Assembly: GCF_023168405.1 (NCBI RefSeq)
Contig: NZ_AP025285.1
Coordinates: 1-64,000 of the forward strand
From: Leptogranulimonas caecicola
GTDB lineage: Bacteria > Actinomycetota > Coriobacteriia > Coriobacteriales > Atopobiaceae
Direction: 5' to 3'
Length of the DNA: 64,000 nt
The position numbers and the translations under genes were made by a program. How positions within the stretch are numbered: position 1 is the first letter of the stretch; each line of letters starts with the position of its first letter. The notes beneath the pieces were generated by a model that saw only the letters and a list, made by a program, of their open reading frames with translations, was not told where the DNA came from and searched no databases. This document shows, piece after piece, positions 1 to 64,000 of the stretch.

Positions 1-47
1 AAGTTTTCATCACCGGTGACCACTGAGCCACCTCATAGTTGTTACCG

Positions 48-77
48 TTGCCAAGTTTTCAACATGGGCTTTATAAT
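48..77 (+). promoter_or_regulatory. dnaA promoter with embedded DnaA-box-like site
   Basis: A perfect -10 box TATAAT lies at 72-77 and a -35-like TTGCCA at 48-53, giving an 18-base spacer. The spacer contains TTTTCAACA (56-64), the same 9-mer that occurs twice upstream of dnaB. A second near match, TTTTCATCA, lies at 4-12. A DnaA-binding site between -35 and -10 would fit autorepression of dnaA, which is known in other bacteria. The promoter call rests on sequence match only. Confidence 0.6.
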
Positions 78-100
78 GGCCATCCTAGGAGAAGGACGGA

Positions 101-1720
101 GTGAAGTTCATGGATGTATTACAAGCCTCGGATGCCCGGCTTTTATGGGAGGACGCGCGTTCTATTTTGCAGTCCCAAGGGGCTACTGAGCAGCTTTTAA
201 ATCTCATGGCTTCCTGCAATCCTTTAGCGCTCGAAGACAGTCAGCTGCAGCTGAGCATCCCTTCGAGCTTTGCTAACAGGCTCTTAGAGCGCGAGCGAGA
301 CCAGGTAGAAAAGGCGTTGAGCCAGGCAGCCTTTGAGCCCACCACTTTCATGATTGCTGGGGCTCAAGCCTCGTCGCCGGCACCTTCCGCCCCAGAGCCC
401 ACCGTGAATACTGCGGCCGCTCAGCCTCAACCGACTTTCACTCCCGCTGCCACTCCCTCGCCTCTTCCGCAGACCCTCGCTTCATCTCCTGCAACCCTGC
501 AGCCAGAGGCGCCGTCAAAGTTCAAGGCCAACCCCTCTTTTGGGGCTCAGACCTCGATGACCATGGAGCAGTGGCAGGCCTATCAGCGTCAGGCTTCTGT
601 GGCCGAGACTCCTGCGCCCCCTCAACCTGCAGCAGCGCAGGTGACCGAGGCTGCACCTAAAAACCCGCTGGTAGAGATTGCGGCCGAGAAAGACGCCACC
701 CTTACCTTCGACACTTTTGTGGAGGCCGAGGAAAACCGTTACGCCCTTCAGGCTGCAAAACAGGTGGCTAACGGCTCGCCCCAGTACAACCCCCTCTTCA
801 TCCACGGTAGCTCAGGCTTAGGTAAAACCCACCTGTTGCGTGCCATTCAAAACTACATTGCCGTGAACGACCCTTCCCGCCAATGCGTCTATCGCATCGC
901 CACCGACTTTCGCGATGACTACGTCAAGGCTATGCAGGGAGACCGCTCGGTAAAAGATGCACTTACCCGCAATTACCAAAACATCGACGTGTTGATCTTA
1001 GATGACATCCAACATATCGCCAACGCCCAAGGAACCATGGAGTTCTTCTTCGATACGTTCAATTACCTGATGAGCAACGGCAAGCAAGTGATTCTAGCTG
1101 CCGACGTTCCACCCGCAGAGATTGGCATGGATGAGCGCTATTCCAGCCGCATGAGTCAGGGTTTCTCGGTAGCTATACATACACCTACCTTGGAATTCAA
1201 GCGAGTACTCATAGAGACGTTTTATGAGCGCATGCATGCAGAGGGCATTCCTGGCACCCTTACTCGCGACGATCTAACTCTTATGGCAGATAGGGCTGGA
1301 GGAAACATCCGCTCTATCCGGGCTTTTGTACAAGATTGCCTGCTGCGCTCCACCCATCAAGAAAACGGGCGCCTGGAGCCAGCCGACATCATGGCCGCTG
1401 CTGCAGAGCGTTGGTCCCGCGAAGGCCTTCATATCTCTATCGAGGACATCCAGTCGCTGGTGCAGAGCACATACTCGGTATCGCGGCAGGATTTAGTGTC
1501 CAACAAGCGCAATAAAGAGATCGCCCAGCCACGCCATATCGCCATTTGGCTTTCGCGCGAGCTCACCGACTCTACACTGCAAGAGATCGGGCGCCATTTT
1601 GGTGGCCGCACCCATGCCACAGTGAAGCATTCCATCGCCTGGGTGGAGGAGACCATGGAGACCGACAGGCTCTTTCAAGACCGCGTCAACCGCCTGCGCG
1701 ATAGATTAGGAGGCTCATAA
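101..1720 (+). CDS. dnaA: Chromosomal replication initiator protein DnaA
   Basis: DnaA is the AAA+ ATPase that binds DnaA boxes at oriC, melts the origin and recruits the replicative helicase. The start is GTG at 101, preceded by an AGGAGAAGG ribosome site. Domain I covers about residues 1-80. A long Pro/Ala/Gln-rich linker (domain II) runs to about 195. The AAA+ core begins near LTFDTFV (about 200), with Walker A GSSGLGKTHLL near 236 and Walker B VLILDDIQ near 296. Domain IV carries the DNA-binding signature near residue 500. That signature reads GGRTHATVKH where most bacteria have GGRDHTTV/GGRDHSTV, so the Asp and the first Thr, both in DNA-contacting positions, are replaced. At 539 residues it is longer than average because of the linker. 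dnaN follows after a 261-base spacer that looks like the origin. Confidence 0.98.
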   Translation: MKFMDVLQASDARLLWEDARSILQSQGATEQLLNLMASCNPLALEDSQLQLSIPSSFANRLLERERDQVEKALSQAAFEPTTFMIAGAQASSPAPSAPEPTVNTAAAQPQPTFTPAATPSPLPQTLASSPATLQPEAPSKFKANPSFGAQTSMTMEQWQAYQRQASVAETPAPPQPAAAQVTEAAPKNPLVEIAAEKDATLTFDTFVEAEENRYALQAAKQVANGSPQYNPLFIHGSSGLGKTHLLRAIQNYIAVNDPSRQCVYRIATDFRDDYVKAMQGDRSVKDALTRNYQNIDVLILDDIQHIANAQGTMEFFFDTFNYLMSNGKQVILAADVPPAEIGMDERYSSRMSQGFSVAIHTPTLEFKRVLIETFYERMHAEGIPGTLTRDDLTLMADRAGGNIRSIRAFVQDCLLRSTHQENGRLEPADIMAAAAERWSREGLHISIEDIQSLVQSTYSVSRQDLVSNKRNKEIAQPRHIAIWLSRELTDSTLQEIGRHFGGRTHATVKHSIAWVEETMETDRLFQDRVNRLRDRLGGS

Positions 1721-1981
1721 AACCCCAGGTAAATGCCCTGGAAACTCGATGAGGACTTTCTCGACATCCCAGGTGCGAAAACCCTGAGAATGATGTTCAT
1801 AAACCGCATGTTTCTGTAGAGGATTTCCACGCGCTCTGAACTTCTGTAGAGAAAATCGAGAGTTTTAAACAGGGACGAATGTTCGCTTCACCGCAAGTAC
1901 GCTGGGAAAACAGAGGTTTTGAACATATCAACATGTCCTACTAATTACTACTAATTATTTTTTATTTATAAGGAGATAGTA
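1721..1981 (+). other. oriC: Probable chromosomal origin (oriC) in the dnaA-dnaN spacer
   Basis: Four DnaA-box-like 9-mers are visible: TTATGAACA (minus strand, 1794-1802), TTTTAAACA (1863-1871), TTTTGAACA (1917-1925) and ATATCAACA (1925-1933). All end in AACA instead of the canonical CACA. Immediately downstream, CTACTAATTA occurs twice in tandem (1938-1957), followed by an AT-rich run to about 1971. This order (boxes, CTACT-type triplets, AT-rich run, dnaN) resembles the basal unwinding system with DnaA-trios known from Bacillus subtilis. TTCTGTAGAG also occurs twice, at 1811 and 1841, 30 bases apart. No canonical TTATCCACA is present. Origin function is inferred from sequence and position. 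Confidence 0.65.
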
Positions 1982-3106
1982 ATGCGCTTTGACGTCAGCA
2001 AAACCACGCTCCAGGATGCTATCGCCATCGTCTCGAAGGCCACAGCCTCCGGCTCTACGCTCCCCATTCTCACCGGCATTCTTTTGAAGGCTGAGGAAGG
2101 CGAGCTTACGCTCCAGGCGACCGACTTGGATGTGTCGCTGCGCCACACCATTGCCGCCAACGTGCGCGAGTCTGGCTCTACCGTGGTCTCTGGCAAAATT
2201 CTGGCCAACCTGGTGAAAACCTTGCGCGGCTCCACTGTCTCCTTTGATTCCGATCACAATAGCATCCAGGTGAAATGCGGTAACTCCCGCTTCAATCTCA
2301 ATACGCTCAACCCAGTGGATTTCCCTGAGTTCCCTCAGATCGATCCCGAGAAGAGTGTGACTCTGCCGGTGGACACCTTGGCCGACATGGTCAATCGCGT
2401 GTACAAGATGACTTCTAAAGACCTTTCTCATCCTATCTTGGGCGGCATCTACCTTACAGTGGATGAGAATCTGGTGCGTCTGGTGGCTACCGACTCCTAC
2501 CGTTTGGCGGTCTGTGACACCAATGTAGAGACTTCTACGTTGACCGAGAGCTTCCAGGTGATCGTCTCTGGCAACGCGTTCCACGAGGCGCTCTCCACGT
2601 TCCCCTCTACCACCGATGACGGCAGCGCGGCAGAGGTGGTGTTGGGAGCCACTGATTCCCAAGTGAGCTTTAGGTGTGGCAATACCCTGTATGTGTCTCG
2701 CTGCATTGAGGGCAACTTCCCGGATTATCGCCAGCTTTTGCCCAGCTCCTGCACCACTTCGCTCACACCGCAGTTAGGGGAGTTGCAGGATGCGCTCAAA
2801 TGCGTCTCGGTAATGACCACTCAGAACCCCCGCGTGCGCTTTGACGTGGATGTGGATGGTGCTCGAGTGACGCTCTCTGCGGTCAACGCCGACATGGGCG
2901 ATGCGGTGGAGGTGTTGGAGGACATTGAAGTAGAGGGGCAGAACGTCTCCATTGGTCTCAATCATCGCTATGTCTCTGACTGCTTGGCAGCCCTGGGGGA
3001 CCGCGAGACGGTGTCCATCGAGCTTTTGGGTGAAATGCAGCCGGCTATCTTCAAGTCCTATGGTAAGCCCAACTACTTGCAGCTCATCATGCCCACGAGG
3101 CTCTAG
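1982..3106 (+). CDS. dnaN: DNA polymerase III beta subunit (sliding clamp)
   Basis: DnaN forms the ring-shaped dimer that tethers the replicative polymerase to DNA. It is 374 residues, the normal length for three repeated clamp domains. The N-terminus (MRFDVSKTTLQDAIAIVSKA) and the C-terminal ending (YLQLIMPTRL) are typical of the family, the latter being the conserved P(V/M)R end of the clamp. ATG 1982 follows AAGGAGAT at about 1970-1977. recF starts 3 bases after the stop, so the two are very likely cotranscribed. The AT-rich element in front of it doubles as its leader. Confidence 0.97.
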   Translation: MRFDVSKTTLQDAIAIVSKATASGSTLPILTGILLKAEEGELTLQATDLDVSLRHTIAANVRESGSTVVSGKILANLVKTLRGSTVSFDSDHNSIQVKCGNSRFNLNTLNPVDFPEFPQIDPEKSVTLPVDTLADMVNRVYKMTSKDLSHPILGGIYLTVDENLVRLVATDSYRLAVCDTNVETSTLTESFQVIVSGNAFHEALSTFPSTTDDGSAAEVVLGATDSQVSFRCGNTLYVSRCIEGNFPDYRQLLPSSCTTSLTPQLGELQDALKCVSVMTTQNPRVRFDVDVDGARVTLSAVNADMGDAVEVLEDIEVEGQNVSIGLNHRYVSDCLAALGDRETVSIELLGEMQPAIFKSYGKPNYLQLIMPTRL

Positions 3107-3109
3107 TCC

Positions 3110-4258
3110 ATGGGTCTTGTGCTCTCCTGTGCCACCCTCCTAGATTGGCGCTGTGCTCAGTCGCTTGAACTGGAGTTCTCTCCGGCCATGACGGTGCTCG
3201 CGGGGCCTAATGCCTATGGCAAGACCAACACAGTGGAGGCGCTCCAGCTTTTGACGGCTGGAGTGTCCTTTCGCCATCCCTCTCCTCGCGACTTGGTGCG
3301 CCAAGGAGCTGAGGTAGCCAAGGCGTCAGCGCGCCTTGAAGGAGACGGGCGCCTGTTGGATATGGCGGTGATTGCCAGTGAGAGCTCACGACGTTTCACG
3401 AGAAACGGTAAGGCGGTGCGTCCCTCAGAGATTCCGGGAACTCTGCTGTCTGTGCTCTTTAATCCTGATGACCTAGGGCTTGTAAAGGGGTCTGCCTCTG
3501 CACGCCGCGATGAGGTGGATGCCTTTGGCTCCCAGGCATCCCGAGCCTTTGCTCAGGTGGTGAAGACTTACAAGCGTTCCATCGAGCAGCGCAACCGGCT
3601 GCTCAAAGAGTCCCAGGTGGATATGGATCTCCTGGATGCCTGGGATGCTTCGGTGGCTGTGGGCGCCGGGACGCTGCTCTACCATCGCACGAGCCTGTTG
3701 GCGCGATTGGGCGAGCTGGTGTCTGGGGCTCATGAGGCAGTGGCTCCAGAGCGGCTGATCATTCGCTATGAGTCCAGCTTGGGGCCCTTGGAGGCAGGTT
3801 CTTCTCGGCAGGACCTCATCGAGCAGATGGCAGAGGCTCTCAAGGAATCTCGAGTCGAGGACCTACGCCGAGGGTTTACCACCAAAGGACCTCAGCGAGA
3901 TGATATTGGCTTTGAGTTGGATGGTCGGCCATTGCGCACCTTTGGGAGTCAAGGCCAACAGCGCACGGCGGTATTGGCCTGGAAGATGGCACAGGTGCGC
4001 TTTGCCCAGGAGGTGTTAGGACAAACGCCGCTTCTGCTTTTGGATGACGTCATGAGCGAGTTGGACGCCCATAGGCGCAAAGCGGTGAACGGACTGGTGG
4101 GCCAAGGAGTGCAGACAGTGGTCACCACTACGCACTTGGGCTATTTTGACCCGCAAATGCTGGCAGATGCGGCGGTGATCGAGTTTACGGGGAAGGGGGT
4201 TGCCCATGGAGTGGAGCGACGGCACCAACGAAGATCCGGAAGCTCTTGCGACCTATAG
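3110..4258 (+). CDS. recF: DNA replication and repair protein RecF
   Basis: RecF is an SMC-like ATPase that helps load RecA at single-strand gaps as part of the RecFOR pathway. The protein has a Walker A motif GPNAYGKTN near residue 32, an ABC-type signature around GSQGQQRTAVLA near 283 and a Walker B motif LLLLDDVMSELD near 307. Length (382 residues) is normal. The start ATG is 3 bases after the dnaN stop. The 3' end overlaps the start of the next gene by about 50 bases, indicating translational coupling. Confidence 0.95.
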   Translation: MGLVLSCATLLDWRCAQSLELEFSPAMTVLAGPNAYGKTNTVEALQLLTAGVSFRHPSPRDLVRQGAEVAKASARLEGDGRLLDMAVIASESSRRFTRNGKAVRPSEIPGTLLSVLFNPDDLGLVKGSASARRDEVDAFGSQASRAFAQVVKTYKRSIEQRNRLLKESQVDMDLLDAWDASVAVGAGTLLYHRTSLLARLGELVSGAHEAVAPERLIIRYESSLGPLEAGSSRQDLIEQMAEALKESRVEDLRRGFTTKGPQRDDIGFELDGRPLRTFGSQGQQRTAVLAWKMAQVRFAQEVLGQTPLLLLDDVMSELDAHRRKAVNGLVGQGVQTVVTTTHLGYFDPQMLADAAVIEFTGKGVAHGVERRHQRRSGSSCDL

Positions 4259-4781
4259 GCCCATGAGCGCCGTCTTGACTGGCTGCATGCAGTCGTTAGG
4301 TTATAAGTCTGGCAAGGTAAGCGCTGGTTGGGCGTGGAACAAAATCGCTGGCCCACGCGGTCGAGCCCATACCCGGGGCGTCTTCTTGCAAACTCAGGCA
4401 GCGCCTCGGCTGCCTCTGTTGCGCGTGTACCTGGACTCCTCGGTGCTCATTCAGGACTTCTCTACCGATCACTTGCTGTTCGAGCAGCGTCTCTCAGAAG
4501 TAGGACTCCCGGTAGAGCGCGTGGTGTTTCAGCTCTCTCGAACTGTGGGGGCTGCCCCACAAAATGGGGCTGAGGTGGCTATGGGCTTCTCGGCAGGAAA
4601 AAGAGCCGAGAAGCCCATATCATCCCAACCTGTGCCTTTAGAGTCGCTGCCGCCTTTGAGCGAGGAACAAAAGCAGTGGGCGGCTCTGATGACTTCAGGG
4701 CTTGATGGGGAACTGCGCGAAGCAGCGGTCAAAGCTATGGAAGCGAGTCTGCGGCGGTCGCAAAGAGAGCTCGAAGGATAG
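4206..4781 (+). CDS. dciA: DciA-family protein (DUF721), probable DnaB helicase loader or operator
   Basis: The N-terminal half (MSAVLTGCMQSLGYKSGKV, then AGWAWNKIAG and HTRGVFL) matches the DUF721/DciA family, which sits after recF in many actinobacteria. DciA is the ancestral partner of DnaB in bacteria that lack DnaC or DnaI. ATG 4206 is preferred because GGGGAAGGGGG lies just upstream; a TTG at 4200 is in the same frame. It overlaps the end of recF. The middle carries a low-complexity stretch (about residues 125-150, GFSAGKRAEKPISS) encoded by a perfect 14-bp inverted repeat containing two copies of the genome-wide TGCCGAGAA-type motif. The rest is acidic and probably helical. The family call is good; loader function is inferred from family knowledge. 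Confidence 0.8.
   Translation: MEWSDGTNEDPEALATYRPMSAVLTGCMQSLGYKSGKVSAGWAWNKIAGPRGRAHTRGVFLQTQAAPRLPLLRVYLDSSVLIQDFSTDHLLFEQRLSEVGLPVERVVFQLSRTVGAAPQNGAEVAMGFSAGKRAEKPISSQPVPLESLPPLSEEQKQWAALMTSGLDGELREAAVKAMEASLRRSQRELEG
4581..4618. repeat. Perfect inverted repeat of the uptake-signal-like motif inside dciA
   Basis: ATGGGCTTCTCGGC (4581-4594) is the exact reverse complement of GCCGAGAAGCCCAT (4605-4618), with a 10-base loop. It lies inside a coding region in a poorly conserved linker, so it is not a terminator of this gene. It is one of two inverted pairs of the motif in the window; the other is at 57998-58034. Confidence 0.85.
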
Positions 4782-4962
4782 AGGAGCCTCAAAAGCTTTG
4801 ATGGCGGCTTACATATTTATGGCTGTCAAAGACATTGAGCCGCTGTGAGCGCCACAAAAACGTAATAGGTATGGGGGATGGCATAGAGGGCTAATCGTGG
4901 CTACTAGATGCCTTCTGGTGCCCCTAGTGGCAAATGGCGGCCACAACCATTAAAATTGGTAA

Positions 4963-6930
<1,968 letters not shown>

Positions 6931-6947
6931 ACAGAGAGGTTTGACCT

Positions 6948-9794
6948 GTGGCAGATAACAAACGACCCGGCGATGGCGGGTTTGACGACGAGTTGGACTC
7001 CGGCGTCAACGAAGGCGATCTCTTTGAGGACGACGAGGTGCGCGAGGGTGCGGTAGGCCCCAACGACGACGTCGAGCTCGACGATCCCGAGGATAGCTCT
7101 GACTCTGACGACAATATTGACTATGATCTCACCGTGGAAGAAGACGGCGATGAGATGGGGGTGGAGCTCGATTCCATTGGCGACTCCACCACCGGCCTTC
7201 TGGCCGATGAGGGCGGCTCCCGCCTGGACCTTACCGACATTCACGGGGGAACCCTGAAACCCATCGACCTTCCCAGTGAGATGCAGACCAGCTTCATCGA
7301 GTATTCCATGTCGGTCATCGTGGCCCGCGCCTTGCCTGATGTGCGCGACGGCTTGAAGCCTGTGCACCGCCGCATCCTCTACGCCATGCTGGACTCCGGC
7401 GTGCTTCCCACCAAGCCTCACAAAAAGAGTGCCTGGACGGTGGGCGAGGTTATCGGCAAGTATCATCCCCATGGAGACTCAGCGGTCTACGACGCTATGG
7501 TGCGCCTGGCCCAGGACTTCTCCATGTCGGTGCCTCTTATCGACGGCCATGGCAACTTTGGCTCTGTGGATGGTGACCCCGCCGCTGCCATGCGTTACAC
7601 CGAGAGTCGCCTGGCAAAGCCTGCCATGGAGCTTCTGCGCGACCTCAACGACGACACAGTTGACTGGCAGCCCAACTACGACGAGTCCATCATGGAGCCC
7701 GCCGTGCTGCCTAGCCGTTTCCCCAACCTGCTGGTCAACGGCTCGTCGGGCATCGCGGTAGGCATGGCCACCAACATCACCCCTCACAACCTGGGCGAGG
7801 CTATCGACGCCACCTGCATGATGATCGATAATCCAGATGCCACGGTGGACGAGCTCATGAGCGTCATGCCTGGCCCGGACTTTCCCACCGGCGCCGTCAT
7901 TATGGGTGCCGAGGGCATCCGCGATTCCTATGAGACCGGCCGCGGCTCCATCTGCGTGCGTGCCAAGGCTCATGTGGAGAAGATCAAGGGCAACCGCCAG
8001 CGCATCGTCATCACCGAGATCCCCTATCAGGTGAACAAGGGTCTACTCCAAGAGAAAATCGCCAAGTTGGTGAACGACAAGGTGATCGAGGGTATCTCAG
8101 ACATGCGCGACGAGACCAACCGCAAGGGCATGCGCTTGGTCATCGACCTCAAAACCAATGTGGTGCCCGAGGTGGTGCTCAACAACCTTTATAAGCACAC
8201 CCAGCTCCAAACCACCTTTGGCGCCATCAATATCGCCCTGGTAGACGGTGTCCCCAAGACCCTCACCCTGCGCGAGATGATTGGCCACTACATCGACCAC
8301 CAGGTAGACGTGGTGACTCGTCGTACGCAGTACCGTCTCAAGAAGGCTCAAAAGGAGCTGCACGTACGTGAGGGCCTGCTTATCGCAGTGGACAACATCG
8401 ATGAGGTCGTCCACATCATCCGCAGCTCCTACTCCGACGCCGAGGTGCGCGAGCGCTTCAACGAGCGCTTTGGCCTGGACGAGGTTCAGTCCAACGCCAT
8501 TCTTGAGATGCGCTTGAAGCGCCTCACCGGCTTGGAGCGCGAGAAGCTGGTGGCAGACATCGAGCGTCTCAAAGAGGAGATCGCCTATCTGGAGAGCCTC
8601 TTGGCAGATCGCACCAAGCTTCTGGGTGTCATCAAGGATGAGATGCGCGAGATCAAGGATAAGTACGCTCGCCCTCGCCGCACCACCATCTCCAATGCGC
8701 CCATCACGCTCAACGTGGAGGATCTCATCGCCGACGAGGATATGGTCATCACCATCACCCACGCCGGCTATATCAAGCGCACCCCCGTGGCCGATTACCG
8801 CTCTCAAAAGCGTGGCGGCAAAGGCGTGCAGGGAGTCTCCCTCAAAGACAACGACTTTGTGGAGGAGCTCTTTGTAGCCTCCACCCACGACTATATTCTC
8901 TTCTTTACCAACCTGGGAAAGGTCTACCGCCTGAAGGTGCACGAGCTGCCCGTTGGCAGCCGCACTGCCAAAGGAACCCCGCTGGTAAACCTGCTGGATC
9001 TGGCTGATGGCGAGCACGCCACCTCGGTCTTTACCACCAGCGACTTCCCTGAGAGCGAGTATCTCATGTTTGCCACCGCCAAGGGCAATGTGAAGAAGAC
9101 GGCGCTCTCTGCCTATGACCGCACCCGTCGCGACGGCATGATCGCCATCAAGCTCAATGAGGGTGATCAGCTGGTCACCGTGCGTCGCGTCAAGGCGGGT
9201 GAGAAGGTTATCCTCACCTCCTCTGCCGGCAAGACCATCCTCTTCGACGAGTCCAAGGTGCGCCCCATGGGCCGTGCGGCCGCTGGCGTCAAGGGCATCG
9301 ACCTCAAGGGCGATGCCTCCATGCTGGGCATGGAAGTCTCCAATGGCAAGGGAGACCTCTTTGTCATTACCGAGAAAGGTTACGGCAAGCGCACGCCTGT
9401 CTCTGAGTACACCGAGCACAACCGCGGCGGTCAGGGCATCTTCACCATCCAGATGACCGCCAAGAAGGGTGATCTGGCTTCTGTCAAGGTGGTGGGCCCG
9501 CAGCACGAGCTCATGATCATGAGTCAGGAAGGCACTGTCATCCGCCTTAAGACCGCCGAGATCTCCCAGCTAGGCCGTGCCACTCAAGGCGTGAAGATCA
9601 TGAACGTCTCAGATGGAGACAGGATCACCTCGGTGGCCCGTATGGTTGCCGGCAAAGCCAAGGCCAAGAAGAAGGACGACGGCCAGGCGACCCTCTCGCT
9701 CACTATCGAGGATCCCTCGGCAGAGGACGAGTCCATCGACGTGGGTGGCGAGGAGTTCTACGACGAGTCGATCCTTGGGGATGACGAGGAATAG
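6948..9794 (+). CDS. gyrA: DNA gyrase subunit A with acidic N-terminal extension
   Basis: GyrA is the DNA breakage-reunion subunit. The family domain begins near residue 105 ([16 protein letters not shown]). The catalytic Tyr is in [10 protein letters not shown] near residue 216. The quinolone-resistance region reads [10 protein letters not shown], with Ser and Asp at the positions usually mutated in resistant strains. The GyrA box QKRGGKG near 619 marks this as gyrase rather than topoisomerase IV. Residues 1-100 are an Asp/Glu-rich, low-complexity extension ([19 protein letters not shown] and onward), absent from most GyrA proteins. The C-terminus is also acidic. The start is GTG 6948, and the acidic codons are continuous with the gene, so the extension is probably translated unless an internal start is used. 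Confidence 0.95.
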
Positions 9795-9821
9795 CTCTTA
9801 TCGGCAGCAATGACCGTTGAG

Positions 9822-9862
9822 GCACGCCTGGGCTTCTTTAATGAGGGTCGGGCGTGCTTTCT
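9822..9862 (+). terminator. Possible rho-independent terminator after gyrA
   Basis: GCACGCC (9822-9828) pairs with GGCGTGC (9851-9857), followed by TTTCTT. The 22-base loop makes it a weak candidate, but it lies right after gyrA and before the next promoter region. Confidence 0.45.
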
Positions 9863-9931
9863 TAATTTAGGGATTAGCACTTGGTGTAGGCTAATCAGTC
9901 ATAATTGGTATAGACCGGGGAGGAGGGTGCT

Positions 9932-10471
9932 ATGACGATGATTCGCGTAGATATCGAGACAGTGGTTATTGGCAATGGCCCCATGGCCTCCCTGGTGGTG
10001 CTCAAGCCGCGCAACAGCGGTTCACGCGCCTATGAGCCGCTGCCTATTCGCATTGGCATGATGGAGGCCTCGGCCATCGGTATGGGAGTGGAGAACCCGC
10101 ATTCCGACCGCCCTATGACCCATGACCTCTTACAGACCGCCATTCATGAGTTGGGTGCAACTATCACCAGCGTGGCCATCGTGGGCGTGGAGGGCACCAC
10201 GTTTTTTGCCGAGATAAACCTCACCTCTAAAGCCGGATATCATCTGTCGCTGGATGCTCGGCCAAGCGATGCGTTGGCATTGGCAGTACGTGCCAAAAGC
10301 CCTATCTTTGTGGCTGAGTCTGTGATGGCCACTGCCAGCTACCCGGACTTTGATGCAGTGAAGCGCGATCAGGACAGGCTTGATTTGGAAGCCTTTGACC
10401 GCTTTATCGACTCGCTTTCGCCAGAGGATTTCAGGGCTGCTCCGGGGGCTGCCCCAGGCAAGCAAAGCTAG
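9932..10471 (+). CDS. Bifunctional nuclease family protein (DUF151)
   Basis: This 179-residue protein has the DUF151/BFN fold signature: an N-terminal MVIG...VVVLK-type strand pattern, a central HDLL segment (residues 67-71), and the hallmark GYHLSLDARPSDALALAVRAKSPIFV near residues 105-130. Family members have been described as nucleases with DNase and RNase activity in plants, and are common near housekeeping genes in actinobacteria. The start ATG 9932 follows GGGGAGGAGGG. It stands alone between gyrA and the tRNA pair. The family call is confident; the enzymatic role in this organism is not shown by the sequence. Confidence 0.8.
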   Translation: MTMIRVDIETVVIGNGPMASLVVLKPRNSGSRAYEPLPIRIGMMEASAIGMGVENPHSDRPMTHDLLQTAIHELGATITSVAIVGVEGTTFFAEINLTSKAGYHLSLDARPSDALALAVRAKSPIFVAESVMATASYPDFDAVKRDQDRLDLEAFDRFIDSLSPEDFRAAPGAAPGKQS

Positions 10472-10527
10472 GCAAGCTTTTGGGTGGCCAGGGGTTTTGT
10501 GGTGAGTTTATCGGTGAAAAATACCTC

Positions 10528-10556
10528 TTGACGCACCCTAAGAACGCCATTAGTAT
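10528..10556 (+). promoter_or_regulatory. Promoter of the tRNA-Ile/tRNA-Ala unit
   Basis: TTGACG (10528-10533) and TAGTAT (10551-10556) are separated by exactly 17 bases. Transcription would start a few bases before the tRNA-Ile gene at 10570. This is one of the best sigma-70-type promoters in the window. Confidence 0.75.
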
Positions 10557-10569
10557 TGGTTCTTGCGTT

Positions 10570-10646
10570 GGGCCCATAGCTCAGTTGGTCAGAGCGTCCG
10601 GCTGATAACCGGGAGGTCACAAGTTCGAACCTTGTTGGGCCCACCA
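10570..10646 (+). tRNA. tRNA-Ile (GAT)
   Basis: The acceptor arm GGGCCCA pairs with TGGGCCC, the D-loop is AGCTCAGTTGGTCAGAGC, the anticodon loop CTGATAA gives GAT, the T-arm contains GTTCGAA, and CCA is encoded at 10644-10646. Confidence 0.95.
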
Positions 10647-10657
10647 TCTTTTCTGCG

Positions 10658-10701
10658 AATAACCGCCCCAGCGTGGCCGAGTCGCCGCTGGGGCGGTTAT
10701 T
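10658..10701 (+). terminator. Strong 16-bp hairpin between the two tRNA genes
   Basis: AATAACCGCCCCAGCG (10658-10673) and its exact complement (10686-10701) form a perfect 16-bp stem with a 12-base loop. A T-rich stretch lies before, not after, the stem. It could be a terminator, a processing signal or a remnant of the 16S-23S spacer in which these two tRNAs usually lie. Confidence 0.6.
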
Positions 10702-10708
10702 AATACGC

Positions 10709-10784
10709 GGGGACGTAGCTCAGCTGGGAGAGCGCGGGCTTTGCAAGCCTGAGGTCGTGGGTTCGATCCCCATCGTCTCCACCA
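10709..10784 (+). tRNA. tRNA-Ala (TGC)
   Basis: The acceptor GGGGACG pairs with CGTCTCC (one G-T), the anticodon loop TTTGCAA gives TGC, the T-arm contains GTTCGAT, and CCA is encoded at 10782-10784. It lies 62 bases after tRNA-Ile with the hairpin between them. Confidence 0.95.
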
Positions 10785-10794
10785 GACATTTACG

Positions 10795-10826
10795 AGGTCA
10801 ACCAAGGTATTTGGTTGACCTTTTTT
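10795..10826 (+). terminator. Rho-independent terminator of the tRNA unit
   Basis: AGGTCAACCAA (10795-10805) pairs perfectly with TTGGTTGACCT (10811-10821) across a 5-base loop, followed by a run of six T. Confidence 0.9.
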
Positions 10827-11064
10827 CTTTGAACATCAGAAGGACGCCAATCTACCTCCCTTCCGGTTGTTTACAGATATGAGGGGACACTGCTGCGACA
10901 TAGCCCTGTAACCTATGAGCGCTAGCCTGAGGTTGGATACGTTTGGTCTTCCTTGGTATCTTTCCCTGCATCCTTTGGGAGAAGGTGTGGGGATCTCATT
11001 GTCCGCTTTACGGCCATCTCTTGAGTTAAGGGAAGTGGCCAGGCATTGCTATGGAGTGTTGTCT

Positions 11065-12531
11065 ATGCATAAAACCAAGGGTTTAGGAAGGTTGGCGCAG
11101 CTGGTCTGCCTTGTGATGGCAGTCTTTTGCGCGCTCTCTTTGGCAGCCCCGGTGCCTGCGTTGGCAGACGTGGAGTCTGTGAAAGGCAAAACCTATCGCA
11201 TTACCACCGACACTACCTTCGCCCCCTTCGAATATCGCGATTCCAACGGCGACTTGGTGGGCATCGACATGGACCTCATCCGCGCCATCGCCGAGGAGGA
11301 GGGTTTCAACGTGCAGATCGAGTCGCTGGGATTCAATGCCGCCATGGTGGCCACTGAGTCCGGCAACTCCGATATGACCATTGCCGGCGCTTCCATCACC
11401 GACGAACGCAAGCAAACCTATGACTTCTCTGACCCCTACTTTGACTCCGGCGTGCTTATGGCGGTGCCCGAGTCCTCCGACATCACGGGCTATCAGGATC
11501 TCAAAGGCAAGAAAGTCGTGGTGAAGACCGGCACCGAGGGTGAGACTTTTGCCAAGTCCATTCAGGATCAATATGGCTTCGACATCGTCTCGGTAGATCA
11601 AACCTCCACCATGGTGCAGATGCTCCAGGCCGGCCAGGCCGATGCCATGTTCGACGACTATCCCATCATCGCCTATGGCATCGCGCAGGGCAACGGCATG
11701 AAGTCGGTGACCCAAAAAGAGGCAGGCAACTCCTACGGGGCCGTGGTGGCCAAGGGCAAGAATCAAGACTTGCTCCAGGCTTTCAACGAGGGTCTGGCCA
11801 AACTCAAGGCCGATGGCCGCTACGACCAGATCATGGAGAAGTATCTGGGCGATAACGCCACCAAGGCAGAGCAAACCAGCTTCTTTGGCCTGCTGCAGCA
11901 GAGTGCGCCCGCACTTCTTACGGGCGTGAAAAACACTCTGCTGGTCACGGTAGTGGCCTTTGCAGGCGCTCTGGTGCTGGGCATCCTCTTTGGTCTCATG
12001 AAGATCTCCGGCTCCAAGATTCTTCGCGCCATCGCTTCCTTCTATGTATGGCTCTTCCGCGGCACTCCGCTACTCATCTGGGCGTTCTTCTTCTACTTCG
12101 CCTTGCCTCAGGTTGCCGGCGTCAAACTCTCGGTCTTTGCGGTAGGCGCGCTGGCGCTGGCGCTCAACGCCGGTTCCTACATCACCGAGATCGTCCGCGG
12201 CGCCATCCAGTCTGTGGACCCGGGCCAAACCGAAGCCGCCCGCTGCCTGGGCTGCTCTTCTAGCCTCACCATGCGCGCCATCGTGTTTCCTCAGGCCGCT
12301 AAGATCGCCACGCCTTCCCTCATCAACCAGCTCATCATCATGGTGAAGGACTCCTCGATCCTTCTGGCCATCGGCTTTGGCGAGCTGCTCTACCAGGCGC
12401 AGCAGATCTATGCCGCCAACCTGCGCGTGAGCGAGGTGCTCTTCATTGTCGCCATGTTCTACCTAGTGACCATCTCGCTGCTCACCATGCTTGCCAACTG
12501 GGCCACAAGGAGGTTCTCCGAAAATGGCTAA
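11065..12531 (+). CDS. Polar amino acid ABC transporter, substrate-binding protein fused to permease
   Basis: Residues 1-35 form a signal peptide (Lys/Arg start, [15 protein letters not shown], then ALA). Residues about 40-265 are a family 3 solute-binding domain ([31 protein letters not shown]). The last 220 residues are an inner-membrane permease with the EAA-type loop [22 protein letters not shown]. This is the same architecture as lactococcal GlnP. ATG 11065 is preferred over an in-frame start at 10915 because the signal peptide begins there. It overlaps the ATPase gene by 8 bases. The substrate is probably Gln, Glu or another polar amino acid; the exact one cannot be read from sequence. 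The 240 bases upstream hold no recognised riboswitch. Confidence 0.88.
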
Positions 12532-13333
12532 TACCACCTCTACCGAGAAGACCAATCCCCAAGCCTCGATGGCTGCCGCAGCTCCTGAGGCTGCAGCTAC
12601 CGAGAAGCCCATCATCCAGGTGGTGGACCTTCATAAGTCATTTGGCGACAACCAGGTGTTGGACGGCATTAATCTGGATGTGTGTAAAGGTGAGGTTATC
12701 ACCATCATCGGACCCTCAGGTTCCGGCAAATCCACTCTGCTGCGCTGCCTCAACGCGCTGGAGCAGCCCACTTCGGGCCAGGTGATCTTTGATGGGTTGA
12801 ACCTCATGGCCCCTGACGTGGATATCGATGCGGTGCGCTGCCGCATTGGCATGGTCTTTCAACACTTCAACCTCTTCCCTCATATGAGCGTATTGGAAAA
12901 CATCACCTTTGCCCCCATGCACAACCTTGGGCTCACTCAACAAGAGGCTGAGGATCGCGCCCGCACCCTCCTTGAGGACGTGGGCCTTGCCGAAAAGGCA
13001 GATGTCAAACCCAGCTCTCTTTCTGGCGGTCAAAAGCAGCGTGTGGCCATCGCTCGTGCCCTGGCCATGCGCCCCGAGGTATTGCTTTTCGACGAGGCCA
13101 CCAGCGCTCTGGACCCTGAGATGGTCAAAGATGTCTTAGACATCATGCGTCGTTTGGCCGACGAGGGTGACACCATGATCGTGGTCACCCATGAAATGGG
13201 CTTTGCTCGCGAGGTTTCCGACCGCGTGATCTTCACCGAGGGAGGACATATCGACTGTCAGGGCACCCCCGAGGAGCTCTTTGAGAACCCGCCCACCGAG
13301 CGCCTTCGCGAGTTCCTTTCCAAGGTGCTCTAA
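12524..13333 (+). CDS. Polar amino acid ABC transporter ATP-binding protein
   Basis: This is the ATPase subunit that powers the fused binding-protein/permease encoded just upstream. Walker A is GPSGSGKST, the ABC signature is [15 protein letters not shown], Walker B is [11 protein letters not shown], and the switch His is in VVTHEM. Length is 269 residues with an extra 35-residue Ala/Pro-rich N-terminus. ATG 12524 overlaps the upstream stop (ATGGCTAA) and follows AAGGAGG at 12507-12513, so the two genes are translationally coupled. It is a GlnQ-type protein by motif spacing. Confidence 0.93.
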
Positions 13334-13374
13334 CCTCACACCTTGCTCGCTCGCCACTTCTCTCGCATCCCTTT

Positions 13375-13411
13375 GCCGCCTTTTGATCTCTCAGGTCAAG
13401 GGGCGGCTTTT
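13375..13411 (+). terminator. Rho-independent terminator of the amino acid transporter operon
   Basis: GCCGCCTTTTGA (13375-13386) pairs with TCAAGGGGCGGC (13396-13407), allowing two G-U pairs, then four T. Confidence 0.75.
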
Positions 13412-13470
13412 CTTAGCAAAGTAAGCTGATGTACCCCCGCCGAGGAACCCTTCCATGACTGCTAGAGAGC

Positions 13471-13617
13471 CTAGTCTTCTTGAGGTAACTCGGCAGTGGG
13501 TATCAAGATGTTGAGCGAATAGGTGGAAAACTCCGTTTTGATGGAGCAGTAACCGCCATACTTCTCGGTAGCTAGCTTGATGGATTGCGTGCCAAAGCCG
13601 TGGCTGCCGGCACCGAC
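13471..13617 (-). pseudogene. Remnant of a GHKL sensor histidine kinase (C-terminal end only)
   Basis: Read on the minus strand, this stretch encodes about 48 residues, SHGFGTQSIKLATEKYGG and a short tail ending ..LNILIPTAELPQED before a TAG at 13471-13473. This is the G2 box and last strands of a HATPase_c domain of the AgrC/LytS type. Nothing upstream on the minus strand continues the kinase, because the DNA there is the middle of a GH3 gene on the other strand. The kinase body has therefore been lost. No start codon is present. Confidence 0.7.
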
Positions 13618-14787
13618 CTTCAGCTCACCTCCCGAGCCGACGTGGTCTTACTGTGCCTAGGCCTGGACGAGATCCGGGAGACCGAGGGCGCCGAGCGCCA
13701 AGACATGTGCCTGGCCGCTTCCCAGGTCGCCCTGGTGAGCCAGCTGGCGGCCGTGAGCCCCAATATGGCCGTGAGCCCCAATATTGTGGTGCTCTTGTCG
13801 GCGGGGGCTCCCGTGGAGACGGGCTGGGACAAAGACGTCAAGGCGCTGGTCCACCTATGCCTGGGTGGTCAAGCAGGGGCTCGCGCGGCCTTGGACGTGG
13901 TCTGCGGGTTGGTGAACCCCTCGGGCAAGCTGGCCGAGACCTGGCCCCATGCCCTGGCCGACACCGCTACCGCAGGCTCCTATCCTGCCGAGAAGAAGCA
14001 CGCCCTCTATAAAGAGGCTCTGTACGTGGGTTATCGCATCTTCGACAGCGCGCAGGTGAATGTGGCCTATCCCTTTGGCTTTGGCTTGTCCTATACCACC
14101 TTTGACTATTCAGATCTGCAAGTGGAAGTGCAAGATGGGTCAGACCCGCAGGTAAAGGTGTCGTGCGCTGTTGCCAACACGGGACCTGTGGTCGGAGCCG
14201 AGGTGGTGCAGCTCTACGTGGCAAAGCCTGAGGGCGATGTCTTTAGGCCGGCCCAAGAGATTCGCGCCTTTGACGAGGTGGTGCTGGAGCCGGGGCAGAG
14301 CGCGCGGGTGGGCTTTGAGATGTCTGGCCGCGACTTTGCCTACTACCACGTGGGAAACTCGGAATGGGAGATCGAAGGCGGCACGTACGAGCTGCGGGTT
14401 TCTGCCTCCTCGCGGGATGTGCGCCTTAGGGCCGCCGTTGAGCTTTCTGGTACCGGCGCGGCCAACCCCTATGAGGGCCTGGATGTGGAGGTCTACAAGC
14501 GCGCCCAGGTGAGCCGGGCCTCAGACGAGGCCTTTGCGGCCATCCTAGGTCACCGGGGCCCTCAAAGCCGCTGCTACAGAGGTCGGCGCCAGGTCTCACG
14601 CACCCCAGGACACCTCAATGCAACGGCACGGATCGATACGGGCTTCTCGGCAGCAAGATGCGCCGGGAGGCCCGTTTTCCATGGAGGGGCGCGGGCGGCA
14701 GGGTGCCCCCGGGGCCTCAGGAAACCCCGCTGCTTTATGGGGATTTGTGGCAGGAGGTGTAGCTGGGGCTCCATGGGTTTAACGTAG
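13618..14787 (+). pseudogene. Remnant of a GH3 family beta-glucosidase (C-terminal half)
   Basis: The open frame (in-frame start at 13585) encodes the GH3 C-terminal domain (ADVVLLCLGLDE, later NPSGKLAETWP) and the fibronectin-III-like domain (YPFGFGLSYTTFDY onward, to about 14560). The N-terminal TIM-barrel domain with the catalytic Asp nucleophile is absent; a complete enzyme of this type would be roughly 700-800 residues. The last 70 residues, rich in Arg, Cys and Gly, do not look like GH3 and contain the TTCTCGGCA motif (14644), so the natural C-terminus also seems replaced. It abuts the kinase remnant head-on at about 13617, marking a deletion junction. Confidence 0.75.
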
Positions 14788-14822
14788 GTTGGTTAGTGTT
14801 GATGTGTCTTAGAGGGGGTCTC

Positions 14823-15242
14823 ATGATCAGCCCAGAGCTCGACGAGCTCTCCTGCAACCTCATTGGCGAAGCGCTGGACGTGCTGGCCGCGGGGGATCTC
14901 TTGGGAGTGGTGGCCTCGGTGCTCGATGGCCAGGGCAACCGTGTGACCTGCGCTTTTGAAGACGACGGCGAAGACGTGTGCCTGGAGGCCGCCCACAAGT
15001 GGGTGAAAGACCTGGCCACAGGCGCCCGCACTGAGCCGCAGCTGGGTGCCCCCATGTGTTATGCCATTTGCTTCTCCGGTGCCGTAGACACCGGCGACGG
15101 CTTTGCCGATGCGCTCATGTGCGAATTTGGGGATAAAGACCCTGGGCCTGATTATTCGGCGTTTTTGCTGGTACAGGGTACTGGCGAAAGCTTTTCCTGG
15201 AGCGACCCCGCTCCGGCGGGCGAGCTGCCCAGCCTACTTTAG
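14823..15242 (+). CDS. Small acidic hypothetical protein
   Basis: This encodes 139 residues from ATG 14823 (TTAGAGGGGG just upstream); an in-frame start at 14796 is less likely. I do not recognise the family. The protein is acidic and probably soluble, with no signal peptide or membrane segment. It shows helix-like N-terminal sequence (SPELDELSCNLIGEALDVLAAGD), a strand-rich middle (GVVASVLDGQGNRVTCAFEDDG) and three spread Cys. It sits between the GH3 remnant and typA. Codon use looks like that of its neighbours, so it is probably a genuine gene. Confidence 0.6.
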   Translation: MISPELDELSCNLIGEALDVLAAGDLLGVVASVLDGQGNRVTCAFEDDGEDVCLEAAHKWVKDLATGARTEPQLGAPMCYAICFSGAVDTGDGFADALMCEFGDKDPGPDYSAFLLVQGTGESFSWSDPAPAGELPSLL

Positions 15243-15328
15243 CAACAGGCTGCGCCTTTGCGCAGATCTCGGTGGCCTGTCCTCTGGGCCTACCTTGAGT
15301 TTTCCTCTCCATCATGAAAGTGAGTCCT

Positions 15329-17173
15329 ATGCTGCAAGAGAACCTGCGAAACGTTGCCATTATCGCCCACGTCGACCATGGCAAGACCACGCTGGTGGAC
15401 AAGCTGCTGCGCGCAACCGATGCCTTCAGGGCAAACCAGCAGGTAGAAGATCGTATTCTCGACTCCAATGACCAGGAGCGCGAGCGCGGCATCACCATTT
15501 TGGCTAAAAATATCTCCATCGAGTACAAGGGCGTGAAGATCAACGTCATCGACACCCCGGGCCACGCAGACTTTGGCGGCGAGGTGGAGCGCGTGCTGCG
15601 CATGGCAGACTCGGCCCTGCTTTTGGTGGACGCCTTCGAGGGCCCCATGCCCCAGACTCGCTTCGTGCTGCGCCATGCCATCGACGCAGGCCTGGCTATC
15701 ATGATCGTGGTGAACAAGATCGACCGCCCGGGCGCGCGCCCTGAGGAGGTAGTGAACGACTCCCTGGACCTCATGATGGATCTAGGCGCTACCGACGAGC
15801 AGCTGGAATTTGCCATGGAGCACGTGGTCTATGCCAGCGCGGTGAACGGCTGCGCCCGCTTGGATCCCGCCGACGACAACGACAACATGTACCCCCTGCT
15901 GGACATGATCGTGGACTGCCTGCCGGCCCCCGACTGCGACCCCGACGGCCCTCTGGCCATGCAGTGCGTCACTGTGGACCACTCCAGCTACGTGGGCCGC
16001 ATCGGCATTGGTCGCGTCTACTCGGGCACCATCCATGTCGGCGAGCAGATCCTGGTGGTAAAAAACGACGGCAGCCGCGCCATGGCCTGCGCCAAGCAGC
16101 TCTTCACCTTCGACTACCTGGGCCGCACCGAGTGCCAAGAGATCAAAGCCGGCGATATTGGCGCAGTGGTGGGCATCGACCACACCGACATCGGCGACGT
16201 CTACACCGACCCCGCCAATCCTGTGGAGCTGGACCCCATCGAGATCGACCCGCCCACCCTGGCCGTGGTCTTCGAGGCTTCCACTTCGCCTTTGGTGGGC
16301 CGCGAGGGTGACATCGTGGGCGGCCGTCAGCTCAAAGAGCGCCTCATGCGCGAGGCCGAGAACAACGTCACCATGCGCATCGAGGAGCTGGGCGACAAGA
16401 CCGGCATCGAGGTAGCTGGCCGCGGCATCCTGCACCTCTCCGTCCTCATGGAGGCCATGCGCCGCGAAGGCTTCGAGTTCCAGGTGGGCCGCCCCCGCGT
16501 GCTCTTCAAGGAGGACGAGCATGGCCACCGCCTAGAGCCCGTCGAGCTGGCCGTGGTGGAGACCCCCAACGAGTACTCCGGCAAGGTTATCGAGGTCTTT
16601 GGCGATGCCGGCGGCACCATGACCAACATGCAGTCCGGCGAGACTCACACGCACCTGGAGTTCAAGATCCCCACCCGAGGCATCATGGGCCTCAAGAACC
16701 GCATCTTGAACGTCACTCACGGCGAGGGCATCTTCTACCACACCTTCTCCGAGTACGGCCCCTACGCCGGCGAGCTGGGCCAGCGCAACAATGGCGCCAT
16801 GATCTCCATGGCCACCGAGAAGGCCGTGGCCTACGCCCTTGGCACCCTCCAGGAGCGCGGCACTATGTTTGTGGGGCCGGGCGACGAATGCTACGAGGGC
16901 ATGCTGGTGGGCGAGCGCTCCAAGCCCGGCGACATGGTGGTCAACGTGGCGCGTACCAAATCTTTGGGCAACCAGCGCTCCTCTACCGCCGACATCGCCG
17001 TCCAGCTCACCCCGCCCCGCACCTTCTCCCTGGAAGAGGCACTGGAGTACATCATGGACGACGAGCTGGTGGAGATCACCCCCAAGAGCATCCGCATGCG
17101 CAAGCGCATCCTGGACACCATCGAACGCAAGAAGGACAACGTGCGCCGAGGACGCGTGAACAAGCTCAACTAA
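15329..17173 (+). CDS. typA: Ribosome-associated translational GTPase TypA/BipA
   Basis: BipA binds ribosomes in a manner like EF-G and helps ribosome assembly and stress adaptation. GTPase motifs are clear: [15 protein letters not shown] (G1), GITI (switch I end), [16 protein letters not shown] (G3) and NKIDRPGA (G4). The C-terminal BipA-specific domain is present ([19 protein letters not shown], then [14 protein letters not shown], and [15 protein letters not shown]). Length (614 residues) is normal. ATG 15329 has AAAGTGAG upstream; an in-frame ATG at 15314 adds 5 residues. A strong terminator follows at 17269. Confidence 0.96.
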
Positions 17174-17268
17174 GGGGGCTGTGGCGCGGCACACAACGCG
17201 GCGGGCTGCGGGGCGAGTTGCGGCCCATGTCGCAGTCAACGTGCCGCAGCTGCGTATAACGCTTGCAA

Positions 17269-17306
17269 GCAAAAAGGGCGCCGACTCCGGTCGACGCCCT
17301 TTTTGC
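17269..17306 (+). terminator. Terminator after typA
   Basis: GCAAAAAGGGCG (17269-17280) pairs perfectly with CGCCCTTTTTGC (17295-17306). The A-run on one side and T-run on the other make it potentially bidirectional. Confidence 0.85.
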
Positions 17307-17603
17307 ATCTCTTGGGTATGAGGGAACGCGAGCAGCCCGCAGTAGGTGGGCCTCTCGGCAGGGTTGGGATGGCATGGAGTCACAACGCGGTCTCGTGCAA
17401 CGGGCGGCGGCCCGTGACCCTGCTGGCATAAGTTACACCTAATAGGCAGAATTTCTGCCACAAAGCCCCTCTAGTAGGCAGATTGGGGGCGAATCTGCCT
17501 ACTTCCTGCCACTTCTGGCAGGAAAAACACCTAATAGGTGCCGGTTGAGATGGTTTTGGCACAAGAGATCATTAGGCAACGGCATAGCTGCCACAAGATG
17601 CCA

Positions 17604-17638
17604 CTAGACGATGGATTTGGCCCAAATCCATCGTCTAG
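17604..17638. repeat. Perfect 17-bp hairpin with single-base loop
   Basis: CTAGACGATGGATTTGG (17604-17620) and its exact complement (17622-17638) surround one C. The arm end CATCGTCTAG recurs in both copies of the 148-bp repeat (17661 and 17809), as if pieces of this hairpin had been reused. Confidence 0.9.
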
Positions 17639-17648
17639 CGGGCGCTTC

Positions 17649-17959
17649 TGCCAAGATCGCCATCGTCTAGTGGGACTTCATGCCAAACGACGTCAGGTGC
17701 CTGCTGGCACGAGACGCAGGTAGGGCATGGAAAAGTTGGCAGAAGTCCCCGATAGGGCATGGATTTCGCCAAAATCCATGCCCTAGAAGCTTCTCATGCC
17801 AAGATCGCCATCGTCTAGTGGGACTTCATGCCAAACGACGTCAGGTGCCTGCTGGCACGAGACGCAGGTAGGGCATGGAAAAGTTGGCAGAAGTCCCCGA
17901 TAGGGCATGGATTTCGCCAAAATCCATGCCCTAGAAGCTTCTCATGCCAAGATCGCCAT
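17649..17959. repeat. 148-bp tandem duplication (two identical copies plus a partial third)
   Basis: Copy 1 is 17649-17796 and copy 2 is 17797-17944; I see no difference between them. The first 15 bases of the unit (TGCCAAGATCGCCAT) begin again at 17945 and then diverge. Each unit contains one strong hairpin, TAGGGCATGGATTT with its complement. Identity suggests recent duplication or ongoing slippage or conversion. Confidence 0.9.
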
Positions 17960-18235
17960 ACTCGAATGAACTCTCGTGCCAAAGAGCTGCCAGACAACCC
18001 AGATTGGCAGGTCTGCGGCCGCAAAAGCCTGCCAATCTAGGCTTCATGGCCCTGGGCGCAGCTAAACTGCGGGATCACAGAGGGTAGATTGGCAGACTGT
18101 CGGCTCAATAATCCTGCCAATCAACCTAGCTTGGCAGTTTGCTCTGCCAGACGCTCCAAGTTGGCAAACCTGCCGTTGCGCCGCTCGCCCATGCGCCCCG
18201 TGCTGCCGAGAAACCCCACCATCCCAGGTTGTGAG

Positions 18236-21200
18236 CTAGAACGGGTCGGGATAGAAGCGCATCCCGGAGGGGGTGCGCACAAAGCCGATGTTCGCCAGCA
18301 CCTGGGCCCAGTGAGTTTTGAGAACCGGCTGCTCATCCACCAGTTCCACTTCGATCTTTTGGTTGGCCCAAGAGAGGCCTTGGCGCTGGGCGGCAGCTTT
18401 CTCGGCAGCCAAAAGCGCCTGGATGGCGTGGGTCACCAGGGCATCATCGCTGCTGGTCGTGGCGGCGGCCGATGGTGCAGCGGTGTCCACCTGCTCATCG
18501 TCTTCAGCTGACATATAGACATATATAGATTTGAGATGCACGCTCGCATAGAGCACCGGGGCGCCGTCGGCGAAGACGCAGTGGGCGTCAGCCCGGCGGG
18601 TGGGCTTCTCGGCACTTGCAGGCCAAGGGAAGAGGGCACCCAGGGGCTGAGCGGGATCGGTGGCGGACAAGACCCGCAACTCAGGGGCAGCGTGGGAAGT
18701 GGAGGGTGGCGTCTGCGGGGTGTCGGCAGCGGGGGACTTGGAGTCAGCGGGGGCGGGTTTCTCGGCAGCGGAAGCGCGAAGGGCCTCCACAAAGTCGGGG
18801 GTGGCGTACTGCAGCGGGCCCAGGCCGTCCACAAACTGGCCGCGCCAGAGACCCCCGGTGTCTTCCAGCGCGCGAAGGGCCGGGTAGATCTGGCTGAGTC
18901 CGCCGGGGATGGCGGCGGCGCGGGCCACCTCGGGGGTAAGGACCCCGTAGCGGTCCAACGCGGATTGCACCAGAGCGAGGGCGCGCTCAGTGTCGGCGGC
19001 CTCGGCGGCTTGGGTGAGGGCCCAGCAGCCGGAAAGCGCCGTGTCCACGGGAACCGAGGCAGGTCGGGGCGCCCGCGACGCCGAGGCGCGTCCATAGCGG
19101 GAGCGGGATCGGCGGCGGGCGGGAGCGGCTTTGGTCGTTTTGGCGGGCTGGGAAACCTGGCGGGCCGGCCCAAAGGAGTCCACCAGCACTAGACCGCCCC
19201 ACAGGTAGTCCTCCAGCTGGGCTTGGATCTCTGCCGAGCTTGGGGCCGCTTCGCCGCGCCCTGCCGCAAAGGTGGCGCAGGCCTCCTTCAATGCCGAGAA
19301 GGACCAGCCGCCTCCCTTGGACAGCGCTTGCCAAAGGGGGTTGTCGGCGGCAGTGGCGGCAAGATCGTCGGCGCGCTGGGGCGGGGTGATGCCGGCGAGT
19401 TTTTGGGAATCGGCGGGATCGCTGGAATCCGGCGCGTCAGGGGCGTTGGGCGCGAGATGCGCGTCTGCGGCAGCCTCGGCGGCCAGCGGCAGCGGGGCGA
19501 AGGGGGAGTCGGTGGGGAAGAACGCCACCTGGTAGCTGGGCTTTTTGGCAGCGTCCAGCGTGCGGCGCCCCTGCCACACCACCTCGCCGGTAGCCAGCAG
19601 CTCGTCCAGTAGCTTGGGGGTATAGCCGGGCACGCGGGCAGGGAAGACCACCTGCTCCCAGGCGCCGGCCTCAAGCCACACCCCCTCGTAGAGGGCGATG
19701 CAGGAAGCCAGCAGATCCACAGGGTCTGCCTGATCGCGGGTGTCTTGGGCCGGGATCTCCTGGAGATGCCAGAGGCTTTCCAGATAGGTGTCCATACCCA
19801 CGGGCTCCATGGCCTCCCGGGCGGCGGCCAGCGAGCGTTTGCGCAACTGTTTGAATACTGTAGCAGCCACCCACAGGCGCTCGTGACCCAGCTCGTCTAT
19901 GCCAAAGTCGCCGCGCAACAGGCGGTCCTGGGCACTCAGGCGCTCTAGGGCGTCGGCCACAGGCTCTGCGCCCAGGCCCAGAGAAGCTGCGGCCGCCTGG
20001 GTGCTAAAGGGGCCGTGACAGCCTGCGTAGCGAGCCATTAGGGCATCCAGAAAGCGGCCGGGTTGCTCAGGGGTCCGGATGCCAAGTGAGGGCGACAGCG
20101 GGAGCCCCACTAAGACATCAAGCTCCTGAGCTGCGGGTTTCTCGGCAACGGGGGCAGTCGTAGGAGCGGCCGGCGCCCAGGAGGGTACTGGGAGGCCCAG
20201 CACCTGGTGGAGGGCCTGGCCGTCGATGGCGGCGATCCAACAGGGCTGGCCGGCGACGGCGCCCGCAAAGACCTGCTTTTCCTGGGACAGTTGGGCAAGC
20301 CAGGCGTCCGCCACATTTGCAGGGTCGCAGCGCCGGGCGATCTCATCGAGCGTAAGCGGTCCCAAAGCCCGCAGCATGCGGGCGAGGCCGGCGGGGCTTG
20401 TGGCCTTATGTCCAGAGGCGAGCCACTGGAGCTGGGCTTCCAGTTGGCGCAGGACGGCGGGGTCTATGAGGCTGGAAAGGTCAGGGGAGCCCAGAAGGTC
20501 GGCCAGCAGGGAGGGGTCTATGGAGAGCAAGGCGGCGGAGCGCTCGGCCTGGGGCTTGTCGGCGTCGTAGAGGTGTTCCATGACGTAGCCAAAGAGCAGG
20601 TTGCCGGCGAAGGGCGACGGCGTGGTGGTGGCTACCTGGGTGATGGCCACCTGTTTGGAGCGCAGCTGGCCCATGAGGTGGGCCAGGCCGTCTAAGTCGT
20701 AGACGTCCTGGACGCACTCGCGCAGCGCCTCCAGCACCATGGGAAAGTCCTCCAGCTGCCGCGCCTGCTCCAGGAGCTGGGAGGCTTGCAGCCGCTGGGC
20801 CCACAGCGGCGCCCGCTTGCCAAAGGCGCTGGGGCGCATAAGGAGGGCGCGAGCGGCACATTCGCGGAAACGCGCGGCAAAAAGCGAGGTAGAAGCCACT
20901 CTTCGCTGTACGGCTGCGCGCAGCTCCTCCTCTTCGAAGATGAAGGTCTCCGGTCCAGGCACCTCGCTCGCAGTGGGCGAAAGCCGCAACAGAATGCCGT
21001 CGTCTGCGGCCATGGCTTCCGGGTCATAGCCCCAAAGGCGCTCGATGCGATCGGCCACCGCCAGCGCCCAGGGAGCGTGCACCGCCCGGCCAAAGGGGGA
21101 GTGCAGCAGCAGCCGAGTGTCTCCCACCTCGTCTTCCACCATCTCTATGACCAGCGACTGCCCGCTGGGGATCACGCCGGTGGCCGCCCGTTGGCGAGCC

Positions 21201-23419
21201 AGCACCTGCCCCAGGCTCCCGATGGCGTCGGCCTCCATCCCGCATTGGACGAGGCGATCCCTAAAACTCTCATCGAACTCCGCGCCCTTGAGCGCAGAAG
21301 AGGCCGCCGCCAGAAACTCCCCCTTGCGAAGGCCGTCCTCGTAGGGCCTGCCGGGCCCTTCCCCATGCCAAAAGGGCAGCCGAGAAGCCCGCGCCTTCGC
21401 AGGCTTCACCAGCACGCGGTCGTTGGAAATCTCGGTGATGCGCCAGGTGGTGGTTCCAAGAGTGATGACGTCTCCCACCCGGCTCTCATGGACCATCTCC
21501 TCGTCCAGCTCGCCCACGCGCCGGCGCCCTTGTCGCCCCTGGGCCTCGTGGGTGAACACCGGGTAGAGGCCCCGGTCGGGGATGGTGCCGGCGCTGGAGA
21601 TGGCCATGCGCGCCGAGACCGGCAGGGGAGCGAGCAGGTCTTCTGCCTGGTCCCACACCAGCCGAGGGGCGAAGCTCTCCAGGTCGTCGGTGGCAAAGGC
21701 GCCGGCCAGCATAGCCATCACCCGGTCGAAGGCTTCGCGGGGCAGCTCTGAGAAGTTGGCCGTCCGTCGCACGGTCTCAAACCACTGCGAGGCCCGAAGG
21801 CCCTGAGGCGTTTGGGACACCGCAGCCACGGTCTGCTGTGCCAGCACGTCCAGAGGGTTCTTTACCAGCCGAGTGGCTTCGATATCTCCTGCCAGCATGG
21901 CCTGAGCCATTACAGCGCAGTCTATGAGCTCGAGTTTTGTGCGCGGATAGAGGATGGCCTGCGACCGGCCTCCCACCCTATGGTTGGCGCGGCCTATGCG
22001 CTGGAGCCCTGAGGCTACCGACAAGGGCGGAGCCACCTGGCACACCAGATCCACCGAGCCCATATCGATGCCCAGCTCGAGACTGGATGTGGCCACCACG
22101 CAAGGCAGCGAGCCTGCCTTAAGCTCGCTCTCGATGGCCAGCCTGCGCTCCTTGGACACCGACCCATGATGGGCGCGCGCGATGGCCTCGGCCCCTTCGG
22201 GCAGCGGTTCTGTGTGGGAATCGGGGGACCCGAGAGAGCCCCTGAAGGCCCCCTCGACTACCGGGGCGCCTGCCGGCCTGAGGCCGGCTTCTTGGGCGTG
22301 GCGCTCGTTGAGCCGGGCGGTAAGCCGTTCGCATAGCCCGCGGGAGTTCACAAAGACGAGCGTGGAGGTGTGGCTTTCGACTTGGGAGAGGAGCTCGGCT
22401 TCCAGCGACGGCCAGATGGAGCGCGAGCCCACTCGGGACTCCCGGGACATCTGGGGCGCCTTGGGCTGCGAAGCGCCGAAGGGTTCCTGGTTGGAGGGCG
22501 CGGGTTTCTCGGCAGCCTGGGCGCCCATGGCGGCCTTGAGGCTACGGTCGGTCTTCCAGGCATCTTTGGGTGCGGGAGCGCGCGTGAGCTTAGGTGTGCC
22601 AGTGCCCAAAAACTCCGGCACTGCATTGATGTTTGCCACTGGGATGCGCACGGCAAGGTCGATAGCCGGCGCTGGAGCATCGCCCACCACTTCCACCGGA
22701 TGGGCTCCTCCCAAAAACCGCGCCACTTCTTCCACCGGCTGCACGGTCGCCGAAAGCCCCACCCTCTGCGCCGGCGTCTCCAACAGCGCGTCCAGGCGCT
22801 CCAACGAAAGAGCCAGGTGGGCGCCTCGTTTGGAGCCGGCGATGGAGTGGATCTCGTCGACGATCACCGTCTCCACCCGCGACAGCACCGAGGCCGCCTG
22901 GCTGGTGAGCATGAGATAGAGCGACTCGGGAGTGGTGATAAGGATCTGGGGCGGCTTGCTTTTGATGCGCGCCCGCTCGCGAGGCGGCGTGTCGCCGGTG
23001 CGTATGGCCACGCTGGGCAGCGTTGCAGGTCCCTGGGTTTTAACGGCGTCGCTGTCTGATCCCCACGATGCCGCCAGTTCGCCCAGCTCGGCCAGAGGAC
23101 GGCGCAGGTTCTTCTCCACGTCGGCTGCCAGGGCCTTGAGTGGCGACACATAGAGCACTACCACGCCTTTGGCAGCAGGCGGGTCACTCATAAGCCGATC
23201 GATGGCACATAGAAACGCCGCCAGCGTCTTGCCCGATCCTGTAGGTGCCACCGCCAGCACGTTCTTGCGGTCCAAGATGGCGTTCCAGGCCGCCTCCTGT
23301 ACCTGCGTAGGGGCCTCGAAGCTCCGGGCGAACCATTGGCGCACCAAGGGCGAGAGGCGCATGAGCGCACTATGTTCTTGCCGAGAAGCGCTGCTGTGGG
23401 CAGCCGATGAAGTATCCAT
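18236..23419 (-). CDS. lhr: Lhr-family ATP-dependent DNA helicase
   Basis: This is a very large superfamily 2 helicase of 1,727 residues. Helicase motifs in order: Q-motif region FEAPTQVQEAAW, motif I APTGSGKTLAAF near residue 58, VSPLKALAADV, ITTPESL, DEIH box VDEIHSIAGSKRGAHL, SATV, then motifs IV-VI (LVFVNSRGLCERLTARL, TSSLELGIDMG, QRIGRANHRVGG). The DEIH box and RANHR motif are typical of Lhr. The C-terminal half matches the winged-helix and Lhr-CTD region, followed by Pro/Ala-rich linkers. It is convergent with typA across the hairpin field. At least seven copies of the TGCCGAGAA motif fall in it, mostly in linkers (read as AEKP). ATG 23419 gives a 20-residue lead before MRLSPLVRQWF, which is an alternative start. 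Confidence 0.93.
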   Translation of the reverse strand: MDTSSAAHSSASRQEHSALMRLSPLVRQWFARSFEAPTQVQEAAWNAILDRKNVLAVAPTGSGKTLAAFLCAIDRLMSDPPAAKGVVVLYVSPLKALAADVEKNLRRPLAELGELAASWGSDSDAVKTQGPATLPSVAIRTGDTPPRERARIKSKPPQILITTPESLYLMLTSQAASVLSRVETVIVDEIHSIAGSKRGAHLALSLERLDALLETPAQRVGLSATVQPVEEVARFLGGAHPVEVVGDAPAPAIDLAVRIPVANINAVPEFLGTGTPKLTRAPAPKDAWKTDRSLKAAMGAQAAEKPAPSNQEPFGASQPKAPQMSRESRVGSRSIWPSLEAELLSQVESHTSTLVFVNSRGLCERLTARLNERHAQEAGLRPAGAPVVEGAFRGSLGSPDSHTEPLPEGAEAIARAHHGSVSKERRLAIESELKAGSLPCVVATSSLELGIDMGSVDLVCQVAPPLSVASGLQRIGRANHRVGGRSQAILYPRTKLELIDCAVMAQAMLAGDIEATRLVKNPLDVLAQQTVAAVSQTPQGLRASQWFETVRRTANFSELPREAFDRVMAMLAGAFATDDLESFAPRLVWDQAEDLLAPLPVSARMAISSAGTIPDRGLYPVFTHEAQGRQGRRRVGELDEEMVHESRVGDVITLGTTTWRITEISNDRVLVKPAKARASRLPFWHGEGPGRPYEDGLRKGEFLAAASSALKGAEFDESFRDRLVQCGMEADAIGSLGQVLARQRAATGVIPSGQSLVIEMVEDEVGDTRLLLHSPFGRAVHAPWALAVADRIERLWGYDPEAMAADDGILLRLSPTASEVPGPETFIFEEEELRAAVQRRVASTSLFAARFRECAARALLMRPSAFGKRAPLWAQRLQASQLLEQARQLEDFPMVLEALRECVQDVYDLDGLAHLMGQLRSKQVAITQVATTTPSPFAGNLLFGYVMEHLYDADKPQAERSAALLSIDPSLLADLLGSPDLSSLIDPAVLRQLEAQLQWLASGHKATSPAGLARMLRALGPLTLDEIARRCDPANVADAWLAQLSQEKQVFAGAVAGQPCWIAAIDGQALHQVLGLPVPSWAPAAPTTAPVAEKPAAQELDVLVGLPLSPSLGIRTPEQPGRFLDALMARYAGCHGPFSTQAAAASLGLGAEPVADALERLSAQDRLLRGDFGIDELGHERLWVAATVFKQLRKRSLAAAREAMEPVGMDTYLESLWHLQEIPAQDTRDQADPVDLLASCIALYEGVWLEAGAWEQVVFPARVPGYTPKLLDELLATGEVVWQGRRTLDAAKKPSYQVAFFPTDSPFAPLPLAAEAAADAHLAPNAPDAPDSSDPADSQKLAGITPPQRADDLAATAADNPLWQALSKGGGWSFSALKEACATFAAGRGEAAPSSAEIQAQLEDYLWGGLVLVDSFGPARQVSQPAKTTKAAPARRRSRSRYGRASASRAPRPASVPVDTALSGCWALTQAAEAADTERALALVQSALDRYGVLTPEVARAAAIPGGLSQIYPALRALEDTGGLWRGQFVDGLGPLQYATPDFVEALRASAAEKPAPADSKSPAADTPQTPPSTSHAAPELRVLSATDPAQPLGALFPWPASAEKPTRRADAHCVFADGAPVLYASVHLKSIYVYMSAEDDEQVDTAAPSAAATTSSDDALVTHAIQALLAAEKAAAQRQGLSWANQKIEVELVDEQPVLKTHWAQVLANIGFVRTPSGMRFYPDPF

Positions 23420-23491
23420 ACAACCAGACTACCCCTGTGGCTGGCTACCAACAGCCGAAGGCTGCAAACGAAGGGCTGCCTTTTGCATCAC

Positions 23492-23833
23492 ATGCTGGCA
23501 ACCAAGGGCGCCGTGTATGCGTTGACCTCGTCTTTGAATGAGATTAATTATGCTTTGTATCGACATTACATGAGCGAAGAGGATGCCTGAGCCTCCATTC
23601 GAGAGATCGTAGAGGTGTTTGACCTGGTAGATCTCACCGGACTCCTTGTATATAGCGCACTGGATTCCAATGAGACAGACTATGAAGACGGGCTTATTCG
23701 CGCTGCTGCAGAGGCACTGCAGGTAGATGCCATTGTGAGCTATGACAAAAAGGCGTTCAAAGGGTCTTACATTCCTCGCAAGACTGCCGCAGAAGTGCTG
23801 GCGAGGCAAAGTCTGGGAGCGCCAGACGAATAG
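23492..23833 (+). pseudogene. Broken PIN-domain (VapC-like) gene with in-frame stop
   Basis: One frame reads through ATG 23492, a TGA at 23588-23590 and on to TAG at 23831. The translation contains TSSLNEINYALYRHYM before the stop. After it come FDLVDLT, SNETDYEDGLIRAAAEAL, VDAIVSYDKKAFKGS and IPRKTAAEVLA, which follow the PIN-domain pattern of nuclease toxins (conserved acid in D-x-E-D, then D at IVS-D). The usual N-terminal hDTN motif is missing, so the gene is truncated at the 5' end as well as interrupted. No antitoxin gene is next to it. The downstream part could still be translated from GTG 23615 as a 72-residue fragment. Confidence 0.65.
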
Positions 23834-23897
23834 GCGCTGAGCAGCAACTGGCTGGGACGAGGCGTAGGCATTGGGAACGGTGAACGTGCAGGTATTG

Positions 23898-23937
23898 TAA
23901 GGGTATAGCTGCACTGGTAAGGGTATAGTTGCACTGG
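23898..23937. repeat. 20-bp tandem repeat
   Basis: TAAGGGTATAGCTGCACTGG (23898-23917) is followed directly by a second copy differing at one base (C to T). It lies in the gene-poor stretch 23834-24170 between the PIN remnant and the tRNA genes, which otherwise holds only the tRNA terminator. Confidence 0.85.
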
Positions 23938-24094
23938 AAAAACTCTCTGCATCAGCTACGTCTGGTGTAACTAATGTAGCTAGTTTTCAGAGGGACGCAT
24001 GAGCATGTTTGTAGGAGCCTGTTTCCGCCTGCACGCTTTAGCGGCACGCGTCCATGTCTACCTGCAGCCCATTGCATGAAAGTCACTTTGCACT

Positions 24095-24119
24095 AAAAAG
24101 GACCCTTGCAAAGGGTCCT
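24095..24119 (-). terminator. Terminator of the tRNA-Ser unit
   Basis: Read on the minus strand, AGGACCCTT pairs with AAGGGTCCT across a 3-base loop and is followed by five T (AAAAA at 24095-24099 on the plus strand). It lies downstream of both tRNA-Ser genes. Confidence 0.85.
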
Positions 24120-24170
24120 CATACACAGCCTGCGCTCACTGGGCTCACCGCGCGTGCAGGCTTGATTTAC

Positions 24171-24261
24171 TGGCGGAGGAGGAGGGATTCGAACCCTCGT
24201 ACGTGCGAAGCACGTAAACGGTTTTCGAGACCGCCGCATTCAACCACTCTGCCACCCCTCC
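24171..24261 (-). tRNA. tRNA-Ser (CGA)
   Basis: The minus strand gives acceptor GGAGGGG/CTCCTCC, anticodon loop TCTCGAAAA with CGA, a long variable arm ACGTGC..GCACGT typical of Ser tRNAs, T-arm GTTCGAATCC, and encoded CCA (TGG at 24171-24173). Confidence 0.93.
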
Positions 24262-24301
24262 ATGGGGTGAGCGGCACCCGTAGGTGCCGCCTTAAACATA
24301 C

Positions 24302-24392
24302 TGGCGGAGAGTCCGGGATTTGAACCCGGGAGACGGGGTTACCGCCTACACGATTTCCAATCGTGCTCCTTCAGCCGCTCGGACAACTCTCC
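24302..24392 (-). tRNA. tRNA-Ser (GGA)
   Basis: The minus strand gives acceptor GGAGAGT/ACTCTCC, anticodon stem CACGATT..AATCGTG with GGA in the loop, a long variable arm, T-arm GTTCAAATCC and encoded CCA. It lies 40 bases upstream of tRNA-Ser(CGA) in the same direction, so the two probably share one transcript. Confidence 0.93.
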
Positions 24393-24611
24393 CTATGCAA
24401 TTGCAACGGCTAGAATAACACATCGGCGCTCCAGTGTGTAGAAGAATAAAAGTGCCCGCTGCCCTCATCGCACCAACACATCATAATGGTGCATGGTGTG
24501 CAGCTCTGCCTGGTGCGTCGCTCCCTACATGGCGCGCCGCTCTGCATGGGGCACAGGCAGACTCGCACGCAGGCTGCACGCGCTACTGTCATCGATTTCG
24601 AGGAGAATCCC

Positions 24612-25655
24612 GTGGGCACCCTCTTCACGACGCTCAATCCTCAGTTCATCACCCTCACCATGCCCGAGTGGATCGATATGGTCGCTGTGGTGGTGGGCTC
24701 GGCCTTTGGCGGGCTCACGGCTTCAGAGCGCAAGCTGGACCTCTTTGGCGCCGCGGGCCTGGGCATGCTCTGCGGGCTTGGCGGCGGCCTTATCCGCGAC
24801 ATGATCATGCAGTGCGGCAGCGTCTACATGCTCTCCAACGACTGGGCCATTCCTACGGCGGCATTGGCCGGGACCGCGGTATTTTTCTTCTCGGGGTTGT
24901 TCAAGTCGTTGGATAAAGCCACGGCCATCGTGGACATCCTGGCGGTGGGCATCTTCACCGCCTCCGGTACCGACAAGGCCATCATCCACGAGCTCCCCGT
25001 CATGGCGGCCCTGCTCATGGGCGTGCTCACCGGCGTGGGCGGCGGCATGCTGCGCGACATCTTCCTAGGCGACGTCCCCCAGATCTTTAGACCAGGAAAC
25101 CTCTACGCCTCCTGCGCGCTGATATCAGCGGCGGTCTATTGCGCCCTGGTCTACGCCGGGCTTGTGAAGGGGTTCGCCGTGGTGGTCTGCGTGGCCGTCT
25201 GCTGCCTTTTGCGCTGGCTGTCGCTTAGGTTTGGCATTACCACGCCCAGCCCGGTGGACTATACGCCCCGGCTCATCGACTATACCCGCAGGCTCAAGCA
25301 TCGCACGGTGAGCAATCCCTACATTCCCTATCGTGGCAGCCGAATGGGCCACAGCGTGCGCTGGGATTCCTCTACGGGCTCGTTCGCGCCAGCGCCAAGC
25401 AGCACCGACGCGGCCCAACAGGCTCGCGAGCAGCGCCGCGACCAGATGAAAGAAGAAATCAAACAAGAACTTCGCGAGGAGCTGGGCGAAGAGCTGGAGG
25501 CCCGGGAGCGCGAAGCTGCAGAAGGGCAGGCCAAAGGCTCCGCCGAGGCCATCTTCGCCCCTCACGAACCTGCCGAGAAGACCCTCCTCATGCCAGAGCC
25601 CTCTCCCAAAAAAGAGACTCTCACAGATCCCGACGACCAGCTGCCCTACCGCTAG
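24612..25655 (+). CDS. TRIC/UPF0126 family cation channel with long charged C-terminal tail
   Basis: Residues 1-205 form the bacterial TRIC (YicG/UPF0126) fold: two repeats, each with a glycine-rich motif (GLGGGLIRDM and GVGGGMLRDI), and about seven membrane segments. Family members are trimeric K+/cation channels. A typical protein ends near 205-220 residues; this one has 347. The extra 140 residues are cytoplasmic-looking, with an Arg-rich stretch (RRLKHRTVSNPYIPYRGSR), a probable coiled coil (AREQRRDQMKEEIKQELREE onward) and a Pro-rich end that carries the TGCCGAGAA motif (25571). GTG 24612 is preferred: GAGGAG lies just upstream and homology begins there. An in-frame ATG at 24486 would add 42 unlikely residues. 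Confidence 0.85.
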   Translation: MGTLFTTLNPQFITLTMPEWIDMVAVVVGSAFGGLTASERKLDLFGAAGLGMLCGLGGGLIRDMIMQCGSVYMLSNDWAIPTAALAGTAVFFFSGLFKSLDKATAIVDILAVGIFTASGTDKAIIHELPVMAALLMGVLTGVGGGMLRDIFLGDVPQIFRPGNLYASCALISAAVYCALVYAGLVKGFAVVVCVAVCCLLRWLSLRFGITTPSPVDYTPRLIDYTRRLKHRTVSNPYIPYRGSRMGHSVRWDSSTGSFAPAPSSTDAAQQAREQRRDQMKEEIKQELREELGEELEAREREAAEGQAKGSAEAIFAPHEPAEKTLLMPEPSPKKETLTDPDDQLPYR

Positions 25656-25793
25656 GCCAGCGCCAGTTATCGGGTGGTAAGGGATTCGTAAAAGCTTGCA
25701 CCCTGGAGGGCCAGGGGTTTCTCGGTAAAGGTGCGCTAGTATGAGTTCCACGACCACGCAATGGCACTGCCTCCTACATGAGAAGGGCCTCCC

Positions 25794-27095
25794 ATGGCAG
25801 ACATGACGTTTGTGAACGGACACTACCTCTCCCGTGCCTGGCGCATGATGACGCAGGACAAAGGCTGGCTGGCCCCGATGTGCATCCTGGCGCTCAGCCT
25901 CTATGTGCCTATCTTCGGAGCGTTGGGGGTGACGGGCTACGCGCTCTGCTGGGCTCGGCTCACTGCCTGGGGAGTGGATGCAGCTCCCAAGCAGCGCGGC
26001 GTGCGCGTGGGCGAGTGTATCGGCGCCGGATGGCGCGCCTTTGTGATCTCGCTGGGCTGGGGCCTCTTGGCAGGCATCGTGGCCTCGGCGCTTGCCTGGA
26101 TGATGGATTTCGCGGGGACCGGTGGCAGCATCGTTTTGGGGATCCTTCTCGTGGGCCTGGATATTTTCGCAGGCCTTCTGGTGCTCGTGGCCAACCTGAG
26201 GGGCTGCATCTACCAAAAGATCGGCGCCGGGTTTGGCTTCTCACAAGTCTGGACCATGTTCGCCCATGATCTGGGCGGCCTCTTCCGCATCCTTGGCATC
26301 GCCGTCTTGGGGGGCTTGGTCACGGCCATTCCCCTGGCGATCGCGATCTTTTCTATGATCCCGTCGGTTATGTCGCTCCTGTGGGGTGCCTATTATAGCT
26401 ACGCCACCAATAGCGCCGCCCTCATCGCGACCTCGGTGGCAGGGCTCATCCAATCGGCCATGCTGCCCATGCTTTTGGCAAGCTACGTCGCCAATGTGAT
26501 CAGCGTCGTCGCCATGCTTTTGGTCTACACTGCCGGCGCCCTCTGGATCCGCCAGTTCAACGTGCCTGTCTGGGGAAGCCCCTCCGATCCTGTGCCCCTG
26601 TCTTCCGGCTCCGATCCTGTGCCTACGGGTTTCTACAACCCCTATCCGCAGCCTCAGCCAGCATCGCAGCCTCAACCGTCTCCCGCAGCTCAGGCTGCTT
26701 CGCAGTCTCAGGCGCCTGTCTCGGCGGTCGCGCCTGGACAGCCTGCAGCTCCCGCAGAGCCCCAGCCTTCCCTTGCCGAGAAACCCGCGCCCCAGCCGCC
26801 TGTGGCAGAAGAGCAGGCGGCGATCGGGCCATCCTCCTCTCAGGCACAAGAGGCAACTCCCATCCAGCTGGTGTTGGACGATCAGCCGCAAACAGACGTC
26901 GAGGCGGACGTCCAAGAGCCAACCGTCGACTCCCATGACGGGCGAGAGGAAGAGGTAGGCGAGTTCGAGGACGCTCCCGAGTCTCCCATCCCCGGAATGG
27001 AGCGCCCCATTGCCGACGACGATGAGGGCGAGATAGTGACGCCCCTCATCGTGCACAAAGAGGATGAGGAGGAAGGCGGCGAACCCGAGGAGTAG
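25794..27095 (+). CDS. Multi-pass membrane protein (DUF4013-like) with disordered acidic tail
   Basis: The first 255 residues contain about six hydrophobic segments arranged like DUF4013 proteins (YLSRAWRMMTQDKGWLAP at the start, GWRAFVISLGWGLLAGIV in the middle, then membrane pairs). The remaining 180 residues are low complexity: Pro/Gln/Ala-rich, then strongly Asp/Glu-rich to the end. The TGCCGAGAAACCC motif at 26774 lies in this tail (SLAEKPAP). Function is unknown. The DUF4013 label is by general pattern and is moderate. It is transcribed with or just after the TRIC gene, 139 bases away, and is followed by a terminator. Confidence 0.6.
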   Translation: MADMTFVNGHYLSRAWRMMTQDKGWLAPMCILALSLYVPIFGALGVTGYALCWARLTAWGVDAAPKQRGVRVGECIGAGWRAFVISLGWGLLAGIVASALAWMMDFAGTGGSIVLGILLVGLDIFAGLLVLVANLRGCIYQKIGAGFGFSQVWTMFAHDLGGLFRILGIAVLGGLVTAIPLAIAIFSMIPSVMSLLWGAYYSYATNSAALIATSVAGLIQSAMLPMLLASYVANVISVVAMLLVYTAGALWIRQFNVPVWGSPSDPVPLSSGSDPVPTGFYNPYPQPQPASQPQPSPAAQAASQSQAPVSAVAPGQPAAPAEPQPSLAEKPAPQPPVAEEQAAIGPSSSQAQEATPIQLVLDDQPQTDVEADVQEPTVDSHDGREEEVGEFEDAPESPIPGMERPIADDDEGEIVTPLIVHKEDEEEGGEPEE

Positions 27096-27178
27096 CCAGG
27101 CCTCAGGGTTGCCAGCGCCTACAAGAGTCCTACAAGAGTATTAGTGCAGGCTGTCTTGCGTGCCAAAGAACTGTAGGG

Positions 27179-27208
27179 AAGGGCCGCTGCCAATGGCCCT
27201 TCTTTTTA
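27179..27208 (+). terminator. Rho-independent terminator
   Basis: GAAGGGCC (27179-27186) pairs with GGCCCTTC (27196-27203) across a 9-base loop, followed by five T. It ends the upstream membrane-protein unit and isolates the rpsF operon. Confidence 0.88.
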
Positions 27209-27429
27209 TGGATCCCGTGGAGCCTCATCTTGGATAACAGGAACTTCACAAGGCTTACCTAGGGTTTTGCCGGTTTGGTCAAAAAATGGCCAGCGGTGGG
27301 ACAGAAATATGACAAAAGCCAGTGAAAGCCTTGGAGCCAGCGGCTGCGAGCCTGAGGGTGGTTCTTCTCGGCAGGTACCGTGTTGTGAGAATCATCCAAT
27401 GATGTGTGTTAGCTGGGGAGACGGGTCTG

Positions 27430-27508
27430 CTGTGCTAATATCGAACACCGACCTTTCCTGCCTCGGGCGCAAACCTTCACGACCCGAGGCCATTTAGCCC
27501 GGAGGAGG
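27430..27508 (+). promoter_or_regulatory. rpsF operon promoter and leader hairpin
   Basis: The gap 27096-27515 holds the preceding terminator and this leader. TGCTAATAT (27433-27441) is an extended -10 box. Downstream, GCCTCGGG (27460-27467) pairs with CCCGAGGC (27483-27490) across a 15-base loop, just before the strong GGAGGAGG ribosome site (27501-27508). Leaders before rpsF often carry an S6:S18-binding RNA that represses the operon. Position fits, but I cannot confirm the conserved core of that motif here. TTCTCGGCA lies at 27365. Confidence 0.5.
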
Positions 27509-27515
27509 TGAAATC

Positions 27516-27809
27516 ATGAAGGCCTATGAGATTCTGTTCATCGTCGACCCCACCATCAATGAGGAGACCCGCGCTGGCGCCCTGAAGCGCATCGATAGCG
27601 CAATCACTGAGAATGGTGGCACCATCGACAACGTCGACAACTGGGGCAAGCGCAAGCTCGCCTATGAGATCGACAAGCTCACCGAGGGCGACTACACCCT
27701 CATCAACTTCCACGCAGACCCCACTCAGATCGCCGAGCTCGACCGTGTGTGCCGCATCACCGATGCCATCAAGCGTCACATGATCGTCCGTCGTCCCGAC
27801 CACGAGTAA
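27516..27809 (+). CDS. rpsF: 30S ribosomal protein bS6
   Basis: This 97-residue protein has the bS6 pattern: MKAYEILFIVDP at the start, WGKRKLAYEIDKLTEGDYTLINF in the middle and DAIKRHMIVRRP at the end. bS6 binds the central domain of 16S rRNA together with bS18, whose gene is two positions downstream. It is the first gene of the rpsF-ssb-rpsR-DUF2232-rplI cluster. Confidence 0.97.
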   Translation: MKAYEILFIVDPTINEETRAGALKRIDSAITENGGTIDNVDNWGKRKLAYEIDKLTEGDYTLINFHADPTQIAELDRVCRITDAIKRHMIVRRPDHE

Positions 27810-27856
27810 TGACTGCAAAGTGACCCATCCGGATCACTCAAGGAGGCTGTTTCACC

Positions 27857-28366
27857 ATGAGCATCAATCGAGTAACCATCACCGGCAATCTCACCCGCGA
27901 CCCTGAGCTTCGCGCACTGCCTTCGGGGAGCAGCGTGTTGTCCTTTGGCGTGGCCGTGAATGATCGTTGGCGCAATCCGCAGACCCAGCAGTGGGAGGAT
28001 CGCCCCAACTACATCGACTGCGTGATGTTTGGCAACCGGGCTCAGTCGCTGGCGAACATCCTCCACAGGGGGATGAAGGTGGCTATCGAAGGCAAGCTGC
28101 GCTGGAGCCAATGGCAAGACCGCGAGTCTGGCAAAAACCGCTCGAAGATCGAGGTGGTTGTCGACGAGGTCGAGTTCATGAGCTCTCGCGACCAGCAAGG
28201 CCAGCAGGGCCAACCAGGAGGCTATCCTCAGCAGGGCGGTTATGCTCAGCAAGCCCCGCAGATGGGTGCCCCTCAAAACCAGAGCTTCACCGCTTCTACC
28301 CCCGCGCCTGCCCCTGTCCAAGCACCGCCTGCTGGCGATGTCTACGACAAGGACATCCCGTTCTAA
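27857..28366 (+). CDS. ssb: Single-stranded DNA-binding protein
   Basis: This is a 169-residue SSB. The OB fold runs over residues 1-110 (MSINRVTITGNLTRDPELR, then VNDRW and FGNRAQSLANILHRGMKVAIEGKL). It is followed by a Gln/Gly/Pro-rich linker and the acidic tip DKDIPF, the conserved C-terminal tail that recruits replication and repair partners. AAGGAGG precedes the ATG. It protects single-stranded DNA at forks and gaps. Confidence 0.96.
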   Translation: MSINRVTITGNLTRDPELRALPSGSSVLSFGVAVNDRWRNPQTQQWEDRPNYIDCVMFGNRAQSLANILHRGMKVAIEGKLRWSQWQDRESGKNRSKIEVVVDEVEFMSSRDQQGQQGQPGGYPQQGGYAQQAPQMGAPQNQSFTASTPAPAPVQAPPAGDVYDKDIPF

Positions 28367-28408
28367 TTATTCCGGCCTCCTGCCGGTATACGAAAGGTAC
28401 TCAAAGAC

Positions 28409-28672
28409 ATGGCTACTGAATATCAGCGTCAGCCGCGTCGCAAGTATTGCCAGTTCTGCAAGGAGGATGTCGAGTTCATCGACTATAAGGACACCCAGCT
28501 CCTTCGCAAGTACATGACCGATCGCGGCAAGATCAAGCCCCGTCGCGTCACCGGCGCCTGCACGCAGCACCAGCACGACATCGCCAACGCCATCAAGCGC
28601 GCCCGCGTGATGGCTCTTCTGCCCTACACGGTACCCGTGGTATCCAACCGCGGCGGCCGTCGTCGCGACTAG
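28409..28672 (+). CDS. rpsR: 30S ribosomal protein bS18
   Basis: An 87-residue basic protein with the bS18 core ([25 protein letters not shown], then [11 protein letters not shown] and [10 protein letters not shown]). The CxxC pair near residues 12-15 could bind zinc, as in the C+ type of small ribosomal proteins. It is the partner of bS6. Confidence 0.97.
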
Positions 28673-28689
28673 AGGCACCAGGTCTCATC

Positions 28690-29712
28690 GTGGCCTTTAG
28701 AGACGACAAGAACTCTGACACTCAAGAAGAGACCGGTCTGGTGCGCTACGGAGAAGAACCTCCAACGCAGCCCAAACCCTCTCAGTCTCGCCCCTTTGCA
28801 AGCGCACTTATCTGGTGCGGCTTTGGAGCGGTGGCCCTCACCAGCATTGCCGCCATTGGCGTCGCTATGGTGGCCTACGGTATCTCGCGAGGGATATCCG
28901 CTAAGCTCTCCCGCTCCTATCTAGGGGCTCTGGTGGCTGCCTCTATGGCAGGCCTCATCCTGGGATGGCTTTGGGTCCAGGGCAACTTGGGTGTGGTGCT
29001 CCAAGGCGGCGTGGATCTGTGTATTGCGCTTGTGGTGGGCGCCCTGGCGGCCAAAAAGCGTGCCAACCTCACGGTGGACTACGCAGCGGCTGCACTGGCA
29101 ACCCTTGCCGCCATCGGACTCAACTGGCTGGTGATGTCTCTGGTCGGCGAAGACTTCTTTGCCGCCGTCCGCAGCATCATCGACACGCAAGTCCAGGCGA
29201 TCTCCGAGGCTTCCGGCCTTGAGATGGCAGCGCAGATTCGCTCTGTGACCTGGGTTATCTACCTGCTTTGGCCCTTCGCCTACTTTGTGGCAGCTGGCTT
29301 GAGTGTGCTTGCAGCCCACTTTGCAGGCTGGGTGGCCCGCGAGACTCCGGGCACTCCTCCTACCTGGAGAGCCCAAGCAGCCGATGCTCCCACCTGGGCA
29401 ATGGTGGTGCTTATCGGCAGCATTGCCCTCATGGCCTTCAACTTCTTGTTTGGGCCCTTGAGCCAGGCGGCCGCCACCGTGGGCGCCAGCGCCCTTATGG
29501 CAGTGCGCTTCGTCTTCCTTTTGGAGGGCTACGGAGTCCTTATGTGGTGGCTTCAGAAGTATCAGGCCGGGTGCCTCATAAGGTTCCTGGTGATCCTTCT
29601 GGCACTGCAGCTAGAGGCATCGTTCTTTGTCGTCAGCATCCTGGGCGTCGTAGATTTCTTTGCGAACTTTCGCCACCTCGACCGTGGCGAGCCAAAGGCA
29701 TCTGCCGCCTGA
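28690..29712 (+). CDS. DUF2232 (YybS-like) membrane protein
   Basis: This 340-residue protein has a 35-residue polar N-terminus followed by about eight hydrophobic segments. Location between rpsR and rplI and the overall pattern match the YybS/DUF2232 family, found at this locus in many Gram-positive bacteria. In Firmicutes a GdpP phosphodiesterase gene usually follows; here it is missing and rplI comes next. The start is GTG 28690, 17 bases after rpsR. Function is unknown. Confidence 0.7.
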   Translation: MAFRDDKNSDTQEETGLVRYGEEPPTQPKPSQSRPFASALIWCGFGAVALTSIAAIGVAMVAYGISRGISAKLSRSYLGALVAASMAGLILGWLWVQGNLGVVLQGGVDLCIALVVGALAAKKRANLTVDYAAAALATLAAIGLNWLVMSLVGEDFFAAVRSIIDTQVQAISEASGLEMAAQIRSVTWVIYLLWPFAYFVAAGLSVLAAHFAGWVARETPGTPPTWRAQAADAPTWAMVVLIGSIALMAFNFLFGPLSQAAATVGASALMAVRFVFLLEGYGVLMWWLQKYQAGCLIRFLVILLALQLEASFFVVSILGVVDFFANFRHLDRGEPKASAA

Positions 29713-29769
29713 TGGATCACAAGAGTTTTCGCCGGCCGCTTTCGGCTGGCCGATCAAAGGAGTAGTCCC

Positions 29770-30318
29770 ATGAAAGTCATCCTTCTGGGTGAGCTCCGGG
29801 GCAAGGGCGGAGAGGGCGACATCATCGACGTCGCCCAGGGTTATGCGGAGAACTACCTGTTCCCCAACGGCATCGCCCAGCCTGCCACCCCGGGCAACAT
29901 TAAGCAGCTCGAGCAGCGCCGCAACAATATTGCCCAGCGCGAGGCCAAGCGCATCACCGATGCCGAGGCCCTCCGCGAGCAAATTGACGGCAAGGTTGTA
30001 GTCGTCGACGTCAAGGTGGGCGACGAGGGCCAGCTCTTTGGCTCCGTCACCAACGCCATGGTGGGCGCTGCCCTGAAAGAGCAGTACGGCATCGAGATCG
30101 ACCGCAAGCGCATCGAGATCAAGAAGCCCATCAAGACCGCTGGCCTCCACGAGGTCATCGTTTCCATCTACCGCAATATCTTCGCCACCCTGGGCGTCCA
30201 GGTGGGTCAGCCTGAGGACCTTCCCGCAGGCGACGAGGAGGTTGCCGAGTCTGAGGAGCTCGCTGTCGAAGGCGAGGCTTCTGAGGCTCCCGAGGCTGAG
30301 GCTCCCGCCGAGGCCTAG
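29770..30318 (+). CDS. rplI: 50S ribosomal protein bL9
   Basis: The N-terminal domain matches bL9 (MKVILLGELRGKGGEGDIIDV, then GYAENYLFPNGIAQPAT), joined by the long connecting helix to the C-terminal domain (IKTAGLHEVIVSIYRNIFATLGVQV). The usual length is about 148-150; here 182, because of a 30-residue Glu/Ala-rich tail. It sits on the 50S subunit near the L1 stalk. Confidence 0.95.
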   Translation: MKVILLGELRGKGGEGDIIDVAQGYAENYLFPNGIAQPATPGNIKQLEQRRNNIAQREAKRITDAEALREQIDGKVVVVDVKVGDEGQLFGSVTNAMVGAALKEQYGIEIDRKRIEIKKPIKTAGLHEVIVSIYRNIFATLGVQVGQPEDLPAGDEEVAESEELAVEGEASEAPEAEAPAEA

Positions 30319-30899
30319 TGCACCTTGCGTTTTTATGAACGGCTTTCCTAGGGCTCCACAGAGGGCTCTAAAGAAAGCTGCCAAGAAGCCCGGCCACAGT
30401 TTCAGGGGACTTACAAGGCTCTTGTGACTGTGAGCTGGGCTTTTTCTATAGATCGATCGCCATGGGTTGTTAACAACCCCCTATTTCGACAATCCTGGGC
30501 GAGGGGTTGCCTAATTGGACACTTCAAGTCAAGGGCTATTTTTATTTATAAGGTGTGCTCTTTTTGGACAGCGACTCCCCCTTTGGCTGGGTTTTTGAAA
30601 ATAACACAGCATCTACCTGGTGGTTTATGAAGGTGCGAAGCAGCTGCGAGGCGAAATCCCAGGTATTTGGGGCAACGGGGAAAGAGCGAACAATCGTTCG
30701 CAAAATGTTGAAAAGAATTTTTCCGAGGGCACTAAAACATGTTGAAAACGTTGAAAACCCAGAAAGCGGCAGGACAGAGCCTTACCCCTTAACAACATCG
30801 GCCTGTTGAGAGTGGAAAAGCAATCATATATGAAAACAACGGAGGGCTTGGTTTCGGAGTACTATGCAGTCCGTGAACTCTGGCTCAAAGGAGCGTGCA
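30319..30899 (+). promoter_or_regulatory. Long non-coding dnaB leader with repeats shared with the oriC region
   Basis: This 580-base gap has no credible gene and is more AT-rich than its surroundings. It contains the palindrome GGGTTGTTAACAACCC (30464-30479); TTTTATTTATAAGG (30540-30553), identical to the 14-mer in front of dnaN at 1960-1973; two exact TGTTGAAAA sites (30706-30714 and 30740-30748) plus CGTTGAAAAC (30749-30758); and CGAACAATCGTTCG (30687-30700). CATGTTGAAAAC at 30738-30749 also occurs, reversed, at 55-66 in the dnaA promoter. It looks like a DnaA-binding regulatory region for dnaB or a secondary DnaA-binding locus. Confidence 0.55.
30687..30700. promoter_or_regulatory. Candidate LexA/SOS box
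   Basis: CGAACAATCGTTCG has the intact GAAC-N4-GTTC core of the Gram-positive LexA box (CGAACRNRYGTTYC) with 12 of 14 consensus positions. It lies about 200 bases upstream of dnaB, which is not a usual SOS gene. Confidence 0.4.
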
Positions 30900-32297
30900 A
30901 TGCCTTCAGCCTTAACCCCCGCCGGCTTTAGCGGCAGGGACGCTGCCCCCACAATGCCCCAGGATATCGAGGCAGAGCAGTCGGTGCTCTCGGCCATGCT
31001 GCTTTCCCCTGATGTATTGCAAGAATGCCTGGTAGAGCTGCGTGACGAGGACTTTTTCATGCCTCGTCACCAAACCATCTTCTCCACCTTGCGCGACATG
31101 TTTGACGCATCGCTGCCTGTCGATCCTGTGACGTTGGCGGACAGGCTCAAGTCCTCCAAGCAGCTGGAGGCCATCGGCGGCCCCCGCTACATCACGGAGA
31201 TCACTTCCAACACCTTCGCGCTCTCCTCTTGGCGCCATTACATGGAGATGCTCAAGCGCGATTCCACCCTGCGCCAGCTCATCACCGCCACCGCAGAGAT
31301 CTCCAGCTTGGCTTTCGACGCGCCAGAGGACACCAAAGAGGTCATCGACTCTGCAGAGCGCATGATCCTCTCTGTGACCGACCGCGACGTGCGCTCCAAC
31401 TACATCACCATGCAAACGGCCATGCAGGACCTCTACCTGCAGCTTCAGGAGCAGGCGGCCGCCGGCGAGGATGCTTTAGGTGTCAAGACCGGCTTCCAGC
31501 AGCTGGACCACAAGCTGTTGGGTCTTCGCGAGGGTCAAATGGTGGTAGTGGGCGCCCGCCCTGGCGTGGGCAAGACCTCCTTCGCCCTCAACCTGGCGGT
31601 GCAGGCGGCGGAGAACGGCGCCACGGTGGCTTTCTTCTCTCTGGAGATGAGCTCTACAGAGATCGCCCAGCGACTGCTGGCTGCACGCTCTGCGGTGGGC
31701 TTGCAAAAGATCCGCAGCGCCAACATCTCCGGTGAGGAGTGGCCTGCGCTGCTCCAGGCCTCCGAGGAGATCTCCAAGCTTGACATCCTTATCGATGACA
31801 CCCCCGGCACCACCGTCACCGAGGTGCGCGCCAAGGCCCGCCGCATGCTCCATAACAAGGAGAAGGCAGTGGTCATCCTGGACTACCTCCAGCTGGTGAG
31901 CCCGCCACCCTCCAAGCGCTCGGACTCCCGCGCCACCGAGGTCTCGGAGATGAGCCGCGGCATCAAGATCATGGCCAAAGACCTAGGGGTGCCCGTCATC
32001 GCCCTCTCGCAGCTCTCTCGTCAATCGGAAAACCGCACCGGCAAGCGCCCTCAGCTCTCCGATCTGCGTGAGTCCGGCGCCATCGAGCAGGACGCAGACA
32101 TCGTCATCCTGCTGGACCGCTCCACCACCCCCGAGGAGGCCGAGCGAAAAGACCGCCCCGACGAGGGCATCACCGAGTTCATCGTCGCCAAGAACCGTTC
32201 CGGCCCCGTGGGCACCATCGAGATGGTGTTTCTCAAAGACCAAACCAAGTTCATGGAGCTGGACCGCACCCATGCCGACATGGCGCCTCCAGCCTAG
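30900..32297 (+). CDS. dnaB: Replicative DNA helicase DnaB
   Basis: DnaB is the hexameric 5'-3' helicase of the replication fork. The N-terminal domain begins at MPQDIEAEQSVLSAMLL. The RecA-like domain has Walker A GARPGVGKTSFALNLA and further motifs FFSLEMSSTEIAQRLL and VVILDYLQLVSPP, then QLSRQSENR. Length from ATG 30900 is 465 residues, normal for the family. ATG 30900 is preferred because AAAGGAG lies 6 bases upstream; ATG 30864 in the same frame adds 12 residues. No dnaC or dnaI neighbour exists, and DciA at 4206 is the likely partner. No intein is present. Confidence 0.96.
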   Translation: MPSALTPAGFSGRDAAPTMPQDIEAEQSVLSAMLLSPDVLQECLVELRDEDFFMPRHQTIFSTLRDMFDASLPVDPVTLADRLKSSKQLEAIGGPRYITEITSNTFALSSWRHYMEMLKRDSTLRQLITATAEISSLAFDAPEDTKEVIDSAERMILSVTDRDVRSNYITMQTAMQDLYLQLQEQAAAGEDALGVKTGFQQLDHKLLGLREGQMVVVGARPGVGKTSFALNLAVQAAENGATVAFFSLEMSSTEIAQRLLAARSAVGLQKIRSANISGEEWPALLQASEEISKLDILIDDTPGTTVTEVRAKARRMLHNKEKAVVILDYLQLVSPPPSKRSDSRATEVSEMSRGIKIMAKDLGVPVIALSQLSRQSENRTGKRPQLSDLRESGAIEQDADIVILLDRSTTPEEAERKDRPDEGITEFIVAKNRSGPVGTIEMVFLKDQTKFMELDRTHADMAPPA

Positions 32298-32322
32298 CTT
32301 TTCTGACGCCTTGCGTTGTGCC

Positions 32323-32351
32323 TTCAGAGCAGGACGTCCCTCCACTATACT
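32323..32351 (+). promoter_or_regulatory. Likely purA promoter
   Basis: TTCAGA (32323-32328) and TATACT (32346-32351) are separated by 17 bases in the 116-base gap between dnaB and purA. Confidence 0.5.
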
Positions 32352-32413
32352 GAGGAATGATGCTGCGCCGTCACGGAGGGCGGCGCTAAAGAGTTTGAGG
32401 GGGAAGAAAACCA

Positions 32414-33700
32414 ATGGCCTCGACGATTCTTGTGGGTACCCAGTGGGGCGATGAGGGAAAAGGCAAGGTCACAGACCTCATCTCCGGCGAGTACGATGTG
32501 GTATGTCGCTGCCAAGGCGGCGCCAACGCCGGTCATACCGTGGTAGCCAACGGTCATAAGTTTGGACTGCACCAGATCCCTTCGGGCGTTATGTATGAGG
32601 GCGTCGTGCCTGTCATCGGCAACGGCTGCATCGTCGACCCCTCGGTGGTGCTCGAAGAATTCGCCACCCTCGACGAGCAGGGCGTCTCCTATCACAACCT
32701 CAAGATCAGCGGCAACGCCCACATCGTGATGCCCTATCACAAGGATCTTGACGGGGCCAACGAGCGCCGCCTGGGCAAGAACCTCATCGGCACCACCCGC
32801 CGCGGCGTAGGCCCCTGCTATTCCGACAAGGTCTCCCGCATAGGCCTGCGCATGCAGGACATGCTGGATGAGAAGATCTTCCGCGAGAAGCTGGAGACCG
32901 CCCTTGCCGAGAAGAACCCCATCCTCGAGAAGATCTATGGCCTTCCTGGCTACACGGTGGATCAGATCTGCGAGACCTACCTGCCCTATGCCGAGCGCCT
33001 GCGCCCCTACATCATCGAGAGCTCCCGCTACTTGAACGAGGCCATCACCGAGGGCAAGAACATCTTGTTCGAGGGCTCCCAGGCCACCATGCTCGACATC
33101 GACTTTGGCACCTATCCCTTTGTGACCAGCTCAAACTGCACGGCTGGCGGCGCCATCACCGGCTCTGGCGTGGGCCCCAAGCACATCGATCGCGTGTTGG
33201 GCATCGCCAAGGCCTACCTCACCCGCGTGGGCTCCGGCCCGTTCCCCACCGAGCTCCCTCAGGGAGACGAGATCGGCGAGCTTCTGTGCGAGGTGGGCCA
33301 CGAGTACGGCGTGACCACCGGCCGCAAGCGTCGCTGCGGCTGGTACGACGCCGTGGTGGTCAACTATGCCGCCCGCGTCAACGGACTCACCGATCTGGCG
33401 GTCACCAAGCTGGACGTCTTGAGCGTGCTGGACACCATCAAGGTGTGCATCGCCTACGACGTGGATGGTGTGCGCTACACCACCGTGCCCGAGCACCAGT
33501 CGCTCTTCTACAAGGCCAAGCCCGTCTATATCGAGCTGCCCGGCTGGAAGTGCGACATCTCAGGCGTGCGTAACTACACCGATCTGCCCCGCGAGGCCAA
33601 AGACTACATCGACCTCATCGAGCGCCTCTCGGGCGTGCCGGTCTCCCTTATCGCGGTAGGCCCTGATCGCGAGCAAACCATCAATCGCCACTGGCGCTAA
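32414..33700 (+). CDS. purA: Adenylosuccinate synthetase
   Basis: PurA joins aspartate to IMP using GTP, the first step from IMP to AMP. The GTP-binding loop is GTQWGDEGKGKVTDL near residue 7, with a catalytic Asp in GDEGKGK. Further conserved stretches are GGANAGHTVV, GTTRRGVGPCYSDK, FEGSQATMLDIDFGTYPFVTSSN and TGRKRRCGWYD. Length 428 is standard. ATG follows a GAGGGGGAAG ribosome site. The TGCCGAGAA motif falls at 32905 within the coding sequence (LAEKNP). Confidence 0.97.
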   Translation: MASTILVGTQWGDEGKGKVTDLISGEYDVVCRCQGGANAGHTVVANGHKFGLHQIPSGVMYEGVVPVIGNGCIVDPSVVLEEFATLDEQGVSYHNLKISGNAHIVMPYHKDLDGANERRLGKNLIGTTRRGVGPCYSDKVSRIGLRMQDMLDEKIFREKLETALAEKNPILEKIYGLPGYTVDQICETYLPYAERLRPYIIESSRYLNEAITEGKNILFEGSQATMLDIDFGTYPFVTSSNCTAGGAITGSGVGPKHIDRVLGIAKAYLTRVGSGPFPTELPQGDEIGELLCEVGHEYGVTTGRKRRCGWYDAVVVNYAARVNGLTDLAVTKLDVLSVLDTIKVCIAYDVDGVRYTTVPEHQSLFYKAKPVYIELPGWKCDISGVRNYTDLPREAKDYIDLIERLSGVPVSLIAVGPDREQTINRHWR

Positions 33701-33742
33701 GCCATAGCGTCTGCCCGCAGGATTCGCGAGAGGAGGGCCTCT

Positions 33743-34696
33743 GTGTTTCGCATCGTCTGTGATACGTTGTCCGATTTTCCCAAGGAGTGGTGCGAAGCCC
33801 ACGATGTCCACCTGGTAGCCATGCACCTGCGAGGCAAGTATAAGGATGAGCTCGATGTGCTGGGCGTCCATCCGGCCGACGTCTACGTAGACCTGGCAGC
33901 CAAGGGCATCTTGCGCCTGTCGCAGCCTTCGGCTGCCGAGTTCATGGAGGTCTTCAACCAGCTCATCGATCAAAGCGACGATCCCATCATCTGTATCACA
34001 GCCTCTTCTGCTCTGGTGCAGGTGTTTGATAATGCGGTGGCCGCTGCCCGAGAGGTAAAGAAGCGCTGCCAGGTGGCCGTGATCGACTCAAAGCTGGTCT
34101 CTGCCGGCGAAGCCATGGTGGTGGCAGACCTGGTTCATGCCCGTCAAGTAGGTATGAGCTTCGAAGAGGCCATCGAGCATGTGCAGCAGCTTATCCCTAG
34201 GGTCACCGTGCTGTTCATCACCCCGCCAGGGGCCGCGCTCTACAACCATACCCGCTCCAACCCCTTAAAGCGCTTGCGCACCATCGTGGACGGCTGGACG
34301 GGATCCTACGGGTTTGTGGCCATGGACGGCCGCGGGCACCTCACCCGCGTGGGGCACCACGGTGACCAGCGGCTTTTGGCGGGACGCATTGCTCGGCTTA
34401 TGAGCTTGGATGCCCAGAGAGAAGGGCCTCTGCGCTACATAGAGGTGTCGGTGGGCTTTCCCAGAAACCTGTCGATCCTGGAAAAGCCGCTGGATACCAA
34501 TGAGTTCACCTCCACGCGATCCACGGTGATAAATGCCTCGGGATCGGTGGCGGTGGCGTTGGGTTTGGGGGCCATGGGCATTGCTTACGCGCCCGTGCGC
34601 TATCTGGTGCATGAGTCCTCGGAGACAGATCCCCTGAAGGATCTGGAGAGCTTGGAGAGAGAAGGGCTTGTCGCCCACGCGGACGACAACCTTTGA
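33743..34696 (+). CDS. DegV family fatty-acid-binding protein
   Basis: This 317-residue protein has the DegV pattern: an N-terminal IVCDTLSDFP where the family has D(S/T)..(D/L); a Ser-rich lipid headgroup loop near CITASSALVQVFDNA; and the region VAVIDSKLVSAGEAMVV. DegV/FakB proteins bind fatty acids and present them to the FakA kinase. The C-terminal third is divergent. The start is GTG 33743, and the gene is 15 bases from purD, so it is in the same operon. Family call moderately sure. Confidence 0.78.
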   Translation: MFRIVCDTLSDFPKEWCEAHDVHLVAMHLRGKYKDELDVLGVHPADVYVDLAAKGILRLSQPSAAEFMEVFNQLIDQSDDPIICITASSALVQVFDNAVAAAREVKKRCQVAVIDSKLVSAGEAMVVADLVHARQVGMSFEEAIEHVQQLIPRVTVLFITPPGAALYNHTRSNPLKRLRTIVDGWTGSYGFVAMDGRGHLTRVGHHGDQRLLAGRIARLMSLDAQREGPLRYIEVSVGFPRNLSILEKPLDTNEFTSTRSTVINASGSVAVALGLGAMGIAYAPVRYLVHESSETDPLKDLESLEREGLVAHADDNL

Positions 34697-34711
34697 GAGA
34701 GGAGAGTCGCT

Positions 34712-35998
34712 GTGGATGTTCTGCTTTTGGGTGCCGGTGGCCGAGAAGATGCCCTCTTGAGGGCAATGGCAGCTTCGCCTGCGGCTGGGCAGCTGTGGGT
34801 GGCCCCGGGAAACGGCGGCATGAACGAGATCGCCCAAGTGGCGCCCATCGATCCTGAAGATGGCGTCCAGGTGACTCTCTTTGCTAGAGATCACGATATC
34901 GACCTGGTGGTCATTGGCCCTGAGGCTCCACTGGTGGCCGGCGTGGCAGACAACCTGCGCGACGCGGGCATCGCCGTCTTTGGTCCCAGCGGCGCTGCGG
35001 CCCAGATGGAGGGTTCCAAGAAGTTCGCTAAAGAGGTCATGGCAAAAGCCCATGTGCCTACGGCAGCCTATGAGGCCTTCGACAACGAGGCCGACGCCCT
35101 GGCGTACCTGGAGAAGGTGGGCGCCCCGGTGGTGGTCAAGGCTGATGGCTTGGCTGCGGGCAAAGGCGTGGTAGTGGCGCAAACCCTGGAAGAAGCCCAG
35201 GACGCGGTGGCTTCGTGTTTCTCGGGAGCCTTTGGCGAGGCGGGATCCACCGTGGTCATCGAAGAGTTTCTCAAGGGGCCAGAGGTCTCGCTGCTCTCGG
35301 TGACAGACGGCACCACCGTAGTGCCCTTGGCCACCGCCCAAGACCACAAGCGGGCGGGGGAGGGCGACACCGGCCCCAACACCGGCGGCATGGGCGTCTA
35401 CTCTCCGGTACCCTTTGTGACCCCGCAGGAGCAGGCGCAAATGGAGACCATCAACGAGAAGGTCGTCCGCACGCTGGCGGCCCAAGGCATCCCCTATCAG
35501 GGCGTGCTCTACGGCGGCTTCATGCTCACCGCCCAAGGCCCCAAAGTGCTGGAGTTCAATGCCCGCTTTGGCGACCCGGAGACCCAGGTCATCGTGCCGC
35601 GCTTCAAGGGCGATTTCCTGCAGTTCCTCTATGGGGCCGCCACAGGCGCGCTGGACCAGGTGCCCATGGGTTGGGATGTGCGCTGGGCGGTTTCGGTGGT
35701 GCTGGTGAGCGAGGGTTATCCCGGCGCCTATGAGAAGGGCAAGGTCATCACCGGCATCGACGAGGCTGAGGCCCTTGACGGCGTCACGGTCTATCACGCG
35801 GGCACGGCTAAGAACGACCAAGGCGAGCTGGTGACCGCCGGAGGCCGTGTGCTGGACGTCACTGCCATGGCGCCCACTTTTGAAGAGGCTCGGGCACTGG
35901 CCTATGAGGCGGCTGAGAAGATCCAGTTTGAGGGAAAGACCCTTCGTCATGACATCGGGGCTCGTGCCGCCAAAGGGCGCGACGCCTGGGAGGTATAG
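34712..35998 (+). CDS. purD: Phosphoribosylamine-glycine ligase (GAR synthetase)
   Basis: PurD catalyses the second step of purine synthesis, ATP-dependent ligation of glycine to phosphoribosylamine. It shows [13 protein letters not shown] at the start, the ATP-grasp domain ([20 protein letters not shown]) and conserved ends ([26 protein letters not shown]). Length 428 is standard. The start is GTG 34712 after GAGAGGAGAG. The Nudix gene begins 3 bases after its stop. Confidence 0.96.
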
Positions 35999-36001
35999 CC
36001 C

Positions 36002-36736
36002 ATGGGCAAAGAAGAGCTACAGGAGACCCAAGAAGTGGAAGCCTGCGTGGATGGCGCACCCGAAGCTGCCACCTTGGAGGTGGCTGAGGCAGACTATCTG
36101 GCCGACGGCGACAGGGACGCAGTAGGCGAGGGTCATCATTCCGGCATGCCCTGCCGCCGCCACTTCGTGCCCGGGGGCGACGATCCTCGAGACGCCGCCA
36201 TCTCCGAGACCATCTGCGGCGAGGAGCGCGCCTGGAACGGCAAGATCTTTGGGATCGACGTGCTCAAGGTGGAGCTTCCTGACGGCCGCCCAGCCCGTCG
36301 CGATGTGGTGCGCCATCCAGGCGCGGTGGCCATTGTGGCGCTTACCGACGATGGCCGCATCTGCCTGGTGCGCCAGTTCCGCACCGCGCTGGACCGCGTC
36401 ACCGTGGAGGTGCCGGCCGGCAAGCTGGACCCCGGCGAGGACCCTCTGGCCTGCGCTCATCGAGAGCTGTTAGAGGAGACCGGTTTCAGGGCGCAAAACA
36501 TGGGCTACTTGACGTCCATCGTGACCTCGGCGGGTTTCTCGGATGAGATCATCCACATCTATATGGCCACCGGGCTTGTCTTTGCCGCTTCAGATCCTGA
36601 TGCCGACGAGTTTTTGAATGTCGACCTAGTAGACACCGGCGAGTTCATCGACGCGGTGCTCGACGGCAAGGTAGAAGATGCAAAAACCGTGGTGGGGGCT
36701 CTGGCGGTGGACGCCATCAGCCGCAGGCTTGAGTAG
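36002..36736 (+). CDS. Nudix hydrolase, ADP-ribose pyrophosphatase type
   Basis: The Nudix box GX5EX7REUXEEXGU is complete (GKLDPGEDPLACAHRELLEETGF, near residues 140-162). The upstream FGIDVLKVELPDGRPARRDVVRHPGAVAIVAL and LVRQFR are typical of ADP-ribose pyrophosphatases. The protein (244 residues) has an unusual 55-residue acidic, low-complexity N-terminus before the Nudix fold, and MPCRRHF could mark an alternative start. It is translationally coupled to purD (3-base gap). Confidence 0.85.
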   Translation: MGKEELQETQEVEACVDGAPEAATLEVAEADYLADGDRDAVGEGHHSGMPCRRHFVPGGDDPRDAAISETICGEERAWNGKIFGIDVLKVELPDGRPARRDVVRHPGAVAIVALTDDGRICLVRQFRTALDRVTVEVPAGKLDPGEDPLACAHRELLEETGFRAQNMGYLTSIVTSAGFSDEIIHIYMATGLVFAASDPDADEFLNVDLVDTGEFIDAVLDGKVEDAKTVVGALAVDAISRRLE

Positions 36737-36778
36737 TGAGCTGTCGAGAAGACTTCAGATCTCTAGGGTTTAAACAAG

Positions 36779-37963
36779 TTAATGCTCACAGGGAAGTGTG
36801 AGAACGCAGAGCGCACCGTGGGGTGCGCTCTTTAGATTGAGCGTACCGCCTAGAAGGTGTGTATATTCTAGGGCCAGGGCAAGGCCTAGGCCACTTTGAC
36901 CGGACGGACCCCGATAAAAACGGTCAAACGCGTGAGCCAACTCCACTTCATCGGGGATTTCTCCGTCATTTATCACCGTGATTGTCACAGCGTTGTCATG
37001 TATAGACCCATGGATTTCCACATGGCTTTGGGCATGTCGCACGGCGTTAGATGCCATGTTTGACAGGATGGAATAGAGCATTCGGTAATCGGAAACTACG
37101 TGCAGTTCCTGGGGGAGCTCGGGGATGAGGAGAATGCCCTTTTCGGTGGCTATTGGTGCGATATCTGTAAGGGTGTCATAGGCAATCTCTCGAAGATCTG
37201 TTGGAGCAAAGACGGGTGTTGCAACCATAGAGTCGACGCGTGAGAGCTCGAGTATGTCGTCGACCATCCTTTTCATTCTCAAGACTTCTCGTTCGATAAC
37301 AAGGCATCCTTCGTTGAGGCTCACGAAGCCGTTTTGTAGCTGCGCGTTGTATCCTTCGATGGCCATTAAGGGGGTCTTAAGCTCATGGGATGCATTGGCA
37401 AAAAAGTCACGAGATCCCTTTTCGGCATTGGCAATTTGATTCCTCACAAATCGGCCGCCCAAGATCAGGATGGTCGCGGTTATGAGGCAAAGGCCGAGCA
37501 TCACCATGGTACTTTGATTGAGAACTCCGTAGAGCGCTGTGGCATCAAACGCGTAAAGTGTAGTGGTGTGGTCACTGGGGAGGTGCTCACGGCTTGTTCC
37601 CGGGGCTACCCAAAAGATGTAGTCATGGCTTTGTATCAAGCGCATCTCTCCAGCTTTCCATTGGAAAGCCTCTTCTGTATAGGCTCGGGCGATATCCCAT
37701 TGTATTTGGTTTGCGGTGTCAAGAGAGGGAAGCGCGGTCACGGCCAGCACATCACCGTCTTTGGCTTTTACCCAGAGGATCGTTGCTGGAGCTGTGGTGG
37801 TTTGACTTGAGGAGGCTCCCGCAGCTGTCTCTATGGATAAACGGGCCTCATCTATGATGTTGATGTTTTGAGCCACATAGAGTGTCAGTACCAGCAAAAG
37901 CGAGGCTAAGGCGCCGCAGACAGTGAAGGTTGTGAGATGGGCTTTGGGGGTACGGGCACTCAC
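36779..37963 (-). CDS. Sensor histidine kinase
   Basis: This 394-residue membrane kinase has an N-terminal membrane segment (TFTVCGALASLLLVLTLYVA), an extracellular sensor of about 130 residues, a second membrane segment (VMLGLCLITATILILGG), HisKA with the phospho-acceptor His (ANASHELKTPLMAIEGYN), and HATPase_c (N box SNMASNAVRHA, G box GLGLALALEY). The GTG start at 37963 overlaps the regulator stop as GTGA, so the pair is translationally coupled; an ATG at 38002 in the same frame is less likely. It is last in the operon with the response regulator, lipoprotein and secreted protein. The signal is unknown. Confidence 0.92.
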   Translation of the reverse strand: MSARTPKAHLTTFTVCGALASLLLVLTLYVAQNINIIDEARLSIETAAGASSSQTTTAPATILWVKAKDGDVLAVTALPSLDTANQIQWDIARAYTEEAFQWKAGEMRLIQSHDYIFWVAPGTSREHLPSDHTTTLYAFDATALYGVLNQSTMVMLGLCLITATILILGGRFVRNQIANAEKGSRDFFANASHELKTPLMAIEGYNAQLQNGFVSLNEGCLVIEREVLRMKRMVDDILELSRVDSMVATPVFAPTDLREIAYDTLTDIAPIATEKGILLIPELPQELHVVSDYRMLYSILSNMASNAVRHAQSHVEIHGSIHDNAVTITVINDGEIPDEVELAHAFDRFYRGPSGQSGLGLALALEYTHLLGGTLNLKSAPHGALCVLTLPCEH

Positions 37964-38643
37964 GGCATATCCCTCTTGCTCAGGCGGTAGCCGTAGCCCC
38001 ATACCGTTTGGTTTATAACATTGGCATGGGCCTTTAGTAGCTTCTCTCTAAGATGACGATTGGCTTCGTCGGCTGCACGCGATTGGGTCGCATCTGAAAA
38101 GCCCCATAGCTCTTTGAGGAGCTCTTGACGCGTGATAGCTCGGTTCTTGTGCTTGAGATAGTACGCAAGCAAGCGAAATTCTGTCGGTGTCAGATGAAGC
38201 GGGGTTTGTTCCACAAGAACCCCTCGTGTTTGTTCATCGAGAGCGATGTTGCCAAAGTACAGCCGCCGCGCCGGCATATGCATAGGCTCCCGGCGTAGCA
38301 TGGCTCGGATTTTTGCCATGAGAAGCTGAGGCTTGAAAGGCTTAGTTATATAGTCGTCGGCGCCTCTGTCGAGATCCTGGCAAAACTGGGCATCGCTGTC
38401 GCAGGCGGTGAGAAGGATGATGGGAATGGAGGAGATCTCCCTCAGACGATCGAGAACAGAGATCCCGTCGATTCCAGGCATCATTATGTCAAGGACTACA
38501 AGATCACAAGGCTTTTCCTGAAAGGTATGCAAGAGGGATTCTCCGCAAGAGAATCCCTGGCCGTCATAACCTTCCTGCGCGAGAAAAGAACTTAGTGTTT
38601 TGCGCACGGCCTGCTCGTCGTCAGCGTAATAGATGAGACTCAC
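37960..38643 (-). CDS. OmpR-family response regulator
   Basis: This 227-residue regulator has a receiver domain with acidic pocket YADDEQ near residue 8, phospho-acceptor Asp in LVVLDIMMPG near 52 and Lys in YITKPF near 101. The winged helix is typical of OmpR/PhoB (LTPTEFRLLAYYLKHKNRAITRQELL, then ending NQTVWGYGYRL). The GTG start at 38643 overlaps the upstream lipoprotein stop (TAGTG). It is the partner of the downstream kinase. Confidence 0.94.
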   Translation of the reverse strand: MSLIYYADDEQAVRKTLSSFLAQEGYDGQGFSCGESLLHTFQEKPCDLVVLDIMMPGIDGISVLDRLREISSIPIILLTACDSDAQFCQDLDRGADDYITKPFKPQLLMAKIRAMLRREPMHMPARRLYFGNIALDEQTRGVLVEQTPLHLTPTEFRLLAYYLKHKNRAITRQELLKELWGFSDATQSRAADEANRHLREKLLKAHANVINQTVWGYGYRLSKRDMP

Positions 38644-39158
38644 TATGAGACCTGACTGTCGTTAACGAGGCAAACCTTGGTAGCGCTGTGAAGAGCTTCC
38701 TCGTGCTTGAAAGTGGGGTCTCCAAAATCAAAAGGCCCCGTCCAATGTACAAGTACCTCTGCTCCAGGCTCTATGTCATATACATTGATCCCCTGTCCGT
38801 CCTCGGTGGTGGCAGGAGTGTCTCCTGAGATCTCAAAGATGGAAAAATCATGGTCGCTGGCAGGGCCGCTTTGATAGACATAGACGTTGGGGTTCGAAGA
38901 GATGCGATCGTCATTGATAAGCGCCGTGCTTTTTACCACGAGGCGTTGCGGAGTCCGAGCTAAGACTGTTCCACGAAGGACACATTCGGCGTTCTCGTCG
39001 TAATCCGTGCGGGCATCTCCACTTGGTCGCACGGTTTGAGCATGGTTTGCATCAGGGGTGACATTGGCTTTAGGCGAGAGAGGCGCTGAGCAGCCACAAA
39101 GCGCGGTGAATGCAAAAAGCACCATGAAGGCCTTTAGGATGTTCGTCGATGTGGCCAT
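38643..39158 (-). CDS. Putative lipoprotein in the two-component operon
   Basis: This 171-residue protein has a signal peptide (ILKAFMVLFAFTA) ending in a lipobox LCGC, so Cys near residue 22 should be lipid-anchored. The mature part is hydrophilic with probable beta strands (RGTVLARTPQRLVVKS, EVLVHWTGPF). I do not recognise the family. It overlaps the regulator start by 1 base, so it is cotranscribed. A role in sensing or binding a ligand for the kinase is possible but is inference from context. Confidence 0.75.
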   Translation of the reverse strand: MATSTNILKAFMVLFAFTALCGCSAPLSPKANVTPDANHAQTVRPSGDARTDYDENAECVLRGTVLARTPQRLVVKSTALINDDRISSNPNVYVYQSGPASDHDFSIFEISGDTPATTEDGQGINVYDIEPGAEVLVHWTGPFDFGDPTFKHEEALHSATKVCLVNDSQVS

Positions 39159-39234
39159 ATAAGCTCACCTCTTTCATGGGGAGGATGGCCCTGCAGAACA
39201 GGGACATCCTATAGGTATAAGTGACTGTTAGGTA

Positions 39235-39600
39235 TTAGGGATAGATATAGTTAAACGCCGTTTTGGTCCCGAATCCATTTTTGTGATAGGTGGCGACTAC
39301 TTGGGCCCGGGCCCCATGTTCTTGGATATATACATTTATATTTACATTAGAGATTCCGGCGCCAATGATTGCATAGGATTTGCTAAGAATGCCCGAGATT
39401 CGGCCAGATACAACAGAATAGGTGACCGTGACATTAACGTCCCCAAGGTTCACGGTGTCAGTAAGATGCATTGCAGGACGTCTGGTGATGGATTCTGCAG
39501 TAGAGACCGATGTGGCAATTGGCTGTGCGATAGCCATGCAAGGGCTAAGTGCCATAAGGAAGGAAGCGGCAACCAACGGGATAAGATGCTTGTTTCGCAT
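39235..39600 (-). CDS. Small secreted protein, unknown family
   Basis: This 121-residue protein has a clear Sec signal peptide (MRNKHLIPLVAASFLMALSPCMAIA, cleaved near AIAQ) and a mature part of about 95 residues with alternating strand pattern (VNVTVTYSVVSGRISG, VNINVYIQEHG) and no further Cys. It ends YNYIYP-like (FNYIYP). It is probably the first gene of the lipoprotein-RR-HK unit, 76 bases upstream of the lipoprotein. The base composition is visibly more AT-rich than that of the surrounding genes. Function is unknown; a small beta-sandwich cell-surface or effector protein is possible. Confidence 0.65.
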   Translation of the reverse strand: MRNKHLIPLVAASFLMALSPCMAIAQPIATSVSTAESITRRPAMHLTDTVNLGDVNVTVTYSVVSGRISGILSKSYAIIGAGISNVNINVYIQEHGARAQVVATYHKNGFGTKTAFNYIYP

Positions 39601-39853
39601 GGGATTTTCCTTTGATCGCTGGTTGGCAGGATAAAGGCTGTATCACGAAGTAATCCGGATCCTCGTTAATTAGAGTACATAAATTTGTTTTCAGACATGA
39701 GAATAAAAACCCTTGAAATTGCAATGGTTTCTCATTGGTAGCCATAGATGTATGGCTTCTTGCGCGTAAAGGATCTTGGATCTGTGAAAAATAATCCGCA
39801 GGGCAGTGAGGTACAGTCACATAAGTGCCGCTGCGTTTGGAAGGAATAGCTCT

Positions 39854-41638
39854 GTGTCGTCCAAAAACCCCTCGTTGTTCCGATCGTTTCTGTCCTACTA
39901 CCATCCCTGGCGAGGGCTCTTTTGGGCCGACACGGTCTGCGCCATCCTCCAAGCAGCGGTAGACCTGGCCTTTCCCATCATCTTGCGCTACCTCACCAAT
40001 GGACTCTTTAGCGAGGGCTCGGCGGCGATCATGGCCAATTTGGCCTGGATCGCTGTGGGGCTCATCTGCCTTTATGGGCTGCGTTATGTATGCCGCTACT
40101 TTGTCTCCTGCTGGGGCCACATCATGGGTGCGCGCATGGAAAGCGCCATGCGTCAAGACCTCTTTGACCAGTACGAGCGTTTCTCGTTCTCCTACTTTGA
40201 CAAGCACGACACCGGCGACCTTATGAGCCGCCTGGTGAGCGACCTCTTTGACATCGCCGAGGCCGCCCATCACCTGCCAGAGGCCATCATCGTCTGCGCC
40301 ATCGAGGTCGTGGGTGCCTTCTGCATCATGTTTTCCATCAATTGGCAGCTGGCGCTGGCCATGGCGGCCATCACAGCGGTGCTAGGCGCCTACAATCTCT
40401 ATATCAACAGGCGCATGAAGCGCATCTTCACCCAAAACCGCGAGCGCATCTCAGACGTGAACACCCAACTGGAAGACTCACTCTCGGGCATGCGGGTGGT
40501 GAAGTCCTTTGCCAACGAAGACCTGGAGCGCGCCAAGTTTGGCACTGCCAACGACGCCTACCTCTCCTCCAAAGAGGGCATGTACCGTGCCATGGGGTCC
40601 TATCAGGCGGCCGCAGCGCTGCTTACCGGCGCCCTCTACACCACCATCATCGTCTACGGCGGCTACTTGGTGGCTTGCCAGGCCATGACCGTGGTGGACC
40701 TGGCCACCTACGCCCTCTATGTGAGCCTTTTCACCACGCCGCTTCAAACCCTCATCGACTTCACCGAGATGTTCCAGAAGGCCTCCGCGGGCTTCCGTCG
40801 CTTCCAAGAGGTGGTCCACACCGACCCCGATATCAAAGACGCCCCTGCCGCCAAGCCTCTGCAGGTCACCCAAGGCCACGTGGTCTACCACGATGTGTGG
40901 TTCGATTACGACAACGAAGGAATTGCCGATAAGAACGAGCTCCGCCACCGGGCTGTGCTCAAGGGCTTCGACCTAGACATCGCTCCCGGCAAAACCTATG
41001 CCCTGGTAGGGCCTTCTGGCGGCGGCAAGTCCACCACCTGTGCTCTCTTGCCCCGTTTCTACGATGTGGATGCCGGCTCCATCGCCATCGACGGCCAGGA
41101 TGTGCGAGACGTCACCTTGGACAGCCTGCACCAAGCCATTGGCATCGTGCAGCAAGACGTCTATCTGTTCAACGGCACTATCGCCGACAACATTGCGTAC
41201 GGGAGGCCAGGGGCTTCTCGGCAGGAAATCGTCGAAGCTGCCAAGCTGGCCAACATCCACGAGTTTGTAAAAACTTTGCCTGAGGGCTACGACACGCCGG
41301 TGGGGGAGCGGGGCGGCAGGCTCTCGGGAGGGCAAAAGCAACGCATTGCCATTGCCCGCGTCTTCCTCAAAGATCCTGCGCTGTTGGTGTTGGACGAGGC
41401 CACCAGCGCCTTGGACAATGAGAGCGAGCACGCGGTGCAAGAGTCGCTCACTCGGCTGGCTCAGGGCAGAACCACGCTGGTAATTGCCCATCGGCTGTCT
41501 ACTATTAAAGACGCCGATGTGATCGTGACGGTGTCTGATGGCTCAGTGGCCGAGGTAGGCACCCATGAGGAGCTACTGGCTCGTCAAGGGACCTACGCGC
41601 ATTACTACGAGATGCAGTTTGGCCATCAGAGGCCTTGA
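39854..41638 (+). CDS. ABC exporter, fused membrane and ATPase domains
   Basis: This 594-residue half-transporter has an N-terminal six-helix exporter domain (about residues 15-310) and a C-terminal ATPase with Walker A GPSGGGKSTT, Q-loop QQDVYLFNGTI, signature [16 protein letters not shown] and Walker [13 protein letters not shown], then the His switch IAHRLST. It is MsbA/LmrA-like; the substrate (drug, lipid or peptide) is not readable. GTG 39854 (GGAAGGAATAG upstream) is preferred over 39806. A TTCTCGGCA motif lies in the ATPase at 41215, between the Q-loop and signature, where it is read as SRQ. Confidence 0.92.
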   Translation: MSSKNPSLFRSFLSYYHPWRGLFWADTVCAILQAAVDLAFPIILRYLTNGLFSEGSAAIMANLAWIAVGLICLYGLRYVCRYFVSCWGHIMGARMESAMRQDLFDQYERFSFSYFDKHDTGDLMSRLVSDLFDIAEAAHHLPEAIIVCAIEVVGAFCIMFSINWQLALAMAAITAVLGAYNLYINRRMKRIFTQNRERISDVNTQLEDSLSGMRVVKSFANEDLERAKFGTANDAYLSSKEGMYRAMGSYQAAAALLTGALYTTIIVYGGYLVACQAMTVVDLATYALYVSLFTTPLQTLIDFTEMFQKASAGFRRFQEVVHTDPDIKDAPAAKPLQVTQGHVVYHDVWFDYDNEGIADKNELRHRAVLKGFDLDIAPGKTYALVGPSGGGKSTTCALLPRFYDVDAGSIAIDGQDVRDVTLDSLHQAIGIVQQDVYLFNGTIADNIAYGRPGASRQEIVEAAKLANIHEFVKTLPEGYDTPVGERGGRLSGGQKQRIAIARVFLKDPALLVLDEATSALDNESEHAVQESLTRLAQGRTTLVIAHRLSTIKDADVIVTVSDGSVAEVGTHEELLARQGTYAHYYEMQFGHQRP

Positions 41639-41678
41639 GTCCACGGCAGGACTTAGGGCATGGAGCGCAGGGAAGAAG

Positions 41679-42371
41679 GTGGCGTGGGTGGCTGTTTCTG
41701 AGTTATGGATCCTCAGATGCCTGGGCGGCATTGTCATAGGCTACCTATGCGGGCTGTTTTTGACGGCAGACCTGGTAAGCCGCGCGGTGCTGCACAAAAG
41801 CGCCTTCGAGGCTGGCGACGGCAATCCCGGCATGGCCAATTTGGGCCATGAGCTGGGGCCAAAATATGCAGCCCTCATCCTTGTGGGCGACTGCGGCAAA
41901 GTGGTCGTCGCTGCCATTCTGACCGCCTATCTCACTCAATCCACCTGGTCTACCTCTGCTATCTGGGCGGGCATTGGAGCTACGCTGGGCCACAACTACC
42001 CCGTCTGGCACAAGTTCCGTGGCGGCAAAGGGGTGGCTACCACCTGTGCCACCTTCATTTTGGCCTGGCCCTTTGCGGGCATCATCTCGTGCCTTGTGGG
42101 CTTGGGAACGGTGGTCTTCTCGGGCTATCTGTGCTGGGGTGCCGTGGCTATTCCCGCTGCTTATGGGGTGTGCTCTGTGGGCTTCTTGGCCTACCTTGTC
42201 TCCCAAGGGTCTGCTTTGGGTCCCACTTCCATCATGATCGTGCAAGTCATCGGCGCCGCTGTTTTGCTGGCGCTCATGGTTCTGGCGCACTATCCGGCCA
42301 TCAAGGGCATCAAGGAAGGCGCCACCCCGGTGGCGACGCTGGCCAAGAAGCTACGTGCCAAGCACAGGTAG
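41679..42371 (+). CDS. plsY: Glycerol-3-phosphate acyltransferase PlsY
   Basis: PlsY transfers an acyl group from acyl phosphate to glycerol-3-phosphate, the first step of phospholipid synthesis. Conserved features are present: a GNPGMANLG variant of the usual GSGNPGATN motif, GDCGKVV where the family has D..KG, and GHNYPVWHKFRGGKGVATT (the strongest signature). About five membrane segments over about 230 residues. The start is uncertain among GTG 41679, GTG 41688 and upstream codons. The motif reads A-G-D-G-N-P-G-M-A-N, with Met in place of Ala-Thr, so it is a divergent member. Confidence 0.82.
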   Translation: MAWVAVSELWILRCLGGIVIGYLCGLFLTADLVSRAVLHKSAFEAGDGNPGMANLGHELGPKYAALILVGDCGKVVVAAILTAYLTQSTWSTSAIWAGIGATLGHNYPVWHKFRGGKGVATTCATFILAWPFAGIISCLVGLGTVVFSGYLCWGAVAIPAAYGVCSVGFLAYLVSQGSALGPTSIMIVQVIGAAVLLALMVLAHYPAIKGIKEGATPVATLAKKLRAKHR

Positions 42372-42490
42372 CCAGGGTGCGGGCGCTCGGCGCGAGGGGA
42401 GTTGGCGCAAAGAGCCGCAGCAACGCAGGGCCGCAGGTCGCACGACCAAGGTCCCTTGAGAGCCTATGCGCTTTAGCGGGAGTCTTGGCT

Positions 42491-42520
42491 GCGGCCCTCA
42501 CGAAGGGCCGCTCTGCTTTT
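42491..42520 (+). terminator. Probable terminator after plsY
   Basis: GCGGCCCT (42491-42498) pairs with AGGGCCGC (42504-42511) across a 5-base loop, followed by TCTGCTTTT. The T-run is interrupted, so strength is moderate. Confidence 0.6.
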
Positions 42521-42640
42521 ACAATGATTTTCGCGAGGGCCAACGGCCCCAATTCTTAAGAGGGCTCCCATCTGCCCTCCTCATCCGTTGGCAGAGTTTC
42601 AAGGCGCCATGAGGGCGCAACCCGGCTATGAGGGGTCTTG

Positions 42641-43615
42641 ATGGCAAAGAAGAAGCGGAGCAAGTATTTAAGCACCCCTGAGGTAGAGGCGCTGTTTGCT
42701 ACCGTCGACGAGACTGGTCACTCCAACGCCAGCACCGCAGAGGCTGAGCGCGGCCGCCGCGCCCGCGAAGGCGTGGGTTTACGCATCGACCCGCTCTCTG
42801 GCAAGGATCCTTCGGGCTCCAACGTAGGCAACGTTATCGCTCGCACCTCGGTGCTCTTCGTGCTCATCATCTTCGCGGTGGTGGTGGGCTCCCAGATCTT
42901 CTTCTCCATCACCCGCCGCGTCACCACTACGGCGCTGGCAAACCATGTGGACATCCAGTCTGTGAACTCCGCGCTGCGAAACGGCGTGGAGTGGGGCGAC
43001 GGTTTCACCGGCTTCCCGGAGCACTACACCGTGCAGGAGGCCAGCGAAGAGACCGGTCGCGTTGAGGTCACCGTCATAGACATCACCAGCGAGACAGCCA
43101 TGTCGGCCCTCTCCACCGGCTATATCCAGGCCACCGCCTTTGCTACAAACGCGCTGCTCAACCCCAATATCTCCACGGTCATCTACCACATAGACATCCA
43201 TGAGGAAGACGGCAAGATCCAAACCACCCGGTTCTTTGGCTTGCTAGAGCCCACGGGTCCCCAGCGCAACTTCCTCACCTTTGTCTTCACCAAGGTGGCC
43301 TCGGCCGACGGCGGCATCAACTTCTTCTGCTCCATCTCCGGTCTGGACGACAAAACCGCAGAGGCCCTGCGTGCCAAGGTGGGCACCCCTACCCTCGAGG
43401 GGCTCTTGGCCGCTCCAGAAGACAGCTCCACGCCGGCCAACAACGCTGCCAAGGATACAGGGGCTTCTGGCCAAGAGGGTGCCACCGGTCAGGATGCCGC
43501 CGCCTCTGGCTCGCAGGGCTCTGCTGTTGCCGAGAAAACCGACCCCTCTGGCGGCACTTCCGGCGAGGCGGGGACGGGTGCCTCACAAGGAAGCGCCGCC
43601 ACCGCAACGCAGTGA
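42641..43615 (+). CDS. Single-pass membrane protein with disordered tail, unknown
   Basis: This 324-residue protein has a basic N-terminus (MAKKKRSKYLS), one membrane segment near residues 65-90 (VIARTSVLFVLIIFAVVVGSQI), an extracytoplasmic or cytoplasmic domain of about 150 residues with strand pattern (VEVTVIDITSETAMSALS, IDIHEEDGKIQTTRFFGLL), and a Ser/Gly/Ala-rich tail of about 60 residues that contains the TGCCGAGAA motif (43528). I do not recognise a family. ATG 42641 follows GAGGGG. The membrane topology suggests an envelope protein. Confidence 0.55.
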   Translation: MAKKKRSKYLSTPEVEALFATVDETGHSNASTAEAERGRRAREGVGLRIDPLSGKDPSGSNVGNVIARTSVLFVLIIFAVVVGSQIFFSITRRVTTTALANHVDIQSVNSALRNGVEWGDGFTGFPEHYTVQEASEETGRVEVTVIDITSETAMSALSTGYIQATAFATNALLNPNISTVIYHIDIHEEDGKIQTTRFFGLLEPTGPQRNFLTFVFTKVASADGGINFFCSISGLDDKTAEALRAKVGTPTLEGLLAAPEDSSTPANNAAKDTGASGQEGATGQDAAASGSQGSAVAEKTDPSGGTSGEAGTGASQGSAATATQ

Positions 43616-43699
43616 CGGCGCTGAAGAGCGCAGATCAAAAGCAGGCCGTGAGCGAGGGCAAGGTTGCGTCTCTGATGCAACTGGCTTAAGCCCCGAGCC

Positions 43700-44581
43700 C
43701 TAATCCAGCAAACGGGCCACCTCTCCCAGTTTGGACTCAAAGCTCACGCCGCGCATCTTGTACTGGGGCTGATCCTTGGTCACCAGCATGGCGTCGTGTA
43801 CAAAGCGGCTGGCAAACTCCGTGGCAGCGCCTAGGGAGCGGCCGGACATGATGGCAGCCAAAAGGCTTGAGGCAAAGAGGTCGCCGGTGCCATGGAGTTG
43901 GAAGGGCAGCATTTCGCCAGCGACTTCCAGGGTCTCAAGGCCGGCGCCGGCCACATAGTTGCGCACCTGGCCGTCGCCGTGGGAGACGCCCTTGAGCACC
44001 ACGGTCTTGGCGCCCAGGTCCACCAGCGCGTCGATGTTCTCCTTCACAAAGGCCTCGTCCACGTCTTGGCCGCGATACTCGATGCCCGTCAAAATGGAGG
44101 CCTCGGTGAGGTTGGGAGTCAGCACGTCGGCACCCTCTACCAGGCCCTTCATGGCATCGCAGAGCTCTGGGGTGTAGGTGGGGTAGATCTTTCCAGCATC
44201 GCCCATGACCGGGTCCACTATGCGCAGCGCGTCCGGATGCTCCTCATAGAGACGCTGGATGGAGGCCACCTGCTCGGGGGCTCCCAAAAAGCCGGAATAG
44301 ACGGCATCCAGCTCCACCTCTTCTGCCTGCCAGGCGTCCAGATAAGGCTTGAGCATGTCGGTGGTGTCCAGCATATAAAACTCGGGATAGAGGGTGTGGG
44401 CGCTAAAGAGCGAGGTAGGCACCGGGCAGACGTCGCAGCCAGCAGCCGAGAGCACGGGGATCGCCACCCCCAGCGAGCACTTGCCGTAACCGCACAGATC
44501 ATGGACGGCTCCCACGCGGGGAATGTAGGCCCCTTCTCGGTCGTAAAGATAGAGATCGGCCGGAGATGCGTTCAAAGTCAT
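43700..44581 (-). CDS. Pyridoxal/pyridoxamine kinase
   Basis: The ribokinase-fold kinase pattern of PdxK/PdxY is clear: VGAVHDLCGYGKCSLGVAIPVLSAAG near the start, VYSGFLGAPEQ, IVDPVMGDAGKIYPTY and the ATP loop GTGDLFASSLLAA (anion hole, catalytic Asp). It phosphorylates pyridoxal/pyridoxamine in vitamin B6 salvage. ATG 44581 (AGAGGAACC upstream) gives 293 residues; an ATG at 44629 would add 16 residues. It is convergent with the gene at 42641. In Coriobacteriia related proteins are annotated as pyridoxamine kinase. Confidence 0.85.
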   Translation of the reverse strand: MTLNASPADLYLYDREGAYIPRVGAVHDLCGYGKCSLGVAIPVLSAAGCDVCPVPTSLFSAHTLYPEFYMLDTTDMLKPYLDAWQAEEVELDAVYSGFLGAPEQVASIQRLYEEHPDALRIVDPVMGDAGKIYPTYTPELCDAMKGLVEGADVLTPNLTEASILTGIEYRGQDVDEAFVKENIDALVDLGAKTVVLKGVSHGDGQVRNYVAGAGLETLEVAGEMLPFQLHGTGDLFASSLLAAIMSGRSLGAATEFASRFVHDAMLVTKDQPQYKMRGVSFESKLGEVARLLD

Positions 44582-44832
44582 GGTTCCTCTTTTCTGACGT
44601 GGACTTATGGACCGACGCACGCATGCCATCCTAGACCAATCTGCTTGGGGGCGTGCGCCAGAACAGAGAGACTGTCGTGAGCTTGAGAGAGCTTGTGGGC
44701 ATCTCTAGGCCTTGCCGAGAAACACTGTCATTTTTGGGCCCTCACTCTGAGTGGTCCCATTTATCCACATCATTTCATGGGATACACTGAAAAGCGGAGA
44801 CAGAAACTAAAGAGATTATTCAGGGAGGCATC

Positions 44833-45288
44833 ATGGCCCAGCCGCTGGTTGGAATTATCATGGGATCTAAGAGCGACATGCCGGTGATGGAGGCCTGTTG
44901 CGATCAGCTTGAGGAGCTGGGTGTGCCCTTTGAGCTGGTGGTGGCCAGCGCTCATCGCAACCCGGCCAAAGTCCATGAGTGGGCAGAGTCGGCGGCCGAT
45001 CGCGGCCTTAAAGTCATCATCGCTGCGGCGGGCAAGGCGGCCCATCTAGGCGGCGTGGTAGCAGCCTTCACTCCGCTGCCGGTCATTGGGGTGCCCATTC
45101 GCACCAGCGATCTGGGCGGCCTGGACTCGCTGCTCTCCATGGTGCAAATGCCCAGCGGTGTGCCAGTGGCCTGTGTGGCCATCAATGGCGCTAAAAACGC
45201 CGGCATTTATGCCACTCAAATTCTGGGGGCTACCATGCCCCAGTATCGCGAGGCCATCTGCGCCCTCAAGGAATCCATGGCCCAGTAG
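44833..45288 (+). CDS. purE: N5-carboxyaminoimidazole ribonucleotide mutase
   Basis: This 151-residue protein has the class I PurE signature: [16 protein letters not shown] at the start, the SAHRNPAK active-site segment with His near 42, and [45 protein letters not shown]. It converts N5-CAIR to CAIR. ATG follows AGGGAGGC. It heads a run purE-yqeY-srtB-purF-purM. The upstream gap 44582-44832 holds a TGCCGAGAAAC copy (44713) and TTATCCACA (44761-44769). Confidence 0.95.
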
Positions 45289-45318
45289 GGCTCACACAGC
45301 AACATTCAGGAGATATCT

Positions 45319-45765
45319 GTGGACAAGACAGAGCTGCTAGACCAGATCAAAGACGCCATGCGCGCCAAGGACAAGAACCGCCTTTCCATCCTGCGCCAGG
45401 TGAACCAGGCCATCAAGCAGATCGAGGTAGACGAGCGCCGCGAAGTGACTGAGGCAGACATTGTCGCCGCGGTAAAGCGCCTCCAAAAGGTGACTCGCGA
45501 GGAAGAAGAGGCTCTGGAGAAGGCTGGCGCCGCCCACGAAGACCGCATCGCCATGCTCAAGGAGCAGTCCCAGGTGCTGGCCTCCCTGTTGCCCGCCCAG
45601 CTGGAAGGCGATGCCCTGGAGGCGCGCATCGACGCCATCATCGCCGAGCAACATCTGGAGACCCGCCGCGACATGGGCAAGCTTATGGCCGCGCTCAACC
45701 AAGAGACTAACGGCAACTTCGACAAGCGCGCCGCCGCGCAGATGGCCGGCGCCAAGCTGGGCTAA
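45319..45765 (+). CDS. GatB/YqeY domain protein
   Basis: This 148-residue YqeY protein has the typical LLDQIKDAMRAKDKNRLSILRQV start and Arg-Glu-rich helices, and the C-terminal GKLMAALNQETNGNFDKRAAAQM. The family resembles the tail domain of GatB and is thought to act on tRNA or amidase-like systems; its function is not established. GTG 45319 is 30 bases after purE. It is 2 bases from the sortase gene, so they are cotranscribed. Confidence 0.85.
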   Translation: MDKTELLDQIKDAMRAKDKNRLSILRQVNQAIKQIEVDERREVTEADIVAAVKRLQKVTREEEEALEKAGAAHEDRIAMLKEQSQVLASLLPAQLEGDALEARIDAIIAEQHLETRRDMGKLMAALNQETNGNFDKRAAAQMAGAKLG

Positions 45766-45767
45766 CC

Positions 45768-46571
45768 ATGGTGGCCGCGCATAAAAAAGAAAAGAAACCC
45801 TGGAGCACCAAGCGCAAGGTGCTCTTTGTGCTGCTCATCATCATCGACATCGCCCTCATCGGCGCCGCCTTTTGGCTCTGGTATGACAAGCAGCAGGAAT
45901 ACGACCATGTGGCAGCCCAGGTAGAGGTGGCTCAGCAGTCGGTGCAGCCGGGTACCCAAGATGAGCCGCCGGTAGTGGATTGGGCGGCCCTTAAGGCTCA
46001 AAACTCCGACGTGTGCGCCTGGGTGCAGATCCCTGACACGCCGGTGAACTTCCCGGTTTACCAAGGGGCTACCAACGATACCTACCTGCGCACCGGCGCC
46101 GATGGAAACTATTCGCTGGGGGGTCTGGTCTTCATCGACTCCCAAAACACCGGGCCCAACCTGGAAGACATGCAAACCATGGTCTACGGCCACCACTTGC
46201 AAGACGGCTCCATGTTTGCCTGGATCGACACCATGAACCAGCAACAGGTCTTCGACGAGCACTCTCGCATTTGGTGGGTCACCGAGCAGGCAAACTACGC
46301 GCTCACCCCTCTCTTCACCTATGTGCTTCCGGAGTCTGGAGACCTTACGGTGCAGCTGCAATGGCCCGATCTGGCCGCCTTCCGCGCGCATCTCGCCCAG
46401 CGTCTGGGTCAGGCCAATGCCTGTCGCCCGGATGCAGCAGAGGTCATCTCTCGCACCGATCACGTGCTTACCCTCGTCACCTGCAACTACGACAATGGCC
46501 GAGGCCGCACGCTTGTGGTATGCGTGCCCCAAAGCGTGGCCGATGGCACCACTGCCACCGCCGCCTCTTAA
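45768..46571 (+). CDS. Class B sortase
   Basis: This 267-residue membrane transpeptidase has a basic start, a membrane segment (KVLFVLLIIIDIALIGAAFWLW), then the sortase beta barrel. Catalytic triad candidates are His in VYGHHLQDGSMFAWI, Cys in TLVTCNYD and Arg in NGRGRTL. The TLVTC and N-x-R patterns are those of SrtB-type enzymes. Sortases link substrate proteins to the cell wall through a sorting signal. No LPxTG or NPxTx substrate gene is adjacent; instead the gene is locked between yqeY and purF with 2- and 17-base spacings. Confidence 0.85.
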   Translation: MVAAHKKEKKPWSTKRKVLFVLLIIIDIALIGAAFWLWYDKQQEYDHVAAQVEVAQQSVQPGTQDEPPVVDWAALKAQNSDVCAWVQIPDTPVNFPVYQGATNDTYLRTGADGNYSLGGLVFIDSQNTGPNLEDMQTMVYGHHLQDGSMFAWIDTMNQQQVFDEHSRIWWVTEQANYALTPLFTYVLPESGDLTVQLQWPDLAAFRAHLAQRLGQANACRPDAAEVISRTDHVLTLVTCNYDNGRGRTLVVCVPQSVADGTTATAAS

Positions 46572-46588
46572 CCTTTGCAAGGAGATCT

Positions 46589-48166
46589 ATGGATTCACAG
46601 GTAGCCACCCCACAGCCGGCCGATGAGCTCCACGACGAGTGTGGCGTCTTTGGCGTGTGGGCCCCCGGCAAAGACGTCGCGCGCATGACCTACTTTGGCC
46701 TCCATGCCCTGCAGCACCGCGGCCAGGAGTCTGCGGGCATCGCGGTGGGCAATGGATCCACCGTGCTGGTGCGCAAAGATGAGGGACTGGTGCAGCAGGT
46801 CTTCTCGGATGCCGATCTCAACGCCATGCACGGCCATGTGGCAGTGGGCCATGTGCGCTATGGCACGTCGGGAGCCTCGGGGTGGGAGGGCGCTCAGCCG
46901 CACCTGTCCACCATCAACGACACCATCATCGCCTTGGCCCACAACGGCACCCTGGTGAATACTGACGCGTTGCGTCGGGAGCTCATCAACATGGGCATTC
47001 CCTTCCGTACAGACACCGATTCCGAGGTAGCCGCCAAGCTCATCGGCTATTTCACCCAGCAGACTCACCACCTGCGCGAAGGCATCGCATCCACCATGGC
47101 TATGATCGAGGGGGCCTACGCCATGGTGCTGGCTCGCGAGAACGCCCTCTATGCCTTCCGTGACCCCGACGGCATCCGCCCCTTGGTGCTGGGCCGACTA
47201 AAGGACGACAGTGGTTGGGTGGTAGCCAGCGAGACCTGTGCGCTGGACATCGTCGACGCAAAATATCTGCGCGACGTGGAACCCGGCGAAATCCTGCGCA
47301 TCTCCGACGACGGCCTGGTCACCCAGCGCGAATACCATACCGAGAAACCCAGCCACTGCATCTTCGAGCAGGTGTATTTTGCCCGCCCAGACTCGGTGAT
47401 GGGAGACGGCACGGTCTACATGGCGCGCCGCCGCATGGGCCAGCAGCTGGCCCAGGAAGCTCCGGTGGACGCAGATCTGGTCATCGGCGTGCCCGACTCC
47501 GGCCTGCCTCCCGCAGAAGGCTATGCCGAAGCCGCGGGGATCCCCTTTGGTGAAGGCCTCATCAAGAACCGCTACGTAGCCCGCACCTTCATCCAGCCCA
47601 CTCAGGAACTGCGTGAGATGGGGGTCCGCCTCAAGCTCAACGCCCTGAAAGATGTGGTGGCAGGAAAGCGCCTGGTGCTGGTGGACGACTCCATCGTGCG
47701 TGGCACCACCATGGCCCAGATAGTGAATCTGCTGTGTGATGCCGGGGCCACAGAGATCCATGTGCGCATCAACTCTCCCGAGGTCAAGTGGCCCTGTTTC
47801 TACGGCATCGACACCGCCACCCAAGATCAGCTCATCAGCGCCAACAAGTCGGTGGAGGAGATCCGCCGGTTCATAGGGGCGGACTCGCTGGCTTTCCTCT
47901 CAGTGGAGGGCCTCATGGTCGCCGTCAACCCCTTGCCGGGCTTTTGCGCGGCCTGTTTCACCGGCGCCTATCCAGTGCCCATCCCCGAGAGCTTCTCCCG
48001 CGGCAGCTTCTTGCCCGGCTACAAGCCCAACAACCTGGTGGATCCTTCACCCACCTCGCTCATGAGCGTGGAAGAGGTCACCAACGTCTTGGCGCTCTGT
48101 CGCGAAGAGGCCCAAAACATCTGGGGCGAAGAGATCCGAGGGGCCTCCTCTCACGAACTTACCTGA
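46589..48166 (+). CDS. purF: Amidophosphoribosyltransferase
   Basis: PurF catalyses the first committed step of purine synthesis, moving the glutamine amide to PRPP. The nucleophilic Cys is in DECGVFGVW near residue 18, so the first 17 residues should be a propeptide removed on maturation. The glutaminase domain has HALQHRGQESAG; the phosphoribosyltransferase loop is LVLVDDSIVRGTTM. Length 525 is normal. ATG 46589 (AAGGAG upstream) is the start. The last 200 residues include a CGAEG-like region (CAACFTGAYPVPI), typical of the family. Confidence 0.95.
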   Translation: MDSQVATPQPADELHDECGVFGVWAPGKDVARMTYFGLHALQHRGQESAGIAVGNGSTVLVRKDEGLVQQVFSDADLNAMHGHVAVGHVRYGTSGASGWEGAQPHLSTINDTIIALAHNGTLVNTDALRRELINMGIPFRTDTDSEVAAKLIGYFTQQTHHLREGIASTMAMIEGAYAMVLARENALYAFRDPDGIRPLVLGRLKDDSGWVVASETCALDIVDAKYLRDVEPGEILRISDDGLVTQREYHTEKPSHCIFEQVYFARPDSVMGDGTVYMARRRMGQQLAQEAPVDADLVIGVPDSGLPPAEGYAEAAGIPFGEGLIKNRYVARTFIQPTQELREMGVRLKLNALKDVVAGKRLVLVDDSIVRGTTMAQIVNLLCDAGATEIHVRINSPEVKWPCFYGIDTATQDQLISANKSVEEIRRFIGADSLAFLSVEGLMVAVNPLPGFCAACFTGAYPVPIPESFSRGSFLPGYKPNNLVDPSPTSLMSVEEVTNVLALCREEAQNIWGEEIRGASSHELT

Positions 48167-48320
48167 ATTACACCGGGCGCCACCAGGCAGCATGGTCTGG
48201 GGCGCCCGTTGCGTCCAGGGCTTGGATTCACTGCAGCGGCTCTGGAGAATGTCGCGTTTCCCTGCAGTCAACCTCTAGCCATCATCTAGTTGCCACCCAA
48301 GGATTCAAGGAGAGAGAAGC

Positions 48321-49388
48321 ATGACCACACACATGTCCTATGCCGATGCCGGCGTCGACGTTTCTGAGGGCGCTCGCGCTGTAGACGCTATCAAGGAGGC
48401 GTGCGCCGCCACCAACCGCCCCGGCGTCATGGAGGGGCTGGGTGGCTTTGGCTGTCTCTTTGATGTGTCTCACTTGAAGTCCATGGAGCAGCCGGTGCTG
48501 GTCAGCGGCACCGACGGCGTGGGCACCAAGCTGGCCTTGGCCCAACGTTTAGGGCGCCATGAAACGGTGGGCATCGATCTGGTGGCCATGTGTGCCGACG
48601 ACGTGGTGGTCACCGGCGCCGAGCCCCTCTTCTTCCTGGACTACGTGGCAGTGGGCAAACTCGCCGCCGAGTCCATGGCCCAGATTGTAGGGGGTATTGC
48701 AGAGGGCTGCCGCCAGGCAGGCTGCGCGCTTATCGGCGGAGAGATGGCCGAGCACCCCGGCGTCATGGCCAAAGACGACTACGACCTAGCCGGATTTTGC
48801 GTAGGCGCGGTGGACAAGCCCGCCATGCTGGGCCCGGATCGCGTGTGCGAAGGCGACGTCATCATGGGGCTGCCCTCTAGCGGCATCCACTCCAACGGCT
48901 ACTCGCTGGTGCGCGCCGCCCTCACCGACAAGCTGAGCGACGAGGAGCTCTGCGCCCCCCAGGAGTCGCTGGGTGGTCAGTCTATCGCAGACGCCCTGTT
49001 GGCGCCCACTAAAATTTATGCGGGCGATATCGTGCACGCCTTGGCCGCGGGCGTGCCTCTCCATGCCATGGCCCACATCACCGGCGGCGGCATCACCGAG
49101 AACCTCAACCGCGCCATGCCGGATCACTTGGACGCCCAGGTAGCCCTGGCCTCCGACGGCACCTGCCCGTGGCCCGTCCCGCCCATCATCGACCTGGTGA
49201 GCGACGCCGCTGGCCTAACTCCCGAGGAAGCGCTGCTCACCTTCAACATGGGCGTGGGTATGGCGCTCATCTGTGCTCCTGAGGATGTCGACCAGGTGGC
49301 GTCCGCCTTCACTGCCGAGAATTGCTGCCCCTTTGTCATGGGAGAGGTGGTTCCAGGAACTGGTAAGGTGACCTATATATCTAAGTAA
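48321..49388 (+). CDS. purM: Phosphoribosylformylglycinamidine cyclo-ligase (AIR synthetase)
   Basis: PurM closes the imidazole ring of AIR using ATP. Conserved features: YADAGVDVSEGARAVDAIK at the start, LVSGTDGVGTKLALA, GIDLVAMCADDVVVTGAEPLFFLDY, GGEMAEHPG, and GLPSSGIHSNGYSLVR. Length 355 is standard. AAGGAGAGAGAAGC precedes the ATG. A TGCCGAGAA copy falls in the last part (49313, read as AEN). Confidence 0.96.
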   Translation: MTTHMSYADAGVDVSEGARAVDAIKEACAATNRPGVMEGLGGFGCLFDVSHLKSMEQPVLVSGTDGVGTKLALAQRLGRHETVGIDLVAMCADDVVVTGAEPLFFLDYVAVGKLAAESMAQIVGGIAEGCRQAGCALIGGEMAEHPGVMAKDDYDLAGFCVGAVDKPAMLGPDRVCEGDVIMGLPSSGIHSNGYSLVRAALTDKLSDEELCAPQESLGGQSIADALLAPTKIYAGDIVHALAAGVPLHAMAHITGGGITENLNRAMPDHLDAQVALASDGTCPWPVPPIIDLVSDAAGLTPEEALLTFNMGVGMALICAPEDVDQVASAFTAENCCPFVMGEVVPGTGKVTYISK

Positions 49389-49492
49389 AATCTCACCGGT
49401 AACCGAGGGTTCGCGGGGTAGTCCGTAGACTCGATGCAATAACTTTCTCTATAATTACGAGACTGTAATCCTTAAAGAACCGAGGTGGGGCC

Positions 49493-49897
49493 ATGGGAGC
49501 GCGGAGTCTATGGAGGCAGGCAGTCCCCGGCATTTGCCTGGCTTTGGCGGGAGCCATCTGCCTTTGGCGGTATGGCCAGCAAGTGATGACGCATATTACC
49601 GCAACTTCAGGCGACACCCTTTGGCGCGGCCTGGTCGCCTGGCTGGGCTTGGGCATCGCGGCGGCAGCTTTGGTGCCTGCAGGTTCTAAGACTTACCGGC
49701 GTTGGGGTGTCGTCCTGATACTAGTCAGCGCGATGTTCATTGGACTCACCGTGGCCCTGCGGATGTGGGCTGAGTTTTCAGAGCCCATAGGAGCCTTCAT
49801 TTGGGCCTTTACCGGGGGCTGGCCTCTAGAGCTCATCTATCTGGTTATGGGTGTGCTCTTGGGCTATGGCATCAAGCTAGTGTCTGCGCGAGCCTAA
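49493..49897 (+). CDS. Small four-helix membrane protein, unknown
   Basis: This 134-residue protein has four hydrophobic segments (AVPGICLALAGAICLWRYG; LVAWLGLGIAAAALVPA; WGVVLILVSAMFIGLTVAL; LIYLVMGVLLGYGIKLV) and little else. ATG 49493 follows GAGGTGGGG. I do not recognise the family. It is followed by a strong terminator. Confidence 0.6.
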   Translation: MGARSLWRQAVPGICLALAGAICLWRYGQQVMTHITATSGDTLWRGLVAWLGLGIAAAALVPAGSKTYRRWGVVLILVSAMFIGLTVALRMWAEFSEPIGAFIWAFTGGWPLELIYLVMGVLLGYGIKLVSARA

Positions 49898-49988
49898 GGG
49901 CCAGAGCAGCGGTGGTTTGAGGCGTTTCTCGGTATCTAAGGCGTTTAGAGAAGCGCTGTGTGCTCTAGCGATAGGAATCCACCAATAC

Positions 49989-50028
49989 GCAGCGTGAGAA
50001 ATCCTGCAAGGGTTCTCACGCTGCTTTT
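49989..50028 (+). terminator. Rho-independent terminator
   Basis: GCAGCGTGAGAA (49989-50000) pairs perfectly with TTCTCACGCTGC (50013-50024) across a 12-base loop, then four T. It ends the membrane-protein gene, facing the minus-strand rpiR gene. Confidence 0.88.
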
Positions 50029-50048
50029 GCGCTCTCTGTGAGTAGAAA

Positions 50049-50120
50049 TTTGTGTTTTCGGGCCTTCGTCGCACTCGGCAAACACAAAACCCCACTGCGA
50101 CGAAGCAGCGAAAACACAAA
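50049..50120. repeat. Large two-part inverted repeat
   Basis: TTTGTGTTTTCG (50049-50060) pairs with CGAAAACACAAA (50109-50120), and TTCGTCGCA (50065-50073) with TGCGACGAA (50096-50104). The two stems are separated by a 4x4 internal loop and closed by a 22-base loop containing AAACACAAAA. The gap 49898-50218 holds only this and the preceding terminator. It may be the minus-strand terminator of rpiR or a structured RNA. Confidence 0.7.
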
Positions 50121-50218
50121 AAGCAAGTTGAAAGCCCTCTGTTTTTCTCCAGGTCTTCTCAGTGTTAAAAGCACCTTCCTGCACGCAACATCGCCCATGG
50201 CGGCGCTTCTCGTCACAG

Positions 50219-51052
50219 CTACCACACGATGTCGATGTTGCCCAGAGTCTCGTCAAAGAGGCGAGCATAGGCTACCTGGATCTGGTCGAAGAGGTACTCC
50301 ATGCCGTAGGTGGCGTAGAGCACATGCTTGGGCGATTGGCGCACGATGGGAGGCTTGATGGCTAGCACCTGGTCGTAGCCGTCGTAAAGGCCGCCTTCGC
50401 CGGTGCCTGCGCCCTCTGCGGCGGTGATAAAGACCTTTTTGGCACCCGAGGCCTCGATCTGCTCATGCTGCGCGTGGGCAAACGACCCAGAGGCCGATAC
50501 CACCACCAGCAGATCCTCGGAGGTGAGGCTGCGCACGGTTTGGGTGGTGGGGGCAGACTCGGTGACCATCTGCACCAGCCGCTTGAGCATGGTCATGGCG
50601 CGCTGGAAGTTGATCAGTGAGGCAGAGGAGGAGTCCGAGGTCAAAAGCACCACATGGCGTGCTTCATGAAAGTCGTTGCAAAGCTTCTGGGTTGTTGCAG
50701 GAGTCATCAAACGGTCGATGTCGCTGAACATCTGTGAGAGATCTTCGCGCAGATGCAACTTCACGTCGCTGTAGAGCAGGCTGTAGGACAGATAGTACTG
50801 GCGAAACATCTCCCACTCCACGAAAGCGTCGCGCACCTCAGAGAAGTTGCCAAAGCCAATGGACTGGCAGAACCTGCGCACGCCGGAGCGGGACACGAAG
50901 GCCGCATCCATCAAGTCGTTTACTGTAAGCTCGTCCAGCCTGTCAAAGTTCTCCAACAGGTACTTGGCCAGAAGATGCGAGGTTTCGTCGCACTCGTTGT
51001 CGTTGTAGACCGAGAACAATGAAGGCAACAGATTGAGCCTACCTTCACGCAT
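50219..51052 (-). CDS. RpiR/MurR-family transcriptional regulator
   Basis: This 277-residue regulator has an N-terminal helix-turn-helix (DELTVNDLMDAAFVSRSGVRRFCQSIGFGNFSEVRDAF) and a C-terminal SIS-like sugar-phosphate domain (VVLLTSDSSSASLINFQRA; DLLVVVSASGSFAHA). RpiR proteins sense phosphorylated sugars. ATG 51052 (GGGAGAAA) is preferred over 51079. It is divergent from the HAD gene; GGTTCA-N5-TGAACC lies between them. Its paralogue at 58282 ends the PTS cluster, so one or both should regulate the operon. Confidence 0.85.
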   Translation of the reverse strand: MREGRLNLLPSLFSVYNDNECDETSHLLAKYLLENFDRLDELTVNDLMDAAFVSRSGVRRFCQSIGFGNFSEVRDAFVEWEMFRQYYLSYSLLYSDVKLHLREDLSQMFSDIDRLMTPATTQKLCNDFHEARHVVLLTSDSSSASLINFQRAMTMLKRLVQMVTESAPTTQTVRSLTSEDLLVVVSASGSFAHAQHEQIEASGAKKVFITAAEGAGTGEGGLYDGYDQVLAIKPPIVRQSPKHVLYATYGMEYLFDQIQVAYARLFDETLGNIDIVW

Positions 51053-51142
51053 TTTCTCCCTCCGTCCCATCCCAGCCAACAGGGTTATCTACAATGCTAG
51101 GATGCTGGATGGTCTTTTGGCACTCTAGCTTGGATAAGCGCT

Positions 51143-51159
51143 GGTTCAGAATATGAACC
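51143..51159. promoter_or_regulatory. Palindromic operator candidate GGTTCA-N5-TGAACC
   Basis: The 17-base perfect palindrome GGTTCAGAATATGAACC lies between the divergent rpiR gene (start 51052) and the HAD gene (start 51187). The same GGTTC/GAACC half-sites recur upstream of the PTS operon at 52242-52285. Confidence 0.6.
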
Positions 51160-51186
51160 ATGGAAGTAACGCGAGAGGGGGGGGCC

Positions 51187-52020
51187 ATGGCGTCGGGCGT
51201 GTACTTGGTAGTCTCGGACATAGATGACACGTTGATCCCGCGTGGGACTCATGGTTTGCCGAGAAGAACCTCTGCCGCCATCGAGCGCTTTGTGGCCTCG
51301 GGACGTCACTTCGCCCCCATTACGGGCCGCAGCAGGGACGATGCGCTCAAGATGTTTGGCAGTTGCGCCGCGGGCTGCGCAACTGGGGCGTTTGTGAACG
51401 GGCAGGTTGTCTATGTGGACGGCCGACTGGTGCACAGCGAGCTACTGCCTTCGGCCCGGCTCCAAGAGGTTGCAGACTATCTGGATCGTTGCACTACCGC
51501 TGCCAATATCCTGCTCTACCAGGGCGCATTCATTCGTGCGCTCACCAAAAAACCCTGGCGCCTTAAAGACTATCCCTCTCAGGAAAACGACCGTCGCGAT
51601 GACTGTATCCAGGCTGTCGAGGCGCCTTGGGTGGAGAAGGCCAACATCCAATGTGCCTGCAGCCCTCAAAAGGTACCGGCTTTGGCGGCGCGTCTTTCTC
51701 GGCAATTCGAAGATTTTGATTTTGTGCAGCCAGGGGATGTGTCGGAGATCGATATCGCTCCCAAGGGATGGAGCAAGGCTCGCAGCGTGCAAGTGCTGGC
51801 CCAGGCGCTGGACATAGAGCTCGCGCAGATTGTGGCAGTGGGGGATTCGGATAATGACGTGGCCCTGCTGGAGTACGTGCCAAATTCTTACGCGGTGGCC
51901 TCGGGGACGAATACCGCTCGCCGGGCGGCTGCCTATCAGTTGCCACCGGTGCACCAGGAGCCAGTGGCTCAGGTGCTGGAGGCCATTCTAACTGGGGAAA
52001 CGCAGCAATTTTGTTCCTAA
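51187..52020 (+). CDS. HAD-superfamily (Cof-type) phosphatase
   Basis: This 277-residue Cof/type IIB HAD hydrolase has the nucleophile motif SDIDDTLIPRG near residue 10, the capping domain, Lys in APKGWSK, and the Mg2+ motif VGDSDNDVALLE. Family enzymes hydrolyse sugar phosphates or nucleotides. ATG 51187 follows a very G-rich GAGAGGGGGGG tract; an ATG at 51160 would add 9 residues. Two copies of the uptake-like motif fall in it (51257 and 51696). Its location next to the sugar PTS operon suggests sugar phosphate as substrate. Confidence 0.85.
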   Translation: MASGVYLVVSDIDDTLIPRGTHGLPRRTSAAIERFVASGRHFAPITGRSRDDALKMFGSCAAGCATGAFVNGQVVYVDGRLVHSELLPSARLQEVADYLDRCTTAANILLYQGAFIRALTKKPWRLKDYPSQENDRRDDCIQAVEAPWVEKANIQCACSPQKVPALAARLSRQFEDFDFVQPGDVSEIDIAPKGWSKARSVQVLAQALDIELAQIVAVGDSDNDVALLEYVPNSYAVASGTNTARRAAAYQLPPVHQEPVAQVLEAILTGETQQFCS

Positions 52021-52241
52021 GTGGTGATTGGTAGCAATCGGTATACATAAGTCAATACTTTGAATGGTTCGTTTTGCTGCCCATGGGGTTGAGAGGCATT
52101 GGGCGGAGGGCTTCCTGTTGCAAAGAGAGGGTTAAGGGAGCATTAAGCTTGGCCGATGGAAGAGCCTGGCGCTGAATGCAAATCAAAATAAAAAGTAAAT
52201 AACCACTGTTCATCTTTTGGCTCATCAAAACTCTAGAAGGC

Positions 52242-52285
52242 GAACGGTTCTGGCGGTTCCATAGAACCATCAAAGAATTTGGTTC
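52242..52285 (+). promoter_or_regulatory. GGTTC-rich operator region of the PTS operon
   Basis: The 285-base gap 52021-52306 before the PTS genes is AT-rich and holds GAACGGTTC (52242-52250), GGTTCCATAGAACC (52255-52268, palindrome) and GGTTCAC (52281-). The half-sites match the palindrome in front of the rpiR gene. A candidate RpiR site by shared motif; no classical -35/-10 is certain. Confidence 0.55.
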
Positions 52286-52306
52286 ACGCAGAGAAATGGA
52301 AGCGCC

Positions 52307-52786
52307 ATGAGTGATCAAGAGTTGTTCAGTCCCGATTTGGTGTTCTTCGATCTGGAAGCCGCAGATCGCCAGGAGTTTTTCGAAAAGCTGGCAGAGCGGC
52401 TGGCCGAGCGCGACCTCATCCAGGACAGCTGGCTCGAGGCCATCTGCGAGCGCGAGAAGAACTACGCCACGGGGCTTTCGTTTCCCTCTGTGCAGGTAGC
52501 GATCCCCCACGTGGACCCCGAGCACATCAAGCGTCCCTACATCGCGGTGATCAAGCCCAAGACCCCGATAGTCTTCGAGGCCATGGCGGGCATGGGCGAC
52601 GACGTGCCCGCCCAGCTCATCGTGAATTTGGGCGTCATGCGCGACGGCGGCCAGGTGGCCGTGCTCCAAAAGCTCATGAACATCTTCATGAATGAAGGCT
52701 ACGCCGCCCAGATCATGGCAGCCAGCGACCCCCAGCAGGTGGTGGATGCCTTCACGTCGCTGTTTAGCGAGGTCTCGGCCGAGTAG
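52307..52786 (+). CDS. PTS sugar transporter subunit IIA (galactitol/fructose type)
   Basis: This 159-residue EIIA domain has the phospho-His in IPHVD near residue 67 (the EIIA-Fru/Gat type). It receives phosphate from HPr and passes it to IIB. ATG follows a GGAAGCG-type site. It is the first gene of the operon with IIB, a small membrane protein, aldolase, IIC and DhaKL. The following 226-base gap contains a TGCCGAGAAACCC copy (52872) and a hairpin. Confidence 0.88.
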   Translation: MSDQELFSPDLVFFDLEAADRQEFFEKLAERLAERDLIQDSWLEAICEREKNYATGLSFPSVQVAIPHVDPEHIKRPYIAVIKPKTPIVFEAMAGMGDDVPAQLIVNLGVMRDGGQVAVLQKLMNIFMNEGYAAQIMAASDPQQVVDAFTSLFSEVSAE

Positions 52787-52953
52787 CACTTCCTCGGGAG
52801 CATGCGGTCCCGGGTAGCGGACGAGGGCTCGTGGGAGCAGGCGCAGGCAACGAGGAGCTTGCGGCCAGCCTTGCCGAGAAACCCACACTCCAAAGCCCGG
52901 GGATCTCGCGGGCAGGCGGGCTCTACGTGGCCCGCCCATAGGCCCACAGACAA

Positions 52954-52974
52954 AGCCGCGCATGCGGCGCGGCT
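52954..52974 (+). promoter_or_regulatory. Intercistronic hairpin between IIA and IIB
   Basis: AGCCGCGC (52954-52961) pairs with GCGCGGCT (52967-52974) across 5 bases. There is no T-run, so it may be a processing or stability element rather than a terminator. Confidence 0.5.
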
Positions 52975-53012
52975 AGAGATACGAGGGGGCTCCCCTCAAG
53001 AAAGGAATGATC

Positions 53013-53291
53013 ATGAAACGCGTAATCGTGGCTTGTGGCTCTGGTGTCGCTACTTCCCAAGCGGTGGCCTCCAAGGTGCAGCGCATCTTGAAGCAGCGCG
53101 GCGTCGAGGCAGACGTCGAGGCTGTGGATATCAAGTCGCTGGATCACTACATCAACGGCGCCGATGCCTACATCTCCATCGTCAAGAGCGATGACGACTA
53201 CGGCATCCCCACCTTCAACGGCATCGCCTTCTTGACCGGCATGGGTGCCGACGCCGAGGCCGACCGCCTGGTCGAGCTGCTCGAGTCCTAA
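53013..53291 (+). CDS. PTS sugar transporter subunit IIB (galactitol type)
   Basis: This 92-residue IIB protein has the active Cys in VACGSGVATSQAVASKV near residue 8, which is the phosphorylation site of EIIB-Gat/Lac type domains. ATG 53013 is preferred over 53007 (MIMKRV): AAGGA lies 6 bases upstream. It hands phosphate to the incoming sugar bound to IIC. Confidence 0.88.
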   Translation: MKRVIVACGSGVATSQAVASKVQRILKQRGVEADVEAVDIKSLDHYINGADAYISIVKSDDDYGIPTFNGIAFLTGMGADAEADRLVELLES

Positions 53292-53296
53292 GTTCC

Positions 53297-53686
53297 ATGA
53301 GCAAGAAGAAGGCTGCTCAGGCGCCGGCCATCAACCCCAGGCCCCTGGGGCTTGGCCGCCCAGCCTGGATCTTTCTTACCTTGATCGATCTCTTCCTCTT
53401 TGTGGTGGGGGCCTTGAGCGGCAGGATCGACCTTTCGTTGGGCGCGTTGGCACTCATCTTCATCATCGAGCATTACGCCCACGACTTGCTGGTGGCCCCC
53501 TATGAGAGGCGCCAGGAGCGCCTGCGGGCCCAGTACGGCATCAAAGGCCAGATAACCCCTGAACAAAGCAGGGAAGCGATTAAAGAATTTAGGCGTGAGC
53601 GCCAAGAGCGGAAGGCTCAGAGGAAGGCGCTCAAGAAGCGGGCTCATGCAGCGACGCGTCCGGGAGATGGAGCCGCTGAGCAGTAA
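53297..53686 (+). CDS. Small membrane protein of the PTS operon, unknown
   Basis: This 129-residue protein has two hydrophobic segments (PAWIFLTLIDLFLFVVGALSG; IDLSLGALALIFIIEHYA) and a long Arg/Lys/Gln-rich C-terminus. It starts 5 bases after the IIB stop, so it is a coupled operon member, but it is not a normal PTS component. I do not recognise a family. It may be a membrane partner for IIC or a sensor. The TTCTCGGCA motif lies just after it (53753). Confidence 0.6.
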   Translation: MSKKKAAQAPAINPRPLGLGRPAWIFLTLIDLFLFVVGALSGRIDLSLGALALIFIIEHYAHDLLVAPYERRQERLRAQYGIKGQITPEQSREAIKEFRRERQERKAQRKALKKRAHAATRPGDGAAEQ

Positions 53687-53790
53687 GGGGTCCTTCGCAG
53701 CTGGAGGGCAAGACTGGCAACCATCGGGGGAGATGGGGCCACGGAGTGGGGTTTCTCGGCAAGAGAGGGCCCAAAGAGAGGTGATTTTTC

Positions 53791-54600
53791 ATGGACTGGA
53801 AAGAGATCGCAGCCGTCAAGGAGGTAAAAGAGCTCACCTATCTCATGTGGGACAAGGGTTGGGACGAAGCCAATGGCGGCAACATCTCCTATATCCTCAC
53901 CGACGAGGAAGTGGCGGCGCTGGGGTATACCCCGGGTTCGGGCCGTCAGGTGGAGTTGGCCGACATCCCCGCTGCCATGCGCGGCCGCTTTGTGCTCACC
54001 ACTGCCACGGGCTCCTACTTCCGTGAGGTGCGCGACGACGTGGACTCACTTCTGGGCATCATCTACCTGCCTCAGGAGGGCGACTACTACGAGATCGCCT
54101 ACGGTCTGGAGGGCAACAAGCCCAGCTCGGAGTTCCCCAGCCATCTGGCCGCTCAGGCCGTGCGTCTGGCCGCTGATCCCGAGCAGCGCGTGGTCATGCA
54201 CAACCACGCCTCCAACGTGCTGGCTATGACCCATGTGGGCCCCACCAACGCTCGCGACTTCACCCGCGCGCTGTGGCGCATCATCACCGAGGCTATGTAT
54301 CTGTTCCCGGACGGCGTGGGCTTTGTGCCCTGGTGCGTCTGCGGCGGCCAGGAGATCGCCGACAAGACCAACGAGCAGATGAAGGACTGCCGCATCGTCA
54401 TCTGGCAGTATCACGGCGTCTTCACGGCGGGCCGCTCGCTCCATGACGCCTTTGGCCTGCTGGAGACCGTGGAGAAGTGTTGCGCCGCCTGGATGGCAGC
54501 CGAGGCCTGCGGCCACCGCAACCCGGGCATCTCCGACGAGCAGCTCAAAGACCTGTGTCGCGCCTTTGGCCTGACTCCGCACCCCGGCTATCTGGACTAA
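53791..54600 (+). CDS. Class II aldolase, RhaD-like (rhamnulose-1-phosphate aldolase)
   Basis: This 269-residue protein matches RhaD in length and key segments: KGWDEANGGNIS, FVLTTATGSYFREV, TSELP-like SSEFPSHLAAQ, zinc/catalytic HNHASN, FPDGVGFVPWCVCGGQEI and YHGVF. RhaD cleaves L-rhamnulose-1-phosphate to dihydroxyacetone phosphate and L-lactaldehyde. The lack of a rhamnose isomerase or kinase next to it, and the presence of a PTS, suggests the substrate is a PTS-made ketose-1-phosphate. ATG follows AGAGAGGTG. Confidence 0.85.
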   Translation: MDWKEIAAVKEVKELTYLMWDKGWDEANGGNISYILTDEEVAALGYTPGSGRQVELADIPAAMRGRFVLTTATGSYFREVRDDVDSLLGIIYLPQEGDYYEIAYGLEGNKPSSEFPSHLAAQAVRLAADPEQRVVMHNHASNVLAMTHVGPTNARDFTRALWRIITEAMYLFPDGVGFVPWCVCGGQEIADKTNEQMKDCRIVIWQYHGVFTAGRSLHDAFGLLETVEKCCAAWMAAEACGHRNPGISDEQLKDLCRAFGLTPHPGYLD

Positions 54601-54727
54601 CGGCTCTGCCTGTCCATCAGGACAGAGAAGGGCAGGCCGCAGGAGAGAGCAGCCTGCCTCAAGAGAGAGGTCCTACTCGCAACGGAGGGCGTGACAGGAG
54701 ACCCCTCCGCTCAAAGAGAGGTACAAC

Positions 54728-56116
54728 ATGGACGTATTGCTAAATATTGTTAACTATATCCTGGGCTTCGGGGCCGCCGTCTTTGTGCCCCTGATCATGC
54801 TCATCATCGGCCTTATCGTGAAAATGAGCTTCAAAGACGCCTTCTTCGCAGCTTTGACCTTGGGCATCGCCTTCACCGGCATGAACGTGCTCATCAACTT
54901 CATGACCGGCGCCATCACCCCGGCAGCCCAAGGCCTGGCAGAGGCTACGGGCATCTCGCTGCCTGCGGTGGACGTGGGCTGGCCGGCGCTCTCGGCCATC
55001 GCTTGGGCCTGGCCGCTGGGCGTGCTCTGCTTCCCGCTGCTCATGGTGATCAACCTCATCATGTTGCTGCTCAAGCTCACCGACACCCTGAACGTGGACT
55101 TTTGGAACTGCTGGACCAAGCTGCTTACCACCGTGCTCACCTACTACCTGTGCGCCGCCGCCGGCATGCCTGAAGGTGTGGCCATCGCCATGGGCTTTGT
55201 GGCCGCCTCGGTCCAGATCATTCTGGAGCTCAAGATCAGCGACGCCTTCCAGCCCACCATCGAGCGCATCACCGGGATCCCCGGCGTCACCGTTCCCCAT
55301 GCCATGATGCTCACCGCCACTGTCGCCTATCCCATCGAGCGCCTGCTGGAAAAGATCCCCGCCATCGAGAACAACAACGCCGATGCCAAGTGGCTGCGCA
55401 AGAAGATCGGCATCTTTGGCGAGAACGCCGTCATGGGCTTCATCATTGGCACCGCCATGGGCGCCATCGCCTACCGCGACGTGCAGCAGGCCCTTACTCT
55501 GGGCGTGCAGGCCGCTACCGCCCTGCAGCTGTTCCCCATGGTCTCCAAGCTCTTCATGCAGGCGCTGTCCCCCATCTCCGACGCCGTGGGCGACTTCATG
55601 AAGGCCCGCTTCAAGGGCCGCGAGCTCATCATCGGCCTGGACTGGCCCATCCTGGCCGGTTCCAACGAGCTCTGGGTCACCTGCATACTGCTCATCCCCT
55701 TCGAGCTCATCCTGGCCTTTGTGCTGGCTCCCGTGGGCAACATCGTGCTGCCCTTCGCAGGCATCGTGAACATCTGCCTGGTGCCCGGCCTGCTCATGGT
55801 CTCCAACGGCAATATCATCAAGATGCTCATCGAAGGCATCATCATCACCCCTGTGTACCTGCTGGTATCTTCTTCGTTTGCTCCTTGGGTGACCCAGCTG
55901 GCGCTCACCTACTCGCCCGACTCTCTGGCCAATGTGGGTGGCGACGCGCTTATCAGCTGGTCCACCCTGGAGTGTCCGGACTTCCGTTGGGCCATTGCCA
56001 ATGCATTCTCTGGCAATGTGGCCGGAATGGTAGTGCTCGTTGGCTGGCTCGCCCTGTTCGTGTGGATGCTGCGCGGCTTCAAGAAGCGCAACGAGGCCCT
56101 GAAGGCTTCGGAGTAG
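54728..56116 (+). CDS. PTS sugar transporter subunit IIC (galactitol type)
   Basis: This 462-residue membrane protein has about nine hydrophobic segments and the EIIC-Gat pattern (ILGFGAAVFVPLIMLIIGLI at the start; PGVTVPHAMMLTATVAYPIERLLEKIP; GENAVMGFIIGTAMGAIAY). It forms the sugar channel of the PTS. ATG follows AAAGAGAGG. It is separated from the aldolase gene by 127 bases containing short hairpins. Confidence 0.9.
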   Translation: MDVLLNIVNYILGFGAAVFVPLIMLIIGLIVKMSFKDAFFAALTLGIAFTGMNVLINFMTGAITPAAQGLAEATGISLPAVDVGWPALSAIAWAWPLGVLCFPLLMVINLIMLLLKLTDTLNVDFWNCWTKLLTTVLTYYLCAAAGMPEGVAIAMGFVAASVQIILELKISDAFQPTIERITGIPGVTVPHAMMLTATVAYPIERLLEKIPAIENNNADAKWLRKKIGIFGENAVMGFIIGTAMGAIAYRDVQQALTLGVQAATALQLFPMVSKLFMQALSPISDAVGDFMKARFKGRELIIGLDWPILAGSNELWVTCILLIPFELILAFVLAPVGNIVLPFAGIVNICLVPGLLMVSNGNIIKMLIEGIIITPVYLLVSSSFAPWVTQLALTYSPDSLANVGGDALISWSTLECPDFRWAIANAFSGNVAGMVVLVGWLALFVWMLRGFKKRNEALKASE

Positions 56117-56161
56117 TCCTGTGGCCCAGCTTTTGCACAGCTGATTTTAGGTCCCTCCGGA

Positions 56162-56201
56162 CCCCACGCCAAAGTCCTCCTACTTTGGCGTGGGGCTTTT
56201 T
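56162..56201 (+). terminator. Terminator-like hairpin after IIC
   Basis: CCCCACGCCAAAGT (56162-56175) pairs perfectly with ACTTTGGCGTGGGG (56182-56195), then CTTTTT. It lies 20 bases before the DhaKL start, so it may only partly terminate and set a lower level of the kinase. Confidence 0.8.
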
Positions 56202-56221
56202 ATCTAGGTAAGGAGCAGCCA

Positions 56222-57946
56222 ATGTTATGTAACGACCCCGCGCTCTTTCGCGACGAAATGCTCAAAGGCTACGTGGCCGCCTATCCCGGCTACGTGATGG
56301 AGGCGCCCGGCGGCGTGGTGAGCGCTCGAGAAACCCCCGCCTCCAAAGTGGCCGTCATGAACGGCGGCGGATCTGGCCATTACCCGGCCTTCTGCGGCAT
56401 CGTGGGCGATGGCCTTATGGATGGCTGCGTGGTGGGAAATGTCTTCACCTCGCCCTCCTGCGAGGATGTGTTGGGAGTCGCTGGCGCGCTTCGCACTCAG
56501 GCAGGCCTCATGATCCTGGGCGGCAACTATGCCGGCGACAAGATGAACTTCGATATGGCCCGCGACCGCCTTCGAGCTCAAGGCATAGACGCCCGCACCT
56601 TCTATATCACCGACGACGTCTCGGCCGCCCCGCCTGAGCAGGCTCCCCTTCGCCGAGGCAACGTAGGCACCTTCCTGGTCTTCAAGGCCGCAGGGGCCGC
56701 CGCGGCTGCTGGCCTCTCCTTAGACGAGGTGGAGCGCGTAGCCATCAAAGCCAACGACCGCACCCGCACCATGTCCATCGGCCTTCGCGGCTGCACGCTG
56801 CCCGGCCACACCAAGCCCCTCTTCGAGGTGCCTTCCGGCCTCATGGAAGTGGGCCAGGGCATCCATGGCGAGTCTGGCGTTGCCGAGAAACCCGTGGCTT
56901 CCGCTCAAGAGATCGCCTCGCTCTTGGTGGAGCGCGTGCTGTCCGAGGCTCCCGGTGACGCCCGCCGTCTGGCGGTGGTGCTGGACGGCTTGGGCTCCAC
57001 CAAGTACGAGGAGCTCTTTGTGGTCTGGGGCACGGTGAGCCAGCTTTTGGCCAAGGCGGGCTATGAGCTGGTGGAGCCCGTGGTAGGCGAAGTGGTCACC
57101 AGCCTTGACATGGAGGGCATCGCCCTGGCGGTGCAATATTTGGACGAGGAGCTGGAGCGTCTTTGGTGCGCTCCCTGTGCGAGCCCTGGCTTTAGCCGAG
57201 GGCCTCAGGCGGCCCCGGCCAAGTTGCGCGAGAGGAGCCAGGCGGCGCACTCCGGCGATGGCGCCGAGCGAATTTGGGCTCCTGCGGGGCCTGCCGCTCA
57301 GGCTCAAGGCCGTGTGGCTGCCCGTGCGTTGGCTGCAATGGCTGCCTGCATGGCCGATCAAGAGGAGATGCTGGCCCAGATCGACTCGGTGTGCGGCGAT
57401 GGCGACCACGGTCGCGGCATGGTGAAGGGCTCGAAGGCCGCCGCAGCTGTCGCCCAGGATGCCGTGGAAGCCCAGGCAGGAGTGGGCTCGGTGCTCCAAG
57501 CAGCCGGTGACAGCTGGCGGGCCGCTGCCGGCGGCACTTCCGGCGTCCTTTGGGGCAGCGCCCTGTGGACGTTGGGCGAGACATTGGGAGACGAGCAGGA
57601 GGTCATCGATGCTGCACTGATGGCGCAGGCGACAGATGCTGCCTGCGCCAAGCTCATGGAGCTGGGCGGCGCCCAGGTGGGCGACAAGACTATGGTGGAT
57701 GCCCTGGTGCCCTTTGCCGAGGCTCTAGGTCAGGGGGCCGAGGCCGGCCTGAGCCTGAGCGAAGCCTGGGGCAAAGCTGTCACAGTGGCTCATGAGGCCG
57801 CCCGCAACACCGCCAACCTCACCGCCAAGATCGGCCGAGCTCGCCCTCAAGCCTCCCGCAGCCTGGGCACCCCCGATGCCGGCGCCATCTCTCTGGCCCT
57901 CTGCCTCGAGGCCTGCGGCCTAGGCTGTCCCCAGAAGGCGCAGTGA
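56222..57946 (+). CDS. Fused DhaK-DhaL dihydroxyacetone kinase
   Basis: This 574-residue ATP-dependent kinase has an N-terminal DhaK domain (NGGGSGHYPAFCGIVGDG; GIHGESGV in place of GIHGEPG) and a C-terminal DhaL domain with the ATP/Mg2+ motif CGDGDHGRGM and AAGGTSGVLWGSAL, joined by a linker. This is the single-chain ATP type, not the PTS-dependent DhaKLM type. It is the last gene of the operon. Substrate could be dihydroxyacetone or a related ketose produced in the same pathway. TGCCGAGAAACCC lies at 56881 (read as AEKP). Confidence 0.88.
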   Translation: MLCNDPALFRDEMLKGYVAAYPGYVMEAPGGVVSARETPASKVAVMNGGGSGHYPAFCGIVGDGLMDGCVVGNVFTSPSCEDVLGVAGALRTQAGLMILGGNYAGDKMNFDMARDRLRAQGIDARTFYITDDVSAAPPEQAPLRRGNVGTFLVFKAAGAAAAAGLSLDEVERVAIKANDRTRTMSIGLRGCTLPGHTKPLFEVPSGLMEVGQGIHGESGVAEKPVASAQEIASLLVERVLSEAPGDARRLAVVLDGLGSTKYEELFVVWGTVSQLLAKAGYELVEPVVGEVVTSLDMEGIALAVQYLDEELERLWCAPCASPGFSRGPQAAPAKLRERSQAAHSGDGAERIWAPAGPAAQAQGRVAARALAAMAACMADQEEMLAQIDSVCGDGDHGRGMVKGSKAAAAVAQDAVEAQAGVGSVLQAAGDSWRAAAGGTSGVLWGSALWTLGETLGDEQEVIDAALMAQATDAACAKLMELGGAQVGDKTMVDALVPFAEALGQGAEAGLSLSEAWGKAVTVAHEAARNTANLTAKIGRARPQASRSLGTPDAGAISLALCLEACGLGCPQKAQ

Positions 57947-57997
57947 GCCATGGGACGCTTGCAGACGTGGCGCAGCCATAATCTATAGTGCATAAAG

Positions 57998-58034
57998 TGG
58001 GGGTCCTTCTCGGCATTGCCGAGAAGGACCCCCA
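57998..58034. repeat. Perfect 18-bp inverted pair of the uptake-like motif after DhaKL
   Basis: The left arm (57998-58015) starts TGGGGGTCCTTCTCGGCA and the right arm (58017-58034) is its exact complement; one T separates them. The core TTCTCGGCA and TGCCGAGAA are at the stem top. There is no U-run after it, so it is not a classical terminator, but its position at the end of the operon fits one, as with paired uptake sequences of other bacteria. Confidence 0.85.
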
Positions 58035-58281
58035 TTGCATGACGGGGCTGCGCCGGTGGCGTGATCTGGCGAGTACGCAGGGTGCGAGTGGCAGACCTGG
58101 GGTGGGGCGAGTGGCCAAGCCGTCCGAAGGTATTTAGGGCGACTCGTTTTTTAGGTACTCTTATCTAATCTTGTAAATCTGAGTGCCCGCAAGAGGGTCT
58201 GGCGTGAGCGGGGGTTTTGATCTGGGACCCTCGCGAGCCTTGACAGCGCCAATGGGCGAGCTATCCCGAGAGAGGGGGGCC

Positions 58282-59064
58282 ATGGAAGACGGACGCATTC
58301 ACGTGCTCATGTCGCTGTTTGACATCTACAACGAGAATGAGCCTGACCAGCCTTCCCACACCATCGCCGAGTATCTTTTGACCCACTTCGAGTCCATCGG
58401 CTCCATGACGCTCCAAGAGGTGATGGATGCGGGATTCGTGTCGCGGTCGGGGGTCAGGCGGTTTTGCCAGTCCATTGGGATGGAGAACTTCTCGGCTCTG
58501 CGCAACCAGGCAGGGGAGTGGGAGGAGTTCCGCCACTACTATTTGGCGGCGGCATCGAGCCCGCAAGACTACAAGATGCCCCCACGCCAGGCCATGGTGG
58601 AGATCTTCGATTCTGTCGACAAGTTGCAGCAAGACGGCGTTTTGCAACGCTTGAGCCAGAGGGCGAGCGCTAGCTCCAAGGTGGTGCTCTTCTCGGCAGA
58701 GTCTTCTGCGGGGGCAATGACCGACTTTCAGTATGCCATGTTGGTCTCGGGCAAGCTGGTGCAGCTGGTGACCGAGTGCAAGCCCTCCGTGGAGGCGGTG
58801 CGCAGCCTAGGGCCGCAAGACCTGCTGCTGGTGGTGTCTTCCTCGGGATCCTTTGCGCTGCGGCAACGGGCGTTGGTGGAGAGTTCGGGCGCCACCAAGG
58901 TGCTCGTCACTGCCAACGACGAGCCGGAGCTTCACGCCTCCTACGACGAAGTGATCCTCATGGGGCCGCCCCTGGCCGAGCACGTGGCGCCCCATCGTGT
59001 CTATGCGCTCTTTGGCACGGCTTACCTAATGAACCGGTTGCTGGAAGACTACGTCTCTGAGTAG
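58282..59064 (+). CDS. Second RpiR/MurR-family regulator
   Basis: This 260-residue protein is a close paralogue of the regulator at 50219: SMTLQEVMDAGFVSRSGVRRFCQSIGMENFSAL has the same FVSRSGVRRFCQSIG helix-turn-helix. The C-terminal SIS-like domain is complete (VVLFSAESSAGAMTDFQYAM; LLLVVSSSGSFALRQ). ATG 58282 follows GAGAGGGGGG, a leader nearly identical to that of the HAD gene; in-frame codons upstream (from 58183) are less likely. It lies downstream of the PTS operon, in the same direction. Confidence 0.85.
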   Translation: MEDGRIHVLMSLFDIYNENEPDQPSHTIAEYLLTHFESIGSMTLQEVMDAGFVSRSGVRRFCQSIGMENFSALRNQAGEWEEFRHYYLAAASSPQDYKMPPRQAMVEIFDSVDKLQQDGVLQRLSQRASASSKVVLFSAESSAGAMTDFQYAMLVSGKLVQLVTECKPSVEAVRSLGPQDLLLVVSSSGSFALRQRALVESSGATKVLVTANDEPELHASYDEVILMGPPLAEHVAPHRVYALFGTAYLMNRLLEDYVSE

Positions 59065-59098
59065 AGACGCGAAGCTGAGATCCTTGTCTGTGTCGGCC

Positions 59099-59713
59099 CT
59101 ATCCTTCCAGCACATGGATGCGGCCCAGCTCGTCCATCTTCACGCGGTCGGCGGCCAGCCAGCGTAGCACCTCGGGGTAGAGCTCGTGCTCCGTCTCATG
59201 GATGGCGGCCTCCAGCTGATCGCGGCCCCAGCCTTCCTCCACGGCCACCGGGCGTTGGGCGATGATGGGGCCGCGGTCGTACTCGGCGTTGGCCAGATGC
59301 ACCGTGACGCCGGTGACCTTGACGCCGTAGTCAAAGGCCTCGTCGATGGCGTGGGCCCCCGGGAAGCTGGGCAGCAGCGCCGGATGCAGGTTGAGCACCG
59401 CGTTGGGGAAGGTCAGAAGGATCGCTGGCCCCACCTTGCGCATGTAGCCCGCCATGACCACGTAGTCCACCTCATGTTGGCGCAGTGTGGAGGCGATGAC
59501 CTCGTCGGCGGTCTCGGGACTGGCGTAGACCTCCTTTGAGAGCGCCATGGTGGGGATGCCGGCCTCGGCTGCGCGCTTCAAGCCCTTGGCAGAAGGCCGA
59601 GAAGAGATCACCACCTCGATAGTGGCATCCAAGGAGCCCTCGGCGATGGCGTCGATGATGGCTTGCAGGTTGGTGCCGCTTCCGCTGATAAGAACGCCAA
59701 GCTTGATGGTCAC
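59099..59713 (-). CDS. purN: Phosphoribosylglycinamide formyltransferase
   Basis: PurN transfers a formyl group from 10-formyl-THF to GAR. The signature is GVLISGSGTNLQAIIDAI at the start and the catalytic Asn-His-Asp in NLHPALLPSFPGAHAIDEA with Asp in DRGPIIAQR. Length (204) is normal. It stands alone on the minus strand, away from other pur genes, and is convergent with the second RpiR gene. Confidence 0.95.
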   Translation of the reverse strand: MTIKLGVLISGSGTNLQAIIDAIAEGSLDATIEVVISSRPSAKGLKRAAEAGIPTMALSKEVYASPETADEVIASTLRQHEVDYVVMAGYMRKVGPAILLTFPNAVLNLHPALLPSFPGAHAIDEAFDYGVKVTGVTVHLANAEYDRGPIIAQRPVAVEEGWGRDQLEAAIHETEHELYPEVLRWLAADRVKMDELGRIHVLEG

Positions 59714-59856
59714 AGGGACTCCTTGGATCGACGGTGATATCTAGGTGAATCGCGTTGAATTGCGGGACATGCCGATTCGCAGCCGCACCGTTAGGGCGCG
59801 GCTCTAAGTATAAGGCGCAATTCGAGGGGCAGCGCCTTCATATTGCATCGCGCCTT

Positions 59857-60918
59857 CTAGGGGGCCCAGAAGAGGGTCTTGAGCTCGGCACGGTTACCTA
59901 CATCGCACTTGTGCACGATGTTGTAGACGTGGGTCTTGACGGTGCCCACCGAGACCACCAGGGCCTCGGCGATCTGCTGGTTGGTGCGTCCCGCCAGCAC
60001 CAGCGCCAGCACTTCCTCTTCGCGAGGCGTGAGGCCGTGGTCGGCGCCAAAGCGGGGCATCAACTCATCCACGTGTGCCGAGAAGGTCGCATCTCCTGCA
60101 GGTTGGACGGTCGGGGCGGTCCTGGCTGCGGTGGTGGCTTCTGTGGCGGGGGAGGGGTTTATCGGCAAGGAAGTGGGCGCGGGGTCGGATTGCCTGTGGG
60201 GCTGGGGCTGGGAGTGTATCCTAAAGGAGAGCTCGCGCCAGGCGATCCTTCCGGTGAAGAAGGCAAAGACGATGACCATGGCGTTCTCGCAAAAGTTGCG
60301 CTCGGAGAGGTAGAGGTTGATGCCAAGCCCTTTGGCGGGCGGCAGCACCAGGATGACAAGAGCGTCTTCCAGGCATACCAACACCACTTCTACCAGCAGC
60401 ACCCACATGAGCCAGCGGTGGCGGCCCAGTCATTGGCGCTCTTGGCTGGTGGGGGCGCGGCGGAGGGCGGAAAGGCCGTAGAGGGCCATGAAAAGGCAGA
60501 AGACCTGTCGGCAGGTGTAGTAGCAAAACTGGCGCAGGGCGCCATAGGGCATGAAGAGGAGGCAGGCGCCTTGGGCCACAAAGAAAAGGGCTATAGGGAT
60601 GGCCAGGCGCCTGAGGGTAAACCGCTCAACGGCCAAAAGCACGTAAGCCCAAAGGGATCCCCAGAGCGCGCAGGCGATGAGGGTGCGGGTGAGAGGGTAG
60701 GTGATGGCGTAGTAGGAGTCTAGGGGAAACGCTATGTTTTGATGTAGGAACTCATCTAAAAAGATGACGCCCAGCTCTACGAAATAGGTGAGGAAGAAGA
60801 GGCCTGCGGCGGCAAAGGGCTTGCGCTTCGTGGCGTCAAAGGCAACCCACTGATAGACAGAGGATATGAGGCAGAGCGCCAGAATTGCCATGGTATAGCC
60901 AAAGAAAAAAGCATCCAC
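59857..60918 (-). pseudogene. LuxR-type membrane regulator with in-frame TGA
   Basis: One continuous 354-codon frame encodes an N-terminal region with about six hydrophobic segments (AILALCLISSVYQW; AAGLFFLTYFVELGVIFL; VLLAVERFTL and others), then TGA at codon 163 (60430-60432), then further membrane segments and a C-terminal LuxR helix-turn-helix (GLTPREEEVLALVLAGRTNQQIAEALVVSVGTVKTHVYNI). The sequence before and after the stop fits together (SQERQ-stop-LGRHRWLMW), so the stop is probably a point change in a formerly intact gene or a sequencing error. A start at 60408 could give a 183-residue fragment with the HTH. The family (membrane LuxR) is abundant in Coriobacteriia. Confidence 0.75.
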
Positions 60919-61017
60919 AGGAAGACCTTCCCCACGGAGTTTTGAATCTCATCGCCATGCATTCTGTTCCCTAGGGTACCACGGGCGCTGCTCTATGGTT
61001 GAAAATATTAAGGGAGC

Positions 61018-61053
61018 TTAGATGGAAGTGTATGAGATTAGATGGAAATGTAT
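61018..61053. promoter_or_regulatory. Two direct repeats 20 bases apart upstream of agmatine deiminase
   Basis: TTAGATGGAAGTGTAT (61018-61033) and TTAGATGGAAATGTAT (61038-61053) differ at one base and repeat at 20-base spacing, two helical turns. They lie in the 394-base gap 60919-61312 between the divergent LuxR-like gene and the deiminase gene. This is a candidate regulator site; the rest of the gap shows nothing else recognisable apart from the AAGGAGG ribosome site at 61299-61305. Confidence 0.6.
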
Positions 61054-61312
61054 ATATGTGAGAAAGGAGCTCAACCTCTTTGTGCCAGGGGTTTATTTAG
61101 GGTTGATTTCTCCTAGCGGTCTCTCAACCTCAAATCGTCTTGTGTTCTTAGGGCAGTGGGCTGATATTCAAGACAGTTTCAGTCACAGCGGCCTATGAGA
61201 GGGCAAGGCGCCGTAGAGTCATGTCGCTTTCACAGAAGATCCGCTCATTTTAGGGCCCCAGAGATTTCCCGGTGATCGTCTGGCGCCCCCAACCCCTAAG
61301 GAGGCTCTTGTC

Positions 61313-62515
61313 ATGCGCGCTATCCCTGAGTCAGAGTCCACCCCCAAGGCCGACGGCTTTTATATGCCGGCAGAGTTCGCACCCCAAAAGCGCGTGTGGA
61401 TGGGTTGGCCCCATCGTACCGACACCTGGTCTTTTGGCGCCAAGCCTGCCCAGGAGCAGTATGCAAACATCGCCCGCGCCATCTCTGAGTTCACCCCGGT
61501 GGTCATGTGCGCCAACGAGGCCGATTACGCCAACTGCAAGCGCGTCTTCGAAGAGGACGAGCGCGTCTCCGTTATCGAGATGACAACCGACGACGCCTGG
61601 TTCCGCGACACCGGCGCCACCTTCGTGGTCAACGGCGAGGGCGAGCTGCGCGCCAACAACTGGCACTTCAACGCCTACGGCGGCCTGGTGGACGGCCTCT
61701 ACTTCCCCTGGCGCGCCGACGACGAGATCGCCGTCAAGATGGCCGAGTTGGCCGGCGCCCGCACCTATCGTCCCGACGACATGATCCTTGAGGGCGGCTC
61801 CATCACCGTGGACGGGGAGGGCACCGTCATCGTCACCGACCAGTGCCTGCTCTCCCCTGGCCGCACCGCCTCTGCCGTGCGCATAGACGAGCCCGACGCG
61901 GGCATTTGGCCCACCTTTGCCCTCAAGTTCGAGCCCTGGAGCGAGCCGCTGCGCGCCTATATGGACGAGCACCTCAAGGAGTACCTGGGCGTCGAGAAGG
62001 TCATCTGGGTCAAGGAGGGTATCGACCCCGAGGAGACCAACGGCCACATCGACGACGTCGCCACCTTCATCGCCCCTGGCGTAGTGGCCGTCATCTGGAC
62101 CGACGACCCCGACTACCCCTTCTACAGCCAGTGCCACGACGCCTATGAGACCCTCTCTGCCGCCACTGACGCCAAGGGCCGCAAGCTCAAGGTCTACAAG
62201 CTTCCCATGCCGGTGAACCCCTTGTACATGACCCAGGAAGCCTGCGATTCCATCGATGTGGACGAGAGCGCCGAGCCCCGCGTTCCCGATGAGCCCCTCA
62301 TTGCTTCCTACATGAACTACCTGGTCACCAACCACGGCGTCATCGTGCCTCAGTACGGCGACGTGAACGACCAGCTGGCCGTCGACACTCTTCAGAAGAT
62401 CTACGACGAGACCTGGGGTGAGGGCGTCTATAAGTGCGTGGGCGTCAAGAGCGAGCAGGTAGTCTGCGGCGGCGGCAACATCCACTGCATCACCCAGCAG
62501 GAGCCTGTCGCCTAA
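61313..62515 (+). CDS. aguA: Agmatine deiminase
   Basis: This 400-residue enzyme converts agmatine to N-carbamoylputrescine and ammonia. The fold and active site are typical: FAPQKRVWMGWPHR near the start, DDAWFRDTGATFVV (catalytic Asp/Glu region), GHIDDVATF and the catalytic Cys in GGGNIHCITQQEP near the end. Length is close to that of known AguA (about 365-380), slightly longer. ATG 61313 follows AAGGAGG. No agmatine/putrescine antiporter or carbamate kinase gene is adjacent, so the usual catabolic operon is not visible here. Confidence 0.92.
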   Translation: MRAIPESESTPKADGFYMPAEFAPQKRVWMGWPHRTDTWSFGAKPAQEQYANIARAISEFTPVVMCANEADYANCKRVFEEDERVSVIEMTTDDAWFRDTGATFVVNGEGELRANNWHFNAYGGLVDGLYFPWRADDEIAVKMAELAGARTYRPDDMILEGGSITVDGEGTVIVTDQCLLSPGRTASAVRIDEPDAGIWPTFALKFEPWSEPLRAYMDEHLKEYLGVEKVIWVKEGIDPEETNGHIDDVATFIAPGVVAVIWTDDPDYPFYSQCHDAYETLSAATDAKGRKLKVYKLPMPVNPLYMTQEACDSIDVDESAEPRVPDEPLIASYMNYLVTNHGVIVPQYGDVNDQLAVDTLQKIYDETWGEGVYKCVGVKSEQVVCGGGNIHCITQQEPVA

Positions 62516-62630
62516 TTAGCGTGCCCCGCCTCCGACCATGGCACGCTTCCTAGGCACATGCCCTTGTATCCCCTAAGGCGTCAGGGAGTGCCGGCTCCCC
62601 GCACGTCCTCAAAGACCGCTGTCTTTCCCC

Positions 62631-62666
62631 AAGACCTCGCAGGACTCAGTGCCTGCGAGGTCTTTT
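62631..62666 (+). terminator. Terminator after aguA
   Basis: AAGACCTCGCAGG (62631-62643) pairs perfectly with CCTGCGAGGTCTT (62652-62664), then TT. Strong candidate. Confidence 0.88.
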
Positions 62667-62692
62667 GGGGTGGGTGGTTTAAATTACGCGAC

Positions 62693-62940
62693 GCAAAATC
62701 GAGGCACCTACTAGCTGGCGCACTTATTAAGTACTTAGCCAATGCGCCCTTGGAAGGTGCGCCTACTAAGTACTTTTTTAGGCTTTCTCGCGGCTTGGGA
62801 AGGAAAAAAGTACTTAGTAGCCGATAAAAATGCAGGTCAAGCAGATTGCCTACTAAGCACATGTACTTAGTAGGTGCGAGAAGTGGCAGGTGCGAGAAGT
62901 GGCAGGTGCGAGAAGTGGCAGGTGCGAAGAGTGGTGGCAG
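62693..62940. repeat. Second hairpin/repeat field with 16-bp tandem repeats
   Basis: The gap 62516-63000 holds the aguA terminator and this field. It contains CTACTAAGTACTTTTTT (62763-62779) with its exact complement (62804-62820), a near-palindrome CCTACTAAGCACATGTACTTAGTAGG (62851-62876), and three direct copies of AGGTGCGAGAAGTGGC (62872-62919) plus a degenerate fourth (to about 62935). GCAGATTG and the TGCCACTTC-type module also occur in the 17.4-18.2 kb field. No gene is credible here. Confidence 0.8.
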
Positions 62941-63000
62941 TGAGGAGTGACAGACATGGAGGAGAGCGAGCATACCTCCATACTTGATGACGTAAGGGGA

Positions 63001-63927
63001 TTACCAAAAATCATGTGGGCCCAATACGGTTTGCCGGAGTTCAGCCTGTTTTGACTCCACTGGTGTCTGAAGAGGTACACCTAACTTTCGAGAGATTATC
63101 TCGGCAACGCGTTTTAAAGCGGATTCGCTATAAAGGGTCTGTCGGGTTATGGGGAGCACTTCGATATCCATAGCCATAAGGGCGGCTATTCGCTGTCGGT
63201 CGTGAGTGTTGAGGGATCGGCTGTGGTACTCATCGCTGTCATACTCGACGTCGAGGGCGGCTTTGGGCCAGAAAAGGTCAGGTTTCACAGTCTTTTGAGC
63301 AGGCAGCAACTGGCGCGCGGATTCATTGAGCGCAATGCTGGGGTTTGCCTTGGGTTTTGGCAAGCCGTAGCCGCCTAGTCGAGCGGGGCAGGTGAGCAGC
63401 AGGAGGAGCGCTGCCTCTGCGGGAGAAGCTAGGTTATTGATAAGGCAAGCGGCGGTGGACTGTGCTTTTTTCCGGCACCGCAACAGAGGGTGCATAGCTA
63501 AATAGTGCTGTATTGATTCGGCAGAGCAGAGGGGCGGGGCGCCGATAAAACCGCTGGTAAGATCCGGACGGGGCCGATACTGCCCGCATAACCAAGAGCC
63601 CAGGAGGAGCAGCTGGCTAGAGGTGAGTCTGCCGGCTGACTGGCGAAAATGCTCCATCGGGGCAGTGAGATAGATGGCGCTTTCACAATCTTTAGGAAGA
63701 GAGGCCGGCCATAGCCGTACCAATGCTCCCGGCGGGAGGTCGGCTGTGCATACAGTTACTGTGCAATTCTTGAGTCTGTGAGCCTTCGTTGGATCGTTCA
63801 CCAGGAGGCTTGCAGTAGTGTCGCATGGACTCAGGGCCTGACGAATTTCATGGCTGTTTCTGTAGAGCCTTGATCTTTCGAGCAGGTCTATGGCCAATCT
63901 GTTTGCTTGGCTGTTGGCGAGAGCCAT
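63001..63927 (-). CDS. PD-(D/E)XK nuclease-like protein of a Coriobacteriia family
   Basis: This 308-residue protein has a C-terminal region with the pattern PDLFWPKAALDVEYDSDEYH, then DRQRIAALMAMDIEVLPITRQ: the spaced Asp, Glu-x-Asp and downstream Arg/strand order of the Vsr/DUF559-like PD-(D/E)XK fold. The N-terminal 170 residues are family-specific, with ASPAEAALLLLLTCPARLGGYGLPKPKANP. I recall similar proteins (SP.EA....LP..LGG.GLP.P..N) in multiple copies in Coriobacteriia genomes, but this was not searched. ATG 63927 follows GAGGAG. It may be a nuclease or a regulatory protein; no partner gene is in view. Confidence 0.65.
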   Translation of the reverse strand: MALANSQANRLAIDLLERSRLYRNSHEIRQALSPCDTTASLLVNDPTKAHRLKNCTVTVCTADLPPGALVRLWPASLPKDCESAIYLTAPMEHFRQSAGRLTSSQLLLLGSWLCGQYRPRPDLTSGFIGAPPLCSAESIQHYLAMHPLLRCRKKAQSTAACLINNLASPAEAALLLLLTCPARLGGYGLPKPKANPSIALNESARQLLPAQKTVKPDLFWPKAALDVEYDSDEYHSRSLNTHDRQRIAALMAMDIEVLPITRQTLYSESALKRVAEIISRKLGVPLQTPVESKQAELRQTVLGPHDFW

Positions 63928-64000
63928 TCTTTGCTCCTCGGGGGTGCATAGAAACTGGGATATCCCAGATACCAGGGCTAGATGAGCCGATATGCCACAA

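Follow-up and report, generated by a model that had tools for sequence, protein, structure and literature searches.

Loss of Asp433 from DnaA goes with predicted DnaA boxes relaxed at position 6 in Atopobiaceae and relatives

Few protein-DNA pairs of bacteria are as conserved as DnaA and its box. The first 64,000 nucleotides of the Leptogranulimonas caecicola chromosome (NZ_AP025285.1; hereafter the window) carry box-like 9-mers beside dnaA that lack the C found at position 6 of the canonical family, TTWTNCACA. A preliminary description placed oriC in the dnaA-dnaN gap, likened its layout to the Bacillus unwinding system, and proposed that position 6 of the box had shifted in specificity from C to A. 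The locus thus raises two questions: whether the gap is the origin, and what accounts for its boxes. The features of the gap are as follows.

1721..1981 (no strand): predicted oriC, the dnaA-dnaN intergenic region, from the box cluster, sampled skew and layout
1794..1802 (minus): predicted DnaA box TTATGAACA, read in the sequence
1863..1871 (plus): predicted DnaA box TTTTAAACA, which is TTCTAAACA in the closest relative
1917..1925 (plus): predicted DnaA box TTTTGAACA, at the place of the B. subtilis-type proximal box 6
1925..1933 (plus): predicted DnaA box ATATCAACA, at the place of the trio-proximal box 7
1934..1937 (plus): 4-bp spacer TGTC, read in the sequence
1938..1957 (plus): two copies of CTACTAATTA (1938-1947 and 1948-1957), DnaA-trio-like, equivalent to CTATTACTACTACT in most relatives
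1955..1971 (plus): AT-rich run in the sequence, likely the melted region
1982..3106 (plus): dnaN (TIGR00663)

The replicon is one contig of 2,001,235 bp, and dnaA starts 100 bp into the window, in the gene order rpmH, a gene with an ATPase domain, dnaA, dnaN, recF. Sampled once per 100 kb, GC skew was for the most part positive between 0.2 and 0.8 Mb and for the most part negative between 1.4 and 1.9 Mb, and it changed sign locally at dnaA, around base 1. The gap therefore adjoins dnaA and dnaN at a skew switch that is noisy and consistent with an origin, which was the outcome of the skew check that had been proposed.

All four 9-mers close to TTWTNAACA that had been reported in the gap are present, three of them exact. 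The site at 1925-1933 has one mismatch, at position 1, and shares base 1925 with TTTTGAACA; the site at 1794, given earlier with no strand, lies on the minus strand. The window contains six TTWTNAACA sites against 0.83 expected, a number reached in 0 of 100 shuffles. Genome-wide there are 50 such sites in 2,001,235 bp, and at this mean density three within 261 bp have P = 4.6e-8, so that DnaA-box-like sites are clustered in the gap more densely than chance would give. The C at position 6 of the TTWTNCACA family is absent from all four oriC boxes and from the dnaA promoter box. The reported lack of canonical boxes in the gap was borne out: TTWTNCACA does not occur there, and its three sites in the window all lie away from dnaA. 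When the suggested genome-wide search was run, TTWTCCACA (16 sites versus 20 for the reversed pattern) was neither enriched nor clustered elsewhere, and NTWTNCACA was likewise not enriched in this genome (216 versus 213 reversed).

As had been described, the boxes are followed by tandem repeats and an AT-rich run, TTTTTTATTTATAA coming after the two copies of CTACTAATTA. On the bottom strand, read 3′ to 5′, this pair gives GAT GAT TAA, twice. The published search rule for a basal unwinding system (BUS) asks for three or more NAN trios no farther than 16 bp from a box that departs from TTATCCACA at two positions at most (PMC8287927). Box 7, ATATCAACA, has two mismatches and is followed after 4 bp by GAT GAT TAA in phase, and hence falls under this rule; box 6, TTTTGAACA, has three mismatches. 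The same succession (two boxes, a spacer of a few bp, trios resembling CTATTACTACTACT and an AT-rich run before dnaN) was found in most gaps examined across Coriobacteriia, in other families too, and is therefore an ordinary, class-wide feature. It shares with the B. subtilis oriC BUS and its predicted homologues (PMC8287927) the tandem boxes, the short spacer, the 3′-GAT-5′-type trios, the AT-rich run and the location between dnaA and dnaN. Unlike the BUS of that study, the boxes here are without C at position 6, and the trio run is interrupted (two GAT GAT TAA blocks), whereas relatives have about five trios in phase. From its position, the skew, the box cluster, the spacer, the trios and the class-wide conservation of the layout, we conclude that region 1721-1981 is almost certainly the chromosomal oriC, an ordinary replication start site with a Bacillus-like layout, and to this extent the preliminary description holds. 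By analogy with the basal unwinding system, DnaA would bind the tandem boxes at 1917-1933 and be guided across the 4-bp spacer onto the trio-like repeats (1938-1957), and the AT-rich run beside dnaN would then open.

The initiator gene and the codons of its recognition helix that matter here are listed below.

101..1720 (plus; start at GTG 101 or ATG 110): dnaA initiator, with the non-canonical recognition helix GGRTHATVKHS (TIGR00362; Pfam Bac_DnaA and Bac_DnaA_C; domain IV aligned to PDB 1j1v)
1610..1612 (plus): codon of Thr504, at the base-contacting Asp433 position of E. coli (1j1v alignment)
1616-1618 (plus): codon of Ala506, equivalent to Thr435 (1j1v alignment)
1625-1627 (plus): codon of Lys509, equivalent to Leu438 (1j1v alignment)

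The protein has the AAA+ domain III and the HTH domain IV of a DnaA initiator; its match to TIGR00362 (E 4.8e-96, 322.5 bits) is under the cut-off of 343.9. Among named relatives the nearest is Olsenella sp. KGMB02461, whose DnaA is 95% identical, and the genome is accordingly an Olsenella-like one of the Atopobiaceae. Over its length, the window's DnaA is only 30-36% identical to DnaA of the sister Coriobacteriaceae, and it appears to be evolving unusually fast. Within the canonical box-reading set (R399, P423, D433, H434, T435, H439), the equivalents of the Arg, His434 and His439 are retained, and Asp433 and Thr435 are not conserved. Both of the latter are among the base-contacting residues (PMC7561715), and Asp433 has been described as conserved in all bacterial classes (PMC8235120). 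Residue 433 is Ser, Thr or Lys at each of the 43 DnaA loci of Atopobiaceae that were examined, a figure that includes two near-duplicate entries; it is Asn in several Collinsella-family lineages, and Asp in all remaining sampled relatives.

We then counted the base at position 6 of TWTCxACA sites in the dnaA-dnaN region of Coriobacteriia, with the genomes split by residue 433. From dinucleotide shuffles, each base would be expected at roughly one site, or fewer, in each group. Genomes with Asp433 have C 53, A 46, G 3 and T 1 (n = 103), and genomes without it G 39, A 30, T 10 and C 7 (n = 86). G or T thus occupies position 6 in 4/103 versus 49/86 sites (Fisher 4e-17, with related genomes treated as independent). 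C boxes persist in some genomes lacking Asp433, namely L008 (TTATCCACA), L202, and box a of L193. Genome-wide, counts of TTWTCGACA across 199 Coriobacteriia genomes failed to tell the two groups apart, and NTWTNCACA was not enriched in the window's genome, so that nothing usable could be drawn from scattered sites. Motif EM run without a seed on intergenic regions drifted to AT-rich motifs in two families, and was applied to the outgroup only; a degenerate codon search for Asn433 proved too noisy.

A second, independent locus, which shows the contrast between the two groups most clearly, is found about 1.5 kb before dnaA.

Genome 1,999,706-1,999,799 (L112 18471-18564; two convergent pairs; outside the window): four predicted convergent DnaA boxes, TTTTCCACA, TTTTCTACA, TTTTCGACA and ATTTCAACA

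The geometry of this array is conserved across Coriobacteriales. In the upstream sequences 98 pairs had gaps of 13-14 bp, against 0-2 at each other gap tested; because the gap is this specific, boxes can be detected with position 6 left free. Position 6 was A or C in 90/90 array boxes of Asp433 genomes, whereas G or T occurred in 39/94 boxes of the Asp433-less ones (Fisher 3e-14, and 2e-12 after one near-identical Collinsella clade was collapsed, kin being counted as independent). With positions 5 and 6 both left free, the figures were A or C in 116/116 versus G or T in 31/84. Position 7 is also looser without Asp433 (A 86, T 12, G 2, versus A 90, C 2 with it), and positions 5, 8 and 9 show no loosening. 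Among arrays fetched later, those of the Asp433 genomes G254, G236 and G245 have A or C only, and G062, a repeat of a counted genome, agrees. One of two Asn433 genomes has a G6 box and a C6 box, and the other only A6. The Atopobiaceae arrays contain G or T in 5/5 of those detected, and in the sixth genome no array was detected. As a separate observation, the four-box array sits in the promoter region of a gene between rpmH and dnaA (L112 18576-19892, plus strand) for a 439-aa protein with HATPase_c (Pfam PF02518) and a weak winged-helix-like match. The array suggests either a bipartite origin or DnaA control of this next gene.

These counts bear on the proposal of a strict C-to-A shift, of which one part stood and the other did not: the comparative data back a changed box specificity, but among Asp433 relatives A is already found at 46 of 103 sites and C at 53. 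A at position 6 is therefore normal in the class, the change being that C becomes rare and that G and T appear. A shift to A would explain why the window's genome has A in its promoter box and in each of the four boxes of the gap, and why the boxes upstream of dnaA are nearly all A in Atopobiaceae. However, sister genera have G or T at the corresponding oriC boxes, and in the upstream array of this very genome four boxes side by side each have a different base at position 6 (C, T, G and A), which is better fitted by relaxation to N than by a shift to A. We consider a strict switch improbable and dropped it, since A is ordinary in Asp433 relatives and the genome's own array is mixed. The persistence of C boxes (L008, L202, one in L193 and one in the window's array) likewise points to specificity that is relaxed, not switched.

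The variant box had also been reported in the dnaA promoter and twice before dnaB, and TTTTCAACA was recovered at all three places.

56..64 (plus): predicted DnaA box TTTTCAACA in the dnaA promoter, read in the sequence
30483..30491 (plus): ATTTCGACA, with G at position 6, in the rplI-dnaB region
30706..30714 (minus): predicted DnaA box TTTTCAACA before dnaB (ORF 30864-32297), read in the sequence
30740..30748 (minus): second predicted DnaA box TTTTCAACA before dnaB, read in the sequence

Upstream of dnaA, TWTCxACA boxes were counted in Atopobiaceae, the start codons of other families being guessed, and have at position 6 A 38, G 6, T 4 and C 1; upstream of dnaB the boxes of Atopobiaceae have A 27, G 16, T 4 and C 4. 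Both promoters agree with the pattern seen in the gap and the array. The pair before dnaB has a spacing of about 34 bp (32-46); some of the Atopobiaceae share it, and some Collinsella have such a pair in much the same position. It reads TTTTCCACA twice in L146, a Collinsella with Asp433, and TTTTCAACA twice in L143, an Asn433 relative. The rplI-dnaB region (30319-30863) is probably a DnaA-controlled dnaB promoter. Near-identical AT-rich strings ending in TATTTATAAGG lie beside DnaA boxes both before dnaN (1957-1973) and before dnaB (30537-30553); they may mark a second origin-like element or be a coincidence.

Low-affinity boxes are frequent in origins, and C boxes remain in L008 and L202, as might be expected if specificity were unchanged and the boxes had drifted to weaker sites, with cooperativity compensating. 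Such drift would hardly be confined to position 6 and, less, to position 7, with positions 5, 8 and 9 of the same sites fixed, nor would it track the loss of Asp433 in separate lineages and at four loci; we regard it as quite unlikely. It is more improbable still that another regulator than DnaA binds the TTTTCNACA sites: the boxes are predicted from sequence, and they lie at the trio-adjacent box positions of oriC and in the dnaA promoter, and their places correspond to the TTTTCCACA boxes of Asp433 relatives.

On a tree built without the recognition helix, site 433 needs five changes, four of them forced by supported branches, so that Asp433 was lost four to five times, and G6 boxes follow most of these losses. 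In independent pairs, G6 was gained in the same direction as Asp433 was lost in a mean of 2.7 cases, and in the opposite direction in 0.0. With only four independent pairs a sign test cannot reach significance, and the association rests on its consistency across loci and lineages. Loss of Asp433 thus appears to go with predicted DnaA boxes that accept any base at position 6, in Atopobiaceae and relatives. The anatomy of oriC, the loss of the residue, the box distributions and their association were all directly seen in these genomes.

Thr435 and residue 438 are also altered in Atopobiaceae, which speaks against residue 433 as the sole cause. The change in specificity could be real and yet stem from T435A, L438K or a helix shift, with the loss of Asp433 a passenger. 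Ala435 does go with most of the Atopobiaceae losses, and L175, a Collinsella with Asp433 and Ala435, has only A6 among its strict matches. The closest contrast argues otherwise: L193 (Asn433; NTI) equals its Asp433 (DTI) sisters at 435 and 438, yet it alone has G6 and T6 boxes, and its upstream array carries TTATCGACA. In this lineage G6 was gained once after a change at 433 alone among the recognition residues compared. Moreover, the Asp433 genomes with Ala435 (L175, L177 and L201) are without G6. The passenger explanation is therefore unlikely, if a little less so than drift or a strict switch.

We consider it probable that this is an origin whose boxes deviate through the loss of Asp433, position 6 being relaxed to G and T and position 7 to T in Atopobiaceae, to give boxes of the TTTTCNACA type. 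Somewhat less firmly, we favour the view that a single residue, 433, acts as the switch for position 6 of the box and, in part, for position 7: Asp would confine the box to A or C, and Ser, Thr, Asn or Lys would also allow keto bases, so that the sampled Atopobiaceae and several Collinsella lineages would have rewritten their origins and their dnaA and dnaB promoters after repeated loss. The Asp433 carboxylate may take hydrogen bonds from the amino groups that C and A present in the major groove, and disfavour the keto groups of G and T; with Ser, Thr, Asn or Lys in its place this amino-base filter would be gone, and G and T would be admitted at position 6. Such a filter would account for the use of either C or A in Asp433 genomes, for G and T being the only newcomers, and for the slight loosening of position 7, where the contact has been published. 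That the change at 433 caused the change of base, and for this hydrogen-bonding reason, is what we infer from the association. Against a contact at position 6, the E. coli contact of Asp433 has been placed at box position 7 (PMC8235120). Context also matters, since Thermotoga maritima DnaA, with Ser at the aligned position, still uses a CCAC core (PMC10316083).

Related cases are known. In Epsilonproteobacteria the box core is also lineage-specific and was tied by the authors to substitutions in DnaA domain IV (PMC5043019); there, however, position 5 is fixed to T, the core TTCAC is kept and a C6-to-G box is unbound, whereas here position 6 loosens to G or T and Asp433 is lost. The T. maritima protein, in which our alignment places Ser at the Asp position, has a divergent box, ACCTACCAC (PMC10316083), but this keeps the CCAC core, unlike TTTTCNACA, and residue 435 is Pro. 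A further parallel, discussed in PMC8235120, is the ATP-DnaA boxes of E. coli that have C at position 7: there too the specificity lies at the bases attributed to Asp433; in that case Asp433 is present and the base of the box varies, whereas here the residue varies between lineages. In the literature searched, a search that is incomplete, we found no description of Asp433 loss with box relaxation in Coriobacteriia, which appears to be a new, testable variant of the known co-divergence of DnaA and its box.

Atopobiaceae and Collinsella are common gut and oral bacteria. In Atopobiaceae and in some Collinsella, programs that look for origins by TTATCCACA-like boxes could count too few sites or put them in the wrong place. 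The Atopobiaceae, without Asp433, together with the repeated losses in the sister family, would offer a natural set of mutants in which to read and test a recognition code of DnaA.
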